A DNA stretch of 64,000 bases from Hylemonella gracilis. Its GTDB lineage: Bacteria; Pseudomonadota; Gammaproteobacteria; Burkholderiales; Burkholderiaceae_C. Under the pieces are notes generated by a model. That model had not been told where the DNA came from. It saw only the letters and a program-made list of their open reading frames with translations, and did no database searches. Location of the stretch: the NCBI RefSeq assembly GCF_004328645.1, contig NZ_CP031395.1:3435501-3499500 (forward strand). The letters are read 5' to 3'. Below, piece by piece: positions 1 to 64,000 of this stretch (positions within the stretch are counted from its first letter, which is position 1; the number at the start of each line of letters is the position of its first letter). A program made the translations under genes and the position numbers.

Positions 1-517
1 TCCAGCCCGTGGGGTTGGACGGCGCGTTGACCACGAGCAGCTTGGTGGCGGGCGTCACCGCCGCCAGCAGCGCGTCCATGTCCAGCGTCCAGGCACCTTC
101 GACCGGCTTGAGCGGCACGGGCTTGAGCCGGGCGCCCAGGATCTGCGGCTGCGCCACCAGGTTGGGCCAGACCGGCGTAACGATGACCACCTCGTCACCC
201 GCGTCCAGCAAGGCCTGCATGGCGATCATCAAGGCATTGACGCCGCCCGAGGTCACGGCGATTCGATCGGCGCCGACCGCGCCGTGCAGGCGACTCAGGT
301 GCGCGGCCAGTCCCTCGCGCAACTCGGGCAGGCCCAGGTTGTGGGTATAAAAAACCTCGCCCTTTTCCAATGACTCAATGGCCGCCTGGCGCACGAAGTC
401 AGGCGGTGTTTCGTCACCCTCGCCGAACCAGAAAGTCAGCAGGTCGGCGCGCCCCAGGCCGGCGTTGGCCACTTCGCGGATTTTGGATTCTTCGAGGTTT
501 CGGATGATGTGTCGCAT
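1..517 (-). CDS. Class I/II PLP-dependent aminotransferase, partial (C-terminus outside window)
   Basis: About 172 N-terminal residues can be read on the minus strand from the ATG at 517 before the window ends. The fold-type I aminotransferase signature NAPSNPTG lies at the edge of the window, and a TSGGVNAL segment that normally contacts the PLP phosphate lies near residue 90. The N-terminus (MRHIIRNLEESKI) is followed by a WFGEGDE substrate-loop segment typical of aspartate/aromatic-type aminotransferases. The catalytic lysine is beyond the window, so substrate cannot be assigned. The gene reads out of the window and is separated by about 88 bases from the preceding binding-protein gene's stop. 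Confidence 0.85.
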   Translation of the reverse strand, partial: MRHIIRNLEESKIREVANAGLGRADLLTFWFGEGDETPPDFVRQAAIESLEKGEVFYTHNLGLPELREGLAAHLSRLHGAVGADRIAVTSGGVNALMIAMQALLDAGDEVVIVTPVWPNLVAQPQILGARLKPVPLKPVEGAWTLDMDALLAAVTPATKLLVVNAPSNPTGW

Positions 518-605
518 GGCCAGCTACGGGTTCGGAACGAAGGTTGAAACGGAAGGGCGGGAACAAGGGCGTGGGTATGCGGTCGCGACGCGGTGACCGC
601 GAGGC

Positions 606-1898
606 TCAGGGCCGGGCCATCTGACAGTTCGTCGGCAATTCGGCCTGCTCCGCCTTCAACTGACGGACGACGCGAAAGCCATACCCCGAGCCTTCCACAT
701 CGAATTTGACGCCGTCCTTGTCACCCTCCCGGGCCTGACGGGCCATCACGCCCACCACCAGCGGCTGCTGGAACTGATGGTCAGCCGCGCGCATGCGACC
801 GCGCTGGCCGTACAGGGTGACATCCGCCTGTTCCAGCGCCCGGGCCACGGCCGTCACGTCCGTCGTCGCACCAGCCTTCTGGATGGCTTGCGCCAAGGCC
901 TCCACCATGAGCTGCATGCGCATGTGCACGTAGTCGTCCTCGGGCCGGGGGAAGCGCTCGCGGAAGGCGCGGTAGAAGGCCTCGCTCTGCGCGCCCGGCA
1001 CATTGGGCAGCCAGTCGGCCACGGCCACCACCTGGCCCACGCCGGCCGCGCCGATGGCCGCCGGCACGCCCAGGGCATTGCCGTAGAAGGTGTAGAACTT
1101 GCCGTCGTAGCCGGCTTCGCGGGCCGCCTTGATCAGCAGGGTCAGGTCATTGCCCCAGTTGCCGGTGATCACGGCCGAGGCGCCCCGCTGCTCTGCAGTC
1201 TTGGCCTTGATCTTCTGTGCATAAGGCAGGAAGTCCTTCACGCGACCGATGGGGTGCAGTTCCTCGCCCACGATCTGGACGTCCGGGCGCAGCACACCCA
1301 GTTGCCGCCTCGCCTCGCGCAGCACGGCCTGGCCGAAGCTGTAGTCCTGCCCGATCAGGTAGACCGAGCGCACGGCGCGATCTTCCTGCAGCACACGCAT
1401 CAGCGCGGCCATGCGCATGTCCGCGTGAGCGTCGAAACGGAAATGCCAGAAGCTGCATTTCTCGTTGGTCAGGATGGGGTCGACCGCTGAATAGTTGAGG
1501 AAGAGCACGCGCCGGGCGGGGTCGCGCTCGTTGTGCTTGTCGATGGCGTCGATCAACGCCGCCGCCACCGACGAGCTGTTGCCCTGCATGATGTACCGCG
1601 CGCCATCGTCGACCGCGGCGCGCAGGGCGGCCAGCGCCTCCTCGGTCTGGCCCTTGCTGTCGTAACGGCGCAGCTCGAACTGCAGACCGCCACGGGCGTT
1701 CACACGCTCGACCGCCCAGACCAGGTTGCGGAACACGGCCTCGCCCGCGTTGCCCAGGGGACCGCTCAGACCCTCGATCACGGCGACACGAACCGGCGGT
1801 GCCGACGACGCAGTTGCCGTCGGCGCGACGGGCTGCGCGTAGGCCGCAACGGCTACAGATAGGGCCGCGATGGCCAGCTTCAAGACCCGGGTGAACAT
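606..1898 (-). CDS. Branched-chain amino acid-type ABC transporter substrate-binding protein
   Basis: A periplasmic type I binding protein of about 430 residues (LivJ/Peripla_BP_6 family). It starts with a signal peptide (MFTRVLKLAIAALSVAVAAYA), followed by VRVAVIEGLSGPLGNAG, the usual first strand of this fold. The open frame extends upstream to 2036, but those 46 residues lack signal-peptide character, so the ATG at 1898 is preferred. No strong Shine-Dalgarno sequence is visible. No permease or ATPase genes lie beside it, so it is an orphan here. The ligand is unknown; amino acids, amides and aromatic acids are all possible in this family. Confidence 0.85.
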   Translation of the reverse strand: MFTRVLKLAIAALSVAVAAYAQPVAPTATASSAPPVRVAVIEGLSGPLGNAGEAVFRNLVWAVERVNARGGLQFELRRYDSKGQTEEALAALRAAVDDGARYIMQGNSSSVAAALIDAIDKHNERDPARRVLFLNYSAVDPILTNEKCSFWHFRFDAHADMRMAALMRVLQEDRAVRSVYLIGQDYSFGQAVLREARRQLGVLRPDVQIVGEELHPIGRVKDFLPYAQKIKAKTAEQRGASAVITGNWGNDLTLLIKAAREAGYDGKFYTFYGNALGVPAAIGAAGVGQVVAVADWLPNVPGAQSEAFYRAFRERFPRPEDDYVHMRMQLMVEALAQAIQKAGATTDVTAVARALEQADVTLYGQRGRMRAADHQFQQPLVVGVMARQAREGDKDGVKFDVEGSGYGFRVVRQLKAEQAELPTNCQMARP

Positions 1899-2050
1899 GC
1901 TTTTGTGCAAGGCGAACTCTCTTGAAAAACAGGGCCGCGCCAACAGATGTGGGCCATGCGGCAATCGTGGTTGAAAGCCGCGCAGTGTAAGGGCTGCATG
2001 CATGCGCGTCGTGTGCACGGGCCCGCCCATTTTCACCTCAGGAGTAAACC

Positions 2051-2434
2051 ATGCTGTTCGTTCCCACTCTGCGTCGTTCCGCCTTTGCCCCCTCCCTGCG
2101 CGCGTTCGACCGCTCGCTCGACCGGGTTTTCGACAACGCCGTGCGCAATCGCCTCTTCGGTGAAGCCGCTGAGGCCACGCAGGACGACAAGTTCATCGAA
2201 CTGACCTTCGACATGCCGGGCGTCGCCCGCGAGCAGCTGTCCATCGGCATCGAAGGCAAGGTCGTGCGCATCGAAACCTTGCCCGAAGCCAAGCGTCAAT
2301 ACAAGGCCGCCTATGAGCTGACCCAGGACATCGACGCGAGCGCCAGCGAGGCCAAGCTCGAAAACGGCGTGCTCACGCTCAAGCTGTCCAAGGTTCAACC
2401 CCAGGACCGCAGCGTCAAACTGACGATCAACTAA
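2051..2434 (+). CDS. Hsp20/alpha-crystallin family small heat-shock protein
   Basis: A protein of 127 residues matching the short bacterial Hsp20 layout. The N-terminal arm (LRAFDRSLDRVFDNAV) resembles IbpA. It is followed by a beta-sandwich core with the FDMPGVAREQL strand and the closing ENGVLTLKLSK motif, the A-x-x-x-n-GvL signature of the alpha-crystallin domain. Such proteins hold unfolding client proteins in the cytoplasm for refolding by DnaK/ClpB. An AGGAG Shine-Dalgarno sequence sits about 6 bases before the ATG at 2051. The C-terminal I-x-I tail motif is not obvious, ending instead in VKLTIN. It is transcribed divergently from the binding-protein gene. Confidence 0.88.
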   Translation: MLFVPTLRRSAFAPSLRAFDRSLDRVFDNAVRNRLFGEAAEATQDDKFIELTFDMPGVAREQLSIGIEGKVVRIETLPEAKRQYKAAYELTQDIDASASEAKLENGVLTLKLSKVQPQDRSVKLTIN

Positions 2435-2446
2435 CGGATACCGACC

Positions 2447-2467
2447 GGCCGCGTGCAATGCGCGGCC
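2447..2467. other. Perfect 7-bp hairpin after the hsp20 gene
   Basis: GGCCGCG at 2447-2453 and CGCGGCC at 2461-2467 form a perfect stem with a 7-base loop, 12 bases after the hsp20 stop. There is no T-tract on either strand, so it may help end or protect the transcript, but it is not a classical intrinsic terminator. Confidence 0.4.
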
Positions 2468-2605
2468 CGGGCGCGGCCACCATGCCCCCGGTCTTGCGGC
2501 GTGGCGGTCCGCGCACCTTGCATGACTGGCCTCTGCCCGGCGTCCAGCCATTCGTTCAACGCCGCGGCAACGGCCTAGCTTGGTTGAAGCGTCATGCGCT
2601 TCGCG

Positions 2606-3715
2606 TCAGGCCGCGGCGGCACTGATCGCGTCCAGCGGCCAGCGCGGCTTGACCTCGAAGCTGTAGGCCCGGCCGGCCTGCTGCCGTCCGGATTGCAGGC
2701 GCATGGCGGCAGCGAGCGCGATCATCGCGCCGTTGTCGGTGCACAGATGCAGCTCGGGATAGTGCACGCGCACTTGCCCCCCCTTGCGCCGGGGGTTGGC
2801 GCAGGCAGCGTTGAGCTGCTCGCGCAACGCCTTGTTGGCGCCCACGCCACCCGCCACGACGAGGCGCTTGAGCCCTGTGGTTTCCAGCGCGGCCAAAGAC
2901 TTCTTCACCAGCACCTCCACGATGGCTGCCTGCGTGGACGCCGCGAGATCGGCCTTGCGCATTTCAAATTCAGCGCTCGAGATCTGCTGCAAACGCTGCG
3001 ACTGCGTGAGCACCGCCGTCTTCAAGCCCGCAAAGGAAAAATCCAGGTCACCGCTGTGCAGCAGCGGACGAGGCAACTTGAAGGCCAGGGCATCTCCCTG
3101 TTCCGCCAACTTCGCCAGCGCCGGACCGCCCGGGTAACCCAGGCCCATCAGCTTGGCCGATTTGTCGAAGGCTTCGCCCGCGGCGTCGTCGATGGTTTCA
3201 CCCAGCAATAGGTACTGCCCCACGCCATCCACGCGCATCAGTTGCGTGTGTCCTCCAGAGACCAACAGGGCCACGAAGGGAAACTCCGGCGGGTCGGCGC
3301 TCAGAAAAGGCGAGAGCAAATGACCCTCCAGGTGGTGCACGCCCAGCACCGGCTTGCCCAGGGCCGCGCCCAATGCGCAAGCCACGCCCGCGCCCACCAG
3401 CAGGGCACCTGCAAGGCCGGGGCCGCGTGTGTAAGCCACCACCTCGATATCGGCCAGCGCGCGGCCGGCCTCACGCATCACTTGGTCCGTCAGCGGCAGC
3501 ACGCGCCGGATGTGATCACGGCTGGCCAGCTCAGGCACCACGCCACCGTAGGCCTGGTGCATGGCGATCTGGCTGTGCAAGGCATGGGCCAGCAGCTGGG
3601 GCGCGTTCTGGCCACGGGTCTCGACCAGGGCCACGCCGGTCTCGTCGCAGGAGGATTCGATGCCGAGGATGAGCGTGGCGGGCGCGAGCGGGGACGGAAG
3701 GGGAAGATCGGACAT
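2606..3715 (-). CDS. tsaD: tRNA N6-adenosine threonylcarbamoyltransferase TsaD
   Basis: A protein of 369 residues that transfers the threonylcarbamoyl group from threonylcarbamoyl-AMP to A37 of ANN-decoding tRNAs, working with TsaB and TsaE. The ASKHA-fold start [16 protein letters not shown], the [14 protein letters not shown] segment, the metal-binding HHLEGH motif (H-x3-H), SGGHTQLM, and the C-terminal CTDNGAMIA segment with its aspartate ligand are all present. Length is near that of bacterial homologues. The ATG at 3715 starts the protein directly before the conserved region. It lies 38 bases downstream of the HD-GYP-like gene and may be cotranscribed with it. Essential in most bacteria. 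Confidence 0.97.
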
Positions 3716-3753
3716 GGCCCGCAGTTTAGGGCCTGGCCCAAACCCGCGCGGGC

Positions 3754-4893
3754 TCAGGCGAATCCAAGAATTCGTTCGAGATTGATGCTGACTTTCACCT
3801 CGCTGCGCTCAAGCGCTCGCGCCACACGCAAGCCCGGCAGCGCGGTGTCGCGCACGATGAAACGCGAGAGGGCAATGCCATCAGAGTTGACCAGGACCAG
3901 CACCTTGGGCGTGGTCGTGATCTGCCCCCGCTTGACCACGATGGCCACTTCCCCGGTCTCCAACTGCACGAAAGAGCCCGGTGTGTGAATGCCCACGGCC
4001 TTGATCAAGGCCGCGCCCGCCGGGTCGATCTGCTTGTTTTCATCGAAGTAGATGGCCTGCATGGCCCGCGCCGCGACCAGGGGCGCGCGCGTGGCGCGGG
4101 GAGCGCGGCGCGCACCGAAGGAATCCGCCCGCTGAATCAGGTGGGCCATGCGTTCCGCCCAGGGCACTTCGTTGCCCAGGCCACCGGCGAACGAAGCATG
4201 GTGCAGGCGCACGGCTTCCAGCCAGTCAGGGTCGGTCACGCCCGCCCGATGCAACTGGCTCATGGAGCGCGAGGCGTGGTTCGAGACGTGGATCTTCTGC
4301 TCAGGCGTCAGCACCGTGGTCTGACGCGCCAGCGTGTCCTGCAGATCCGTCATGCCGACGTTCATGGACAGGGCCGCCAGGCTCAGCGTGCGCTCCTTCT
4401 CCTCGGGCCAGCTCAGTACGTTGCGCGCCGCCAGTCCGCACATGACGCTGACCAGCATGGCGTGCGTCGCGCTGTAGAAACGCACCTCGATGGTCGACAG
4501 GTAGAACAGGGCCAGCAAGGCCGCGTCGGGGTTGGCGATGGCCAGTTCACGCAGGTGGTCGTGAAAGCGGATCAAGCGCGGCAGAAATCGGGGGTCGTCC
4601 GGCAGACGCAGCAGAACATTGGCTTCCTCTTGATAGTCGTACCAGTTCTGACCGCGCGGCCGCAGGATGTGGCCATCACCTCCCGAGTCATCCCAGGCGC
4701 CGGCATGGTCTTCCGCCGCGTCGATGAACAGCTGTCGTCCACGAAAAACCAGACGTTCCAGGACGTCGCGTTGCGCCAACTGACCGCGGTAAGCCAGGAT
4801 CTGGCCGTCTTCATTGCGTAGGTGAAAGGGCAAGGGCTCACCCTCCCGGATCCCCGTGATGTTCACGGGGACCAATGCTTTCTCTGCAGCCAT
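3754..4893 (-). CDS. Degenerate HD-GYP-like (HDOD-related) signalling protein
   Basis: A protein of 379 residues whose middle part (about 130-300) follows the spacing of an HD-GYP c-di-GMP phosphodiesterase, but with the catalytic residues replaced. The usual HDIGK position reads AALSMNVGM, the usual HHE-DG-GYP reads [13 protein letters not shown], and ADSFGA stands for ADVFDA. The N-terminal 100 residues resemble the PilZ-like or DUF3391-like lead-in of such proteins. The C-terminal region ([18 protein letters not shown]) is the beta-rich tail seen after HD-GYP domains. Metal-dependent hydrolysis is therefore unlikely, and a c-di-GMP-sensing or scaffold role is an inference. Start ATG at 4893. 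Confidence 0.75.
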
Positions 4894-5085
4894 CTTGTCC
4901 AGACCTTTCTTCTGTCCCGATTCCCTTGCCCATGCCCCGATCGACTCGCGCGTTTTGGGGCCAAAAAGAATACATCAAGGTGTATGCCAAGCCGGGTGCT
5001 GGAGCATGAGACAAATCAATCGCCGATGGCAAGCAGATTGACGGTTACACCGAAGGAAGGTGCGCGGCACTTACACTGCGGCCCC

Positions 5086-6381
5086 ATGCAGCAGTTCGAT
5101 GTGGTGGTAATCGGGGCGGGCGCGGCCGGCCTGTTTTGCGCGGGTGTGGCCGGACAACGCGGCCTCAAGGTCCTGTTGATCGACCATGCCGCCAAGGTGG
5201 CCGAGAAGATCCGCATCTCCGGCGGTGGGCGTTGCAACTTCACCAACCGTGATCTGGACCCGCGCGCGCCGCACAAGCACTACCTCGGTGCAAACCCGGA
5301 TTTCTGCCGCTCGGCGCTGGCGCGTTACACCCCTGCGGACTTCATCGCGCTGCTTCAAGACGCGGGTATACCCTGGCACGAAAAACACAAAGGTCAGCTT
5401 TTTTGCGACCGCTCGGCCGACGACATCATCCAATTGCTGCTGCGCGAATGCGCGGCGGGGGGCGTGACGCACTGGCAACCCTGCGCTGTGCAGGCCGTGC
5501 GACACAGAACCGGCGACACACACGCGCCTGTTTACGAGCTCGACACCGAGCGCGGCCCGGTGCAATGCCACTCCCTCGTGGTCGCCACCGGGGGCCTGTC
5601 CATCCCCAAGGTCGGCGCGACGGACTTTGGCCATCGCCTGGCCCGGCAATTCGGACTGAATATCGTCGTGCCGCGTCCGGCCCTGGTACCGCTGACCTTC
5701 GACGGCGCGGCCTGGGGCCCTTACGCCGGTTTGGCGGGCCTGGCTCTGCCGGTGCGAATCGAGGTCGCCCCCCCTGTCCCCGAGGCCGAGCCCGAGCGCG
5801 CGAACGGTCCCCTGAAGCGGCCCGGTGGCAAGGGGCGCCCGCAAGGCACGGCCTTCCTGGAAGATCTGCTGTTCACCCACCGGGGGCTTTCGGGTCCCGC
5901 AGTGCTGCAGATCTCCAGCTACTGGCAGACCGGCACGCCCCTGCGCGTCGACCTGCTGCCGGGACAGAACATCGGCGCCCACTTGGTCGAAGCCAAGCAA
6001 CAGTCACGCAAGCTGCTCGTCACGGAACTGGCCGCCCTGCTGCCCACCCGCCTGGCCGAAGCCTGGACCGCGCAGGACCCGGCCTGGCAGCGACCGGTGG
6101 CGGATACCAGTGACAAGGCGCTCGCCGCCCTGGCCGAACGGCTGACGCGTTGGATGCTGACGCCCACTGGCAGCGAAGGGTATGCCAAGGCCGAGGTCAC
6201 GGCGGGTGGCGTGGACACACGGGAACTCAGCAGCCAGACTCTGGAAGCGCGCGCGCAGCCAGGTCTGTATTTCATCGGTGAGGTGGTGGACGTCACGGGC
6301 TGGCTGGGCGGCTACAACTTCCAGTGGGCCTGGGCCAGCGCCCATGCCTGCGCCATGGCCCTAGTTCCCACACCGCGCTGA
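5086..6381 (+). CDS. BaiN/HI0933-family NAD(P)/FAD-dependent oxidoreductase
   Basis: A flavoprotein of 431 residues in the HI0933/YhiN family (TIGR00275-like). The FAD-binding dinucleotide motif VVIGAGAAGLFC lies at residues 6-17, RISGGGRCNFTN follows near residue 45, and the closing segment GGYNFQWAWASA is the family's C-terminal FAD contact. The frame is open upstream to 4822, but those 88 residues show no homology-like pattern and include the neighbour's divergent start, so the ATG at 5086 is chosen. The physiological substrate of the family is mostly unknown. A TlyA-type or reductive-metabolism role should not be assumed. Confidence 0.9.
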   Translation: MQQFDVVVIGAGAAGLFCAGVAGQRGLKVLLIDHAAKVAEKIRISGGGRCNFTNRDLDPRAPHKHYLGANPDFCRSALARYTPADFIALLQDAGIPWHEKHKGQLFCDRSADDIIQLLLRECAAGGVTHWQPCAVQAVRHRTGDTHAPVYELDTERGPVQCHSLVVATGGLSIPKVGATDFGHRLARQFGLNIVVPRPALVPLTFDGAAWGPYAGLAGLALPVRIEVAPPVPEAEPERANGPLKRPGGKGRPQGTAFLEDLLFTHRGLSGPAVLQISSYWQTGTPLRVDLLPGQNIGAHLVEAKQQSRKLLVTELAALLPTRLAEAWTAQDPAWQRPVADTSDKALAALAERLTRWMLTPTGSEGYAKAEVTAGGVDTRELSSQTLEARAQPGLYFIGEVVDVTGWLGGYNFQWAWASAHACAMALVPTPR

Positions 6382-6491
6382 AGCAGACGTGCGACGAGTC
6401 CAAGCCCCCGTGCACTCCTTTGTCCGAGGAGTGGCGATTCCAGGACTGCGGCAAGACGCTTAACTTGACCAGAGGGCTAGCCCACGCCAAC

Positions 6492-6519
6492 TTGTGACGC
6501 ATGGCAAAACAGCTATAAT
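6492..6519 (+). promoter_or_regulatory. Sigma70-type promoter of rpsU
   Basis: TTGTGA (6492-6497) and a perfect TATAAT (6514-6519) are separated by 16 bases. The promoter lies about 130 bases upstream of the rpsU ATG, leaving a long leader. Confidence 0.75.
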
Positions 6520-6649
6520 TGACGGCTTTGCTGGCATAACCCCGTCGGCCAATACTAGTTACAGACCACAGACGGGGACTATTCGCGGTGCATGGCTGAC
6601 AGGCCCGATCTCCTGTCATCCCGCTGACCGCACATTTCGGAACGATTGA

Positions 6650-6862
6650 ATGACCACCATCCGTGTCAAAGAAAACGAACCGTTTGACGTGGCCCTGCGC
6701 CGCTTCAAGCGCACCATTGAAAAGCTGGGCCTGCTGACCGACCTGCGCGCCCGCGAGTTCTATGAAAAGCCCACCGCCGAGCGCAAGCGCAAGAAGGCTG
6801 CCGCCGTCAAGCGCAACTACAAGCGCATCCGCTCGATGCAGCTGCCCAAGAAGCTGTATTGA
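6650..6862 (+). CDS. rpsU: 30S ribosomal protein S21
   Basis: A basic protein of 70 residues, the standard S21 length. The sequence starts [20 protein letters not shown], continues with a basic [18 protein letters not shown] segment and ends QLPKKLY, as in betaproteobacterial S21. S21 binds 16S rRNA near the anti-Shine-Dalgarno end and supports initiation. It has its own TATAAT promoter and is closed by a strong terminator before yqeY. The rpsU-yqeY order is common in proteobacteria, where dnaG and rpoD often follow. Here the next genes are on the opposite strand instead. Confidence 0.98.
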
Positions 6863-6909
6863 TTCGGTACGGCAGGTCTGAGGGCCATTCGGCTTTCAGT
6901 CCCGTGGAA

Positions 6910-6946
6910 CCCGCGCCGGGGACGCTTGGCGTGGGTTTTGTTTTTT
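6910..6946 (+). terminator. Rho-independent terminator after rpsU
   Basis: CCCGCGCC (6910-6917) pairs with GGCGTGGG (6928-6935), with one G-U pair and a 10-base loop. The stem is followed at once by TTTTGTTTTTT (6936-6946). The terminator lies between rpsU and the yqeY start, so it can uncouple the two genes. Confidence 0.85.
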
Positions 6947-6975
6947 CGGCTTCCCCTTTTTTGACGGAGACGGCC

Positions 6976-7422
6976 ATGAGCCTCAAGGACCAGATCACCG
7001 AAGACATGAAGACCGCCATGCGCGCCAAGGACATGGAGCGCCTGGGCACCATCCGCTTGCTGACGGCCGCCATCAAGCAGAAGGAAGTCGATGAGCGCAT
7101 CACCCTGGACGACATGGCGGTCGTTGGCGTGGTGGACAAGCTGCTCAAGCAGCGCAAGGACAGCATCGAGGCCTTCGAGAAGGCCGGCCGGCAGGACCTG
7201 GCGGACAAGGAAAAGGCCGAGGTGACGGTGCTGCAGGTCTACCTGCCCGCGCGCCTGTCCCCCGAGGAGATCCTGGCCGAAGTCAAGGCCATCGTCGCGG
7301 AACTGGGCGCCAAGGGACCCGGCGACATGGGCAAGGTCATGGGCGCGGTGAAAGCCAAGCTCGCCGGCAAGGCCGAAATGGGCCAGGTCAGCGCCGCCGT
7401 GAAGGCCGCGCTCGCCGGCTAA
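6976..7422 (+). CDS. GatB/YqeY domain-containing protein
   Basis: A protein of 148 residues made of a single YqeY domain, the helical tail domain that GatB uses to bind tRNA. It starts MSLKDQITEDMKTAMRAKD and carries the usual LRLLTAAIKQKEVDE-like segment (here IRLLTAAIKQKEVDER) and QVYLPARLSPEEI. The ATG at 6976 follows a GGAG sequence at a good distance. An upstream in-frame extension to 6859 crosses the rpsU terminator and is not used. A role in tRNA-dependent amidation or tRNA quality control is only suggested by the domain. Confidence 0.93.
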   Translation: MSLKDQITEDMKTAMRAKDMERLGTIRLLTAAIKQKEVDERITLDDMAVVGVVDKLLKQRKDSIEAFEKAGRQDLADKEKAEVTVLQVYLPARLSPEEILAEVKAIVAELGAKGPGDMGKVMGAVKAKLAGKAEMGQVSAAVKAALAG

Positions 7423-7459
7423 GCCCGCCCTGCCCTGACCTGCCCCAGGGCAAAAGAAA

Positions 7460-7518
7460 CGGCCACTGCATCTGTCGGTGGCCGGATCGGAAAAAGCCCG
7501 CCACCCTTGCGGTGGCGG
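7460..7518 (-). terminator. Tandem intrinsic terminators closing the aldarate operon
   Basis: On the minus strand an 8-bp stem (arms 7511-7518 and 7498-7505, loop GCAAG) is followed by a T5 tract at 7491-7495. A second 7-bp stem (7478-7484 with 7460-7466) follows, with a TTTCTTTT tract beyond it. Both lie just after the semialdehyde dehydrogenase gene and face the convergent yqeY. Confidence 0.75.
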
Positions 7519-7550
7519 CAGTGGCAAGCGCTGCGGCGGGCGCCGCCTGC

Positions 7551-9044
7551 TCAGAGCGGCCGGCCCTGACGCGACGTCAGCCAGGCCGGCGCATCCTGCA
7601 GCGCGACCGGGCGCAGGAAACGCGCCAGCGCCGCATCCCCCACCGAGGTGCTTTCGGGCCGGCTGCTGCTGGGCCAGGGGCCACCATGCTGCTGCGCCGC
7701 CGTCACCGCCACGCCAGTCGGCACGCCCGCGAAGAGCACACGCCCCGCGATGGCCATCGCGCCCCGCACCAGGCTTTGCACCTCGGCGCTGCCCTCCTGC
7801 GCGCCCCAAACCGTCACGGTCAAAGTGCCACCCACGGCCTGCAAGACCTGCAGGGCCTCGGCCACGCTGGCTGCCCGCACCACCAGACTGCTCGGGCCGA
7901 AGACTTCTTCGCGCAGCACAGACTTGGCGATGAACTGGGCGGCGCTCACCTGCGCCAGCTCCGGATGCGGCGGTTGGTCCAGCGGCGCCGGCTGGTGCAG
8001 CACGAGCGCCGCACCCGCCTCGGCCCAATGGTCCACACCGGCCGCGAAGTTCTTGCGCATGCCCTGCGTCAGCATGGCGTGCGGCTTCTGTCCTCCCAAG
8101 GCCTGGGCCAGTTGCGCGACAAAAGCGTCATTCACCGCCTTCGCATCGGGCAGCAGCGCATCGATCAGCACGATCACGCCGGGGTTGGTGCAGAACTGGC
8201 CGCTGCCCAGAGCGATGGAACCCGCGAGGGCCGTCGCCAGATCCGCGCCTTTGGCCTTGAGTTCGGCCGGCAAGGCCAACACCGGGTTGATGGAACCCAA
8301 TTCACCGTAGAAAGGGATGGGACGCGGACGCGCCGCGGCCTCGGCGGACAGGGCAGCACCGCCACGTGTCGAGCCCGTGAAGGCCGCCGCCGCGATGGCG
8401 GGGTGGCGCACCAATTGCACGCCCACCTCGTTGCTGATGCCCTGCACCATGCCCACCAGACCGGCGGGCAGGCTCTGCGCGCTCAAGGTGCGCTGGATGA
8501 TGTCAAAAACCTGGCGCGAGAGCCGCGGATGTCCCGGATGCGCCTTGATCACTACCGGGCAGCCGGCCGCCAGCGCCGAAGCGGTGTCGCCCCCCAGCAC
8601 CGAGAAGGCAAAAGGAAAGTTGCTGGCCGCGTACATGGCCACCGGACCCAGCGGCACGCTCCAACGCTGCATGGCGGGATGGCCTGCGGGTGGGGCGCCG
8701 GCCACGGCGGGGTCGTCGACGAACTCGAAGGGCACGCCACGCTCCGCGATGTCGGCGAAGCGGCGCAATTGGAAGGCCGTGCGATCCAGTTCACCCGACA
8801 GGCGCGGCAGTCCAAGCGCGGTTTCCTGGTCGGCCAGCGCCACCAGGGCCTCGCGCTCGGTCTCCAAACCCTGGGCCAGGGCCCGCAGCAAAGTGGCGCG
8901 TTGCGCGCCGCTGCTGGCCTGCCAGAGCGGGAAGGCGGCGGCGGCGGCGTGGCAGGCCGCGTCGATGTCCTGCGCCGTGGAGGCGTTCAGGCTGGACAGC
9001 ACCTCGCCGGTGCGCGCGTTGAAAGAGGAGAAAGTGGTGCTCAT
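7551..9044 (-). CDS. Alpha-ketoglutarate semialdehyde dehydrogenase (2,5-dioxopentanoate dehydrogenase)
   Basis: An aldehyde dehydrogenase of 497 residues that oxidises 2,5-dioxopentanoate to 2-oxoglutarate, the last step of the oxidative uronate/aldarate route. The catalytic cysteine is C285 in SGQFCTNPGV and the general base E248 in PFYGELGSINP. The GQFCTNPG form is typical of the KGSADH branch. The Rossmann segment AFTGSTRGG is at about 222-229. The ATG at 9044 is chosen; a GTG at 9074 would add ten residues. It is the last gene of a minus-strand operon with kdgD, two binding proteins and gudD, and tandem terminators follow it. Confidence 0.92.
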   Translation of the reverse strand: MSTTFSSFNARTGEVLSSLNASTAQDIDAACHAAAAAFPLWQASSGAQRATLLRALAQGLETEREALVALADQETALGLPRLSGELDRTAFQLRRFADIAERGVPFEFVDDPAVAGAPPAGHPAMQRWSVPLGPVAMYAASNFPFAFSVLGGDTASALAAGCPVVIKAHPGHPRLSRQVFDIIQRTLSAQSLPAGLVGMVQGISNEVGVQLVRHPAIAAAAFTGSTRGGAALSAEAAARPRPIPFYGELGSINPVLALPAELKAKGADLATALAGSIALGSGQFCTNPGVIVLIDALLPDAKAVNDAFVAQLAQALGGQKPHAMLTQGMRKNFAAGVDHWAEAGAALVLHQPAPLDQPPHPELAQVSAAQFIAKSVLREEVFGPSSLVVRAASVAEALQVLQAVGGTLTVTVWGAQEGSAEVQSLVRGAMAIAGRVLFAGVPTGVAVTAAQQHGGPWPSSSRPESTSVGDAALARFLRPVALQDAPAWLTSRQGRPL

Positions 9045-9096
9045 GAGGGGATCCAGGAAAAACACGGCGGTCACGCCGCAGGGATGGGCATCGGGG

Positions 9097-10431
9097 TCAA
9101 CGAACCAGACAGGGACGCTTATTGTCGAACTTCCAGCCGGGGATCAGGTATTGCATGGCCATGGCGTCGTCGCGCGCGCCCAGACCATGCTGCAGATAGA
9201 GCTGGTGGGCTTTCTCGACCTCGACCATGTCCAGCTCCACGCCCAGGCCCGGCCGGGACGGCACCCGCACATGGCCATTGACGATGCGCAGCGGTTCCTT
9301 CGTCAGGTGCTGGCCATCCTGCCAGATCCAGTGCGTGTCGATGGCGGTGACCTTGCCGGGCGCGGCTGCGGCCACGTGCGTGAACATGGCGAGTGAAACG
9401 TCGAAGTGGTTGTTGGAATGCGAACCCCAGGTCAGGCCCCAATCGCGGCAGGTCTGGGCCACGCGCACGGAGCCGGCCATGGTCCAGAAATGGGGGTCGG
9501 CCAAGGGAATATCAACACTTTGCAGCGAGAGCGCATGCGTCATCTGCCGCCAGTCGGTGGCGACCATGTTGGTTGCCGTGGGCAGACCCGTGGCACGGCG
9601 GAACTCGGCCATCACTTCACGGCCGCTGAAGCCTTCTTCCGCGCCGCAGGGGTCTTCGGCGTAGGCCACCACGCCGCGCATGCGTTGGCCCAGACGGATC
9701 GCATCCTTGAGCAGCCAGCCGCCATTGGGGTCCAGCGTCACGCGGGCCTGCGGGAAGCGCTCGTGCAAGGCGATCACGGCGTCAACCTCTTCGTCGCCAC
9801 GCAGCACGCCCCCCTTGAGCTTGAAATCGTTGAAGCCGTACTTGGCATGCGCGGCCTCGGCCAGTCGCACCACGGATTCGGGCGTCATGGCAACCTGGTT
9901 GCGCAGGCGAAACCAAGTGTCGTCGGAACCCGCTTCGTCGCGGTAAGGCAGATCGGTCTTGCCCCGGTCACCAATGAAGAACAGATAACCCAGCATCTCC
10001 ACCGAGGCGCGCTGCTGGCCCTCGCCCAGCAAGGCGGCCAGGGGCACGTTCAGGTGCTGCCCCAACAGGTCCAGCATGGCGCTTTCCACCGCCGTCACCG
10101 CATGGATGGTGGTGCGCAGGTCGAAGGTCTGCAGACCTCGCCCGCCCACGTCGCGGTCAGCGAAGCGGGCGTGCATGGCATTGAGCACCGCCTGCACTTC
10201 GCCCAAAGGCTTGCCGACCACCAATTCCGCGGCATCTTCCAAGGTCAGACGGATCTTCTCGCCCCCCGGCACCTCGCCCACGCCCGTGCGGCCCGCACTG
10301 TCGCGCAAGATCAGCAAGTTGCGCGTGAAGTACGGGGCGTGCGCGCCCGACAGGTTGAGCAACATGCTGTCCTGCCCGGCGACGGGCACGGCGCGCAATG
10401 CGGTGATGACGGGAGTGGAATGCTTGGACAT
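9097..10431 (-). CDS. gudD: Glucarate dehydratase
   Basis: An enolase-superfamily enzyme of 444 residues that dehydrates D-glucarate to 5-keto-4-deoxyglucarate. Catalytic residues visible: the K-x-K base K204/K206 in FKLKGG, metal ligands D234 in DPNGGW, E259 in AEDP and N288 in ATNM, and the H338 base in HSNNHFD. Length and the [20 protein letters not shown] start match the GudD family. The next gene is the semialdehyde dehydrogenase, 52 bases on, and the previous one is a Bug binding protein. Metal-dependent and cytoplasmic. It shares the island with a second enolase-family paralogue at 18381. Confidence 0.96.
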
Positions 10432-10505
10432 GGGGTCGAGAAAAACAATCAGAGCCTTCGAAAATGAAGGCGGGGGGTGAGGTCGCAGGTTGCGTAAGGG
10501 AAAAC

Positions 10506-11462
10506 TCAGTTGGCCGTGATGTTGCGATCCGCGATCAGCTTCTTCCAGCGCGCGAATTCGGCGGCCTGGTAGGCGGTGAACTGCGCGGGCGTGTTGCCCA
10601 CGATTTCGAAGCCCAGCTCAAGCAGCTTGGGCTTGACGTCGGGCTCGTTCAGCGCCGCGACAATGGCTGCGTGCAACTTGGTCTTGATGGCGGCGGGCAG
10701 GCCCTTGGGCGCGGCCACGGCTTGCCAGGAGTAGACGTTGGCGTCCTTGATGCCCGATTCCTCCAGGGTGGGGACGTCGGGCAGCAGCGGCGAGCGCTTG
10801 GCGCTGGTGATGGCCAGGGCCTTGAGCTTGCCGGCCTTGATCTGCGGCATGGCGGTGTTGATGTTCATGAAGGACGAGTCCACCTGGGCGCCGAGCAGAT
10901 CGGTCATCACCGGACCACCGCCCTTGTAGGGCACATGCACGCCCGAGGTCTTGGTCTGCTGCCAGAAGAGTTCGGCGGTCAGATGATCGCTGCTGCCGCT
11001 GCCAGACGACGCGAAGGTCATCTTGTCGGGATTGGCGCGCAGATAGGCCAGCACGTCCTTCAAGGAATTGTGCGGCGAAGCCTCTGGCACCACGAGCACA
11101 TTGGGGGCTTGCACGGCGACGGTGATGTAGTCGAAGTCCTTGAGCGCGTCGTAAGGCACCTTGGTCAGCAGATGCGGGGCGATCACGTAGGGGCCAAGCG
11201 AGGCCACGAGGATCGTGTACCCGTCCGGCGCGGCCCGTGCCACCTGGGCCGCGCCAATGGTGCCCGTTGCACCTGCCTTGTTGTCCACGACAAAAGTACC
11301 CCCCAGTTTCTCCTGCAACTTGGCCGCGAGCGTGCGCGCGATCAGGTCGGTCGAGCCCCCCGGCGGGAAAGGCACGAGCAGGGTGACCGGCTTGTCCGGC
11401 CAGGCCCAGGCCCCGAAGCTGGCGCTGATCGCCAGCAGGAAGGTCAGCAAGGTTTTTTTCAT
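10506..11462 (-). CDS. Bug/TctC-family tripartite tricarboxylate transporter substrate-binding protein
   Basis: A periplasmic binding protein of 318 residues. The signal peptide [20 protein letters not shown] is followed by the family hallmark [18 protein letters not shown], and a PYKGGGP segment lies in the ligand pocket. A Shine-Dalgarno AGGAGACAGAG precedes the ATG at 11462, so the longer frame to 11519 is rejected. No TctA or TctB membrane genes are present in the window. Location inside the aldarate operon suggests an acidic sugar ligand, but this is inference. It lies 31 bases after a paralogous gene. Confidence 0.9.
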
Positions 11463-11493
11463 CTCTGTCTCCTGTGATGCCTCTCGGGCGGGT

Positions 11494-12474
11494 TTATTCC
11501 ACGGTGATTTTTTCGTCACTCACGATCTTGGCCATGGCCGGGATTTCGGCCTTGAGCCAAGCGCCGAACTCGGCGGGGCTCATCTGCGAGGGTTCGAAGC
11601 CCAGAGTCTGAAGCTTGTCGCGGATCTCGGGCAAGGCCGTGACGCGCAGCACTTCTTCGTGCACCGCGCGGATCACGGCTGGCGGCGTGCCCGCCGGTGC
11701 CAGCAGCCCCTGCCAGCTGCCGGTCAGGAAACCGGGCAGGCTCTCGGCCACGGCCGGCACGTTGGGTAGCTCGCTCCAGCGCTTGGCGCTGGACACCGCC
11801 AGCAGCTTGAGCTTGCCGGACTTGACGTGCGGGTAGGTGGCGACCATGCCATTGAAGGTCACGTCCATGTGCCCACCGACCAGGTCGGTCATGGCTTGCG
11901 CGCCGCCCTTGTAGGGCACGTAGCTCCAGTCGATGCCCTGGCGGCGGGCGAACTGCACGCCGGCGAGATGGGTGGCGCTGCCCATGCCGGCCGCCGCCGC
12001 GTAGTTCAACTTGCCCGGATTGGCCTTGGCGTACTTGACAAAGTCGGCGAGGTTGTCGGCCGGCACCTGGGTGCTCACGACCAGCAGGTGCGGCGAATAC
12101 CCGACCATGGCCACCGGCGCAAAATCCCGCAGCACATCAAAAGGCAGCTTGTAGAGCGCAGGGCTGATGGTCAGGTTGCCCACGTCCATCAGCACGAAGG
12201 TGTAGCCATCAGCCGGCGACTTGGCCACCAGGTCAGCGCCCAGGTTGCCAGCACTGCCCGGGCGGTTTTCGACGATCACGGGTTGGCCGAGCTTGTCGCT
12301 CATCTTGCTGCCGATCAGTCGCGCCAGCACGTCGGACGTGCCCCCGGCAGGGAACGGCACGACGATGCGGATCGCCTTGCTGGGGTAATCGGCGGCCTGG
12401 GCCGGCGCAAGAGCGCCACCCACCAGGGCCAGCATGCTGGCCGCAGCGAGCATGAATGCACGTTTCTTCATCAT
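11494..12474 (-). CDS. Bug/TctC-family substrate-binding protein (second copy)
   Basis: A paralogue of the preceding protein, 326 residues, with a signal peptide ending near AQAA, then [19 protein letters not shown], and [11 protein letters not shown] in the pocket. AGGAGACAAGAC precedes the ATG codons (ATGATG at 12474/12471). Sequence divergence from its neighbour is high, so this is an old duplication or separate acquisition rather than a recent tandem copy. It sits between kdgD and the first Bug gene. Like the other two Bug proteins in this island, it lacks a partner permease nearby. Confidence 0.9.
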
Positions 12475-12574
12475 GTCTTGTCTCCTTTTGCCATTCGGCT
12501 TTTTACTTTCCAGCTTCTGCCGTCGGGCTTTTGTATTTTGTTTTCCGACATTTGCTTGGAAACGCTTCAGTCCA

Positions 12575-13486
12575 TCACTGCGGGCCCAGCTTCTTGATGA
12601 GCGCGGCGAGTTCTTCCATTTCGGCCGGCTTGAGGTCGGTCAAGGGCGCGCGCACGGGGCCGCCGTCATGGCCCACGATCTTGGCGCCGGCCTTGATGAT
12701 GCTCACGCCATACCCTTCGACACGATTGCGAATGTTCAGGTAAGGCATGAAGAATTCCTTCAGCAGGCGATGCTGGGTCGCCATGTCGTTGGCGGCCACA
12801 GCCTGGTAGAACTCCATCGCGGTCTTGGGGATGAAATTGAAGACCGCTGACGAATACACCGGCGTGCCCAGCGCCTTATAGGCCGCGGCATAGACTTCCG
12901 CGGTCGGCAGGCCGCCCAGGTAGGCGAAGCGGTCACCCATCTTCATATAGATGGACGACATGATCTCGATGTTGCCCACGCCGTCCTTGAAGCCGACCAG
13001 GTTGGGGCAGCGCTCGGCCAGGACGGCCAGCGAGTTAGGCGTCAGCCGGGTGCGGTCGCGGTTGTAAACGATGACGCCGAACTTCACGCTCTTGCAGACA
13101 GCCTCCACGTGGGCGATCAACCCCTCCTGCCCAGCTTCGGTCAGGTAGTGTGGCAACAGCAGGATGCCGTGCGCGCCCAGGCGCTCGGCTTCCTGTGCGT
13201 GGGCAATGGCGGTGCGGGTCGGACCGCCGGCACCAGCAATGATCGGCACCTTGCCGCGGCAGGTGTCCACGGCGGTCTTGATGACCTGGCCGTACTCGGG
13301 GCCGGACAGCGAGAAATATTCACCCGTGCCACCCGCGGCAAACAGCGCGCTCGCGCCGTACGGGGCCAGCCATTCCAGGCGCTCGATGTAGGTCTTGGGA
13401 CGGAACTCACCCTGCTCGTCGAAGTCCGTGATCGGGAACGACAACAGGCCGTGAGACATGATGGATTTGAGTTCTTGCGGATTCAT
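12575..13486 (-). CDS. kdgD: 5-dehydro-4-deoxyglucarate dehydratase (decarboxylating)
   Basis: A DapA-fold class I aldolase-type enzyme of 303 residues. It converts 5-keto-4-deoxyglucarate to 2,5-dioxopentanoate, water and CO2. The Schiff-base lysine is K167 in VGFKDGVGN and the partner tyrosine Y141 in [10 protein letters not shown]. The [10 protein letters not shown] loop at 52-61 is family-typical. AGGAG lies 5 bases before the ATG at 13486, so the extended frame to 13549 is not used. It is the first gene of the minus-strand aldarate operon, downstream of a TTGACA-16-TACGAT promoter overlapped by an operator-like element. Confidence 0.95.
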
Positions 13487-13550
13487 GGGACTCCTGAGAT
13501 CTGTCTGAATGGGACGGGTGAATGGATACATGGCGTGCTTCGACGGCACA

Positions 13551-13590
13551 ACTTATCAGTCATCGTACAACATGAACACCGTCTGTCAAC
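13551..13590 (-). promoter_or_regulatory. kdgD promoter with overlapping FadR-type operator
   Basis: On the minus strand, TTGACA (13585-13590) and TACGAT (13563-13568) are 16 bases apart. Overlapping the -10 is GTTGTACGATGACTGATAA (13554-13572), which matches 17 of 19 bases of the element at 14449-14467 beside the regulator gene. A GntR/FadR dimer there would block transcription of kdgD until its effector is present (inference). Confidence 0.7.
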
Positions 13591-13654
13591 CTCAGGCAAA
13601 CCCTTGAGCACCCCGCCTTGCCATCCAAGCACGGGCGGGCGCCCGGTCTTTTTC

Positions 13655-14419
13655 TTATTTGCTGCCGAATTCCCCGGACAGCAGCGCGGCGCGGCGGCGG
13701 CGCTCCCGACTGTTGGCCAGATGCGTGCGCATGGCGGCCCGGGCAGCCTCCGGATCCTGACTGACGATGGCGTCGTAGATGTTTTCGTGCTCGCCGTTGG
13801 CGCGCTGCAGGTAGCGCAAAGCCTCCTCCTGCGCGTCTTCCCCCGCGCCCAGACGGGCACGCGGAATGATCATGGTGCCCAGGGTGCCCATGAAGTCGGC
13901 GAAGTGTGGGTTCTGCGTGGCGCGCGCGATTTCAAGATGGAACTGGAAATCCGGCCCCACGGCGTCGCGCCCCTCGACCAGCGCCGCCGAGAAAGCGTCC
14001 AGCGAGGTCCGCATTTCCTCCAGATTGCGCTGGGTGCGGCGGGTGGCCGCCAGGGCCGCGGCCTCGGTTTCGATGCCGATGCGCAGCTCGAGCACAGCGA
14101 TCACGTCGCGCAGCGTGCCCAGGTGTTCAGGCGCGATGCGAAAGGCCGCGCCGTCACCCAGGCCGACCACGAACGTGCCTATGCCGTGGCGCGTCTCCAC
14201 CAGCCCCGCGGCCTGCATCTTGGAAATGGCCTCGCGCACCACGGTGCGGCTGACGCCGAACTCGGCCATGATGGCCGCCTCGGTCGGCAGCTTGTCGCCA
14301 GAAGCGATGCGGCCATCCCGGATGCGGTCGCCCAATGACTCCACCAGCTCCAAAGCCAGGGTGCGAGGACGACGACGAAAAGCGGTGGGCACTGGGGATT
14401 CCCCTGAGTTACTTGGCAT
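13655..14419 (-). CDS. FadR/GntR-family transcriptional regulator of the aldarate/uronate island
   Basis: A protein of 254 residues with an N-terminal winged helix (about 20-85; LPTEAAIMAEFGVSRTVVREAI is the recognition region, starting near residue 44) and a C-terminal FCD effector domain (about 105-235). It belongs to the FadR subgroup that includes ExuR, UxuR and GarR-type uronate repressors. ATG 14419 is preferred; the longer frame to 14470 would run through the operator. It is divergent from udh and 169 bases upstream of the convergent-side promoter of kdgD. The duplicated operator flanking this gene suggests it represses both arms and itself. The effector is probably a pathway intermediate, which is inferred. 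Confidence 0.9.
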   Translation of the reverse strand: MPSNSGESPVPTAFRRRPRTLALELVESLGDRIRDGRIASGDKLPTEAAIMAEFGVSRTVVREAISKMQAAGLVETRHGIGTFVVGLGDGAAFRIAPEHLGTLRDVIAVLELRIGIETEAAALAATRRTQRNLEEMRTSLDAFSAALVEGRDAVGPDFQFHLEIARATQNPHFADFMGTLGTMIIPRARLGAGEDAQEEALRYLQRANGEHENIYDAIVSQDPEAARAAMRTHLANSRERRRRAALLSGEFGSK

Positions 14420-14448
14420 TGACAAGCCTTCTGCGAGGCACGAAGATT

Positions 14449-14470
14449 GTTGTACGACAACTGATAACAA
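14449..14470. promoter_or_regulatory. FadR-type operator between regulator and udh
   Basis: GTTGT-ACG-ACAAC at 14449-14461 is a perfect inverted repeat, followed by TGATAACAA. The first 19 bases match the element in the kdgD promoter at 17 positions. It is 30 bases upstream of the regulator start and 73 bases upstream of the udh ATG. Confidence 0.72.
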
Positions 14471-14542
14471 ATTGCAAGTTGTCTTCCGACTTTATCTGAT
14501 CCATCCCGCGCTTCAAACCGCCTCAGCCCCTCGCTTCCCCTC

Positions 14543-15370
14543 ATGTCCGCCGCCCATTCGACCTCTTTGCGCTTTCCTCGTCTGTTGCTGACCGGCGCCG
14601 CCGGCGGCCTGGGGCGGGAACTGCGCCGCCGCCTCAAGGCCTATTGCGACGTGCTGCGCCTGTCCGACATTGCCGATCTGGGCGCGGCCGGGTCCGGCGA
14701 GGAAGTGATGCCCGTGGCCCTGGAGGACAAGGCCGCCGTGGACAAGCTGCTCGAAGGCGTCAGCGCCGTGGTGCACCTCGGCGGTATCTCCACGGAACAT
14801 TCCTTCGAAGAGATCCTGCCCGCCAACATCACCGGCACTTACCATGTCTACGAAGGCGCTCGCCGCCACGGCGCCCGGCGCATCGTCTTCGCCAGCTCCA
14901 ACCACGTCACCGGCTTCTACCGCCAGGACCAGGTGGTCGGCACCGATGTGCCGATGCGACCCGACGGCTATTACGGCCTGTCCAAGGCCTTTGGCGAGAA
15001 CCTGGCCCAGTTCTATTGGGACCGCTATGGCATCGAGACGGTGTCCCTGCGCATCGGCTCGTCCTTCCCCGAACCGCGCGACCGCCGCATGCTGGGCACC
15101 TGGATGAGCTACGACGACCTGGAGCGTCTGGTGATGTCATCGCTGACCGCGCCCGTGGTCGGCCACAGCGTGATCTACGGCATCAGCGACAACGCGACCG
15201 CTTGGTATGACAACAGCAAGGCCCGGCACATCGGCTATCGCCCGCAGGACAGCTCGGAACGCTTCCGCGCCGCCGTCGAGGCCCGCCAACCCGTGATTGA
15301 CCCGAAGGACGACGCCCTCATTCACCATGGTGGCGGCTTCGTCAGGCAGGGCCCGTTCGACAAGAATTGA
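14543..15370 (+). CDS. udh: Uronate dehydrogenase (NAD-dependent)
   Basis: A short-chain/extended SDR of 275 residues that oxidises D-galacturonate and D-glucuronate to the aldaro-lactones. The NAD-binding motif [10 protein letters not shown] lies at 17-26, the catalytic serine in FASSNH near 118, and the Y144-x3-K148 pair in YYGLSKAF. The [18 protein letters not shown] stretch is characteristic of Udh (Pseudomonas and Agrobacterium type). It is the first gene of the plus-strand operon, divergent from the FadR-type regulator, and is followed by the TRAP genes. Its lactone product fits the lactonase encoded at 20812. Confidence 0.94.
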
Positions 15371-15411
15371 GTTTCCCCTTCCCTCCACACACAACCAACC
15401 AGGAGACAACC

Positions 15412-16386
15412 ATGAAAAAATCCTTGCGCCCCCTCGTCGCGCTGCTGGCCGCCATCGGCTTGGCTGGCGCCGCATCGGCCGTCGAACTGCGCTCGGCCGA
15501 CGTGCACAACAGCGATGACTACCCCACCGTCGCTGCCGTGCGCTATATGAGCGAGCAACTGGAAAAGCGCAGCGGCGGCAAGTACAAGATCAAGGTCTTC
15601 AACAAGAGCGCCCTGGGTTCCGAAAAGGAAACCCTGGACCAGGTGAAGATCGGCGCACTGGAGATGAACCGCGTCAACATCAGCTCGCTGAACTCCATCT
15701 GCCCCAAGAGCCTGGTGCCCACCATGCCCTTCCTGTTCCGTTCGATCTCGCACATGCGCAAGTCGCTGGACGGTCCGATCGGCGAGGAAATCCTCAAGGG
15801 CTGCGAGCACCAGGGTCTGGTCGGCCTGGCCTTCTACGACAGCGGTGCGCGCTCCATCTACGCCAAGAAGCCGGTGCGCACCCTGGCCGACGTCAAGGGA
15901 ATGAAGATCCGCGTGCAGCCCTCCGACCTGTGGGTGGCCGTGGCCAACGCCATGGGCGCCAACGCCACGCCCATGCCGACCGCCGAGGTCTACACCGCTC
16001 TCAAGACCGGCGTGATCGATGCCGCCGAGAACAATGAACCCTCGTACGAAGGCTTCAAGCACTACGAAGCGGTCAAGTACTTCTCGTACACCGAGCATTC
16101 CATGGCGCCCGAGATGCTGGTGATCTCCAAGGCCTTCTTCGACAAGCTGTCGCCCGCTGACCAGGCACTGTTCCGTGAAACGGCCAAGGAATCGGTGAAA
16201 TTCCAGCGCCAGAAGTGGGACGAGCAGACCGCCAAGGCCATCGACATCGTGACCAAGGCCGGCGCCACGCTCGTCAAGGACGTGAAGAAGGCCGAGTTCC
16301 AGAACGCCATGAAGCCCGTCTACGACAAGTTCATCACCACGCCTGATCTGCAGCGCCTGGTGAAGGCCGTGCAGGACACCAAGTAA
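15412..16386 (+). CDS. TRAP transporter substrate-binding protein DctP (uronate type)
   Basis: A periplasmic DctP-type solute receptor of 324 residues. The signal peptide is [23 protein letters not shown]. The conserved arginine region [12 protein letters not shown], which in the family binds the ligand carboxylate, and the [20 protein letters not shown] segment are both present. AGGAG precedes the ATG at 15412. The frame's upstream extension overlaps the udh stop and is not used. The gene follows udh by 41 bases, so a uronate ligand is likely. A strong hairpin separates it from the membrane subunits, which may keep its mRNA level higher. Confidence 0.94.
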
Positions 16387-16398
16387 GTTCCGCGCCAG

Positions 16399-16441
16399 AG
16401 GCGCACGTTCCTGCGGCCCCGGCCGCACCGGACGTGCGCCT
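16399..16441 (+). other. Large mRNA hairpin between dctP and dctQ
   Basis: AGGCGCACGT (16399-16408) pairs perfectly with ACGTGCGCCT (16432-16441). Inside it, GCGGCC (16413-16418) pairs with GGCCGC (16421-16426) across a 2-base CC turn. Only a short GTTTCCCTTT follows, so it is more likely an mRNA-stabilising or partial-termination element than a full terminator. Confidence 0.75.
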
Positions 16442-16474
16442 GTTTCCCTTTACGTCCCTCCAGACGACGCTCCC

Positions 16475-17014
16475 ATGACCTTCACGCCTAACGCCGGCTC
16501 GCCCCATCGCCCGCCCGCCACCCACCTCTACACCCGATTCTGTGCCTTCCTCAGCAAGATCAGTCTGATGCTGGCCATCGTGGGCCTGCTCGCGCTGATC
16601 CTCTCGGTGCAGACCCAGGTGATCGGCCGCTACGTCTTCAACGACACCCCCACCTGGACCGAGGCCCTGGCGCTGCAGTTGGTGCTCTACATCACTGCGC
16701 TGGCCGTGGCCGTGGGTGTGCGTGACGCGGGCCACATCGGCCTGGAATCACTGGTCACGCTCTTGCCCGAATCGATGCGCCTGAAGGTGGAACTTCTGAT
16801 CCACGCGCTCATCGCCCTGTTCGGCGCCATCATGGTCTCGAGCGGCTGGCTCTGGACCCGTCTCAAATGGGACGAGCTCGATCCCCTGCTGGGCGTGCCC
16901 GCGGGTCTCGATTACCTCGCGCTGGTCATCGCCGGCGTGCTCATCGTGATGTTCTCCTTCGAACACATCCTGGCTCTGCTGCGCGGCGAAGAAGTCGTTC
17001 CGGCCTGGCACTGA
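16475..17014 (+). CDS. TRAP transporter small permease subunit (DctQ)
   Basis: A membrane protein of 179 residues with the four-helix DctQ layout. Helix 1 lies around 28-50 (ISLMLAIVGLLALILSVQTQV), then YVFNDTPTWTEALALQL, the family motif before helix 2, and a last helix in YLALVIAGVLIVMFSF. It forms the TRAP membrane complex with DctM and uses the Na+ gradient for uptake. It starts at ATG 16475, with DctM 42 bases downstream. Acidic sugar uptake is inferred from the operon. Confidence 0.93.
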   Translation: MTFTPNAGSPHRPPATHLYTRFCAFLSKISLMLAIVGLLALILSVQTQVIGRYVFNDTPTWTEALALQLVLYITALAVAVGVRDAGHIGLESLVTLLPESMRLKVELLIHALIALFGAIMVSSGWLWTRLKWDELDPLLGVPAGLDYLALVIAGVLIVMFSFEHILALLRGEEVVPAWH

Positions 17015-17056
17015 CTTTTCTCTCACCGCAAATTCCCGCGACAAGGCACACCCATC

Positions 17057-18349
17057 ATGGAACTGGCCGTACTCTCCATCACTTTCCTCGCCCTGCTGCT
17101 CATCGGCGTGCCCGTGGCTTTCTCGATTGGCCTGGCCTCCGTGGCCACCGTGCTCTACGCCGGTGTGCCGGTGCCCGTCGTTTTCCAGAAGATGGTTGGC
17201 GGCATGCAGGTTTTCTCCTTCATGGCCATCCCCTTCTTCGTGTTCGCCGGTGAACTCATGCTCTACGGCGGCATCGCCGACCGCATCGTGCGCTTCGCCA
17301 ACAGCCTCGTGGGCCATGTGCGCGGCGGCCTGGGCATGAGCAACGTCGTCGGCTGCACGCTGTTCGGCGGCGTGTCGGGCTCGGCCTTGGCCGATGTGTC
17401 CGCCATGGGTTCAGTGATGATCCCGCTGATGAAAAAGGAAGGCTACGACGCCGACTATGCGGTCAACGTCACCACCCACGCCGCTCTGGTTGGCGTGCTG
17501 ATGCCGACCTCGCACAACATCATCATCTTCACGCTGGCCACCACGGGCATCGCCTCGGTCAGCGTGCTCGCCATGATCCTGGCCGGTGTCATACCCGCGC
17601 TGCTGCTCACGCTGTGCAACCTGGGCGCGGCCTATTACGTCGCGGTCAAGCGCGGATACGCCACGCGTGGCCAGTTCCCCGGCTGGCGCGAAGTGCTGCG
17701 CACCGCGATGGCCGCTGCGCCCGGCCTGCTGATCGTCGTCATCATCCTGGCAGGCATTCTTTCGGGCATCTTCACGCCCGCCGAATCGGCCTCGGTGGCG
17801 GTGCTGTGGGCCTTGCTGGTCACTGCGCTGGTGTACCGCTCACTCAAGTGGCAGGACTTCATGAAGGCCTGCGCGAAAGCCTGCAAGACCACGGGGGTGG
17901 TGCTGCTGCTGATCGGCATCTCCTCGGCCTTCGGCTACTTCATGGCCTTGTACGAAGTACCCCAGAAGACCGGCGAGCTGATGCAGAGCATCAGCAGCGA
18001 GCCCTGGGTGATCTTCCTGATGATCAACATCCTGCTGTTCCTGCTCGGCACCTTCCTCGACATGGCCGCCACCATCCTGGTCTGCACGCCCATCTTCCTG
18101 CCCATCGCAGTGCAGTTCGGCATGGATCCGGTGCAGTTCGGCATCGTGATGCTGATCAACTGCGCGCTGGGTCTGAACACCCCGCCAGTGGGCGTGACAC
18201 AGTTCGTCGGCTGCGCAATCGGCGAGATCTCGGTCGGGCAGGTCATGCGATCCATCCTGCCCTTCTATGGCGCGCTCACGTTCTGTCTGATGCTCGTGAC
18301 CTACGTGCCAGCCTTCTCGCTCTGGCTGCCCCACATGCTGATCAAGTGA
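17057..18349 (+). CDS. TRAP transporter large permease subunit (DctM)
   Basis: A polytopic membrane protein of 430 residues matching full-length DctM. Typical segments are visible: VPVAFSIGLASVATVLYAG, GGVSGSALADVSAMGSVMIPLM, HNIIIFTLATTG, and GLNTPPVGVTQFVGCAIG near the C-terminus. It carries the transport path of the uronate TRAP system. It lies 42 bases after dctQ and 31 bases before the enolase-superfamily gene, all in one operon. Confidence 0.95.
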   Translation: MELAVLSITFLALLLIGVPVAFSIGLASVATVLYAGVPVPVVFQKMVGGMQVFSFMAIPFFVFAGELMLYGGIADRIVRFANSLVGHVRGGLGMSNVVGCTLFGGVSGSALADVSAMGSVMIPLMKKEGYDADYAVNVTTHAALVGVLMPTSHNIIIFTLATTGIASVSVLAMILAGVIPALLLTLCNLGAAYYVAVKRGYATRGQFPGWREVLRTAMAAAPGLLIVVIILAGILSGIFTPAESASVAVLWALLVTALVYRSLKWQDFMKACAKACKTTGVVLLLIGISSAFGYFMALYEVPQKTGELMQSISSEPWVIFLMINILLFLLGTFLDMAATILVCTPIFLPIAVQFGMDPVQFGIVMLINCALGLNTPPVGVTQFVGCAIGEISVGQVMRSILPFYGALTFCLMLVTYVPAFSLWLPHMLIK

Positions 18350-18380
18350 CCCTGGACATCCCTCCCGTTTCCCGCCCGCC

Positions 18381-19676
18381 ATGAGTACCTCGCACGCCAT
18401 CCGGCACGTCCGCGTCACGCCCATCGCCTTCCGCGATCCACCGCTGCTCAACGCAGCGGGCATCCACGAGCCCTGGGCGCTGCGCTCCATCATCGAGATC
18501 GAGACGGCTTCGGGCCTGGTGGGGATCAACGAAAGCTACGGCGATCTGCCCATGCTTGAGGCCTTGGCCAAGGCCGCGCCCGCCTTGCAGGGGTTGTCGC
18601 CCTGGTCGCTCAATGAGATGGAAGTGCGCGTGCGTGCGCTGGTCACGCCGCCGAAACAAACCACCTCGGAGTTCCTGACGCAACAGGTCTCGCTGGCGCC
18701 AGGCACGCATGTCTCCAAGACCGTGGCCAAGGTGATCAGCGCCTTTGAAGTGGCGATGATGGACCTGCAAGGTCAGTTGGCGAACGCGCCCGTGGTGGAC
18801 TTGCTGGGCGGCGCGGCGCGCGACCGCGTGCCCTACTCGGCCTACCTGTTCTACAAGTACGCCGAACACATCGAGCAGCCTTATGCGCCTGATGCCTGGG
18901 GCGCAGCGCTCACGCCCGAGCAGCTCGTCGCCCAGGCGCGGCGCATGATCGACCAGTACGGTTTCCAGAGCATCAAGCTCAAGGCGGGCGCTCTGCCGCC
19001 CGAGCAGGAGGCTGCGGGCATCCTGGCGCTGGCGACGGCCTTCCCGGGCAAGCCGCTGCGCATCGACCCCAACGGCAATTGGACGGTGGAAACCAGCCTG
19101 AAGATCGTGCAGCAGTTGCGCGGCGTGCTGGAGTATTACGAAGACCCGGCGCCCCGCCTGGACGGCATGGCCGCCGTGGCGCGCGAATGCGACGTGCCCC
19201 TGGCCACCAACATGGTGGTGACCGACTTCGCCGAGTTCCGTCGCAATGTCGAGATGGGCTGCCCCGTCAAGATCGTCCTCAGTGACCACCACTACTGGGG
19301 TGGCCTGCGTGCCACGCAGCAGTTGTCCATGCTCTGCCGCACCTTCGACCTGGGGCTGTCCATGCACAGCAATTCGCACCTGGGCATCAGCCTGGTGGCC
19401 ATGACCCACCTCTGCGCCAGCGTGCCGCTGCTGACCTACGCCTGCGACACGCACTATCCCTGGCAGGACGAGGAAATCGTCACCGGCGGCCGCCTGAAGT
19501 TCGAGAACGGCAGCCTGCGTGTGCCCACCGGCCCCGGCCTGGGCGTGACGATCGACCGCGAGGCCCTGGCCCGCCTGCACGACAATTACCTGCGCTGCGG
19601 CATCCGCAACCGCGACGACCTGAGGCAGATGAAAAAGTACGACCCGACGTTCACGGGCGTCCAGCCGCGCTTCTGA
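18381..19676 (+). CDS. Enolase-superfamily glucarate dehydratase-related protein
   Basis: A protein of 431 residues, a divergent relative of glucarate dehydratase and distinct from the gudD product in the same island. It keeps the K-x-K pair (SIKLKAG), the ligands in IDPNGNW, YYEDPAP and LATNMVV, and the base histidine in MHSNSHLG. The residues around these differ from the gudD copy (DPNGNW for DPNGGW, HSNSHLG for HSNNHFD, SDHHYWGG for DPHFWTM). Catalysis of an aldarate or aldonate dehydration is likely but the substrate is open; the E. coli GudX-like group is a comparison. Fourth structural gene after udh and the TRAP membrane genes. Confidence 0.85.
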   Translation: MSTSHAIRHVRVTPIAFRDPPLLNAAGIHEPWALRSIIEIETASGLVGINESYGDLPMLEALAKAAPALQGLSPWSLNEMEVRVRALVTPPKQTTSEFLTQQVSLAPGTHVSKTVAKVISAFEVAMMDLQGQLANAPVVDLLGGAARDRVPYSAYLFYKYAEHIEQPYAPDAWGAALTPEQLVAQARRMIDQYGFQSIKLKAGALPPEQEAAGILALATAFPGKPLRIDPNGNWTVETSLKIVQQLRGVLEYYEDPAPRLDGMAAVARECDVPLATNMVVTDFAEFRRNVEMGCPVKIVLSDHHYWGGLRATQQLSMLCRTFDLGLSMHSNSHLGISLVAMTHLCASVPLLTYACDTHYPWQDEEIVTGGRLKFENGSLRVPTGPGLGVTIDREALARLHDNYLRCGIRNRDDLRQMKKYDPTFTGVQPRF

Positions 19677-19787
19677 AACCGCCGGGCGAGGCGCACGGAC
19701 AAACATACGGCCCTCGTCTTGCGCAGATCACGGTTCTGACGCGTGACAACATCACGCTTTTGTCCAAGTCCAAACGAGGAGACATTC

Positions 19788-20783
19788 ATGCAACGTCGTA
19801 CGCTGATCCACCGCGTCATCTGCGCCGGTACTCTGCTGCTGAGCGCCACCTGTTTCACCCTGCCTGCCGCCGCGCAAGGCAGCTGGCCCACCGGCAAAGC
19901 CATCACCTACCTGGTGCCCTTCGCACCCGGGGGCAACACGGACACGCTTGCGCGCCTGATCGCTCCGGCCTTGAGCACGGCACTGGGCACACCGGTGGTC
20001 ATCGACAACAAGGGCGGCGCGGGCGGCAGCGTGGGCTCTGCGATCGCGGCACGCGCACCCGCCGATGGCTACACGATTCTGGGCGGCACCATCAGCTCGC
20101 ACGCGATCAACGTCAGCCTGTACGCCAAGATCGACTACGACCCGATCAAGTCCTTCATGCCCGTGGCCATGCTGGGCTCAGGCCCGCTGGTGCTGGTGGT
20201 GCCTGCCGCCAGCCCCTACAAAACGTTGAACGATGTGCTGGCCGCCAGCAAGGCCCGAGACGGCGGCCTGTCCTCGGCCTCGCCGGGCACCGGCACGTCC
20301 CCGCACATGGCGCTGGAGCTGCTGTCTTACCAATCCGGCGTGAAGTTCACGCACGTGCCCTACAAAGGCAGCGGCCCGGCCGTGCAGGACGTGATCGGCG
20401 GCCAGGTGGACATGATGTTCGACACCACGCTCATCGTTGGCCCCCACATCCAGTCTGGCAAACTGCGCCCCATCGCGGTGACCAGCGCCAAGCGCCTGGA
20501 GTCCCTGCCGGACGTGCCGACCATCGCCGAAGCCGGTCAGAAGGGTTTCGACATGGGTTCCTGGCAAGCCGTGTTCGCGCCCGCTGGCACGCCCAAGGCG
20601 GTCGTGGATCGCCTGCACGCGGAGATCATGAAGATCGTCGCCACACCCGACATTCAGGCACGCCTGAAAAGTTTTGGCATGGTGCCGTCCACCATGACAC
20701 CCGCCCAGCTCGCCGACTACCAGAAAGCAGAAGTCGCCAAGTGGGCTCAGGTGATCAAGGCGGCGGGCATCAAGGCCGATTGA
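19788..20783 (+). CDS. Bug/TctC-family substrate-binding protein (third copy)
   Basis: A periplasmic receptor of 331 residues with a long signal peptide (MQRRTLIHRVICAGTLLLSA onward, cleavage near AAAQG) and the Bug hallmark AITYLVPFAPGGNTD. It also has VPYKGSGPAVQD and SWQAVFAPAGTP, conserved in the group. CGAGGAGAC precedes the ATG at 19788, ruling out the longer frame. It is inside the plus-strand operon between the enolase-family gene and the lactonase. No TctAB partner lies in the window. Confidence 0.9.
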   Translation: MQRRTLIHRVICAGTLLLSATCFTLPAAAQGSWPTGKAITYLVPFAPGGNTDTLARLIAPALSTALGTPVVIDNKGGAGGSVGSAIAARAPADGYTILGGTISSHAINVSLYAKIDYDPIKSFMPVAMLGSGPLVLVVPAASPYKTLNDVLAASKARDGGLSSASPGTGTSPHMALELLSYQSGVKFTHVPYKGSGPAVQDVIGGQVDMMFDTTLIVGPHIQSGKLRPIAVTSAKRLESLPDVPTIAEAGQKGFDMGSWQAVFAPAGTPKAVVDRLHAEIMKIVATPDIQARLKSFGMVPSTMTPAQLADYQKAEVAKWAQVIKAAGIKAD

Positions 20784-20811
20784 TTCCCCGCGCACCGAAC
20801 CTCGCATCACC

Positions 20812-21840
20812 ATGTCCGTTTCTCCCTCTACACCGGCCACGGTCTACGTGTCCAATGCCGACAGCCGGGACATCAGCGTGCTGCGCCTGGACCGCGAGCA
20901 CGGCAGCTTGAGCCTGGTGCAGACCTTGCCCGTGGGCGGCATGGTGATGCCCCTGGCCCTGAGTCCTCAGCGGCATGTGCTGTACGCCGCGCTGCGTTCG
21001 GAGCCTTATGCGGTCCTGGCTTTCACGATCGACCCTGCCACGGGCCGGCTCAGCGAGCTGGGCAGGGCTGCCCTGCCGGACAGCATGGCCTACATCGCCG
21101 CCGACCACAGCGGGCGATGGCTCTTCGCCGCGTCTTACGGCGGCAACCGCGCCAGCCTGTCGCCGATTGCGGCGGACGGCCAGCCTGCACCGGCTGTTCA
21201 GATCGTGCCCAATGGCAAGAATGCCCATGCAGCCATCCCCGACGCGGCCAACCGCCATGTTTACATCACCAGTCTTGGAACGGACCAGGTTTTCCAGTGG
21301 CGTTTTGACGCAGGCAGTGGACAGCTCACCGCCAACGATCCGCCCACGATGGAGGCCCGCGCTGGCAGTGGACCGCGCCATCTGGTCTTCCACCCCAATG
21401 GTCGCCACGCCTACCTGCTGGGCGAGCTGGATGCCACGGTGGAATTGCTCGAGGTCGACGCCGGCCGGGGCCAGCTCAGACGCAAGCAGCACTGGCCTAC
21501 CCTGCCGCCGGATTTCACCGGCAAGGCCTGGGCCGCCGACCTTCACCTGACGCCCGATGGTCGTTTCCTCTACACTTGCGAGCGCACCTCCAGCACCTTG
21601 GCCATCTGGCGGGTGGATGCGGCCAGCGGTGCACTGAGTCTGGTCGGGCACCAGACCACGGAACAGCAGCCACGCGGCTTCCAGATCGACAGCTCCGGCC
21701 GCTGGCTGATCGCGGCCGGACAGGTCTCCCATGCCATCACCCTCTACAAGATAGACCCTGACAGTGGCCGCCTCAACGCAACGCAGCGCATGAACGTGGG
21801 CCAGGGCCCGAACTGGATCGAGATCGTCGATCACCATTGA
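20812..21840 (+). CDS. Lactonase family protein (7-bladed beta-propeller, Pgl/YbhE type)
   Basis: A cytoplasmic lactonase of 342 residues in the Lactonase/6-phosphogluconolactonase YbhE family. Repeated blade motifs are visible: [38 protein letters not shown] and [11 protein letters not shown], each closing a blade with D-x-x-(S/T)-G-x-[21 protein letters not shown] is the family's most conserved segment. There is no signal peptide. Uronate dehydrogenase yields aldaro-1,5-lactones, so the likely role is ring opening to galactarate or glucarate (inference from context). It is followed at once by garD. Confidence 0.85.
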
Positions 21841-21845
21841 ACGCC

Positions 21846-23435
21846 ATGAGCAACTCGCCCATCATCATCCGCATGCAGGCCACGGACAACGTGGCCATCG
21901 TCGCCAACGAAGGCGGCCTGCCTGCGGGCACGGCGCTGGGCGCCGAGTACCCCGGCCTCACGCTGCGCGACAAGGTACCGCAGGCGCACAAGGTCGCGCT
22001 GGTGGACATTCCGGTCGGTACGGCGATCCTGCGCTACGGTGTGCCCATCGGCTACGCCAAGGCCGACATCCCGGCCGGCAGTTGGGTGCATGAGCGCCTG
22101 CTGGACATGCCGGCCGCGCGTGAACTGCAAGGCCTGCCCATGGCCACCGTCAAGCGGCCCACGCCCGAGCCCCTGTCGGGCCACACCTTCGAGGGCTACC
22201 GCAACCCGGACGGCTCGGTCGGCACGCGCAACTTGCTGGCCATCACGACCACGGTGCAGTGCGTGGCCGGGGTGGTGGACGTGGCGGTGGAACGCATCCG
22301 CAAGGAACTGCTGCCGAAGTACCCGAACGTCGATGGCGTCGTTGGCCTGGAGCACACCTACGGCTGCGGCGTGGCGATTGACGCGCCCGAGGCACCGATC
22401 CCGATCCGCACGCTGCGCAACATCAGCCTCAACCCCAACTTCGGCGGCGAGGTGATGGTGGTCAGCCTGGGTTGCGAGAAGCTGCAGCCCGAGCGCTTGC
22501 TGCCGCCCGGGAGTTTCCGCGGCATCCCGATCCAGGAAGCGGGTCAGCAAGGCGAACAAATCGACGACAAGCTCGACGTGGTCTGCCTGCAGGACAGCGC
22601 GCACATCGGCTTCATGAGCATGATCGACGACATCATGGTCACGGCCCAAAGGCATCTGGAACGCCTGAACGCGCGCCGCCGCGAGACCGTGCCGGCCAGC
22701 GAGTTGGTGGTGGGCGTGCAGTGCGGGGGCAGCGATGCATTTTCCGGCGTGACGGCCAACCCCGCCGTGGGCTATATGGCCGATCTGCTGGTGCGCGCGG
22801 GTGCCACCATCATGTTCAGCGAGAACACCGAGGTGCGCGACGCGGTGGAACAGCTCACCAGCCGCGCCGCCACGCCGGCCGTGGCCGAGGAAATCGTGCG
22901 CGAACTCGGCTGGTACGACCAGTACCTGGAACGCGGTCGCGTGGACCGCGCCGCCAACACCACGCCGGGCAACAAGGCCGGCGGCCTGTCGAACATCGTC
23001 GAGAAGGCCATGGGCTCCATCATCAAGAGCGGCACGGCGCCCATCGCCCACGTGCTCTCGCCCGGCAGCAAGCTGAGTCGTGAGCAACGTGGCCTGGTCT
23101 ACGCGGCCACGCCCGCCTCCGACTTCATCTGCGGCACGCTGCAACTCGCGGCAGGCATGAACCTGCACGTCTTCACCACGGGCCGCGGCACCCCCTATGG
23201 CTTGGCCGAATGCCCGGTGATCAAGGTGGCCACGCGCACCGAGCTCGCCAAGCGCTGGCACGACCTGATGGACGTGAACGCCGGCCGTGTGGCCGACGGT
23301 GAGCTCACGATCGAGGAAGCGGGTTGGGAGCTCTTCCGTTTGCTGCTCGACGTGGCCAGCGGCAAGAAGACCTGGGCCGAGCAATGGAAGCTGCACAACT
23401 CCCTGGTGCTGTTCAACCCGGCGCCGATCACCTGA
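21846..23435 (+). CDS. garD: Galactarate dehydratase
   Basis: A protein of 529 residues that dehydrates meso-galactarate to 5-keto-4-deoxyglucarate, feeding KdgD. GarD/UxaA features: an N-terminal SAF-like domain, [66 protein letters not shown], and the C-terminal [20 protein letters not shown]. The cysteines and histidine fit a metal-dependent dehydratase. An in-frame TTG at 21837 overlaps the lactonase stop, but the ATG at 21846 is preferred. Last gene of the plus-strand island. Confidence 0.96.
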
Positions 23436-23470
23436 ATTCACGCTGAAACAGGCAGGCAAGCGGCGCGGCC

Positions 23471-24115
23471 TCAGTCTTTTGCCAGCACGACGTGCAAGGC
23501 CTTCGGCGTGCCGACCTGCTCGATACAGCGGAACCCCTGCGCCACCAGATCGATCCCGGCGAACAAGGCCTCGCCGCGCCCCAACAGGGTCGGCGTGATC
23601 GCCAGGTGCATCTCGTCGATCAGACCCGCCTCCAGGTACTGCCGCACCGTCGCCACACCACCGCCCACGCGCACATCGCGCGGACCTGCCGCCTCGCGGG
23701 CACGGGCCAGCGCCTCATGGATGCCTGCGGTGATGAAATGGAAGACCGTGCCACCCTTCATCTCCAGCGGCGGCCGGGCATGGTGCGTCAGCACGAAGAC
23801 CGGGACGTGGTAAGGCGGGTTGTCGCCCCACCAGCCCCGCCACGAATCATCCAGCCAAGGACCACGCACCGGCCCGAACATATGGCGCCCCAAGATCCAC
23901 GCGCCCAGGTTATCGAAGCTGCGCTTCGCGTAGGCATCATCGACATGGGCTTCGCCACCCGCGGCGCCGGTCATCGCCTGGAACGTGGTCGTGCCGAAGA
24001 ACCACTCGTGCAAGCGCATGCCGCCCACGCCGAGCGGGTTCTCCAGACTCTGGTCGACACCGGCGCCAAAACCATCAAGCGAGACCGAGAAAGCGGCCAC
24101 CCGGAGTTTGGGCAT
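23471..24115 (-). CDS. Dihydrofolate reductase family protein (RibD C-terminal domain)
   Basis: A protein of 214 residues with the RibD_C/DHFR-like fold: the start MPKLRVAAFSVSLDGFGAG, GAWILGRHMFGP, VFVLTHHARPP, RDVRVGGGVATVRQYLEAGLIDEMHLAITP and LLGRGEALF. This YyaP/YwjB-like group binds NADPH; its substrates are mostly unknown. AGGAG lies 6 bases before the ATG at 24115. The gene is downstream of the carboxylase in the same direction with a 122-base gap, but shares no obvious role with guanidine use. Confidence 0.88.
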   Translation of the reverse strand: MPKLRVAAFSVSLDGFGAGVDQSLENPLGVGGMRLHEWFFGTTTFQAMTGAAGGEAHVDDAYAKRSFDNLGAWILGRHMFGPVRGPWLDDSWRGWWGDNPPYHVPVFVLTHHARPPLEMKGGTVFHFITAGIHEALARAREAAGPRDVRVGGGVATVRQYLEAGLIDEMHLAITPTLLGRGEALFAGIDLVAQGFRCIEQVGTPKALHVVLAKD

Positions 24116-24237
24116 GGGGTTCTCCTGGTTGTGCATGGAAATGCGCGCAAGGAAACAAAACCGAATGCGCGCCAGGGACTATAGGCGACCGGGACTCCAC
24201 GGCCCCGACACCCCGCCATGCCGGTGCGCGACCTCCC

Positions 24238-27200
24238 TCACGCCTCTTCCAGCACCACCACGTACTGCCCCGCGCGCACGGGTGCGCCTGGCTGCACACG
24301 CAGCTCACGCACCACGCCCTTGCAGGGCGCCTGCAGGGCGATTTCCATCTTCATGGACTCCAGCACGGCCAACACTTGGCCGGCCTGCACGGCCTGGCCC
24401 ACGCTGACTTGCAGCTGCCAGAGGTTGCCCGCGATGAAGCTTTCCACGCCCACCTGACCGGCCGCCAGCGGCGCCTCGTCCGCTGCCTCCACGGCCGCTT
24501 CCGTGCTCTCGAAGTGCGCTTGGCCGGTGGCGATCCAGCGTTCACGCTCCGCATTGAATGCGGCCTGTTGGTGCGCGCGGAAGGCGGCGATGCCCTCGGC
24601 TTCGCGCGCAAGCAAGGCCTGGTAATCGGCCAGGGCCAGCTCCGTCTGCTCGATGCGCAGCGGATAACGGCCCAGCGGAAAGTCACGGCGGATGCGCAAC
24701 AGTTCCTCGGCGCTGACCGGCTCGAAGCGGATCTGGTCGAAGAAGCGCAGCAGCCAGGGCTGGCCACCGAAGGCGGCCATGTCCTCGTGCATGTAGCGGT
24801 AGCGATTCCACATCTGCAGGGTGCGGCCCACGAACTGGTAACCGCCAGGCCCTTCCATGCCGTAGACGCAGAGGTAGGCCCCGCCGATGCCCACCGAATT
24901 TTCCGCCGTCCAGGTGCGCGCGGGGTTGTACTTGGTGGTCACCAGGCGGTGGCGCGGGTCCAGCGGCGTGGCCACCGGCGCGCCCAGGTACACATCGCCC
25001 AGGCCCAGCACCAGGTAGCTGGCTTCGAAGACAATGCGCCGCACCTCGTCGAGGCCGCTCAGGTCATTGATGCGGCGGATGAACTCCAGATTGCTCGGGC
25101 ACCAGGGCGCGTCCTTGCGCACCGTGGTCATGTACTTCTCGATGGCCAGTTGGCAGGCCGGGTCGTCCCAGGACAAGGGCAGGTGCACGATGCGCGAAGG
25201 CACCTTCAAGTCCCGCGCGGCGCAGACGCTGTCCCACAAGCCCGCGAGATCCTGGAGCAGTTGCGCCAGGGGCAGTTGGGTGGGGTCGTAGTGGACTTGC
25301 AAGGAGCGGATGCCCGGCGTGAGGTCGATCACACCCGGCAGGCTGCCCGCGGCGCGGCGCGCCTCGAGCGTCTGCATCAGCGCGTGAACGCGGAAGCGCA
25401 GCACCAGGTCCAGCTCAGGTGGACCGACTTCAAGCAGGAGATGGGTGTCGCCCGACAGCCGCGCCAGGAGGCGCTGCTCGCCCTGTCCGAGGTCGAGCAC
25501 GATGGGTGAGGAACGATGCGCTTCGACGGGCGTGGGCGACCACTCCAGGGCCGAGGGCTGCAGGGCACGCACCTCCTCGCGCCACGCCCCCGCCAGCGCA
25601 CGCGCCGTGGACAGGTCCACGGGCACGAAGCGCAGCTTGTCGCCGGCCTTGAGCTGGCCGAGTTGCCACAGGTCGGCCTCGATCACCGTCACCGGGCAGA
25701 CGAAGCCACCGAGGCTGGGGCCGTCCGGCCCCAGGATCACGGGCATGTCGCCCGTGAAGTCCACCGCGCCCACGGCGTAGGGGTTGTCGTGGATGTTGGA
25801 TGGGTGCAGGCCGGCCTCGCCGCCGCTGTCGCGCGCCCATTCGGGCTTGGGGCCGATCAGGCGCACGCCGGTGCGGCTGGAGTTGAAGTGCACTTCCCAC
25901 TCGGCGGCGAAGAAAGTGTCGATGTAGGCCGGCTGGAAGTACTCGGGCGCGCCGTGCGGGCCGTAGATCACGCGCAGCGTGCGCACACTGGGCAGCGAAG
26001 TCCGTAGCGCGTGCGGCAGCGCCGCACCCTCGCTGGGTTCCCGCAAGGGATGCAGATGCAGCACATCCCCGGCCCGCAAGGCCCGGCCCACATGGCCGCC
26101 GAACTGGCCCAGGGTGAAGGTGCTCTGGCTGCCCAGGTAGTCCGGCAGGTCCAGGCCGCCGCGCAGACAGAGGTAGCTGCGCGCGCCCTCCCCGGCCATG
26201 CCGCCCAGGCGCAGCGTGGCGCCGGCAGGAATGGCGAACACCGTGTCCATCGGCCGTGCCTCGCCGTCCAGCGTGATGCTCAGGGCCGCGCCCGTGACCG
26301 CTACCACGGCCGCGGCGTGAAAGCGCAGTGTGGGCCCGTTCATGGTGATTTCGAGCGCCGCCGCGGACTGTGCATTGTCCAGCAGGCGGTTGCCCAGGCG
26401 CAGCGCGCGATCGTCCATGGGTCCGGAAGGCGGCACGCCCACGGCCCAGTAGCCGACCCGGCCCGGCCAGTCCTGGACCGTGGTCTGGGTGCCACCGGCG
26501 ATCACCTCGACCGTGTCGGCGCGGTAGACCAGTTGTTCGAGGCAACGCGTCCAGGGCTGGCCCGTGGCAAAAGGCGCATCGGCGAGGATCTGGCGCAGGT
26601 AACCGCGGTTGGTCTCGACGCCATAGAGTTGCGTGCGCGCCAGCGCCTCGTCCAGGGCGCTTCGAGCGCGCTCACGGGCATCCGGCGCATTGAGCCCTTC
26701 CGCCCAGGTGATGAGCTTGGCCACCATCGGGTCGAAGAAGGGCGGGATCTCGCAGCCCGCCTCGACCCAGGTGTCGATGCGCAGGGCCTGGCCGTCGGCC
26801 TCGGGAAATTCGACCTGGGTCAGCAAGCCCGGCGAAGGCTGGAAGTTGCGCCCCGGATCTTCGGCGTACAACCGCGCCTGGATGGCATGGCCGCGTGGCC
26901 GCAACGTCCGCGCCAATTCGTGCAAAGGCGGCAGATCCCCGGCAGCAAGTTCGACCATCCAGCGCACCAGGTCCACGCCCCAGACCTGCTCGGTCACGCC
27001 ATGCTCGACTTGCAAGCGCGTGTTGACCTCGAGGAAGTAGAAGCGCCGCGCCTGGTCGTCGTAGACGAACTCCACCGTGCCCGCGCCGCGGTAGTTCACC
27101 GCCTTGCCGAGCCGGATGGCGGCGGCGCAGAGTTCTTCCGCCATGCCCTCGGGCAAATTGGGCGCCGGGGTTTCCTCCAGCACCTTCTGGTTGCGCCGCT

Positions 27201-27891
27201 GCACCGAGCAGTCGCGCACGCCCAGCGCGATCACCTCGCCCCACCCGTCGCCGAAGATCTGCACCTCCAGGTGGCGCGCGCGCTCGATGTACTGCTCGAT
27301 GAAGACGCCCGAGTCGCTGAAGTTGTTCTGCCCCAGACGGCGCACGGCCTCGTAGGCCTCGCGCAATTCGGAAGCGGAACGGCAGACCCGCATGCCGATG
27401 CCGCCGCCGCCCGCCGTGCTCTTGAGCATGATGGGGTAGCCCACCTTGCGGCTGGCGGACAGCGCCGCGTCCAGCGTGTCCAGCAGTTCCGTGCCCTCAA
27501 GCAAGGGCAGGCCCTGCCGCCGGGCGATGGCGCGCGCGGTGTGCTTGAGGCCGAAGAGCCGCAGTTGCTCGGGTGTGGGGCCGACAAACGCAATGCCCGC
27601 CTGCTCGCAGGCTTCGGCGAAGGCCGCGTTCTCGGACAGGAAACCATAACCCGGGTGGATGGCCTGCGCGCCGCTGGCGCGGGCCGCGGCCAGGATCTTC
27701 TCGATCACGAGGTAGGTTTGCGCTGCCGGGCCTTCGCCCAGGCTGATGGCGGTGTCGGCTTGCCGGATGTGCAGGCTGGCCGCATCGGCCTCGGAATACA
27801 CGGCCACGCCCTGCACATTCAAGGCGCGCAGCGTGCGCAGGATGCGGCAGGCGATGGCGCCGCGGTTGGCGATGAGCAGTTTGTCAAACAT
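24238..27891 (-). CDS. Biotin-dependent guanidine (urea-type) carboxylase
   Basis: A protein of 1217 residues. Domain order: biotin carboxylase with ATP-grasp (1-450; start MFDKLLIANRGAIACRILRT, KSTAGGGGIGMRVC loop), an AHS2/KipA-like segment near 480-770 (TTVQDWPGRVGYWAVGVPPSG), an AHS1/KipI-like segment near 780-1050, and a C-terminal biotinyl domain with K1181 in ESMKM. This is the urea carboxylase architecture without the allophanate hydrolase part. The guanidine-I riboswitch upstream and the DUF1989 genes indicate guanidine as substrate, giving carboxyguanidine (established for such operons; inferred here). Start ATG 27891; the longer frame to 28041 is rejected. Last gene of the operon. 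Confidence 0.92.
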   Translation of the reverse strand: MFDKLLIANRGAIACRILRTLRALNVQGVAVYSEADAASLHIRQADTAISLGEGPAAQTYLVIEKILAAARASGAQAIHPGYGFLSENAAFAEACEQAGIAFVGPTPEQLRLFGLKHTARAIARRQGLPLLEGTELLDTLDAALSASRKVGYPIMLKSTAGGGGIGMRVCRSASELREAYEAVRRLGQNNFSDSGVFIEQYIERARHLEVQIFGDGWGEVIALGVRDCSVQRRNQKVLEETPAPNLPEGMAEELCAAAIRLGKAVNYRGAGTVEFVYDDQARRFYFLEVNTRLQVEHGVTEQVWGVDLVRWMVELAAGDLPPLHELARTLRPRGHAIQARLYAEDPGRNFQPSPGLLTQVEFPEADGQALRIDTWVEAGCEIPPFFDPMVAKLITWAEGLNAPDARERARSALDEALARTQLYGVETNRGYLRQILADAPFATGQPWTRCLEQLVYRADTVEVIAGGTQTTVQDWPGRVGYWAVGVPPSGPMDDRALRLGNRLLDNAQSAAALEITMNGPTLRFHAAAVVAVTGAALSITLDGEARPMDTVFAIPAGATLRLGGMAGEGARSYLCLRGGLDLPDYLGSQSTFTLGQFGGHVGRALRAGDVLHLHPLREPSEGAALPHALRTSLPSVRTLRVIYGPHGAPEYFQPAYIDTFFAAEWEVHFNSSRTGVRLIGPKPEWARDSGGEAGLHPSNIHDNPYAVGAVDFTGDMPVILGPDGPSLGGFVCPVTVIEADLWQLGQLKAGDKLRFVPVDLSTARALAGAWREEVRALQPSALEWSPTPVEAHRSSPIVLDLGQGEQRLLARLSGDTHLLLEVGPPELDLVLRFRVHALMQTLEARRAAGSLPGVIDLTPGIRSLQVHYDPTQLPLAQLLQDLAGLWDSVCAARDLKVPSRIVHLPLSWDDPACQLAIEKYMTTVRKDAPWCPSNLEFIRRINDLSGLDEVRRIVFEASYLVLGLGDVYLGAPVATPLDPRHRLVTTKYNPARTWTAENSVGIGGAYLCVYGMEGPGGYQFVGRTLQMWNRYRYMHEDMAAFGGQPWLLRFFDQIRFEPVSAEELLRIRRDFPLGRYPLRIEQTELALADYQALLAREAEGIAAFRAHQQAAFNAERERWIATGQAHFESTEAAVEAADEAPLAAGQVGVESFIAGNLWQLQVSVGQAVQAGQVLAVLESMKMEIALQAPCKGVVRELRVQPGAPVRAGQYVVVLEEA

Positions 27892-27997
27892 TCGAGTCAC
27901 TCTCGAAAGATGGCGGGCCGTCCCGCGCTGGTGAAACCACGCCATGGCCGTCCATGGCGGGAGCAGACTGCTGTCAGGGTCTCGCGTTCGCGGCGGG

Positions 27998-28633
27998 TCA
28001 ATTCCAGACCAGCACCTCGGCCGGCGTCGGGTTCCAGCCATTGCAGGGGTTGTTGAGCTGCGGGCAGTTGGAGATCAGGGTGATCACGTCCATCTCGGCG
28101 CGCAGTTCCACGTACTTGCCGGGCGCGGAGATACCGTCTTCGAAGGTCAGGCCACCCTCGGGCGTCACGGGCACGTTCATGAAGAAGTTGATGTTGGCGC
28201 CGATGTCGCGCTTGCCCAGGCGCCCGTCGTGCAGGCAGGCGCAGAGGAAGTTGTCGCGGCAGCTGTGCATGTAACGCTTGCCCAGGGCGTAACGCACGCT
28301 GTTGCTCTCCTGCGCGCAGGCGCCGCCCAGGGTGTCGTGGCGGCCGCAGGTGTCGGCCACGATGGTCAGCAGCGGATTGCCTCGGTTGGAGTAGAGCACC
28401 GTGCCGGTGCTCAGGTAGACCCGGTTTTGTCGACGCAGGGTGCGCTGCGCGTCATAACGCTCGCGCGGGTTGGTCGCGCTGTAGAACAGGGTGTCCACGG
28501 CCTGGTTACCCTCGAGGTCGAGGATGCGCAGGGTCTGGCCCCGTTTCACCTCGAACAGATAGGGTTCGCCGGCCGGAATGACGTGGCGGAAATGGGCCTG
28601 CTCGGCCCGCAGGGTGCTGGCGGTGAGTGTCAT
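27998..28633 (-). CDS. DUF1989 protein, candidate carboxyguanidine deiminase subunit (smaller)
   Basis: A protein of 211 residues in the DUF1989/urea-carboxylase-associated (UAAP) family. It contains [36 protein letters not shown] and [15 protein letters not shown], the cysteine/histidine-rich set of the family. In studied operons the two DUF1989 proteins form a heteromeric carboxyguanidine deiminase that yields allophanate and ammonia. GAGGAG precedes the ATG at 28633, so the longer frame to 28723 is not used. It follows the larger DUF1989 gene by 10 bases and lies 106 bases before the carboxylase. Confidence 0.9.
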
Positions 28634-28643
28634 GCGAGGCTCC

Positions 28644-29393
28644 TCACAGAAAAAGCCGTTCGGTGTTGTGGAAGGCGCGTGTGTTCTCGGGACGCGAGCC
28701 GCGGCACGCCGCAGCCGGGTCACCGCCCTTGTCGGTGCGCCAGTTGAGCCGCACCGGGCGGGGCGCGTACTCCGGGTTCGGGTCCATCGGATGTTGCAGG
28801 GCCGTCAGCACGACCAGCGTGTCCATGGGCGCGTACAACTCGACGTAGTCGCCGGGCTGGGAGTTGTCGGACACGAAATGGAAAGCGCCCTCGGCATCGA
28901 CCGTGACCTTGCTGAACAGGTTGAGCACCATCAGCAGGTCGGGCAGGTCCAGGTTCCACTTGCCCATTTCGACCAGCAGGTTGTCCACGCCATTGCGGAA
29001 GAAGCCATTGCGCAGTTCCTGGTAACGACCGCTGCCGTACTTCTCGCGCACCTCGGCCGCGTCCAGCACGCCGCCCAGGCTGTCGTGCCAGCCGCAGCTG
29101 TCGGCGGTGATGGCGGCCAGCACGCGGCCCATGTCCGAGTACAGGCAATGACCCGCGGTGAGCTTGGCGGTGTGCTGGCCCTTGAGCGTGTCTGGCAGGT
29201 TCAGGCGCTCGCTGTGCGCGTGGGCGTTGAGCAGCATCAGGCTGACGTTGGCGCCGCCAGTCAGGTCGGTGAGGCGCAGCGTCTGGCCGCGCTGGAGCAC
29301 GAAAGACAGGTGGCCGCCTCCGGGCACCGTCTCCTCGTAGAGTTCGGCGCGCAGGGCCAATGCCTCGTCGCGCGGTTCAGGGTTCAGGTTCAT
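28644..29393 (-). CDS. DUF1989 protein, candidate carboxyguanidine deiminase subunit (larger)
   Basis: A protein of 249 residues related to the downstream DUF1989 gene: [60 protein letters not shown] and [16 protein letters not shown]. The start ATG at 29393 overlaps the ATPase stop (4-base ATGA overlap), showing tight operon coupling. It pairs with the smaller DUF1989 protein as the presumed carboxyguanidine deiminase. Which gene corresponds to which published subunit name cannot be settled from sequence alone. Confidence 0.9.
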
Positions 29394-30187
29394 TCAGCCT
29401 CCTGGCGATGTTCGTTCAGCAGATGCGGCGGCAAGGCGGCGATCGCCTCGCGGGCCGACTTGCGGTCGGCATTGAGCCGGATGTCGTAGGTGATGCGCGC
29501 GCCGTAGGCCAGTGGCGCGTGGGGGTCGTGGCGCACCTTGTCGAAGACAAGCAGGCGCGTGCCCAGGTGAAAGCCCTCGCTCAGGTCGTGCGTGACCATG
29601 AAGACCGTCAAGCCCGTTTCGCGCCACAGGTCCAGCAGCAGCGCATGCATGTCCTTGCGGATGCCGGGGTCGAGCGCGCCGAAGGGCTCGTCCAGCAGCA
29701 GCAGGCGCGGGCGCGCGATCAAGGCCTGCGCGATGGCCAGGCGCTGCTGCATGCCGCCCGACAGCTGGCTGGGGTACTGACGCAAGGCGGCGCCCAGGCC
29801 CACGCGCTCCAGCATCTGCGCGGCCTGCGCACGCGCTTCTTTCTTGGCCTTGCCCCACAGTCGCCCGGTCAGCCGCGCGCGCGGCAGTTCCAGCCCCAGG
29901 GCCACGTTGTCCAGCACGGTCAGGTGCGGGAACACCGAATAGCGTTGGAACACCACGCCCCGGTCAGCGTCGGGTTCGTCACACAAAGGTCGCTCCTGCA
30001 GCAGCAACTGCCCCTTGCTGGGGCGCTCCTGCCCCAGCAGCAGGCGCAGAAAGGTGGACTTGCCGCAGCCTGAGGCGCCCACCAGGGTGCAGAACTCGCC
30101 TTCGTCCACGGCGAGGTTCAGGCCCTCGAGCACTACATGCTCGCCGTAACGCTGCCAGACGTTGCGGATGTCGAGGTAGGTACTCAT
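29390..30187 (-). CDS. ABC transporter ATP-binding protein (guanidine/urea-type importer)
   Basis: An ATPase of 265 residues: Walker A GASGCGKST, Q-loop VVFQRYSVFPHLTVLDN, signature LSGGMQQRLAIAQAL, Walker B RLLLLDEPFGALD, and H-loop VTHDLSEG. It resembles nitrate/taurine/NMT1-class importer ATPases (TauB/SsuB type). AAGGAGG lies 6 bases before the ATG at 30187. The gene overlaps both neighbours by 4 bases (permease upstream, DUF1989 downstream). Energises uptake of the riboswitch-controlled system, with guanidine the presumed cargo. Confidence 0.93.
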   Translation of the reverse strand: MSTYLDIRNVWQRYGEHVVLEGLNLAVDEGEFCTLVGASGCGKSTFLRLLLGQERPSKGQLLLQERPLCDEPDADRGVVFQRYSVFPHLTVLDNVALGLELPRARLTGRLWGKAKKEARAQAAQMLERVGLGAALRQYPSQLSGGMQQRLAIAQALIARPRLLLLDEPFGALDPGIRKDMHALLLDLWRETGLTVFMVTHDLSEGFHLGTRLLVFDKVRHDPHAPLAYGARITYDIRLNADRKSAREAIAALPPHLLNEHRQEAE

Positions 30188-30999
30188 GTCCGACCTCCTT
30201 CCGACCACGGAAACAGCCAGCGGTTGAGCCCGCGCAGGCCCCAATCCATCAACCAGGCCAGCAGCGTGATCCAGACCACGTAGGGCAGGATCACGTCCAT
30301 GGCCAGGTAACGGCGTACGAGGAAGATGCGGTAGCCCAAGCCGGCCGTCGCGGAAATCGCCTCCGCCGAGATCAGGAACAGCCAGGCCGAGCCCAGCATC
30401 AGCCGCAGCGACACCAGCAGGCGAGACAACAGCTGCGGCAGCACCACGCGCAAGACCAGCGTCCAGCTGTTGGCGCCCAGGGTCTGGGCCTTCACGAACA
30501 GCTCCTGCGGGATCTCGCGCGCGCGCTGCTCCAGGTCACGCGCCAGGATGGGCGCGACGCCAATCACGATCAGCATGACCTTGGACAGTTCATCCAGGCC
30601 AAAGACGATGAACAGGATGGGCAGCACAGCCAGCGGCGGCACCATGGAGACCACCGTCATCATCGGCGACAAGGGCGCGCGCAGCAGGGGGAACACGCCC
30701 GCCGCCACGCCAAACACCAGTCCCATCAAGGCCGCGATGCCCAGACCCAGGCCCAGGCGGATCAGGCTGGCCGCGGTGTCGCTCCATAGCAGATACTCGC
30801 CGCTGCGCTTGTCGGCCTCGAAGGCCATGCGGGCCATGGCGTTCACCATCTGCGTCAGGCCGGGCAGCAGTTTGTCGTCCGGGTTGTCGGTCAGGCGCGC
30901 CGCCGAGGCGATGCCGTAGACCAACGCGAACAGGATCAGCGGCAACAGCGCCAGCAGCCAGCGCCCACCTCGACCGGGTTGACGGTTGATGAATCGCAT
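30184..30999 (-). CDS. ABC transporter permease (guanidine/urea-type importer)
   Basis: An inner-membrane permease of 271 residues with a BPD_transp_1 domain. The EAA-like loop reads EQRAREIPQELFVKAQTLGANSW with the conserved glycine. Membrane segments include LLALLPLILFALVYGIASA, LGLGIAALMGLVFGVAAG, LAVLPILFIVFGL and VWITLLAWLMDWGL. SsuC/TauC-like. Start ATG 30999, with AAGGAAGG ahead. Overlaps the ATPase start (ATGA). The binding protein is 92 bases upstream. Confidence 0.92.
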   Translation of the reverse strand: MRFINRQPGRGGRWLLALLPLILFALVYGIASAARLTDNPDDKLLPGLTQMVNAMARMAFEADKRSGEYLLWSDTAASLIRLGLGLGIAALMGLVFGVAAGVFPLLRAPLSPMMTVVSMVPPLAVLPILFIVFGLDELSKVMLIVIGVAPILARDLEQRAREIPQELFVKAQTLGANSWTLVLRVVLPQLLSRLLVSLRLMLGSAWLFLISAEAISATAGLGYRIFLVRRYLAMDVILPYVVWITLLAWLMDWGLRGLNRWLFPWSEGGRT

Positions 31000-31091
31000 G
31001 GGGACCTTCCTTCAAACGTGGGCAGGGAGCCGCCGGCGTTCCATCCGGCGAGTCGGCCCGGCCACGGTCAACGGCCGGGTGCGTCCGGTGC

Positions 31092-32150
31092 TCAGAGCTT
31101 GCCTTCGGCGGCCTGTTGCATGTAAGTCGCGTCGAAGCGCAGCTTCACGTTCTTGGCGTTGCCATTGACCTTGCCGCCGGGGAACGCCACGCCGATCGCG
31201 TCCGCGCTCTTGGCGCCGTCGCCCAGCAGACCCTTCTCGAAGGAGAACTGCGAGACGCGCTTCATGATGGCCGGCAGCTCGGCGCTGGTGGTGAACTTGC
31301 TCGCGTCGGCGGCCGTGTAGTACATGGCGGTGGTCTTGAGCTGCGCCTCGTAACCCGGCAGGTCCGTGCCCGAGGCCTTGGCCATGTGCGTGAGCGCGGC
31401 CGCGTTCTTGGCCTTCATCAGCGCCATCACCTCGTACCAGGCCCCGGTCAACGCCTTGCCAAACGCCGGGTTGTCCTTGAGCGTCTGGGTGTTGACCACC
31501 ATCAGGTCCAGGATTTCGCCGGGGATCTTGCTCGAATCGAACACCAGGGACGTGCCAGGCGCGGCCTTGATTTCGGAGAGCTGCGGATTCCAGGCCACGG
31601 CGGCCTTGACTTGCGATGTGGCGAACGCGGCCACGATGTCGGCATCCGAGGTGTTGACCACCTTCACGTCCTTCTCGGACAGACCCGCGCTCTGCAGCCC
31701 GCGCGCCAGCAGGTAGTGCGAGACGGAGAGCTCGACCAGGTTCACGTCCAGGCCCTTCAGGTCTTTCACCGTCTTGCCCGCGCCCTTGAGCACGATGCCG
31801 TCATTGCCGCTGGAATAGTCGCCCACGATCAGGGCCGTGCTGTCCACGCCGCCCGCGGCGGGAATCGTCAGCGCATCCATGTTCGTCATGGTGCAGCCAT
31901 CGAACTTGCCGGCGGTGTACTGGTTGATGGACTCGACGTAGTCGTTGAGCTGCGTGACCTTGATCTCGATGCCGTATTTCTTGGCCCACTTGCTCACGAT
32001 GCCCGAAGCCTGGGCGTAGTCCCAGGGCATCCAGCCCGCGTAGATGGTCCAGCAGACATCGAAGGTTTTCTTGGGTGCGGCATGGGCCGATAGACCCAGC
32101 AAGGCGGCGAGACCGAGCACGGAAACACCGAACAGGCGACGCAGATTCAT
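31092..32150 (-). CDS. ABC transporter substrate-binding protein (guanidine/urea-type)
   Basis: A periplasmic receptor of 352 residues in the NMT1/TauA/SsuA-like group, annotated elsewhere as putative urea binding protein. The signal peptide MNLRRLFGVSVLGLAALLGLSAHA is followed by CWTIYAGWMPWDYAQASG, typical of the group, then TNMDALTIPAAGGVDSTALIVGD. The frame runs open to 32300, but that part is the riboswitch, so the ATG at 32150 is used, with CCGGAG about 10 bases ahead. First gene of the guanidine operon. Confidence 0.92.
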   Translation of the reverse strand: MNLRRLFGVSVLGLAALLGLSAHAAPKKTFDVCWTIYAGWMPWDYAQASGIVSKWAKKYGIEIKVTQLNDYVESINQYTAGKFDGCTMTNMDALTIPAAGGVDSTALIVGDYSSGNDGIVLKGAGKTVKDLKGLDVNLVELSVSHYLLARGLQSAGLSEKDVKVVNTSDADIVAAFATSQVKAAVAWNPQLSEIKAAPGTSLVFDSSKIPGEILDLMVVNTQTLKDNPAFGKALTGAWYEVMALMKAKNAAALTHMAKASGTDLPGYEAQLKTTAMYYTAADASKFTTSAELPAIMKRVSQFSFEKGLLGDGAKSADAIGVAFPGGKVNGNAKNVKLRFDATYMQQAAEGKL

Positions 32151-32228
32151 GATGGCACTCCGGTAAGAGGTGGCGTTGAATGGACAAAAGAGCACGGCGC
32201 GGGAGCAGCACGGCACTGTGGCCTTGCT

Positions 32229-32330
32229 TCTCTCCCGGGCTTTTGTCCCGCCGTGTAACCTCGAACCGAGGTCGCCAGCTCTCGGACCAGACATCCGCAT
32301 CCTGCGACACGAACCGGAACCCTAGCCAGC
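32229..32330 (-). promoter_or_regulatory. Guanidine-I (ykkC) riboswitch
   Basis: On the minus strand the conserved blocks follow in order: CTAGGGTTCCGG (32325 to 32314), GGTCCGAGAGCTGGCGACC (about 32289 to 32271), TTACACGGCGGGACAAAAG, and GCCCGGGAGA near 32231-32241. This is the guanidine-I consensus. It ends about 80 bases upstream of the binding-protein ATG. Guanidine binding turns expression on in this class. A downstream stretch (32182-32205) can pair with the 3' aptamer blocks (see findings). Confidence 0.93.
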
Positions 32331-32471
32331 CATTGAGGTGATGCAGCGCTGAGGCCGCTCCCGTGCCCTCAACCATGCAAACACCATGCCAGAAATCAGG
32401 CAGAGAAGTATGCCCACGGCGCACTGGCACGGTGCATGGTGGTGTGGCCGGCCATCTCCGAGACTGCGGTA

Positions 32472-33478
<1,007 letters not shown>

Positions 33479-33482
<4 letters not shown>

Positions 33483-36400
33483 GGCTCGATTTCCTTTTCT
33501 GTGTTCACACCTGCGGCGAGCTCTCGAACCAGCCCCTCCGCACCGCGAAAGTCGTAAGCCGCGAGCGCCGCCCGCAGGGCGCTCAGGTAGGTTGTGGGAA
33601 TCTGAGCAGACAGGGCCTCCAGCACAGGCTCAACCATGGCGGGATCGTCCGAGCGCAAAGCCTCGCGGAGTTGCGCCAATCCCGAGACCAGGCCACCCGG
33701 CCCCGCACCGGGCAACGACCCGTCCGCCGCTGGCGTCGGCACCTCCTCGGCGCGGATATCGGCACTGTAAGTGGCAATGGCCAGTAACGCAGCCTCCATC
33801 GCGTTTTGCAACGCCATCAGGACCTCCTGAGCGTTCTCACCATCCCGCAGCAGGATCTCCATCCTTCCAGCCAAGCCAGCCAGTTGCTCCAAGCCAAGCT
33901 GCGCGGCCGCTCCTTTGAGTTGGTGGGCCAAGGCCGCCGCGGGCTCGGGCGAGAGCTCCGCCAGACGGCGGGCCGTCACATGGTGGCTGGCGGCGAACTT
34001 GCGCAGATACGTGAGCAAATTGCCGGGTTCACCCCACACGCGCAGGGCGCGGTCCACGTTCAGGATTTGCGTCGACGCTGGAACGACCCGCACCTGCGGC
34101 TCCAGAACTTCGCGCTGCACGCTTGGTGGTGGTAACGCGTGCCCGCCATCCGCCTGCATCCCGGAACTCCCGATGCCAGGGCGACGCACCAGATTCAGGA
34201 TCGCCTGGACGAGCTGGTCAACCTCGAATGGCTTGGCGACAAAATCGTCAACACCGGCCTCCAGCGCCAGCGCCCGTTGCGTCGAAAATGCCCCCGCAGT
34301 CAGGGCGATGACCGGCAACCGAGCCAGCGCATCGATGCTTCGGATCAGCCGGGTCGTGACATACCCGTCCATGACCGGCATCTGCATATCCATCAGCACG
34401 ATGTCATAGGCATAGGGCTGCTCCCTGAGCATCGCCAGGGCCGTGTGGCCATCCTCCGCCGACGCAACCACGGCGCCTTCCCCGGCCAGAATATTGCGCG
34501 CGACGTCAAGGTTGATGTCACTGTCGTCGACCACCAGAATTCGCACGTCCCGCAAGCGTCTTGCGGTCGTCACGCGGGCCGTCTCCGAACGCAGTTCACC
34601 CCGATGCCGCCTAGCCTCCAGCACCGCGTTGTACAAGCCTGAACTGGTGATGGGCTTGCAGATGATGGCATCGGTGGCCTTGGCCCCGTCCTGGCTTGCA
34701 AGGCGCTCTCGCTCGTAAGCGGTGACCATCACGATGATGGGGGCCGTCTCGTTCTGACTCAATTCCCGGATCTGCACGGCAGCGACCAGGCCATCCATGC
34801 CAGGCATGTGCCAATCGAGCAAGAGCAAGTCATACGGGTCCGCCAATGACTCGGTGGCGCGAGCCACGGCCGCTTCCCCGGTATCCACGGCGTCCGCATG
34901 CCACCCAAGGCTGTGCGCGATATCGACCAGCACCTTGCGCGTTGCCTCATGGTCATCCGCGACCAGCACCCGCAGGTGCGTCATGTCCGGCAAGGCACTG
35001 TCCACGGGGTTGCTGAGTTCGAACTGCAGTTCGAAATGAAAGTGGCTTCCTTGACCGGGCGCACTGTGCACTTGCAAGCGCCCCCCCATGAGCGCCACCA
35101 GATGCCTGCTGATCGCCAGCCCCAAGCCGGTGCCTCCAAAACTCCGGGTGGTGGAGGTGTCCGCCTGACTGAAGGCGTGAAAGATCATTTCTTGCTTGTC
35201 TGGCGCAATTCCGATCCCGGTGTCCCGAACGCTGAAACGCAGAATGACACGACCGTCCACCGTATCCGACAGGCGGTCCACGCGCACCTCAACCTCGCCT
35301 TGCCCGGTGAACTTGATCGCGTTGCTCGCGAGATTGACCAGCACCTGCCCCAGGCGCAACCGGTCACCCATCAGAAAGTTCGTGCCCTCCGGTGGCGGGC
35401 CGACGATGAGCTCCAGTGGCTTGCTCCCGAGGGACGCGGACATGATGCTGGCCAAGTTGTCCAAGACGTCTGAGAGACGGAATGGCACCTGCTCGATCAC
35501 CATGTGCTGCGCCTCAATCTTGGAGAAGTCCAGCACATCGTTGATGATGGTCAGCAAGGTTTTGCCCGCTGCATGGATCTTCTGCACCATTTCGCGGGAC
35601 GTGGGGGACAGCGGGTGCTGTTCGAGCAAATAACACAGGCCCAGGATCGCGTTCATCGGCGTTCGGATTTCGTGGCTCATGTTGGCCAGGAAATCGCTCT
35701 TGGCCTGGGTCGCATCCTCGGCCTTCTGCTTGGCCTTGACCAGCGCCTCCTCCGCCTGCTTGAGCACGGTGACGTCCGTCGAAACCACGATGTAACCGCA
35801 CACCACGCCGTCCTCGAAAACAGGAAGGAAGTTGGCCAGGGTGTGTATCGTCTTGCCATCGGGCAGGGTCACGGCGCGCTCCATGACCTGAGGCTCGCCC
35901 CGAAGGGCGCCTTGGATGTAGGGTTCGTTCAAACGAAACAAATCCTCACCCATCAGCTCCTGGCGCGAGATGCCATTCATTTCTTCCGGGGAGCGGCCGA
36001 ACCATTTTTGATAGGTTCGATTGGAATATCGGCACCGCATGTCAGTGTCCCAGTAAGAGACCAGTCCCGGCAAGGCATCAATCAGGGAGTGCAAAAAACG
36101 CTCGCTGGCGGCTAGCCGGGCGGTTCTCTCCTTGACCTGCTCTTCAAGGGAAGCATTGAGCTCAAGGATGCGTTTGCGCGCAATCAGTTCGTCTGTCATG
36201 TCATGGACGGTCGAGGCGGTTCCCACCACGCGCCCGTCGGCGTCGCGGACCGGCGAAGCCGTGACCATGACCTCAATCGGGGTTCCATCGCGCCTCAGCC
36301 GCCGGGTGAGCAGAGAGCCCACGGTTTCTCCACGACCAATGCGCGCGAGGATCGACACCTCCTCGTCCTGCCTGTCGGCCGGAATGATGAGGTCGCTCAG

Positions 36401-37561
36401 TGTCTTGCCCACGGCTTCCCAGGAGGCAAAGCCAAATATCTCCGCCGCCGCGCGGTTCCAGCTGGTGACGCGTCCTTGCAAGTCTTTGCCGATGATGGCG
36501 TCGCTCGCCCCGTCCAGGATCGCGGCCAGCCTGGCATCTTCGATCAAGGCCCGCCTACGCCGCTGACCGTTCACGAGGGAGAGATACAGAAGCGCCGCGA
36601 TGAGTGCCGAAGTGCCGACGATCAGCCCAACCACGTAACGAGGCGAATTGAGCGCCATCGCCTCGATGAACACCGGGGTCGCACTGACCTCGACCAACCA
36701 CCGCCGGCCATACAGCTCCAGGGCGACGGTCCGGGTCAACCCTTCGGCCGCAGGCACATCCACGGCTGATGACGCGAAAAAACGCCTCGGTCCGCCCAGC
36801 TCCTCAGCGTCGTAGAGATTCAGGGCCAGCTGAGGCCAGGGCACGTCCATCTGGGACAGAACCTCGCCGATGACGAGGGGGGTGTAGGCCAGGCCGACGG
36901 CCGATCGCATGCGATCTTCCGGTGCTTTCGCCCGGACGTCCTCGGAATACACAGGCAGGAAGAACAAGAAGCCCTGATCCTGCTTGCCCGACGCCTGCAC
37001 CAGCGTGAGGGGTTGAGAAAGCGTCGCGCGGTTCTCGCGCATGGCTTCGACAGCGGCACTGCGGCGGCGCCGCTCCGAGCCGATGTCCAGCCCCAGGGCG
37101 GCACGGTTTTGAGCCAAGGGTTCGATGTACAAGATCACCAAACGGTCATCCGCGTGCGCCGCCAACTCCTTGATCTGGAAATCCGGACCGTGGTCGATGC
37201 GCGCCCGACGCAGAAACGCCGCCTCATCTTTGCGGGGCACCCGGCGTATGAATCCGAATCCGTGAGAACCAGGAAACTCCAGGGCAATGTCGCGCGATTG
37301 GCTGTAGCGGACAAAAGCGGCGTGAGAGATCTCGTTCGTTCCCGCGGAAATCACCGCGCCACGCGTGCCCCTGAGGCCATACTGATAGAGGGTCAGATGC
37401 TGCTTCAGCTGATCGACCACCCTCTGCGTCAGGGCATCGAACCGAGACGCAATGTCAGCCTCCTGCGCGGCCGTCAGGATGGACCACGTCAGAGCCGCGG
37501 CGATGCATCCGGTTGAGAAAACGGTCACGGACCAGAACATGGGCCCAGATGTCTTGTGCAT
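33479..37561 (-). CDS. Hybrid sensor histidine kinase (CHASE, two PAS, HisKA/HATPase, two receivers, HPt)
   Basis: A membrane protein of 1360 residues. TM1 about 8-30, a periplasmic CHASE domain about 75-290 (AFVRYSQSRDIALEFPGSHG), TM2 about 310-335. Two PAS domains follow (about 345-465 and 490-615), then HisKA with FLANMSHEIRTPMNAI (H-box), HATPase_c (N-box NLASNAIKF, DTGIGIAPDKQE), receiver 1 (phospho-D in LLLLDWHMPGMDG), receiver 2 (IVLMDMQMPVMDG) and a C-terminal HPt (AHQLKGAAAQLG). A full phosphorelay that most likely ends at the adjacent HD-GYP regulator. ATG 37561 has GGGGGAG ahead; a GTG at 37576 is less likely. Confidence 0.93.
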
Positions 37562-37894
37562 GTCTCCCCCTTGCACCTCGCCCGCTCATCAAGCGCGCAC
37601 CATCGGGACGCGACAGATGCCCGCCTCTCAACAGTCGCCCCAGATCAGGAACTCGGTGCTCTTCCATGCACGCAGCAGTTGACCTTATGGACCACAGACG
37701 GGCCGGCAGCTCAGCCGAGTCCCGAGATACATTGGTTACATGGTCAATCGCGCGACATGTCGGGTCATCTTCGCACAGTTTCATCCGGCAGAAAACGGGG
37801 GGCCTCTTTGCGTGGAAGGCGCCCGATGAGACCGGAACCCTGGCCAGCCGTCCCTGGTGGTTTCAAGTCAGCGCACTGGGGCCATGCGCCAAGC
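37562..37894. other. Non-coding stretch between the kinase and the lipoprotein gene
   Basis: About 330 bases upstream of the hybrid kinase. It should carry that operon's promoter on the minus strand, but I see no convincing -35/-10 pair. No RNA gene, terminator with T-tract or repeat is apparent. Confidence 0.4.
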
Positions 37895-38362
37895 TCATTC
37901 CCGGGTCTCCGCAGAGACAGGGACGACCGGTGGAGTCTCAGGTGTGGACGCCAAGAATCTCGCGCGCCAGGATTCCGGCAGCTTCTTCAGCTTTGCGGCG
38001 GCGGGCCAATCGCATTTGCCTTGCTCCTCCAGCCAGTAGATGGTATTGCCCACCAGAACGATGCTGCCGGAAACAACCGCAGAGCCGGCTGCGACGCCTC
38101 CATACAAGCCCAGAACATACATACATCCCTCACTTGTGCAATTATTTGGTGGCTCGACAAGCACCTTCATGCCCAAGTTAAGGTGCTTTTCGACGATCTG
38201 ACAGTCTTCGTTGTACGAGGTCGTCGTGCGAGGAACGACCACACAAGCAGCGAGCGTGAGCACTCCCAATAAGCCAAGCGCTCGAAACGGCAACCTGCGC
38301 CGGATGGCGAAGGGCGGCCGCCGGTGCCAGTCTGCCTGTTCAGAATGGACAACCGGCAGCAT
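37895..38362 (-). CDS. Putative lipoprotein of unknown function
   Basis: A protein of up to 155 residues. A basic N-terminal part (RRPPFAIRRRLPF) leads into a hydrophobic run and a lipobox LTLAAC (cysteine at residue 40), so it is probably anchored in a membrane. The mature part has four more cysteines (EDCQIVEKHL, NNCTSEGCMYVLG, GKCDWPAAAK) and a glycine/valine-rich hydrophobic segment GGVAAGSAVVSGSIVLVGNTIYWL. I do not recognise a family. The start is uncertain; the N-terminal 20 residues are longer than usual before a lipobox. It lies 8 bases after pmbA's stop, reading the same way. Confidence 0.7.
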   Translation of the reverse strand: MLPVVHSEQADWHRRPPFAIRRRLPFRALGLLGVLTLAACVVVPRTTTSYNEDCQIVEKHLNLGMKVLVEPPNNCTSEGCMYVLGLYGGVAAGSAVVSGSIVLVGNTIYWLEEQGKCDWPAAAKLKKLPESWRARFLASTPETPPVVPVSAETRE

Positions 38363-38370
38363 GCGGCGCC

Positions 38371-39765
38371 TCAGCTCCCTGCGACCTTCAAGCGGTTCAA
38401 CAGAATGGAGCCCACGGTCTTGGCGCCGTAGTTGTAGGCATCGGCGCCCACGGCCTCGATGCCGAGCAGCATGTCCTTCATATTGCCCGCGATGGTGATT
38501 TCCTCAACCGGGTAGGCGATGCGGCCGTTCTCCACCCAATAGCCGCTAGCGCCACGCGAGTAGTCACCGGTCACGTAGTTCACGCCCTGGCCCATGAGAT
38601 CGGTGACGAAGAGCCCGGTGCCGAGCTTGCGCAGCATGGCGTCGAGGTCGTCACCTGGCTGCGTGAGGCGCGACGTCAGCGTGAGGTTGTGCGAGCCGCC
38701 CGCGTTGCCGGTGGTTTTCATGCCCAGCTTGCGCGCCGAGTAGCTGCTCAGGAAGTACCCCTGCACGCGTCCAGCCTCGATGACCTTGCGCGCCTTGACG
38801 CGCACGCCTTCCTCGTCGAAGGGCGAGCTGCCCTTGCCGCGCGCAATGAAGGGATCTTCGAGCAATTCAATGTGCTCGGGCAAGACCTGCCGGTCCAGAG
38901 AGTCCAGCAGGAAACTGCTCTTGCGGTAGAGCGCGCCACCACTGAGCGCCTGCACCAGGGCCCCCAGCAGACCGGCGGCCAACGGCGACTCGAACAGCAC
39001 CGGCACTTCGCGCGTGCTGATCTTGCGCGCTTTCAGGCGGCTGAGCGCACGCTCGGCGGCGTAACGACCAATGGCCTCGGGCGCGGCCAGTTCGTCCGGG
39101 TGGCGCTGCGAGCTGTACCAGTAGTCACGCTGCATGCCGTCGCCACGGCCGGCGATGGGTGAGACCGAGACCGTGTGGCGCGAACTGGCGTAACCCCCGC
39201 GAAAACCGGGCGCGCCATCGTCCATGGCCTGGTGGGCGCTGAAGAAATGCGACTGCTGCGCTGACACCGAGGCGCCTTCGCTATTGGTGATGCGCTTGTC
39301 GGTCTTGAAGGCCGCGGCTTCGGTGGCGCGCGCGATGTCCGCGGCTTGCTCGCTCGTGACGGCCCAAGGGTGGAACAGGTCCAGGTCGCGCCCGGACTCC
39401 GCCACTCCCACCACGTCGTCCGCGTCGGGCAGGCCCGCCACCGGGTCTTCGGCCGTGAAGCGGGCGATATCGTAGGCTGCCTGCACGGTCTGCGCGATCG
39501 CGGCGGGGGAGAAGTCGGAGGTGCTGGCATTGCCGCGCCGCTGTCCCAGATAGACCGTGACGCCCAGGGACTTGTCGCGGTTGCGCTCGACGTTCTCCAG
39601 CTCGCCCTGGCGCACCGAGACCGAAAGGCCGCAGCCCTCGGAGACTTCGGCACCTGCGGCGCTGGCACCAAGTTTCTTGGCGTGGTCCAGGGCCTGGTCC
39701 ACCAGGCTCTCGAAAGTGGCGCGGCTGTAGCTGAAGCCGCTTTGCGGTGTGGTCATCGAATTCAT
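38371..39765 (-). CDS. pmbA: Metalloprotease subunit PmbA (TldE)
   Basis: A protein of 464 residues that with TldD forms the cytoplasmic peptidase processing modified peptides and CcdA-like proteins. Family segments: RQGELENVERNRDKSLGVTVYLGQRRGNASTSDF, SRHTVSVSPIAGRGDGMQRDYWYS, and LPDADDVVGV near residue 125. The C-terminal GYFLSSYSARKLGMKTTGNAGG and LFVTDLMGQGVNYVTGDYSRGASGYWVENG are typical PmbA. ATG 39765 is used, with 39756 as an alternative; no strong Shine-Dalgarno is seen. The tldD partner is not in the window. Confidence 0.94.
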   Translation of the reverse strand: MNSMTTPQSGFSYSRATFESLVDQALDHAKKLGASAAGAEVSEGCGLSVSVRQGELENVERNRDKSLGVTVYLGQRRGNASTSDFSPAAIAQTVQAAYDIARFTAEDPVAGLPDADDVVGVAESGRDLDLFHPWAVTSEQAADIARATEAAAFKTDKRITNSEGASVSAQQSHFFSAHQAMDDGAPGFRGGYASSRHTVSVSPIAGRGDGMQRDYWYSSQRHPDELAAPEAIGRYAAERALSRLKARKISTREVPVLFESPLAAGLLGALVQALSGGALYRKSSFLLDSLDRQVLPEHIELLEDPFIARGKGSSPFDEEGVRVKARKVIEAGRVQGYFLSSYSARKLGMKTTGNAGGSHNLTLTSRLTQPGDDLDAMLRKLGTGLFVTDLMGQGVNYVTGDYSRGASGYWVENGRIAYPVEEITIAGNMKDMLLGIEAVGADAYNYGAKTVGSILLNRLKVAGS

Positions 39766-39822
39766 GGCGGGCAATGATACTTGCCCCTCCTCCAACGCCA
39801 CAGTCCACGGCCAGATCCCCCT

Positions 39823-40805
39823 TCAGGCGAGCAGCGCCTCTTCCAACTGGTCGAGCGAGGCGGTCCAGCCCCCGGTCATGCCGGAACGCGCATTGACGAA
39901 GGTCTGAATCTCGACCTCGCTGGCTTCCAGAGGTGCCCACTCGATGGTCACGCGGGTCTCGTTCGACCATTCTTCCGAGAAGGTCACTGTCGTGAGCATG
40001 GTCTCGGGCCAGGTCGGCGCCATGGGATGCCGCGCGACCTTGCCCTGTTCATCGGTGAATTGCTGTTCGTAGACGATGCGGGCTTGCGCTGCATGGACCT
40101 CAGACATGATCGGGGCGAGACCTCGCGATAGGTCGCGCGGCCATGCATGGTCCCATGCTCACCCTTCATCGTGGAATACAGGCTCTTGCCCGGCGCAATT
40201 TCACCGCGTATCGTCATGCTCGCGCCCTTCGGGGCCATCCACTTCGCAAGGTGCTGGGGATTGCTCCACATCTCGAAAACGCGAGTAATGGGTGCGTTGA
40301 ACGAGCGATTGATGAAAAAGACCTGCTTGCCACGCCCACCTTGCCCATCGACAGGATGTTCGGCCAGGTACTCGGCCAGCCGGTCCCAGGTCGAGTTGCC
40401 GCCCGCCTGCCTGATGAACTGCCGCGTCTGTTCGGCAGCCTCGGCCGTGGCCAACGCCATCGTCATCTCCATCTGCGTCTTGCCCTGCACTTCGGCGAAG
40501 GTGACCGTGACACGAAACAGAGCCGGCGCGTTCTCGTCACTCGCGCCGTGGTCGTAGACCATCTTCACGAGGGGTTCGATTTCGAGGTAACGCGTGTAGT
40601 TAGGCCAATCCTTGCCCTCAGGCCCGTGCATGGTGTAGCGCCAGTAACCGCCAACACGGAAGTCCTTATGGTGCGTGGTCAGCGTGAAGCCCCGTGGCCC
40701 CCACCATTTCGCCACATGCTGGGGGTCGGTCCAGGCCTCCCAGACCAGCTTCACGGGCGCATCGTAAACACGAACGATGCGGATTTCATTGGCTTTTGCC
40801 TGCAT
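39823..40805 (-). pseudogene. SRPBCC (AHSA1-like) two-domain protein, frameshifted
   Basis: The first frame (from ATG 40805) gives one AHSA1/START-like domain and the start of a second, then runs into non-homologous sequence after RATYREVSP. The second frame (to 39823) continues with ARIVYEQQFTDEQGKVARHPMAPTWPETMLTTVTFSEEW, the end of the second domain. The frame change lies near 40112-40115, a G4 run, and one extra base would restore one open frame. The conserved core suggests the product is otherwise intact, so a sequencing undercall is possible. It overlaps the ArsR-type regulator start by 20 bases; such pairs are common. Confidence 0.8.
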
Positions 40806-41214
40806 GGCGTTTTCCTTTTCCTTTGGGCTTGGGTTTCGGGATTGGTCTCGGCTTGTCGAGTTCGGTCAGCGGCACTTGTTGCGACGCCTGCAGCTCGTTC
40901 AGGTAATCGCCGAGGCGGTCCAGACTGGCCTCCCACATGCGGCGGTATTCCTCGATCCAGTCCGTGGCCTCCCTCAAGGGCTGCGGATTGAGGGAGCAAG
41001 TGCGCCATTGCGCGGCGCGGGTCTTGCGCACCAGGCCGGCGCGCTCCAGCACCTTGAGGTGCTTGGTGACGGCGGGCAGGCTCATGGCGTCCATGAAGGG
41101 CAGCGCGAGGTCGGAGACATTCGCGTCCCCGTGCGCGAGCTGCGCCAGGATGGCGCGTCGCGTCGGGTCGGCAAGCGCGGCGAAGGTCTGACTGAGTCCG
41201 TCGGGCATGGGCAT
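40786..41214 (-). CDS. ArsR-family winged-helix transcriptional regulator
   Basis: A protein of 142 residues with the ArsR/HTH_20 fold: FAALADPTRRAILAQLAHGDANVSDLALPFMDAMSLPAVTKHLKVLERAGLVRKTRAAQWR. It has no obvious metal-binding cysteines and ends in a basic, proline-rich tail (RPIPKPKPKGKGKRHAGKSQ). This class is usually cotranscribed with SRPBCC proteins and represses its own operon. Here it overlaps the downstream SRPBCC gene by 20 bases. An inverted repeat lies directly upstream. Start ATG 41214. Confidence 0.9.
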   Translation of the reverse strand: MPMPDGLSQTFAALADPTRRAILAQLAHGDANVSDLALPFMDAMSLPAVTKHLKVLERAGLVRKTRAAQWRTCSLNPQPLREATDWIEEYRRMWEASLDRLGDYLNELQASQQVPLTELDKPRPIPKPKPKGKGKRHAGKSQ

Positions 41215-41226
41215 TGAACCTGGATT

Positions 41227-41262
41227 ATTTAACCTTTTAGATAATTTACCATTAGGTTAAAT
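41227..41262. promoter_or_regulatory. Inverted-repeat operator upstream of the ArsR-type gene
   Basis: ATTTAACC (41227-41234) and GGTTAAAT (41255-41262) are perfect inverted repeats, 20 bases apart in an AT-rich patch that contrasts with the surrounding GC-rich sequence. They lie 13 bases upstream of the regulator ATG and fit an autoregulatory ArsR operator. Confidence 0.65.
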
Positions 41263-41402
41263 AAAAACCGGGAAAACGTCAAGCCCCCTCCCCGATCGCC
41301 CCCTTTCGATGTCTTTTCGCCCTCTGCACGCCACCCGACAAGTAAAGCGGGATCGTGTGCAATGGCACGGGCGGGGATTCGGCGCAGCTATGATTCCGGC
41401 TT

Positions 41403-42065
41403 ATGTCCCGCAAGCCCACCAAAGGTTATTACGTCAAAGGCCAGTTCGTCGCGGAAGGCAGCGAGCTGGATCTGGAACTCAAGCGCGAACTCAAGGGCGA
41501 TGTCGATGTCAGCAGGACCGACCTCAAGCGCGAAAGCACGGAGCTGCAGAAACTCGGCGAGGCGCTGCTCACGCTGCGCGCCGACCTGCTGAACCGGCTC
41601 GATCTGCCCGACAAGCTGCTGGACGCGCTGACCGAACTGCAGCGCATCACGAATTTCGAGGGCCGGCGCCGCCAGAGTCAATTCGTCGGCAAGCTCATGC
41701 GCCAGCTCCCCCCTGCGACCCTGGATGCCGCCCGCGCTGCACTGGCCGAGCAGCACCTGCCCTCCGCCCAGGAAACCGCCCTGCTGCACACCGCTGAGCA
41801 ATGGCGTGACCAGCTCATCGCCGATGACACTGCGCTGGCGCGGTGGATGGTCGATTTCCCCGGCACCGATAGCCAACAGTTGCGCGCCCTGGTACGCCAG
41901 GCCCGCAAGGACGCCGTGCCCTCGGACAAGGCCGCGGTCTCGCAGGGCAAGGCCCCGCGTCAGGGCCGGGCCTACCGCGAACTGTTCCAGCTGCTGCGCG
42001 CGCAATTGGCGGGTACGGCAGACGAGAGCGACGCCTTCATGGATGAGGCCCACGACGATGAGTGA
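41403..42065 (+). CDS. darP: Ribosome biogenesis factor DarP (YjgA, DUF615)
   Basis: A protein of 220 residues in the DUF615/YjgA family, which associates with late 50S precursors. Conserved parts: SRTDLKRESTELQKLGEALL, RLDLPDKLLDALTELQRITNFEGRRRQSQFVGKLMR, DDTALARWMVDFPGTDSQQLRALVRQARKD and the C-terminal KAPRQGRAYRELFQLLR. The length is a little above E. coli's. ATG 41403, divergent from the ArsR-type gene. Overlaps the mogA start by 8 bases. Confidence 0.95.
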   Translation: MSRKPTKGYYVKGQFVAEGSELDLELKRELKGDVDVSRTDLKRESTELQKLGEALLTLRADLLNRLDLPDKLLDALTELQRITNFEGRRRQSQFVGKLMRQLPPATLDAARAALAEQHLPSAQETALLHTAEQWRDQLIADDTALARWMVDFPGTDSQQLRALVRQARKDAVPSDKAAVSQGKAPRQGRAYRELFQLLRAQLAGTADESDAFMDEAHDDE

Positions 42066-42678
42066 GACAACCTCGCCCACGAGCAGCCCTGGCAGTGCCG
42101 ACGCGGTGCGGATCGGCATCGTCTCCGTCAGTGACCGCGCCTCCACCGGCGTCTACGAAGACCAGGGTCTGCCCGCGCTGCGCGACTGGCTCACGCGCGC
42201 GCTGAAGAACCCCATCACCTTCAAGTCGCGCCTGATTCCCGACGACGAAGCGCAGATCAGCGCGGCCTTGATCGAGCTGGTGGACGCGGGCTGTTCGCTG
42301 GTGCTCACCACCGGCGGAACCGGCCCCTCCCCGCGCGACGTCACGCCCGAGGCCACGCTCGCCGTAGCTCAGAAGACCCTGCCGGGCTTTGGCGAACAGA
42401 TGCGCCAGATCAGCCTGCGCTTCGTGCCCACGGCCATCCTCTCGCGCCAAGTCGCCGTGATCAGGGGCAACAGCCTGATCATCAACCTGCCCGGTCAACC
42501 GAAGGCCATCCAGGAAACATTGGAAGGATTGAAGGACGCCGACGGCAAATCGATCGTGCCTGGCATCTTCGCCGCCGTGCCCTACTGCGTGGACCTGATC
42601 GGCGGCCCCTACCTGGAAACCCGGGACGAGGTCTGCAAGTCTTTCCGACCCAAATCGGCCATCCGCCCCCAGGTCTGA
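42058..42678 (+). CDS. mog: Molybdopterin adenylyltransferase MogA
   Basis: A protein of 206 residues that adenylates molybdopterin before molybdate insertion. MoaB/Mog domain segments: IGIVSVSDRASTGVYEDQGLPAL, the LVLTTGGTGPSPRDVTPEAT nucleotide loop, FVPTAILSRQVAVIRGNSLIINLPGQPKAI, and FAAVPYCVDLIGGPYLET. The ATG at 42058 lies inside the darP stop region. A longer frame to 41725 only reads through darP in another phase and is not used. No other molybdenum genes are in the window. Confidence 0.95.
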   Translation: MSETTSPTSSPGSADAVRIGIVSVSDRASTGVYEDQGLPALRDWLTRALKNPITFKSRLIPDDEAQISAALIELVDAGCSLVLTTGGTGPSPRDVTPEATLAVAQKTLPGFGEQMRQISLRFVPTAILSRQVAVIRGNSLIINLPGQPKAIQETLEGLKDADGKSIVPGIFAAVPYCVDLIGGPYLETRDEVCKSFRPKSAIRPQV

Positions 42679-42723
42679 ACGCGGCGCAGTACACCGCGCC
42701 CACCCCGGCCGGGGATCCTCCCG

Positions 42724-42861
42724 TCAGCGCGAGGATGGGCCCCGTGGCACCAGTTGTCCCGCCTGGGTCAGCAAATGCTGACGAAAGACCTCGGCAATCG
42801 GCGACAGTCGCTTGCCCTTGAGATAAACGATGTGCCACTGCGAGGCGAGGGGAAAACCCGC
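42724..42861 (-). pseudogene. LysR-family regulator C-terminal remnant
   Basis: About 45 codons on the minus strand end in a stop at 42724. GFPLASQWHIVYLKGKRLSPIAEVFRQHLL matches the last helix of a LysR effector domain. Nothing recognisable lies before it; the frame continues opposite the EamA gene with shadow sequence only. The sequence meets an SbtA remnant on the other strand at about 42858. Confidence 0.7.
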
Positions 42862-42963
42862 CCCGCGCTGTACTTCGGCATGTCGCTGGGCGTGACCTTC
42901 CCGCTCAACATCCTGGCTGGCATCCCGCTCTACGCCTGGCTGGCACAATCGGCATTGAACTGA
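42859..42963 (+). pseudogene. Sodium-dependent bicarbonate transporter (SbtA) C-terminal remnant
   Basis: About 34 codons, RPALYFGMSLGVTFPLNILAGIPLYAWLA to a stop at 42963, resemble the C-terminus of SbtA-type permeases. No start or upstream part remains; the frame's earlier residues are read from the LysR remnant in antisense. Together the two remnants look like the scar of a deleted divergent lysR/sbtA pair. Confidence 0.6.
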
Positions 42964-43017
42964 AGCGGCGGGCCTGGACGCTGGCCCGCCACCCGCGTCC
43001 CACCTGTCTGTCCGATC

Positions 43018-43895
43018 TTGCCGCTCTCCCATCTTCTGCTTGCCCTCGCCGTGGTCGCGGTCTGGGGCACCAACTTCGTCGTCATCAAGGTCGGTCTGGG
43101 TGAAATGCCCCCGCTGCTGTTCGCGACGCTGCGCTTCGCCCTGAGCTCCTTGCCGCTGCTGTTGTTCGTTCGGCGCCCCGCCGTGGCGTGGCGGTACCTG
43201 ATCGGGTACGGCCTGTTCATGGGCCTGCAGTTCGCCCTGCTTTTCCTTGCCATGCGACACGACATCTCGCCGGGTCTGGCCTCCCTGCTGATGCAGTCCC
43301 AAGTATTCATGACGCTGCTTCTGGTGGCCGTGCTTCAGCACGAGCGCATGGCCTTGCCCCAGCTGGCGGCGCTGGCCATCGCGACCCTGGGTTTCATGCT
43401 GATCGGTTGGCAGAGTTTTGATCAGAGCCACGCGGACGTGACGCCCCTCGGCCTGACGCTCGCGCTCGGGGAGCGTTGTCCTGGGCCTGTGCCAACCTGA
43501 TCTCGCGCAGCATCGGCAAGGTGGACATGCTGGGCTTCGTGGTGTGGAGCAGTCTCTTCGCCATGCCGCCGCTGCTACTTTGTGCCTTGTGGTTTGAAGG
43601 CCCGGCGCAGATCGCCGCCACGCTGCCCCACATCAGCCTGGGCGCCTGGGGCGCCGTGCTCTGGCAGGCCGCGGGCAACACCCTGTTCGGCTTCGGCGCC
43701 TGGGGCTGGCTACTGGCGCGCCACCCGGCCGCCACCATCACGCCCATGGCCCTGCTGATCCCCATCTTCGGCATGGGCGCGTCCAGCCTGTTGCTGGGCG
43801 AGGCAATGCAGAACTGGAAACTGGCGGCGACCGCGCTGGTGATCGGCGGGCTGGCGCTGAATGTGCTGGCGGCCCGACTGCCACGCAAGGGGTGA
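43018..43895 (+). pseudogene. EamA/DMT-family transporter, frameshifted
   Basis: Two frames together encode a normal ten-helix EamA transporter. The first gives five helices with AVWGTNFVVIKVGLGEMPPL and AMRHDISPGLASLLMQSQVF, ending out of phase in ERCPGPVPT. The second continues with LSWACANLISRSIGK to the end, including TITPMALLIPIFGMGASSLLLGE. The phase change is at the G4 run 43468-43471, where one more G would restore GALSWACANL. Start is TTG at 43018 (no ATG in frame nearby). Probable exporter of amino acids or metabolites. Confidence 0.82.
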
Positions 43896-44109
43896 TGCAG
43901 GACCCAGTGGCGGCCCACCGTTGCTTCATCGCCTGAGCACTTGGGGTAAAGACTGCGCTCATGTCCACCGCCAGCATGGTTGGATCATCGGGATTCAAAG
44001 GGAACGCACAAGGACGCCACCCCGCGTCCTCGGGCTACGCCAACAGCGCTGGCTTGCAGTTGCTGCAGACCATCACGGCAGCTAACAGCAACACAGACGC
44101 ACCGCTGCC

Positions 44110-44883
44110 TTACTTGCCCACCAACTGACTCAGCTTCTCGCGCTCGAAGCATTCCTCACGCGCGGCATCGTCAGGCACGCAATCCCGCGCTTTCTGTCCA
44201 GCCGACACCTTCTCGATCGCCTGCCAGAGCAGCGCGATCTGATGATCCTGCCCGGCCGCGTTGTCAATCAGGCCGCGCAAGGCCTGGGACAGCGGATCGT
44301 CGCTCTGTGTGACGCCATAAGCCGAGAAGCCCATGCGCGCGGCGGCCTCTTCGCGTTGCGCCTCACCCTGCGCCTCGATGATGCGCGCCGGGTTGCCCAC
44401 GGCCGTGGCCCCGGCGGGCACGGGTTTGGTCACCACGGCCAGTGACCCGATGCGCGCGCCCGCGCCGACCGTGAAGCCGCCCAGCACACAGGCATTGGCA
44501 CCAACAATCACGCCGGTCTCCAGCGTCGGATGGCGCTTGGCGCCCTTGACCAGCGAGGTACCGCCCAGGGTCACGCCCTGGTAGATCGTGCAACCGTCAC
44601 CGATCTCGGCCATTTCGCCAATCACCACGCCCATGCCGTGGTCGATGAAGACGCGCTGGCCGATCTTGGCGCCCGGGTGGATCTCGATGCCCGTGAGCCA
44701 GCGACTGCAGTGGGAAATGAAACGCCCAAGCCACTTGAAACCGTGGGTCCAGCAGGCATGCGCCCAGCGGTGGAACATCAGCGCATGCAGGCCCGGGTAG
44801 CAGGTCAGCACCTCCCAAGCGCTGCGCGCGGCGGGGTCACGCTCGAGGATGCACTGGATGTCGGAACGCAGGCGGGCGAACAT
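44110..44883 (-). CDS. cysE: Serine O-acetyltransferase
   Basis: An enzyme of 257 residues making O-acetylserine for cysteine synthesis. An N-terminal helical domain is followed by the left-handed beta-helix with hexapeptide repeats ([65 protein letters not shown]). The catalytic DH in FIDHGMG is visible. It uses the longer-tailed form. ATG 44883, 33 bases downstream of trmJ, on the same strand. Confidence 0.96.
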
Positions 44884-44916
44884 GAGTAATTCTTCTCTGC
44901 TGATGCGGGGGAGGAA

Positions 44917-45681
44917 TTATCCCTTGGCCCGGGCGGCGGTTTCGAGCATGGCCTTGGCGACACCTCTGAGAATATGGACTTCCTCCTGTGTCAGTTGCGC
45001 GCGATTGAACAAGGCATTCAGGCGCGGCATCAACTTCTTGGGCGCGGCCGGATCGAGAAAATCGACCGCCACCAGAGCCTGCTCCAGATGGTTCAGCAGA
45101 CCGGCAAGCTGGGGGGCATCGGCCAACACGGGCGGCGCGGTGGCAGGTGCGATCTCGAAGCCGCCAAACCGGGCCGAGAGCGCCTGCCGCCATTCATAGG
45201 CGATCACCTGCAGCGCGGCCGCCAGATTGAGCGAGCCGAATCGCGGATGGGTCGGGATGCTCAGGCAGACATGGGCACGGTACACGTCCTCGTTTTTCAT
45301 GCCGTAGCGTTCCGAGCCAAAAAGGAAGGCGATGCCCTGGCTCTCATCCAGGGGTGCCGCAGCCACGAACTGCGCGAAATGCTCGCGCGGCGCGCGGGTG
45401 GGCGGGCCGAAATCGCGCGGTGTCATGGCCGTGGCGCAGAGGTGGGTCATGCCGTCCAGCGCCTCGTCCAGGGTCTCGACGATACGGGCCCGGTCCAGCA
45501 CGTCGTTGGCGCCGCTGGCGCGCTCGATCGTTTCCTGGCGCCGCAGCACATTGGCCCAGCGCGGGCGCACCAGCACCAGTTCGTCGAAGCCCATGGTCTT
45601 GATGGCCCGTGCGGCCGCGCCCACATTGCCCGCGTGGCTGGGTTCGATGAGGATGAAGCGAGTTCGGAAAGGCACTGTCAT
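44917..45681 (-). CDS. trmJ: tRNA (cytidine/uridine-2'-O-)-methyltransferase TrmJ
   Basis: A SPOUT methyltransferase of 254 residues modifying position 32 of tRNAs. Knot segments: FILIEPSHAGNVGAAARAIKTMGFDELVLVRP, GIAFLFGSERYGMKNEDVYRAH and CLSIPTHPRFGSLNLAAALQVIAYE, the three SAM-binding motifs. The C-terminal extension (LTQEEVHILRGVAKAMLE) is typical of TrmJ. ATG 45681. Followed by cysE in the same direction, and divergent from suhB. Confidence 0.95.
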   Translation of the reverse strand: MTVPFRTRFILIEPSHAGNVGAAARAIKTMGFDELVLVRPRWANVLRRQETIERASGANDVLDRARIVETLDEALDGMTHLCATAMTPRDFGPPTRAPREHFAQFVAAAPLDESQGIAFLFGSERYGMKNEDVYRAHVCLSIPTHPRFGSLNLAAALQVIAYEWRQALSARFGGFEIAPATAPPVLADAPQLAGLLNHLEQALVAVDFLDPAAPKKLMPRLNALFNRAQLTQEEVHILRGVAKAMLETAARAKG

Positions 45682-45959
45682 GGCACCGATTGTCGCTGGC
45701 TCGGAATGACTGGAACAGGCGTTTCAGGGTGGGGGGTCGCCACGCCCGGCTCCCGCTCAGGCAGCGTGCCAGCATGCCACTGGTTGTGCGCCAACATTCT
45801 TGCTGAGCGCAAACCGTAGCCCCGGCCCCAGGGACACGGCTTGCGCTTACCAGGAACACCGGCCAAGCACGCAAGAGGCTGGCAAAGTAGAATAGCGCCC
45901 CTCACGGGTTTGCATCGCCAAGCCCCCCCGGCCCCGCCGCCCGCTCCTCCAAACAATCC

Positions 45960-46835
45960 ATGTCGTCCACCCTGCACCCCATGCTCAACGTGGCCATCAA
46001 GGCCGCACGCGCCGCTGGCGCCATCATCAACCGCGCCGCGCTGGACGTGGAATCCGTGCGGGTTTCGCAGAAGCAGGTCAACGACTTCGTGACCGAGGTG
46101 GACCACGCGAGCGAGGAAGCCATCATCGAAACCCTGCTGACCGCCTACCCCGGTCATGCGATCTGGGGCGAAGAGACGGGCCGCACGCGTGGCGCACAAG
46201 ATTCGGATTTCGTCTGGATCATCGACCCCCTGGACGGCACCACCAACTTCATCCACGGCTTCCCGGTCTATTGCGTCAGCATCGCGCTGGCCGTCAAGGG
46301 CAAGATCGAGCAGGCCGTGGTCTACGACCCCACGCGCAACGACCTGTTCACCGCCACCAAGGGGCGTGGCGCCTTCCTGAATGATCGGCGCATGCGCGTG
46401 AGCAAGCGCACGGAACTCGACCAGAGCCTCATCGCCACCGGCTTTCCCTTCCGCAAGGGCGACGACTTCCCCAGCTACCTCGCGATGATGAGCGACATCA
46501 TGCAGCGCTGCGCCGGTCTGCGCCGACCGGGCGCGGCGGCGCTGGACCTGGCCTACCTGGCTGCGGGCCGCACTGACGGCTTCTTCGAAACCGGTCTGTC
46601 ACCCTGGGACGTGGCTGCGGGCTCGCTGCTCGTCACCGAAGCGGGCGGCCTGGTGGGCAATTTCACCGGCGAACCAGATTTTCTGGAACACAAGGAATGC
46701 CTGGCCGCCAACCCGCGCATCTACGGCCAGATGGTGCCGTTGCTCAACAAGTACAGCAAGTTCGCGGGCGTCGAGGAAAAAGCGCTGGCACGCCAGAACG
46801 CCGATAAGCTCAAGCTCACCCGTCCGGCAGCCTGA
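45960..46835 (+). CDS. suhB: Inositol-1-monophosphatase SuhB
   Basis: A Mg2+-dependent phosphatase of 291 residues; in proteobacteria SuhB also acts in rRNA antitermination complexes. Metal motifs: GEETGRT and [17 protein letters not shown], with the second-site [17 protein letters not shown] near the C-terminus. ATG 45960, with 45981 as an alternative start inside [13 protein letters not shown]. Divergent from trmJ with 278 bases between; a TAGAAT at 45888-45893 could be its -10, without a clear -35. Confidence 0.95.
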
Positions 46836-46843
46836 AATCCTGG

Positions 46844-46859
46844 GGCGTCTCCAGACGCC
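46844..46859. other. Short perfect hairpin between suhB and the chemoreceptor gene
   Basis: GGCGTCT and AGACGCC (46844-46859) form an inverted repeat, giving a 6-bp stem with a tight loop, between the convergent suhB and MCP genes. No T-tract follows, so termination is unproven. Confidence 0.35.
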
Positions 46860-46889
46860 GCCGTTGCGACGACACAGACGGTCAGAACC

Positions 46890-48596
46890 TCAGTGGATTG
46901 GCGCCGTCAATGCCTTCGTCGGCGCCCGGTGGTGCAGACCAGGACGTTGCGATGTGTAGCCACGCGCATGAGATTCGTGCGCCATGGCTGAGACTGTGTT
47001 GCCGAAGGGCGGCTGCGCCATTGCCCCATCGGGACCCTGCTGTTCCAGGACCTGTCCATCTGTCTTGAAGATTGCCGCCGATTCCACCAATTCCCGGGCC
47101 TGACTCTTGAGGCTGCTGGCCGCCGCAGCCATTTCCTCGACCAGGGCCGCGTTCTGCTGCGTCACATGGTCCATCTGCTGCACCGCCTCCCCGATCTGGG
47201 CCATTCCCTGGCTCTGCTCCGTGCTGGCAGCGCTGATGTCGCCCATGAGGTCCGTCACCCGGCGGATGCTGGTGACCACCTCCTGCATGGTGCTGCCCGC
47301 CCGGTCCACCAAGGCGGCCCCGGTTTCGACCCGGTTCACGCTGTCGGAGATCAAGGCCTTGATTTCCTTGGCCGCATCGGCACTGCGGCCCGCCAGGGAG
47401 CGCACCTCGCTGGCCACCACCGCGAAGCCCCGGCCCTGCTCGCCCGCGCGCGCGGCTTCGACCGCCGCGTTCAGCGCCAGGATATTCGTCTGGAAGGCGA
47501 TGCCGTCGATCACGCTGATGATGTCGGCGATCTTTTTGCTCGCTTCGCTGATGCCCTTCATGGTTTCCACCACCTGCGACACCACCTCACCCCCCTGCAC
47601 CGCGACGGACGACGCACTCTGCGCAAGCTGATTGGCCTGGCGGGAGTTGTCGGCGTTCTGCGTGACGGTGGAGGACAGCTCTTCCATCGATGCCGCAGTT
47701 TCCTCCAGGGAACTGGCTTGGCTCTCGGTGCGCGCGCTCAGATTCTGGTTTCCCTCGGCAATTTCAGCGCTGGCCAGCGAGACCTTTTCGCTGCCGTCTC
47801 GGACACGCAGCACGATATTCGCCAGATTGCGCTGCATGACGTCCAGTGACCGCAGAACCCGGGCGACTTCATTCTGCCCCTGAGCATGAACCTCCCGAGT
47901 CAGGTCTCCCTGGGCCACGGCCTCTGACAAGGTAACGGCCTGATTCAAGGCGCGCGCGATGCTGCGAATCAGCATGATGCCAAACAACCAGGCGAACCCG
48001 ATGCCCAGAACGATGACGGCAATGGCGGTCGTGAAAATGGTCTGGTAGCGCGCGATTGCCGATTCATACTCTTGCTTCGCCACGTCCAATTGGATATCGA
48101 TCAATTGCTGGGACAGCAGATTGGCCTGCTCGTACAGCGGCAAGACCTTGTCCTTCAACAGGGACTCCAGTTGCGGAAAGTCACCCGCGCGCATCGCGGC
48201 GATGGAAGGTCGCAAGCCCTCGCCGACGTAACGCCCACGCACTTCGGCGAAACGTTTGGCAACTTGAGCCTCTTCCTCGGTCAGCATACTCGCCATGTAT
48301 TGCTGCCAGTTCTTCGTGATTGTCGCGATGTTGGATTCGATGGCCGATGAATTGACGCGAACGCTCTCCGAATCCTGAGACAACAAGGTCATGAGCGCGA
48401 GCGTACGGTTGCGTTGCATCAAGGCATCGATGCGCGCCAACTGGGAAGCCGGTACGGTGCGATCTTCGTAAACCGTCTTGAGCCCGTCACTGGTTCGATT
48501 CAGACCGTACAGTCCGACGCCCCCCGTCAGCGCCAGCAGCGCGGAGAGCACACCCAGCAGAATCAGCAGCCGCGTCGAGATCCTGATGTTATTCAT
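46890..48596 (-). CDS. Methyl-accepting chemotaxis protein
   Basis: A receptor of 568 residues. TM1 about 9-30, a four-helix-bundle periplasmic sensor (about 35-185), TM2 near 190-212, HAMP ([23 protein letters not shown]), then the cytoplasmic coiled coil with the hairpin tip [37 protein letters not shown]. Methylation-type repeats and an AAAS-rich region follow. The ATG at 48596 has AGGGAGG with proper spacing; the ATG at 48602 is too close to it. No CheA or CheW genes are near. Ligand unknown. Confidence 0.93.
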
Positions 48597-48693
48597 GATC
48601 ATCCTCCCTGAAATTGGCCTCCTATCGTGATCGGGAGGGCAACAACGAGCGATTGCAACGCACGCCAGGGCGCTTGTCAATGCGCCTCAATCT

Positions 48694-51420
48694 CTATGCA
48701 AGCGCGTCGAGCGCCACCTCATCCGAACCGCAGGCGATCCACCGCTCCAACTCATCCAAGGGCAGGGGCCGGGAAAAAAGATACCCCTGGAAGGCATCGC
48801 ACTGACCGTCAAGCAGGAACTGCAGTTGCCCCTGGTTTTCGACTCCTTCGGCGATCACCTGAAGGCCCAGATTGTGGGCCAGGCCGATGATGGCGGAACC
48901 GATGGTCGCACTGTTTGCATTGTCCGGCAGGTCGCTCACGAAGGACTTGTCGATCTTCAGGCGGTCCAGGGGCAGGCGCTGCAGGTAGCACAGCGATGAA
49001 TAGCCGGTGCCGAAATCATCAAGCGAGAAGCCGATGCCATAACTCTTGAGCGCCGCCATCTTCTCGATCACGCCTTCGACGTCAAGCAGGAACATGCTTT
49101 CGGTCAGTTCCAGCTTGAGTCGACTCGGTGAGGCGCCTGTGCGATGCACGGTTTCGATGACTTTGATCACGAAGTCGGGCTGACTCAGCTGGCGCGCACT
49201 GATGTTCACCGCGGCAAAGAGACCCGCGGTTGACGGATGGGCCGACCAAGCCACAAGTTGGCGGCAAGTCTGCTCCAGCACCCAGTCGCCCAGCGGCAGG
49301 ATCAGACCGCACTGCTCGGCCACGGGAATGAAGCGGGCGGGCGACACCATGCCCATGTCAGGATGGTCCCAACGCACCAGGGATTCGACGCCGATGATGC
49401 GGCGCTCCCGATCCAGGATGGGCTGGTAATGCAGCAAGAGCTCACAACGCTCCAGCGCTTGGTGCAGATCGGACTGCAGTTGCGCGTTCGCGCTGGTCTG
49501 CGCCTGCATCTCGGGCTCGAAGAAGCTCAGGGTGTTGCGTCCCGAGGCCTTGGCCTCGTACATGGCCATGTCGGCCTGCTTGAGCAAGTCGTCCAGCTTG
49601 CTGGCACCGCCCGTGAACAGGGTGATGCCCAGGCTGGGCGTGCTGTAGATCTGGCGATCCGCCAAGTGGTAGGGATTGGACAATCGCTGCAGCAGATTGC
49701 GCCCCAAGGTCTCGGCGTTGCGTCGGGCTTCGCCCAGATTGCTGCCCAGGGACTCCATCAGCACCACGAATTCGTCGCCCCCCAACCGTGCCACCATGTC
49801 CTGGGCACGCACGATCTGACGCAGGCGCGCCGAGACGCAGACCAGCAGTTGGTCACCCAGGTCGTGTCCCAGGGTGTCGTTGAGGCTCTTGAAGTTGTCC
49901 AAGTCGAGGAAAACGATCGCACCAACCTGACCACGCTCCTCGCTGGCCACGAGGCTGCGATCGAGCCGCTCGTGCAGCAGGCGCCGGTTGGGCAGGCCCG
50001 TGAGGCTGTCGTAGAAAGCCAGGCGCTCGATTTCCGTTTCGTGCTGCTTGCGCGCGCTGATGTCCATGCGCGTGCCCAGCAGGTACGCAGGTTTCCCCTT
50101 GGCATCGCGCTGGATCACGCGGCCCAGGCACTGCACCCAGACCCATCCGCCGTCCTTGCGGCGCAGGCGGTACTCGGCCTCGAACTTGGACACCTTGCCT
50201 TCCAGGTGCAGGGCGAGCTGCTGATGGAAAGAGGGCGCGTCATCGGGATGGAGGTCAGCCCGCCAATCATTCGCGCGCGCCTCGAGTTCTCCACGCCGGT
50301 AGCCCTGAATGGCGGCCGAGCGTCCATCGACCAGCATGCGGTCGTCCGGAATGGAGAGCTCCCATAGACCCAGGAAGGACCCCTCGAGCGCCAACTCCAT
50401 GCGCTGTGCATGTTCGACGCGTTCGCGGTCCTGCGCATGCACCAGGTCCTCCCAGCGCGCGCGCCGGATCTGGGACAGGCGCAACATGCCTCCGGCCACC
50501 ACGACCAGCACCGCCATGCCCACGGCATAGACCACGGCCAGGCGGCGCCACGCCGCGTCGAGAGGGTCCAGTTCGCGGCTCAAGGTGAGAACCAGGGGAC
50601 GGTCGAGCGTCAACTCGCTGGAACCCACGGTCCGCTGCACCAGCAGGCGACGCGGCCCGCTGGCGCCATCGAGGATGCGCACCCCGGGCACGGGGCCCGC
50701 GCGCAACTCGGACCCGGGCGCATCCAGCCGCCAGAGCCGCGCCGCGCGCGCGGCCTGGGCGTCGCTGGCGAACAGGGCCAGCAAGGACCCATCGGCCATG
50801 CTCAGGGAACTCCAGGCGTCGTCGGTCTCCAAGGCCATGCGCTGCAGCATGTTGAAGTAGTCGGCGCCCAGTTCAGCCATGATGAAGTGCCGGATTTCGC
50901 CCCGGCCGTTGATGACCGGCAGGGTCAGGCGCAGCGTGGCTCCGTCGCCCGTCGGGTCCGGCAAGGCGAGCGTGTACACCATCTCGGCATCCTTCATGTC
51001 GCCGAGGCCGCGCAGGTAGTCCGCGTCGACGATCCACGGTCCGGAGCGGCGACCCCCGCTTTGCAGAATGCGGCCGTCGCGGTCGATGATCGCTGCGCGG
51101 CGCACGCCGGACACCAGGGAACGGAAGGCGTCGAGCAGTGCCGCGCTGCCCGCGCGGTCACCCGATTCCCAGGCTTCCCGGATCTGGAACAGCGTCACGC
51201 GGGCGCTCTGAAGACGGCGCAGCAATCCGCCCTCAATGGCATGGGCCTGCCCCACCAAGCGTTCGGACGCGACGGAACGCACCAGATTGCGCTCGCTGAC
51301 CACCGAATAGACGCAGAGCGTGAAACTGAGCACGGCCAACAGCCCGGCCACGAACCATTCGATGCGGCTTCTGTTTCTGCCCGCGTTGGAACGGGGCATG
51401 CGCTCTTGCACGTAGTTCAT
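48694..51420 (-). CDS. Membrane GGDEF-EAL protein with PAS domain
   Basis: A protein of 908 residues. TM1 about 20-42, a periplasmic sensor region to about 270, TM2 about 280-300, a PAS/PAC domain about 330-450, GGDEF about 465-630 with the intact motif ARLGGDEFVVLME, and EAL about 640-900. The EAL signature reads ESL in GVESLVRWDHP, with DDFGTGYSSLCYLQ also present, so phosphodiesterase activity is likely. ATG 51420 is used; 51399 is an alternative. It is preceded by a 52-base element shared with the upstream LysR gene. Confidence 0.9.
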   Translation of the reverse strand: MNYVQERMPRSNAGRNRSRIEWFVAGLLAVLSFTLCVYSVVSERNLVRSVASERLVGQAHAIEGGLLRRLQSARVTLFQIREAWESGDRAGSAALLDAFRSLVSGVRRAAIIDRDGRILQSGGRRSGPWIVDADYLRGLGDMKDAEMVYTLALPDPTGDGATLRLTLPVINGRGEIRHFIMAELGADYFNMLQRMALETDDAWSSLSMADGSLLALFASDAQAARAARLWRLDAPGSELRAGPVPGVRILDGASGPRRLLVQRTVGSSELTLDRPLVLTLSRELDPLDAAWRRLAVVYAVGMAVLVVVAGGMLRLSQIRRARWEDLVHAQDRERVEHAQRMELALEGSFLGLWELSIPDDRMLVDGRSAAIQGYRRGELEARANDWRADLHPDDAPSFHQQLALHLEGKVSKFEAEYRLRRKDGGWVWVQCLGRVIQRDAKGKPAYLLGTRMDISARKQHETEIERLAFYDSLTGLPNRRLLHERLDRSLVASEERGQVGAIVFLDLDNFKSLNDTLGHDLGDQLLVCVSARLRQIVRAQDMVARLGGDEFVVLMESLGSNLGEARRNAETLGRNLLQRLSNPYHLADRQIYSTPSLGITLFTGGASKLDDLLKQADMAMYEAKASGRNTLSFFEPEMQAQTSANAQLQSDLHQALERCELLLHYQPILDRERRIIGVESLVRWDHPDMGMVSPARFIPVAEQCGLILPLGDWVLEQTCRQLVAWSAHPSTAGLFAAVNISARQLSQPDFVIKVIETVHRTGASPSRLKLELTESMFLLDVEGVIEKMAALKSYGIGFSLDDFGTGYSSLCYLQRLPLDRLKIDKSFVSDLPDNANSATIGSAIIGLAHNLGLQVIAEGVENQGQLQFLLDGQCDAFQGYLFSRPLPLDELERWIACGSDEVALDALA

Positions 51421-51535
51421 GCGGGCACGCCCCCCGTAGTCAAGTTGCCAGTGCATCGGTCGCTGAACGGACGGACGCACCCGCCGCGCGCGGCGGCGTA
51501 TCGTCCCCCCCCTCCCTGTCTGTCATGGGGTTGTT

Positions 51536-51587
51536 GCGCCGAGTCTAGGTTTGCATCTCCCACAGGGGAAATGAAGAATTGGCATGC
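51536..51587 (-). promoter_or_regulatory. Repeated promoter-like element, copy upstream of the GGDEF-EAL gene
   Basis: On the minus strand this 52-base stretch aligns without gaps to 52741-52792. Shared parts are TTCAYTTC and, about 15 bases on, GCAAAYCTAGACTCGGCGC. The spacing resembles a -35/-10 pair. It is 116 bases upstream of the GGDEF-EAL ATG. Confidence 0.55.
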
Positions 51588-51622
51588 AGAACATGCCGGG
51601 CTGGAATGCGAGTGCAGGACTT

Positions 51623-52579
51623 TCATTTGAGGTCCCCCACCAATTCCGGAAAGACGTGCACCGCCCGAGCCACGGCGACCCAGGCGCGAGCGGTCGGCGA
51701 AAGGCGTGCCGCCCGGGCCCAGGCCACGGTATAGGTCCACTGGGGTTCGAAACCCTCCAGGGGCAAGGCGACCACCATCGGATGCAAGCGGTTGAGCGCC
51801 AGGGCCCGAGGCAGGAAACCGATGCCGATGTTCTCGGCCACCAGTTCGTGGATCAGGCCAACCTGCGAAGTCTTGATCGCCACCGGCGCCAGGATGCCCG
51901 CCTGGGCCAGGGCGCCGACCACCATTTCATTCAGCTGACATTTCTCCTCGAACAGCACAAGCTGCTGATCTCTCAGGTCGCCGATGCCGAGGCCGAGGCC
52001 GAGGCCAAGGCGCGCACGCAAGGCCAAGGGATTCTCGCGCGACAGCAGCACGAAGACCGGCTCGCGCTGCAACTCCAGCACTTCGAGACCCGGGTCGCGT
52101 GGCGACACCAGTCCGGCCAGATCCAGATCGCCCTTGAGCAGGCGCCGCACGATCTGGCTTTCCGCCTCGACGGTGATGGATATCTCCACGTCGGGATGGC
52201 GACGTCGGAACTCTGCCAGCGCGCGGCCAAAAAAGGTGCTGGTCTCCATGCGCGAAAAACCCAGCTTGAGCGTGACATGTGGATTGCCCGCCAGGGCATG
52301 CAGTTCGTCGGCCAGCAGCTCGCGCTGGGCCAGCATCACCTGGGCGCGACGGTAGACGATCTCCCCGACACGGGTCAGCTCGATGCCGCGGCGATGACGC
52401 CGCAGCAGGGGCTTGCCCACCTCGTTCTCGAGCTGGCTGATGGCCTTGCTGACCGTCGATTGCGTCGCGTGGATGACTTCGGCCGCGCGTGTGAATCCTC
52501 CGTGCCGTACCACTTCCGCAAAAACACGCAGGTGGCGGAATTCAAAGTTGGGCCGCCTTGGAAAGCCGATGGAATTCAT
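51623..52579 (-). CDS. LysR-family transcriptional regulator
   Basis: A protein of 318 residues. Winged helix at 10-70 (FEFRHLRVFAEVVRHGGFTRAAEVIHATQSTVSKAISQLENEVG), then the type 2 periplasmic-binding-like effector domain (VTLKLGFSRMETSTFFG to the end). A run of LGLGLGLG from a 6-base tandem repeat near 51982-52008 is an oddity in a surface loop. ATG 52579; the longer frame to 52876 has no homology-like pattern. It is upstream of the GGDEF-EAL gene and shares a promoter-like element with it. Confidence 0.9.
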   Translation of the reverse strand: MNSIGFPRRPNFEFRHLRVFAEVVRHGGFTRAAEVIHATQSTVSKAISQLENEVGKPLLRRHRRGIELTRVGEIVYRRAQVMLAQRELLADELHALAGNPHVTLKLGFSRMETSTFFGRALAEFRRRHPDVEISITVEAESQIVRRLLKGDLDLAGLVSPRDPGLEVLELQREPVFVLLSRENPLALRARLGLGLGLGIGDLRDQQLVLFEEKCQLNEMVVGALAQAGILAPVAIKTSQVGLIHELVAENIGIGFLPRALALNRLHPMVVALPLEGFEPQWTYTVAWARAARLSPTARAWVAVARAVHVFPELVGDLK

Positions 52580-53157
52580 TGCCGGTACCGATGTGCAAAT
52601 GGGTTTCTCAACCTTCACGGACCGCGGCGTCCCGGCCGCAACCGTCTGAAATCTGCCAATGCATCGGACTCGGATCGGCGGGCGCATGCACAGAGCATGT
52701 GACGCGCCGTGACGCCCCTTGCCTACTTTGAAGCAGGAGCGCGCCGAGTCTAGATTTGCCCGCTGGGGATGAGAAGTGAAAAGTTCGAATGCTTTCAATT
52801 CCAATTTGGAATAGGAGTAAGAGAGCTCCATCGCGACACTCCTGCTTTGCCGATCAGTCGCGACCCGTCCGGACATGACGGCCCGCCCTCATGGCTGGTG
52901 ACCACGGGACTGTGGGAGAGCAGTGTTGACTGACGATTTCAGACCCGGTGTTACGAATTTCAACCGCAACAAACGCGCGCATTCCATCCACGGGCAGAAG
53001 TGCAACAAACACGTAACAGACTCGCCCCTTCAGGACGCATCGTCGAATGCTTGTAAGGAAACTGGAAGAATGAAACGCCAAGCGGTGTCAGTGCCCTGTC
53101 AGGCTCATGCCCCTTGGGGGATCTGACCGTCGAACCAATATGGCGCGTCGCGCGGGT
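52580..53157. other. Long non-coding region upstream of the LysR gene
   Basis: About 580 bases without a supportable gene. It holds the second copy of the promoter-like element (52741-52792) and a perfect 15-base palindrome, ATTCCAA-T-TTGGAAT, at 52798-52812. The rest, nearer the kinase stop, shows no RNA gene, T-tract terminator or repeat that I can support. Confidence 0.5.
52741..52792 (-). promoter_or_regulatory. Repeated promoter-like element, copy upstream of the LysR gene
   Basis: The partner of 51536-51587. On the minus strand it ends with GCAAATCTAGACTCGGCGC, 162 bases upstream of the LysR ATG. One base in 19 differs from the other copy in this block. A LysR-type palindrome lies next to it. 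Confidence 0.55.
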
Positions 53158-55740
53158 TCAACCGTCTGCGTGAGGGCCCGGGGCCAGGCCGGAACCGTGA
53201 GCCTGCGCTTGCCCGTCGCCCGCATGCGCATCGCGCGCGGACTTCAGTACCCGAGCGATGCAGGCCGCCATGTCCTGCGCAAGTACGGGTTTGTGCAGCA
53301 CCGCGTCGACGCCGGCCGAACGAATGCGTGGCTCCAGGCCCTCACCACCATGGCCGGTCATCAGAATGGCCGGCAGTCGAGGACGCAACGCCTTCAGGCG
53401 CGTAACAAATTCGGTTCCGCTGAGCTCGGGCAATTGCTGGTCCGTCAGCAACAGGTCAAAACGCTGGGGGTCGGCACGGAAGGCTTGCAAGGCCTTGGCG
53501 CTGGAGACGTAACCAACAGGCTCATACCCCAGGGCGGCGAGCGACTCCTCCAGCAGTTCGACCAGGGCAGGCTCGTCGTCCACCACCATGATGGTTTCGC
53601 CCTGTCCGGTCGGTGACGGCGCGGCTTGCTCGGCCCGGATCGCCTGGATCTCCCCGGGCGAAGGCAACCAGATGGTGAAGGTGGAGCCCTGGCCCAGCTT
53701 GGTCACGACGTCGGTCATGCCCCCCAGGTCTGTCACGATGCCGTGCACCACGGACAGGCCCAGCCCCGCACCCTCGCCCACGGGACGGGTGGTGAAGAAG
53801 GGGTCGAAGGCACGGTCCAGGGTACGGGCATCCATGCCACGTCCGGTATCCTGCACCTGCAGGCGTACGTAGTTGCCGCTTTTGAGTACGCCATGACAGC
53901 AATGTGTGTCCTGCGCGACGTGTTCGTGCGAGAGCGACACGGTCACGGTGCCCGCCCCCTCAATGGCCGCGATGGCGTTGGTGCACAGGTTCATGACGAC
54001 CTGGTGCACCTGGGACACCTCGCCCAGGATAGCCGCCCGGGGCGCGGACAGACAGGGCATCAGCACCACGCCCGCAGGCAGCGTCGGCGCCAGCAAGGCC
54101 AGTGCTTCCTCCACCACCGGCTGCACGGCGACTGGCGATTTTTCGCCGTAACCACTGCGACTGAAGTCGATGATGCGCCGCACCAGGGCTTTGGCCCGCA
54201 AGCCGGCTTGCATGACGCGGTCCAGGTACCGGGCCATCGGACCTTCAGGCTCGGCGGCGCGCTGGGCCATCTCGCCGTAGCCAAGGATCGCGCCCAGGAT
54301 GTTGTTGAAGTCATGGGCGATGCCGCCGGCCATCGTGCCCAACGACTCCAGATGGCGGGCGCGCAGGAGCTTGGCCTCGAGCTGGAGCTTCTCCGCCTCG
54401 GCCGCCTTGCGATGGCTGATGTCCGTCGTCGTCCAGTAGAACCGCAGGGGTTCATCGGTGGCATCGCTGTGCACGCGACCCCGTGCGTGGATCCAGTGCC
54501 AATCGCCCTGTCCGTCCTTGACCCGGTATTCCACCTCGAAGAAGCGCATGTCCCCCCGCAAGTGCCTTTCCATGGCCGTGATCAGCAGGTCCCGGTCATC
54601 GGGATGGACACGCGACATCGCGCGGAACTGTTCGAAGGTGACATCGGCGCTGTCGGTCAGGAAGTGCATCTCGCGCCAACGCGGCGACAGGTACACGGTG
54701 TCGTTCAGCACGTCCCATTCGGCATGACCTTCATTGGCCGCGTCCATGGCCAACGCATAACGCTGCTCGCTCAGGGACAGGGCCCGCTCGTGCTGGTCCA
54801 ACTTGCGCAATTGGCGCATGGCCAGGCAGACCGACAGGAGCACGCACAGGGCCAGGATCAGCGTGCGCACGAACATGTGCCCAGTCTCCGTGCGCCAGCC
54901 CCGCAGAATCTCCGCCTCGTCGCGCACCAGATAGATGACCATGGGCTGGCCCGGCACGCGCGCGGCGGCCACGACCTTGGGCCGCCCGTCGATGACGCGC
55001 CGCAAATGCGAACCCGGGCCATCAGGCGGCACGAGCCCGTCCAATCCGGCGGGCACGACAGGCGAGGACGAAGCGCTGATGCCATCGTTCTGCTGGGGCA
55101 GGCCGATGACGGGCGTGCCATCGAGCAAGGTCACGTGCATCTGGGTCTGGCTGCCGAAGTTGATGCCGTCGTAGGTCGTGCTCAGGTGGTCCAGCCGCAC
55201 GGTGGCCGACGCGACGCCCGCGAAACGCCCGCGCGCGTCGTTCAAGCGGCGCGACATCACCAGTCCCTTGTGACCGATGGCGCGCGAGAAGATCGGTGCG
55301 TTGATGTAGAGCCCGACGTCGTCGTTGTCGCGGTGCACCTTGAAATAAGGGCGGTCGTTGACGTCAATGGGGGGCGTGCCCAGAGGCAGGGAACGGTAGC
55401 GCTGTACGCCACGAGCGTCACTCAGAGCCAGCAGGGCCACCTGGGGAGCGAGCTCGGAGAACGTGGCCAGCGTGCGGGTGATTTCCTCGCCCGACAGCCG
55501 GTGCCCCTGTTGCTGGTACCACCAGGCCGTGTCGCGCAAGAGCACGTTGACTGTCTGCACGCTGCGCGCGGTTTCGGTGGCCAGCACCCTGGAGAAATTG
55601 CCCAGCTCGCGCTCCGAGGCCTGATAGATCTGGTCACGCTGGTACCAGGCGTCATAGGCCGAGGAGCCCGCGAAAACCAGGGTGAACGCCACGCCCGCGA
55701 AGATGACCGCATATCGCATCAGGGAAGTGCGTTGCTGCAT
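53158..55740 (-). CDS. Hybrid sensor histidine kinase (dCache, PAS, HisKA/HATPase, receiver)
   Basis: A protein of 860 residues. TM1 about 8-30, a dCache-like extracytoplasmic sensor about 35-280 (NDRPYFKVHRDNDDVGLYINAPIFSR), TM2 about 290-310, a PAS/PAC domain about 330-450, then HisKA with MAGGIAHDFNNILGAI, HATPase (NLCTNAIAAIEGAG, DTGRGMD), and a C-terminal receiver with phospho-D in LLLTDQQLPELSG. The HDFNN H-box is the PleC/NtrB-like type. ATG 55740. Likely an operon with the small receiver gene 17 bases upstream. Confidence 0.93.
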   Translation of the reverse strand: MQQRTSLMRYAVIFAGVAFTLVFAGSSAYDAWYQRDQIYQASERELGNFSRVLATETARSVQTVNVLLRDTAWWYQQQGHRLSGEEITRTLATFSELAPQVALLALSDARGVQRYRSLPLGTPPIDVNDRPYFKVHRDNDDVGLYINAPIFSRAIGHKGLVMSRRLNDARGRFAGVASATVRLDHLSTTYDGINFGSQTQMHVTLLDGTPVIGLPQQNDGISASSSPVVPAGLDGLVPPDGPGSHLRRVIDGRPKVVAAARVPGQPMVIYLVRDEAEILRGWRTETGHMFVRTLILALCVLLSVCLAMRQLRKLDQHERALSLSEQRYALAMDAANEGHAEWDVLNDTVYLSPRWREMHFLTDSADVTFEQFRAMSRVHPDDRDLLITAMERHLRGDMRFFEVEYRVKDGQGDWHWIHARGRVHSDATDEPLRFYWTTTDISHRKAAEAEKLQLEAKLLRARHLESLGTMAGGIAHDFNNILGAILGYGEMAQRAAEPEGPMARYLDRVMQAGLRAKALVRRIIDFSRSGYGEKSPVAVQPVVEEALALLAPTLPAGVVLMPCLSAPRAAILGEVSQVHQVVMNLCTNAIAAIEGAGTVTVSLSHEHVAQDTHCCHGVLKSGNYVRLQVQDTGRGMDARTLDRAFDPFFTTRPVGEGAGLGLSVVHGIVTDLGGMTDVVTKLGQGSTFTIWLPSPGEIQAIRAEQAAPSPTGQGETIMVVDDEPALVELLEESLAALGYEPVGYVSSAKALQAFRADPQRFDLLLTDQQLPELSGTEFVTRLKALRPRLPAILMTGHGGEGLEPRIRSAGVDAVLHKPVLAQDMAACIARVLKSARDAHAGDGQAQAHGSGLAPGPHADG

Positions 55741-55757
55741 GGCGGCCTGGGTGAATC

Positions 55758-56129
55758 CTAGTTTCCCGCCATCAAGGCCCGTACCGCCCGCTGCAGCAAC
55801 AGCCGCTCGCAGGGCTTGGGCAACAGCATGTCCACGCCGAGGTTGCGGGCCGCTTCACTGCCAACGGCCATGCCTTCTCGCGCCTGGGTGGAAAGACCGA
55901 GCAGGGGAACCCCGGGGTACAGCGTTCGCACGCGACGGATGATATCAGCGCCCTGCTGCCGCACATTGACCAGGTCAACCACCACCAGGCAGGCTCCGAT
56001 GACCGGCAGCGCCTGCGGCCCCTCGAAGGCCAGCACCCGGGGACCGATTTCTTCCAACCATTCCACAAGCAGAGATCGAACCAAGGGGTCGATCTCGACG
56101 ACTATCACCCAATCCAGCATTTCGGCCAT
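55758..56129 (-). CDS. Stand-alone receiver-domain response regulator
   Basis: A single receiver domain of 123 residues without an output domain. The aspartate in LVVVDLVN (about 51) and the lysine in LLPKPCE (about 104) are present, but the acidic pair is altered to VVEID, keeping one acid and losing the second. It may be a weak phospho-acceptor or a phosphate sink or connector for the adjacent hybrid kinase. ATG 56129. The gene ends 17 bases before the kinase start. Confidence 0.82.
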   Translation of the reverse strand: MAEMLDWVIVVEIDPLVRSLLVEWLEEIGPRVLAFEGPQALPVIGACLVVVDLVNVRQQGADIIRRVRTLYPGVPLLGLSTQAREGMAVGSEAARNLGVDMLLPKPCERLLLQRAVRALMAGN

Positions 56130-56244
56130 TGCTCCCTCGGACCACAGCGTGCCTGCGTCACATTGAAACGCGAGCGGCGCCCCGGCTGATTTCAGCGCGG
56201 TTTCAAGTGGCTGGCCCGTGTTGCAACTGAAACATGAGCCCCCC

Positions 56245-56991
56245 TCACGTCAGGGCTTCGACTGCCGTGTCGAAGACATATCCTGCGCCGCGTTCGGTGC
56301 GGATGTAGCGTGGCGTGGAAGGATCGAGTTCGATCTTGCGCCGCAGGCGCAGAATCTGCACATCGATCGCCCGGTCGTAGACGGCGTCCGCGTCGCGACG
56401 CGTCATGTCGAGCAACTGGTCACGGCTGAGCACCCGGCCGGGCGCCCGGCACAAGGCCTGCAAGAGGCTGAATTCGCCCAGACTGAGCTCGATCTCGCGG
56501 GCATCGGGCGCGCGCAGGCGACGCAGCCCCAGGTTCAGCTCCCAGCCATCGAATCGGTAAGCACGCACCGCCGGCCCGGCGTCGGCGCTGGCCGAGGCAG
56601 CCTCGGACGCGCACGGAGGGTAGCGTCGCAGCACCGCGCGGATGCGCGCCAGCAGCTCCCGCAGACTGAAGGGCTTGACCACGTAGTCGTCGGCGGCGAG
56701 CTCCAGACCCATTACACGATCGGCTTCTTCCGCCTGACCGGTGAGGATGATGACGGGCAAGGCCAGCCGCTCACGCAGATCACGCGCCAGGGTGAGGCCG
56801 TTCTCGCCCCTGAGACGCAGGTCCATCAGAACCAGTTGGACGGACGCCTGCTGCAGCACCTGGTGCATCTCCGTGCCATTGCGCGCGACGCTCACGCGGA
56901 AATCGTGCTCGGACAAGTACTGCCCGACCATCTCCGTGATGGCGGGTTCGTCGTCAACCACCAGAATGTGCGGCACGTTCACTGCATTCAC
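56245..56991 (-). CDS. OmpR-family response regulator
   Basis: A protein of 248 residues. The receiver domain has VVDDEP, phospho-D in LVLMDLRLRGENG and K in DYVVKPFS. A linker (ASEAASASADAG) leads to a C-terminal winged helix (LSLGEFSLLQALCRAPGRVLSRDQLLD, RAIDVQILRLRRKIE, YIRTERGAGYVF). A GTG at 56991 is the likely start, with GAAAGAG ahead; the frame to 57081 has no conserved sequence. No cognate simple kinase is next to it; the hybrid kinase two genes on is a candidate partner. Confidence 0.9.
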   Translation of the reverse strand: MNAVNVPHILVVDDEPAITEMVGQYLSEHDFRVSVARNGTEMHQVLQQASVQLVLMDLRLRGENGLTLARDLRERLALPVIILTGQAEEADRVMGLELAADDYVVKPFSLRELLARIRAVLRRYPPCASEAASASADAGPAVRAYRFDGWELNLGLRRLRAPDAREIELSLGEFSLLQALCRAPGRVLSRDQLLDMTRRDADAVYDRAIDVQILRLRRKIELDPSTPRYIRTERGAGYVFDTAVEALT

Positions 56992-57119
56992 AGCATGCTC
57001 TTTCGCAGGATAGAACCAGGCCTCGCGCAAGGACCGGCGCACGCCCGCGCGAGGCCCGTGTCCGCGCCGACCACCGCTCACGGCTACCCCACCAGGCCGC
57101 GGGCCGCAAGCAAGGCGCG

Positions 57120-60026
57120 TCAGGGACCCGGCAGCCCTGGCCGGCCAAACAGATAGCCCTGGAAGAGGGTGCAGCCATTGTCCCGCAGAAAATCGCGCTG
57201 GCCCTCGGTTTCAACCCCTTCGGCCACAGTCTGCAGACCCATGCTGTGCGCAAGCGCCAAAATGGTGCGCACAATGACGGCGTCGTTCGGATCGGTGAGC
57301 ACGTCGCTCACGAAACTGCGGTCGATCTTGAGCGAATCCAACGGCAGACGCTTGAGGTAGTTCAGCGACGAATAGCCCGTGCCGAAATCATCGAGCGAGA
57401 ATCGCACGCCACGCGCGCGCAGCTCGGCCATCTTGCGGATGGCGTCCTCCACCTCGGAAATCAGCAGGCTTTCCGTCAGCTCCAGGCGCAGGCGCTGCGG
57501 ATTGACGCCGGTTTCCTCGATCACGGCCAGCACCTCGTCCACGAAATCGCGCTGGCGGAACTGCCGCGCGCTGACGTTGACGGCCACGCTCAGCCCCTGG
57601 GTACCCGGACCTCGGCTCCAGACCACCAGCTGGCGGCAAGCCGCGCGCAGCACCCACTGGCCGATGGACAGAATCAGGCCACTCTGCTCGGCCAGGCCGA
57701 TGAAGCTGCCGGGCGCCAGCAGGCCGCGCTGCGGGTGATTCCAGCGCAACAGCGCTTCATAGCCCTGTACGCCACCGGCCGCATCGACCACGGGCTGGTA
57801 GTACAGCAGCAATTCCTCGTTCTGCACGGCCTGGCGCATGTCTGCATCCAGCGCGGCGCGCGCCAACACCGCGGCCTGCATCTGCGGATCGAAGAAGCGC
57901 AAGGTGTTGCGGCCCGCCGCCTTGGCCTGGTACATGGCCAGGTCAGCGCGCTTGAGCACCTCGTCCACACCCAGCGTGCCGCCGCCGAACACCGTCAAGC
58001 CGACGCTGGGCGAGCTGCTGTGCTCCCGTCCGGCAAGGTCATAGGGTGCGTTCAGGCGCTTGAGGATCTTTTCGCCCACGCGCTCGGCGTGCGCGGCGGC
58101 TTCGTTTTCGTCATCGGGCAACTCCAGCAGCATGACAACGAACTCGTCGCCGCCCAGGCGCGCCGCGGTGTCGCTCTCACGCAGGCAGCTCAACAGTCGC
58201 TGCGCCACCTGCTTGAGCAACAGATCGCCCACATCGTGGCCCAATGTGTCGTTGAGGTCCTTGAAGTTGTCCAGGTCCAGGAAGAAGAGCGCCCCATGGC
58301 GTTTGCTGCGCGTGCAGGCGGCCTGCGCCTGGGCCAGGCGGTCCAGCAACAGGCGGCGATTGGGCAGACCGGTCAGCGTGTCGTAGAAGGCCAGTCGCTG
58401 GGTTTCACCCTCGGCGCGCTTGCGGTCGCTGATGTCGCGGCCGATGCCGCGGTAGCCGCGGAAGCGCTGACGCGCGTCGAAGATCGGCGCACCGCTGATG
58501 GACACCCAGTACTGCTGGCGGTGAGCCCCCATGCGCAGCAGCTCGAGGTCGCGAAAGGGCTGGCGTGCCTCCAGCACCTGCCGGTGCGCGGCCCAATCCT
58601 CCTCGCTCATGTTGAGGGCGCCAATCTCCCACCGTGTCTTGCCCAGGATTTCCGCCTCGCTACGCTGGATCTTGTTCTGCTGGTAGCCGACGAAATGGAT
58701 GAAGCGCAGCTGCTCGTCCGTCTCCCAATACCAGTCGGAAGACAGATCGGTCAGGCTGCGAAAGCGTGCCTCGCTGTCCTGCAGGCGTTGCTCGGCCAGC
58801 TTGCGGTCGGTGATGTCGGACATGGAACCGTAGGCGACGAGATGGTCGCCCTCCATGCGGTTGATGGCGTGGCCCAGCATCCAGCGCTCCCATCCATCCT
58901 CGCCGATGATGCGGAACTCGTGTGACCAGATGCCGCCGTCGAAATGGGCCGCGTCCATGCTCTGCTGCACGCCAGCCCGGTCCTCCGGATGCAGGCGGTC
59001 AAACAGCAGCGTGGCGTCGTTGCGGGCCTCCTCGGCACCGACGCCAAACAACTGCCGCACCCCAGGACTGAGAAAGGGAAAGACTTCGGTGCCGTCCACG
59101 CGGCGTTCGTACAGGAAGAGCATCAGCGGCACGTGGCTGGTGATCTTCTCGATGAAGGCGAGTTGCTGGCGCAAAATGAGCGCGGCCTCGGTCTCGGCCG
59201 TGACGTCGAGGATGACGCCGAAATCCTGGTAACTGCCATCGCTGTTGCGATGGCGGTGGATGCGGCTGCGACGCCAGTTCGTGCTGCCATCGAGCCCCAT
59301 GATCCGGTACTGGAAGACACGTCCGTCCATGGCCTGACGGGCAGCCATGTAGATCTGGAAATCTTCAGGGTGGATGCGGCGCCGGGCCTCATCGACCGTG
59401 AGCACGGCGGGGGTCTGCGTGCCGGCCATCTTCTGCAGGCCAGGCGAGAAATAGACCGTGTTGCCGTCGCTGCTCCAATGCCCCACCCGGGCCAGTTCCT
59501 CGGTCAGCGCATACAGGTCCAGCTGGGCGGCCAGGCGATCATTGGCCAGGTCCTGCGCCACTTCACCGGCGCGCAAGGCCTCCTCGGCCATGCGGGTGGC
59601 GGTGATGTCTTCCATGTACAGCAGGATGTAGCGCCCATCCGGCACCGAACGGGCATCCAGCAGGGACCCGTTGAGACGCACCAGCCGTTGTCCACGACTG
59701 CGGTCCTTGAACCAGACCCGGGCCTCGCGCCCGCGCATACGACCCCGCGCACCGATCTCGGTCAGACAGTCGTCGCAGTCGACGGCATCGCTCCAGCAGC
59801 CGCTGTCAGCCAGGTTACGGCCCAGCACGTCCTCCGAGGCATAACCGGTGAGCTCCAGCCATTCATGGTTGACCCGGACCACACAGCCATCCTCGTGTCG
59901 GATCAAGGCGATCGCGCCCGGGCTGCCATCAAAAACAGCCTGGAACAGACTGTCCGTCGTCGCACCTCCCTCATCACACGGACCACCGCCCGGGTCGCGT
60001 CCCTTGCCGTCGTTGAAAGCTGTCAT
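57120..60026 (-). CDS. Multi-PAS GGDEF-EAL protein (cytoplasmic)
   Basis: A protein of 968 residues with no membrane helices. Four PAS/PAC domains occupy about 20-520 (FQAVFDGSPGAIALIRHEDG, VYFSPGLQKMAG, RVDGTEVFPFLSPG, LSSDWYWETDEQLRFI). GGDEF at about 540-700 contains ARLGGDEFVVMLLE, and EAL at about 710-960 reads YEALLRWNHP with DDFGTGYSSLNYLKRLPLDSLKIDRSFV. ATG 60026 with CAGGGA ahead is preferred to the TTG at 60053. Both c-di-GMP synthase and hydrolase sites look intact. Divergent from mutS. Confidence 0.9.
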   Translation of the reverse strand: MTAFNDGKGRDPGGGPCDEGGATTDSLFQAVFDGSPGAIALIRHEDGCVVRVNHEWLELTGYASEDVLGRNLADSGCWSDAVDCDDCLTEIGARGRMRGREARVWFKDRSRGQRLVRLNGSLLDARSVPDGRYILLYMEDITATRMAEEALRAGEVAQDLANDRLAAQLDLYALTEELARVGHWSSDGNTVYFSPGLQKMAGTQTPAVLTVDEARRRIHPEDFQIYMAARQAMDGRVFQYRIMGLDGSTNWRRSRIHRHRNSDGSYQDFGVILDVTAETEAALILRQQLAFIEKITSHVPLMLFLYERRVDGTEVFPFLSPGVRQLFGVGAEEARNDATLLFDRLHPEDRAGVQQSMDAAHFDGGIWSHEFRIIGEDGWERWMLGHAINRMEGDHLVAYGSMSDITDRKLAEQRLQDSEARFRSLTDLSSDWYWETDEQLRFIHFVGYQQNKIQRSEAEILGKTRWEIGALNMSEEDWAAHRQVLEARQPFRDLELLRMGAHRQQYWVSISGAPIFDARQRFRGYRGIGRDISDRKRAEGETQRLAFYDTLTGLPNRRLLLDRLAQAQAACTRSKRHGALFFLDLDNFKDLNDTLGHDVGDLLLKQVAQRLLSCLRESDTAARLGGDEFVVMLLELPDDENEAAAHAERVGEKILKRLNAPYDLAGREHSSSPSVGLTVFGGGTLGVDEVLKRADLAMYQAKAAGRNTLRFFDPQMQAAVLARAALDADMRQAVQNEELLLYYQPVVDAAGGVQGYEALLRWNHPQRGLLAPGSFIGLAEQSGLILSIGQWVLRAACRQLVVWSRGPGTQGLSVAVNVSARQFRQRDFVDEVLAVIEETGVNPQRLRLELTESLLISEVEDAIRKMAELRARGVRFSLDDFGTGYSSLNYLKRLPLDSLKIDRSFVSDVLTDPNDAVIVRTILALAHSMGLQTVAEGVETEGQRDFLRDNGCTLFQGYLFGRPGLPGP

Positions 60027-60139
60027 GAAATCCCTGAATGCTGTGGTCACCAAGCCTTGTAGGGGATGGGTTCCCGGCTTTTTGTTTCATTATGTGACTA
60101 AATGGTAATCGATGGCCCTGTTGATAGACTCGCGCCCGT

Positions 60140-62817
60140 ATGCCCGCAGCCTCCCCCGAAGCGTCCGCCCTTTCTGCCCACACCCCCATGATGCAGCAGT
60201 ACCTCAGCCTGAAGGCCGGGTACCCGGGCACGCTGCTGTTCTACCGCATGGGAGATTTCTACGAGCTGTTCTTCGAGGACGCCGAGAAAGCCACCCGTCT
60301 GCTGGACATCACCCTGACCCAGCGCGGCCAATCCGCCGGCCGGCCGGTGATCATGGCTGGCGTGCCCTTTCATTCGGTGGAGACCTATCTGGCGCGCCTG
60401 ATCAAGCTGGGCGAGTCCGTGGCCATCTGCGAGCAGGTGGGCGACGTGGCGACCGCCAAGGGCCCGGTCGAGCGCAAGGTGGTGCGCGTGGTCACCCCCG
60501 GCACGCTGACCGACAGCGCGCTGCTCAGTGAAAAGAGCGAGTCCCTTCTGATGGCGCTGCACCAGGGTCCGCGCAACAGCGTCGGTCTGGCCTGGCTGAG
60601 CGTCACCCAGGGCGAAGTCCAGCTGGCCGAATGCGATGCCGATGCACTGGCCGAGTGGCTGCTGCGCATCGCGCCCGGCGAGGTGATCTACAGCGCCGGG
60701 GTGTCGCCAGCCTTCGAGCAGCGTCTGCAGGCGCTCCAGCAGGGGGGCCTGGCCGCGCCCCTGTCGATCCGCCCCGAATGGCAATTCGACGCCGCGCTCG
60801 GCCGCGAGCGGCTGCAGGCCCTGCTGCAGGCCGCCAGCCTGCAGGCCTGGAGTGCACAGGATTGCGTGCACGCCCATGCCGCCGCCGCCGCCCTGCTGGC
60901 CTACGCCGAGCACACCCAGGGCCGCGCGCTCAGCCATGTGCACGGCCTGCGCGTGCAGCGCCAGGACGAGCAGATCGACCTGCCGCTGACCACGCGCCGC
61001 AACCTGGAGTTGGTGCAGACCCTGCGCGGCGAGGACGCACCCACGCTGTTCTCCCTGCTCGACACCTGCATGACCGGCATGGGCAGCCGCCTGCTTCGGC
61101 GCTGGCTGCTGGAGCCGCAACGTGAGCGCTCGCAGGCGAGCGCGCGCATCGCGGCCATCACCCTGCTGCGCGCGGGCGCGCGCGGCGAGACCACGCACGG
61201 CGGCCCCTGGCAGAAGCTGCGGGAGCAGATCAAGGGCAGCAGCGACGTGGAACGCATCGTGGCGCGCATCGCGCTGCGCCAGGCGCGCCCCCGTGAACTC
61301 ACGGGCCTGGCACAGACCCTGGTGAAGACCGCTGGCCTCGTGCCCCTGCTGGCCGACAGCCTGCGCGAGCCCCAGGCCGACCGAGGCCTGCTGGCCGCGC
61401 TCGCACGGGACTTGCAACCGCCCCCGAATGCGCCCAGCTGCTGGCGCGCGCCCTGCTGCCGGAGCCGGCAGCCCTGGTGCGCGATGGCGGCGTGATCAAC
61501 AACGGCCTGGATGCCGAGCTGGACGAGCTGCGTGCCATCCAGACCCACAGCGACGGCTTCCTGCTCGACATGGAGGCGCGCGAGCGCGCACGCACCGGCA
61601 TCGCCAACCTGCGCGTGCAGTACAACAAGGTGCACGGCTTCTATATCGAGATCACCAGCAGCAACCTGGACAAGGTGCCCGAGGACTACCGTCGCCGTCA
61701 GACGCTGAAGAACGCCGAGCGCTTCATCACCCCCGAGCTCAAGACCTTCGAGGACAAAGCCCTGTCCGCGCAGGAACGCGCCCTGGCGCGCGAGAAATGG
61801 CTGTACGAGCAGTTGCTGGAGCAGTTGGACGACTTCCTGCCCGCGCTCACGCGTCACGCAAGGGCCCTCGCCGCGCTGGACGCGCTGTGCGCGCTGGCCG
61901 AGCGCTCGCTCACCCTGGGCTGGAACGCGCCGGTCTTCGTCGCCGAGCCCTGCATCGCCATCGAGGCGGGGCGACATCCGGTGGTGGAGGCGCGGATGGC
62001 CGAGAACAGCGGGGGCAATTTCATCGCCAACGATACCCAGCTCGGCGCGCGGCAGCGCATGCAGATCATCACCGGGCCGAACATGGGTGGTAAATCGACC
62101 TATATGCGACAGGTCGCGTTGATCGTGCTGCTTGCCTCCATGGGCAGCTACGTGCCCGCGGCCAGTTGCCGGCTGGGACCGATCGACGCCATCCATACGC
62201 GCATCGGCGCGGCGGACGACCTGGCCAACGCGCAATCGACCTTCATGCTGGAGATGACCGAGGCCGCGCAGATCCTGCACGCCGCCACGCCCCATTCCCT
62301 GGTGCTGATGGACGAGATCGGCCGTGGCACCAGCACCTTCGACGGGCTAGCCCTGGCCGGTGCCATCGCCAGCCAGTTGCACGACAAGACCCAAGCCTTC
62401 ACGCTTTTCGCCACGCATTATTTCGAGTTGACGGAGTTCCCAAGTCAGCACCACGCCGCCGTGAACGTGCACGTCAGCGCGGCCGAGACCACCGGGCCCT
62501 CGGGCAAGGGCGGCCACGGCATCGTCTTCCTGCATGAAATCCAGAGCGGGCCCGCCAGCCGCAGCTATGGCATTCAGGTGGCCAGGCTCGCCGGCATGCC
62601 CGCCGCCGTGCTGCGCCACGCGCAACACGCGCTAGAAGCCTTGGAACAATCCGCCAGCCAATCACGCGCCCAGGTGGACCTGTTTGCGCCGCCACCCGAA
62701 CCGCAACTCGCCGTGCCCAGTGCCATCGAGGCGCGACTGGCCGAGATCGACCCCGACACCCTGAGCCCGCGCGACGCGCTGGACGCGCTCTACGCGCTGA
62801 AGAAATTGGCCCACTGA
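60140..62817 (+). pseudogene. mutS: DNA mismatch repair protein MutS, frameshifted as sequenced
   Basis: Two frames cover the whole family length (about 892 residues). The first contains mismatch-binding domain I ([26 protein letters not shown]) and connector/core regions, ending out of phase after LQPPPNAPS. The second runs from [18 protein letters not shown] to Walker [16 protein letters not shown], then [19 protein letters not shown] and [10 protein letters not shown]. The change is at a C5 run (61421-61425), where one more base would give PPPECAQLL and a single frame. The gene is either inactive, making the strain a mutator, or mis-sequenced. ATG 60140. Followed directly by a hydrolase gene. 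Confidence 0.9.
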
Positions 62818-63656
62818 TGCAACAGACACTCCCGCCCATCATCTTCTCGCACGGCAACGGCTTTCCGGCCGGCACCTACCGCCTGCTGCTGGAGGATCTG
62901 CGGCGCCGCGGCTTTCGCGTCAGCGCGGTTGAGAAGTACGGCCACGATCCGCGCTACCCGGTCACGAGCAATTGGCCGCACCTGGTGCAGCAGTTGGCGG
63001 ACTTCGCCAGCGACGAGCAGGAAAAGAATGGCGAGCCCGCCTTCCTGGTCGGCCATTCGCTGGGCGGCTTCCTCAGCCTGATGGCGGCAGCACGCCACCC
63101 GGAACTGGCCCTGGGCGTGCTGCTGATCGACTCGCCCATCCTGGGGGGCTGGCGCGCGGCCAGCGTGGGCGTGGTCAAGCACACCCAGCTGATCGGGGCC
63201 ATCTCGCCGGGCGCCGTCAGCCGCAAGCGGCGCGACAACTGGCCCGATGCCGATGCCGCCTACGAACACTTCCGTCACAAGAAGGCCTTCACGCACTGGC
63301 AGCCCGAGGTGCTGCGCGACTACGTCGAGCACGGCATGCACACGGAGGACGGCAAACGTGTCCTGAGCTTCAGCCGCGAGGTGGAAACCGCGATCTACAA
63401 CACCCTGCCCCACCACCTGGACAGCCTGCTCAAGCGCCACCCGCTCAAATGCCCCGTGGCCTTCATCGGCGGGCGGCATTCGGTGGAGATGCGCCAGGTT
63501 GGCATGGCCATGACCGAGAAGGTGAGCAAGGGCCGCATCATGATGCTGGACGGCTCCCATCTCTTTCCGATGGAGCAACCCGTCACCACGGCGGCGGCCA
63601 TCGAGGCATCGCTGCGCAATCTGCTGCGCGTGCGCGCGCTCAAGCAGGTCCGCTGA
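62817..63656 (+). CDS. Alpha/beta hydrolase
   Basis: A hydrolase of 279 residues with an HGNGFPAG oxyanion region near the start, the nucleophile elbow VGHSLGGFL, and the SHLFPME histidine region near the C-terminus. Its ATG shares the last base of the mutS stop codon, so the two are cotranscribed. Substrate unknown; an esterase, or a hydrolase of lipid or acyl-type compounds, is possible. The response regulator starts 3 bases after it. Confidence 0.9.
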   Translation: MQQTLPPIIFSHGNGFPAGTYRLLLEDLRRRGFRVSAVEKYGHDPRYPVTSNWPHLVQQLADFASDEQEKNGEPAFLVGHSLGGFLSLMAAARHPELALGVLLIDSPILGGWRAASVGVVKHTQLIGAISPGAVSRKRRDNWPDADAAYEHFRHKKAFTHWQPEVLRDYVEHGMHTEDGKRVLSFSREVETAIYNTLPHHLDSLLKRHPLKCPVAFIGGRHSVEMRQVGMAMTEKVSKGRIMMLDGSHLFPMEQPVTTAAAIEASLRNLLRVRALKQVR

Positions 63657-63659
63657 AGC

Positions 63660-64000
63660 ATGCAGTCGCCCCAACGCATCCTCGTCATCGACGACCATCC
63701 GCTGTTTCGCGAAGGGCTGCGCCCTCTGCTGCAGAACCTGCTGCCCGAAGCCGACATCGTGGGCTTGGACGATGTCGAATCCGCCCTGATCATGGCGAAG
63801 AACGCCCAGGGCACCGTGCGTCTCATCCTGGTCGACCTTCAGTTGCCGCGCATGGGCGGGCTGGCGGCCATCGGGCCGCTGCGCCGGCTGCTGCCAGACA
63901 CGCCGATCGCCGTGGTCTCGGGCTCGGAACAGCAATCCGACGCCCGCGCGGCGCTGGCGGCCGGCGCCCAAGGGTTCGTGCCCAAGACCATGCGCCCACC
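63660..64000 (+). CDS. Response regulator (NarL/LuxR type receiver), partial
   Basis: The visible 113 residues are a receiver domain: LVIDDHPLFREGLRPLLQ with the acidic pair, phospho-D in ILVDLQLPRMGG, and K in FVPKTM at the window end. The IDDHPLFREGL form is typical of NarL/FixJ regulators, so a C-terminal HTH_LuxR is expected beyond the window. ATG 63660, 3 bases after the hydrolase stop. Confidence 0.88.
   Translation, partial: MQSPQRILVIDDHPLFREGLRPLLQNLLPEADIVGLDDVESALIMAKNAQGTVRLILVDLQLPRMGGLAAIGPLRRLLPDTPIAVVSGSEQQSDARAALAAGAQGFVPKTMRP

Follow-up and report, generated by a model that had tools for sequence, protein, structure and literature searches.

The 64 kb stretch of Hylemonella DNA analysed here, referred to as the window, contains on its minus strand an operon that most probably serves the import and degradation of guanidine under the control of two guanidine riboswitches. 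Judged from sequence, we give this reading a probability of about 0.93, with the ligand and substrate assignments relying on homology. A previous interpretation of the same DNA made from the letters alone (the sequence-only reading) had already proposed guanidine rather than urea catabolism, and this proposal is now supported by a covariance match, by two aspartates of the carboxylase (D711 and D966) and by the agreement between residue type and riboswitch in a sample of genomes from the same order. A gene set carrying urea family names is thus almost certainly in need of an annotation correction, being for guanidine, and Hylemonella-like bacteria gain guanidine as a likely nitrogen source.

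The order of elements on the minus strand is Guanidine-I riboswitch, substrate-binding protein, permease, ATPase, UAAP1, UAAP2, Guanidine-II riboswitch and carboxylase. The substrate-binding protein of the ABC importer (31092..32150, with ATG 32150 chosen as start in this analysis and GGAG upstream of it) matches TIGR03427 with 563.9 bits against a cut-off of 333.9 and is annotated as "putative urea ABC transporter substrate-binding protein". The importer permease (30184..30999) contains PF00528 and is TauC/SsuC-like at scores below the cut-offs, and the ATPase (29390..30187, start ATG 30187 chosen here, with GGAGGT upstream) contains PF00005; for these two proteins, no family of the library with the TIGR families exceeded its cut-off among the matches listed. 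The next two genes code for DUF1989 proteins (PF09347), the predicted subunits of a carboxyguanidine deiminase, namely UAAP1 (28644..29393; TIGR03425, 320.2 bits against 205.95) and UAAP2 (27998..28633, start ATG 28633 chosen in this analysis; TIGR03424, 331.6 bits against 284.7). Both CgdAB-type subunits are therefore present, each scoring over its family cut-off, if TIGR03425 and TIGR03424 are taken, as we assume, to represent CgdA and CgdB. The published definition of CgdA and CgdB is given in terms of clades of PF09347 (PMC11410670). The predicted guanidine carboxylase gene gca (24238..27891, start ATG 27891) encodes a protein of 1217 amino acids with Asp711 and Asp966, which is annotated as urea carboxylase and matches TIGR02712 with 1834.8 bits against 1303.85. 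The arrangement described by the sequence-only reading, a Guanidine-I element upstream of a transporter, two DUF1989 genes and a urea-type carboxylase, is thereby confirmed by Rfam and by the gene families, and its expectation that annotation would speak of urea proved correct, since the families that exceed their cut-offs bear urea names in the case of the binding protein, the two DUF1989 proteins and the carboxylase. Downstream of the carboxylase, the same strand continues with a gene for a RibD_C-domain reductase-like protein (24136-23471), which was excluded from the operon because a homologue adjoins the carboxylase in just two of 110 loci, the window and Hylemonella gracilis (E up to 1e-10; some of these loci are short or have a flank of 1.5 kb).

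A cmscan search of the whole window at the Rfam gathering thresholds, a covariance search which the sequence-only reading had suggested for the leader, yielded two matches in all. The leader of the operon contains a Guanidine-I (ykkC) aptamer at 32230..32336 on the minus strand (RF00442, 86.7 bits against a gathering threshold of 63, E 4.1e-14), which is a full-length match (model positions 1-107) and the sole match of its family in the single-contig genome of 3.82 Mb (E up to 0.001); the element had previously been placed at 32229-32330, shifted by a few bases from the 32336-32230 found here. A competing helix at 32201..32236 on the same strand, in which the GGGAG at the 3' end of the aptamer pairs with a downstream CUCCC, represents a putative expression platform, with pair probabilities of 0.91-0.93 for the five pairs when the full leader is folded. 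The GGGAG is predicted to pair with the tail in 66 of the 68 distinct leaders, compared with 40.2 (sd 3.3) when the tails are shuffled, and this pairing matches what should be the ligand-free OFF structure. The usual expression platform of Guanidine-I riboswitches is an intrinsic terminator (PMC12186494). A terminator scan called none after the aptamer of the window, a CUCC[UC] motif lies within 70 nt of the aptamer in only 51 of 78 leaders (29% of shuffles), and only 17 of 78 have a U-rich stretch behind the aptamer, including the leader of the window, where it comes about 10 nt late; these observations speak rather against switching by a plain terminator. In predicted stability, the full leader does not exceed its shuffles (z -0.57). 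As modelled, the Guanidine-I platform is supported with respect to the competing helix and weakly with respect to the U-tract.

The second match, which is absent from the sequence-only reading, is a Guanidine-II (mini-ykkC) aptamer inside the operon, located at 27913..27959 on the minus strand (RF01068, 39.3 bits against a gathering threshold of 32, E 2.5e-4). It lies in the 106-nt gap between UAAP2 and the carboxylase, 21 nt before the carboxylase start, is the sole RF01068 match in the genome (E up to 0.001), and reaches 37.4 bits with a model built without the window sequence. The aptamer consists of two hairpins with the stems CGCCAUGG/CCAUGGCG and GCGGG/CCCGC, whose loops both read ACGG, as in the ACGR loops described as a rule for this class (PMC2864571). 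A short hairpin, UUCGAG-AGUGA-CUCGAA (27891..27907, minus strand), spans the likely ribosome-binding site of the carboxylase gene and reaches the A of its ATG. This hairpin alone has a predicted stability of -5.9 kcal/mol and 4% of the shuffled spacers are as stable, so it is weakly better than the shuffles, while the 58 distinct spacers between aptamer and ATG show a mean z of -1.71, with 19 of the 58 at p<0.05 against shuffles. The predicted folding of the spacer thus fits translational control at the Guanidine-II site, without proving it, and such control has been proposed for the class (PMC12508155).

The substrate of the carboxylase may be judged from two positions, which were counted from an alignment on the assumption that the 5i8i chain is numbered as in PMC11410670: D711 aligns with Asn1330 of the urea amidolyase of K. 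lactis and D966 with its Asp1584 (5i8i). The two proteins belong to the same family over nearly their whole length (5i8i and 3va7, about 1068-1070 bits), but the K. lactis enzyme differs in having Asn1330 in place of Asp711, and its chain of 1829 residues is extended ahead of the carboxylase part by about 620 residues which the window protein lacks. In PMC11410670, Asp at position 1584 was demanded of a guanidine carboxylase, and Asp at position 1330 served to separate guanidine from urea carboxylases, and PMC12186494 associates Asp with guanidine carboxylases and Asn with urea carboxylases. That the operon may nevertheless encode a true urea carboxylase system of the urea amidolyase pathway, with riboswitches kept for some other reason, is suggested by the library names, which are urea carboxylase, urea amidolyase associated proteins and putative urea ABC transporter substrate-binding protein. 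This interpretation is hardly credible in view of the Asp instead of Asn at the specificity position, the occurrence of guanidine aptamers from two classes within a single operon and a separate urease in the genome (950.7 bits), and it was rejected on the combined grounds of specificity residues, riboswitches and urease. Because the genome has its own urease together with one TIGR02712 match over cut-off, a second, ATP-costing route for urea appears unneeded. The three Asn-type carboxylases of the order sample also speak against urea as the substrate here, as they lack a linked guanidine riboswitch and have an allophanate hydrolase gene just upstream.

This control within the order Burkholderiales was based on 200 evenly drawn genomes, which were searched with four families. 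Carboxylases were found in 30 of the genomes (32 matches), and the residues were read at 30 loci, one per genome, leaving out the extra matches in G063 and G091. The position corresponding to 1330 is Asp in 27 and Asn in 3 of the 30 loci, and that corresponding to 1584 is Asp in 29, the remaining one being unreadable because it is cut by a contig end. A Guanidine-I riboswitch occurs upstream on the same strand and contig, within up to about 7 kb, in 22 of the 30 genomes, a Guanidine-II riboswitch just before the carboxylase in 15 (11 over the Rfam cut-off and 4 with our own model R1 alone, run with filters off), and both classes in 12. A linked guanidine riboswitch is present for 25 of the 27 Asp carboxylases (Guanidine-I in 22, Guanidine-II without Guanidine-I in 3), the exceptions being G166 and G126, in which the contig begins 45 bases ahead of the match, while none of the 3 Asn carboxylases has one, even in searches with filters off (best Guanidine-II score 10.5 bits, best Guanidine-I score 5.2 bits). 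Residue type and riboswitch therefore agree, with three Asn cases only on one side of the comparison. An apparent difference in Guanidine-II between close sister carboxylases was rejected as a threshold artefact, as the filters-off search adds four loci (L074, L075, L087 and L095; 29.4-32.5 bits) which Rfam does not report at its cut-off and on whose relatives model R1 had been trained. This R1 search covered the 19 loci without an Rfam match in two batches (14 + 5) and gave 4 positives; the best score of the later batch of five loci, which included the three Asn-type ones, was 16.4 bits (L096), the best Asn-type score was 10.5 bits, and these were not counted. Three genomes of one genus (G015, G063 and G183) combine a Guanidine-I riboswitch and an Asp-type carboxylase, but a genome-wide search at E 1e-140 gave no match to allophanate hydrolase in any of them, the G015 assembly being a single contig of 3.7 Mb. 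Pairs of Guanidine-I elements in opposite orientation, with a few hundred bases between them, are found in G063:C9 (89941 -, 90340 +) and G178:C1 (5112294 -, 5113074 +).

The layout was further compared with that of named relatives, for which 80 loci were kept of 437 confirmed carboxylase relatives. The closest named carboxylase is that of Hylemonella gracilis (L101; 91% in the best segment), and the other loci kept are mostly from Pseudomonas, with 74-79% identity in the best segment. Asp is present at both specificity positions in all 80 loci. A Guanidine-II model built from 23 other sequences of the class, with that of the window excluded, detects an aptamer ahead of the carboxylase in each of the 80 loci, 13 to 46 nt from the ATG; the 84 matches of this model comprise the 80 named loci, the window and 3 sites elsewhere in the loci. 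Guanidine-I was found upstream in 77 of 80, with upstream DNA of about 1806, 140 and 3285 bases in the three loci without it (L127, L137 and L166, respectively). Given these frequencies, chance can be excluded as the reason for the placement of the riboswitches, and the two-class layout, which occurs in all 77 nearest named loci whose upstream sequence is long enough, fits the view that Guanidine-I and Guanidine-II have different jobs. Some loci of the Pseudomonas group (L107, L115, L119, L122, L123, L126, L135, L139, L141 and L158) carry two Guanidine-I copies upstream of the carboxylase, and an additional downstream copy is present in L133, L140, L142, L148, L154 and L167. In L171 and L174, Guanidine-I elements are located on opposite strands, again separated by a few hundred bases (3892 -, 4685 +).

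Allophanate hydrolase (AtzF), the enzyme expected for the last step, is encoded apart from the operon, a point which the sequence-only reading did not make. A location within the operon was rejected, as there is no match over cut-off there, and the sole AtzF over cut-off is found outside the window at G000:C1:92091-93701 (725.5 bits against 511.05), which is about 450 kb away from the operon at about 3.46 Mb if the contig is circular. Its neighbours code for a binding protein of the SsuA type and for a protein of an ABC transporter, and a search of 19 kb around atzF for a guanidine riboswitch gave no Rfam match of any kind at E up to 0.5. The AtzF of H. gracilis is unlinked as well (3.56 Mb, with the carboxylase at about 3.02 Mb). 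In 60 of the 80 named loci, tblastn (E up to 1e-40) places an AtzF homologue downstream of the carboxylase and on its strand, 10 to 1098 bases beyond the point where the carboxylase match ends; in 59 of these 60 the distance stays within 1 kb. The downstream gene is absent in the other 20 loci, among them H. gracilis L101; 19 of these span 8 kb of downstream sequence, and L122 spans 99 bases. Since the genomes of all 20 contain an AtzF over cut-off somewhere, an unlinked AtzF appears to be a minority but repeated arrangement. The unlinked AtzF of the window strain presumably serves the guanidine pathway, a role which is assumed, given that the gene lies apart from the operon and that the search around it revealed no guanidine riboswitch. 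It offers a straightforward example from nature in which to ask if guanidine control of the last step is needed.

The operon is an ordinary member of a kind known from Vreelandella, Raoultella, Klebsiella and Erwinia. As described in PMC12508155, Vreelandella boliviensis likewise has a Guanidine-I leader, an ABC importer, cgdA/cgdB and an internal Guanidine-II between cgdB and gca, a two-riboswitch layout which the same source reports to be shared by several other bacteria. In-line probing gave apparent KD values of 44 uM guanidine for the Guanidine-I and 93 uM for the internal Guanidine-II riboswitch of this species, and the proteins of the operon rose on guanidine as seen by proteomics (PMC12508155). 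The V. boliviensis operon differs in having mgdH/mgdL and then atzF after gca (PMC12508155), whereas the window shows the RibD_C gene and a distant atzF. This difference also bears on whether the pathway acts on methylguanidine or some other small guanidino compound, with guanidine as one of a range of substrates. The internal Guanidine-II of V. boliviensis binds methylguanidine, too (apparent KD 83 uM), but its Guanidine-I showed no methylguanidine binding in the range tested, and the demethylating genes mgdH and mgdL, which lie between gca and atzF in that species (PMC12508155), are not what follows the carboxylase in the window, where the next gene on the strand is the one with the RibD_C domain. 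A broader substrate range of this sort is very unlikely, and guanidine is retained as the probable substrate.

In Raoultella terrigena, Klebsiella michiganensis and Erwinia rhapontici, the importer and deiminase genes are similarly associated with Guanidine-I and the carboxylase with Guanidine-II, but allophanate hydrolase joins the carboxylase under Guanidine-II in these three enterobacteria (PMC12186494), whereas that of the window strain is encoded apart. Pseudomonas and its relatives (L102-L180) share the riboswitch layout, contain the nearest carboxylases outside Hylemonella and fall into the same clade as far as they are included in the tree described below, although most loci of this group differ from the window by the downstream same-strand AtzF gene. 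A review of tandem riboswitches gives no tandem arrangement for the guanidine classes (PMC9481103), which is no conflict if tandem is taken to mean neighbouring aptamers. A search for literature on Hylemonella and guanidine together found no relevant paper. The present analysis adds to this a second riboswitch in the window, a residue test with a small control, a survey of the layout and the unlinked AtzF.

The operon may be envisaged to work as follows, with the aptamers recognized by family score, the gene families, the specificity residues, the layout in relatives and the location of AtzF as observations, and the aptamer ligands and enzyme steps adopted from the literature. Guanidine would bind to the Guanidine-I aptamer of the leader, which in its ligand-bound form would keep the 3' GGGAG out of the downstream hairpin, so that the long transcript is made; this mode of switching is what we infer for the window strain. 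The ABC importer would then take up guanidine, the carboxylase would convert it to carboxyguanidine with the use of ATP and biotin, and the two DUF1989 proteins would deiminate carboxyguanidine to allophanate and ammonia. Binding of guanidine to the Guanidine-II hairpins is proposed to free the ribosome-binding site of the carboxylase gene, by which the large ATP-using enzyme would be made only while guanidine persists. The resulting allophanate would be finished by the allophanate hydrolase encoded elsewhere in the chromosome.

The origin of the operon was approached with a FastTree tree of 51 carboxylases, consisting of 27 from the order sample, 3 from other named betaproteobacteria, 19 from the named loci and the two from Hylemonella; two short order-sample sequences were left out, and every fourth of the 76 remaining named loci was taken. 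The carboxylases of the window and of H. gracilis group together with a support of 100, and this pair is located inside a clade of 25 members that also includes the Pseudomonas group, Herbaspirillum, Parazoarcus and G178 and likewise has a support of 100. Two carboxylases from the same family of bacteria, that of G049 with 59.8% in the best segment and the Asn-type one of G133 with 51.3%, branch outside that clade. Because the carboxylase groups with those of Pseudomonas and not with most of its own order, the tree suggests horizontal transfer as its simplest reading, with the direction left unassigned and with the provisos that FastTree is a quick method and that G049, G058 and G166 have long branches. 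A more speculative and, in our estimate, rather doubtful scenario is that the operon was acquired from a Pseudomonas-like donor without the last enzyme, that the AtzF of the host completes the pathway in trans, and that Guanidine-II acts as a brake on carboxylase translation which limits allophanate. If this were true, two riboswitches would meter guanidine into a pathway whose last step escapes guanidine control.

The surroundings of the operon contain further genes of other apparent functions. A large hybrid sensor kinase and an HD-domain response regulator are encoded at 37576-32472 on the minus strand, ending about 135 bases before Guanidine-I on the same strand. Beyond the RibD_C gene, sugar-acid genes follow on the other strand, where a TRAP transporter permease, a glucarate dehydratase-like protein, a lactonase-like protein and a galactarate dehydratase are encoded at 17057-23435 (plus strand), in what looks like a cluster for sugar-acid catabolism.
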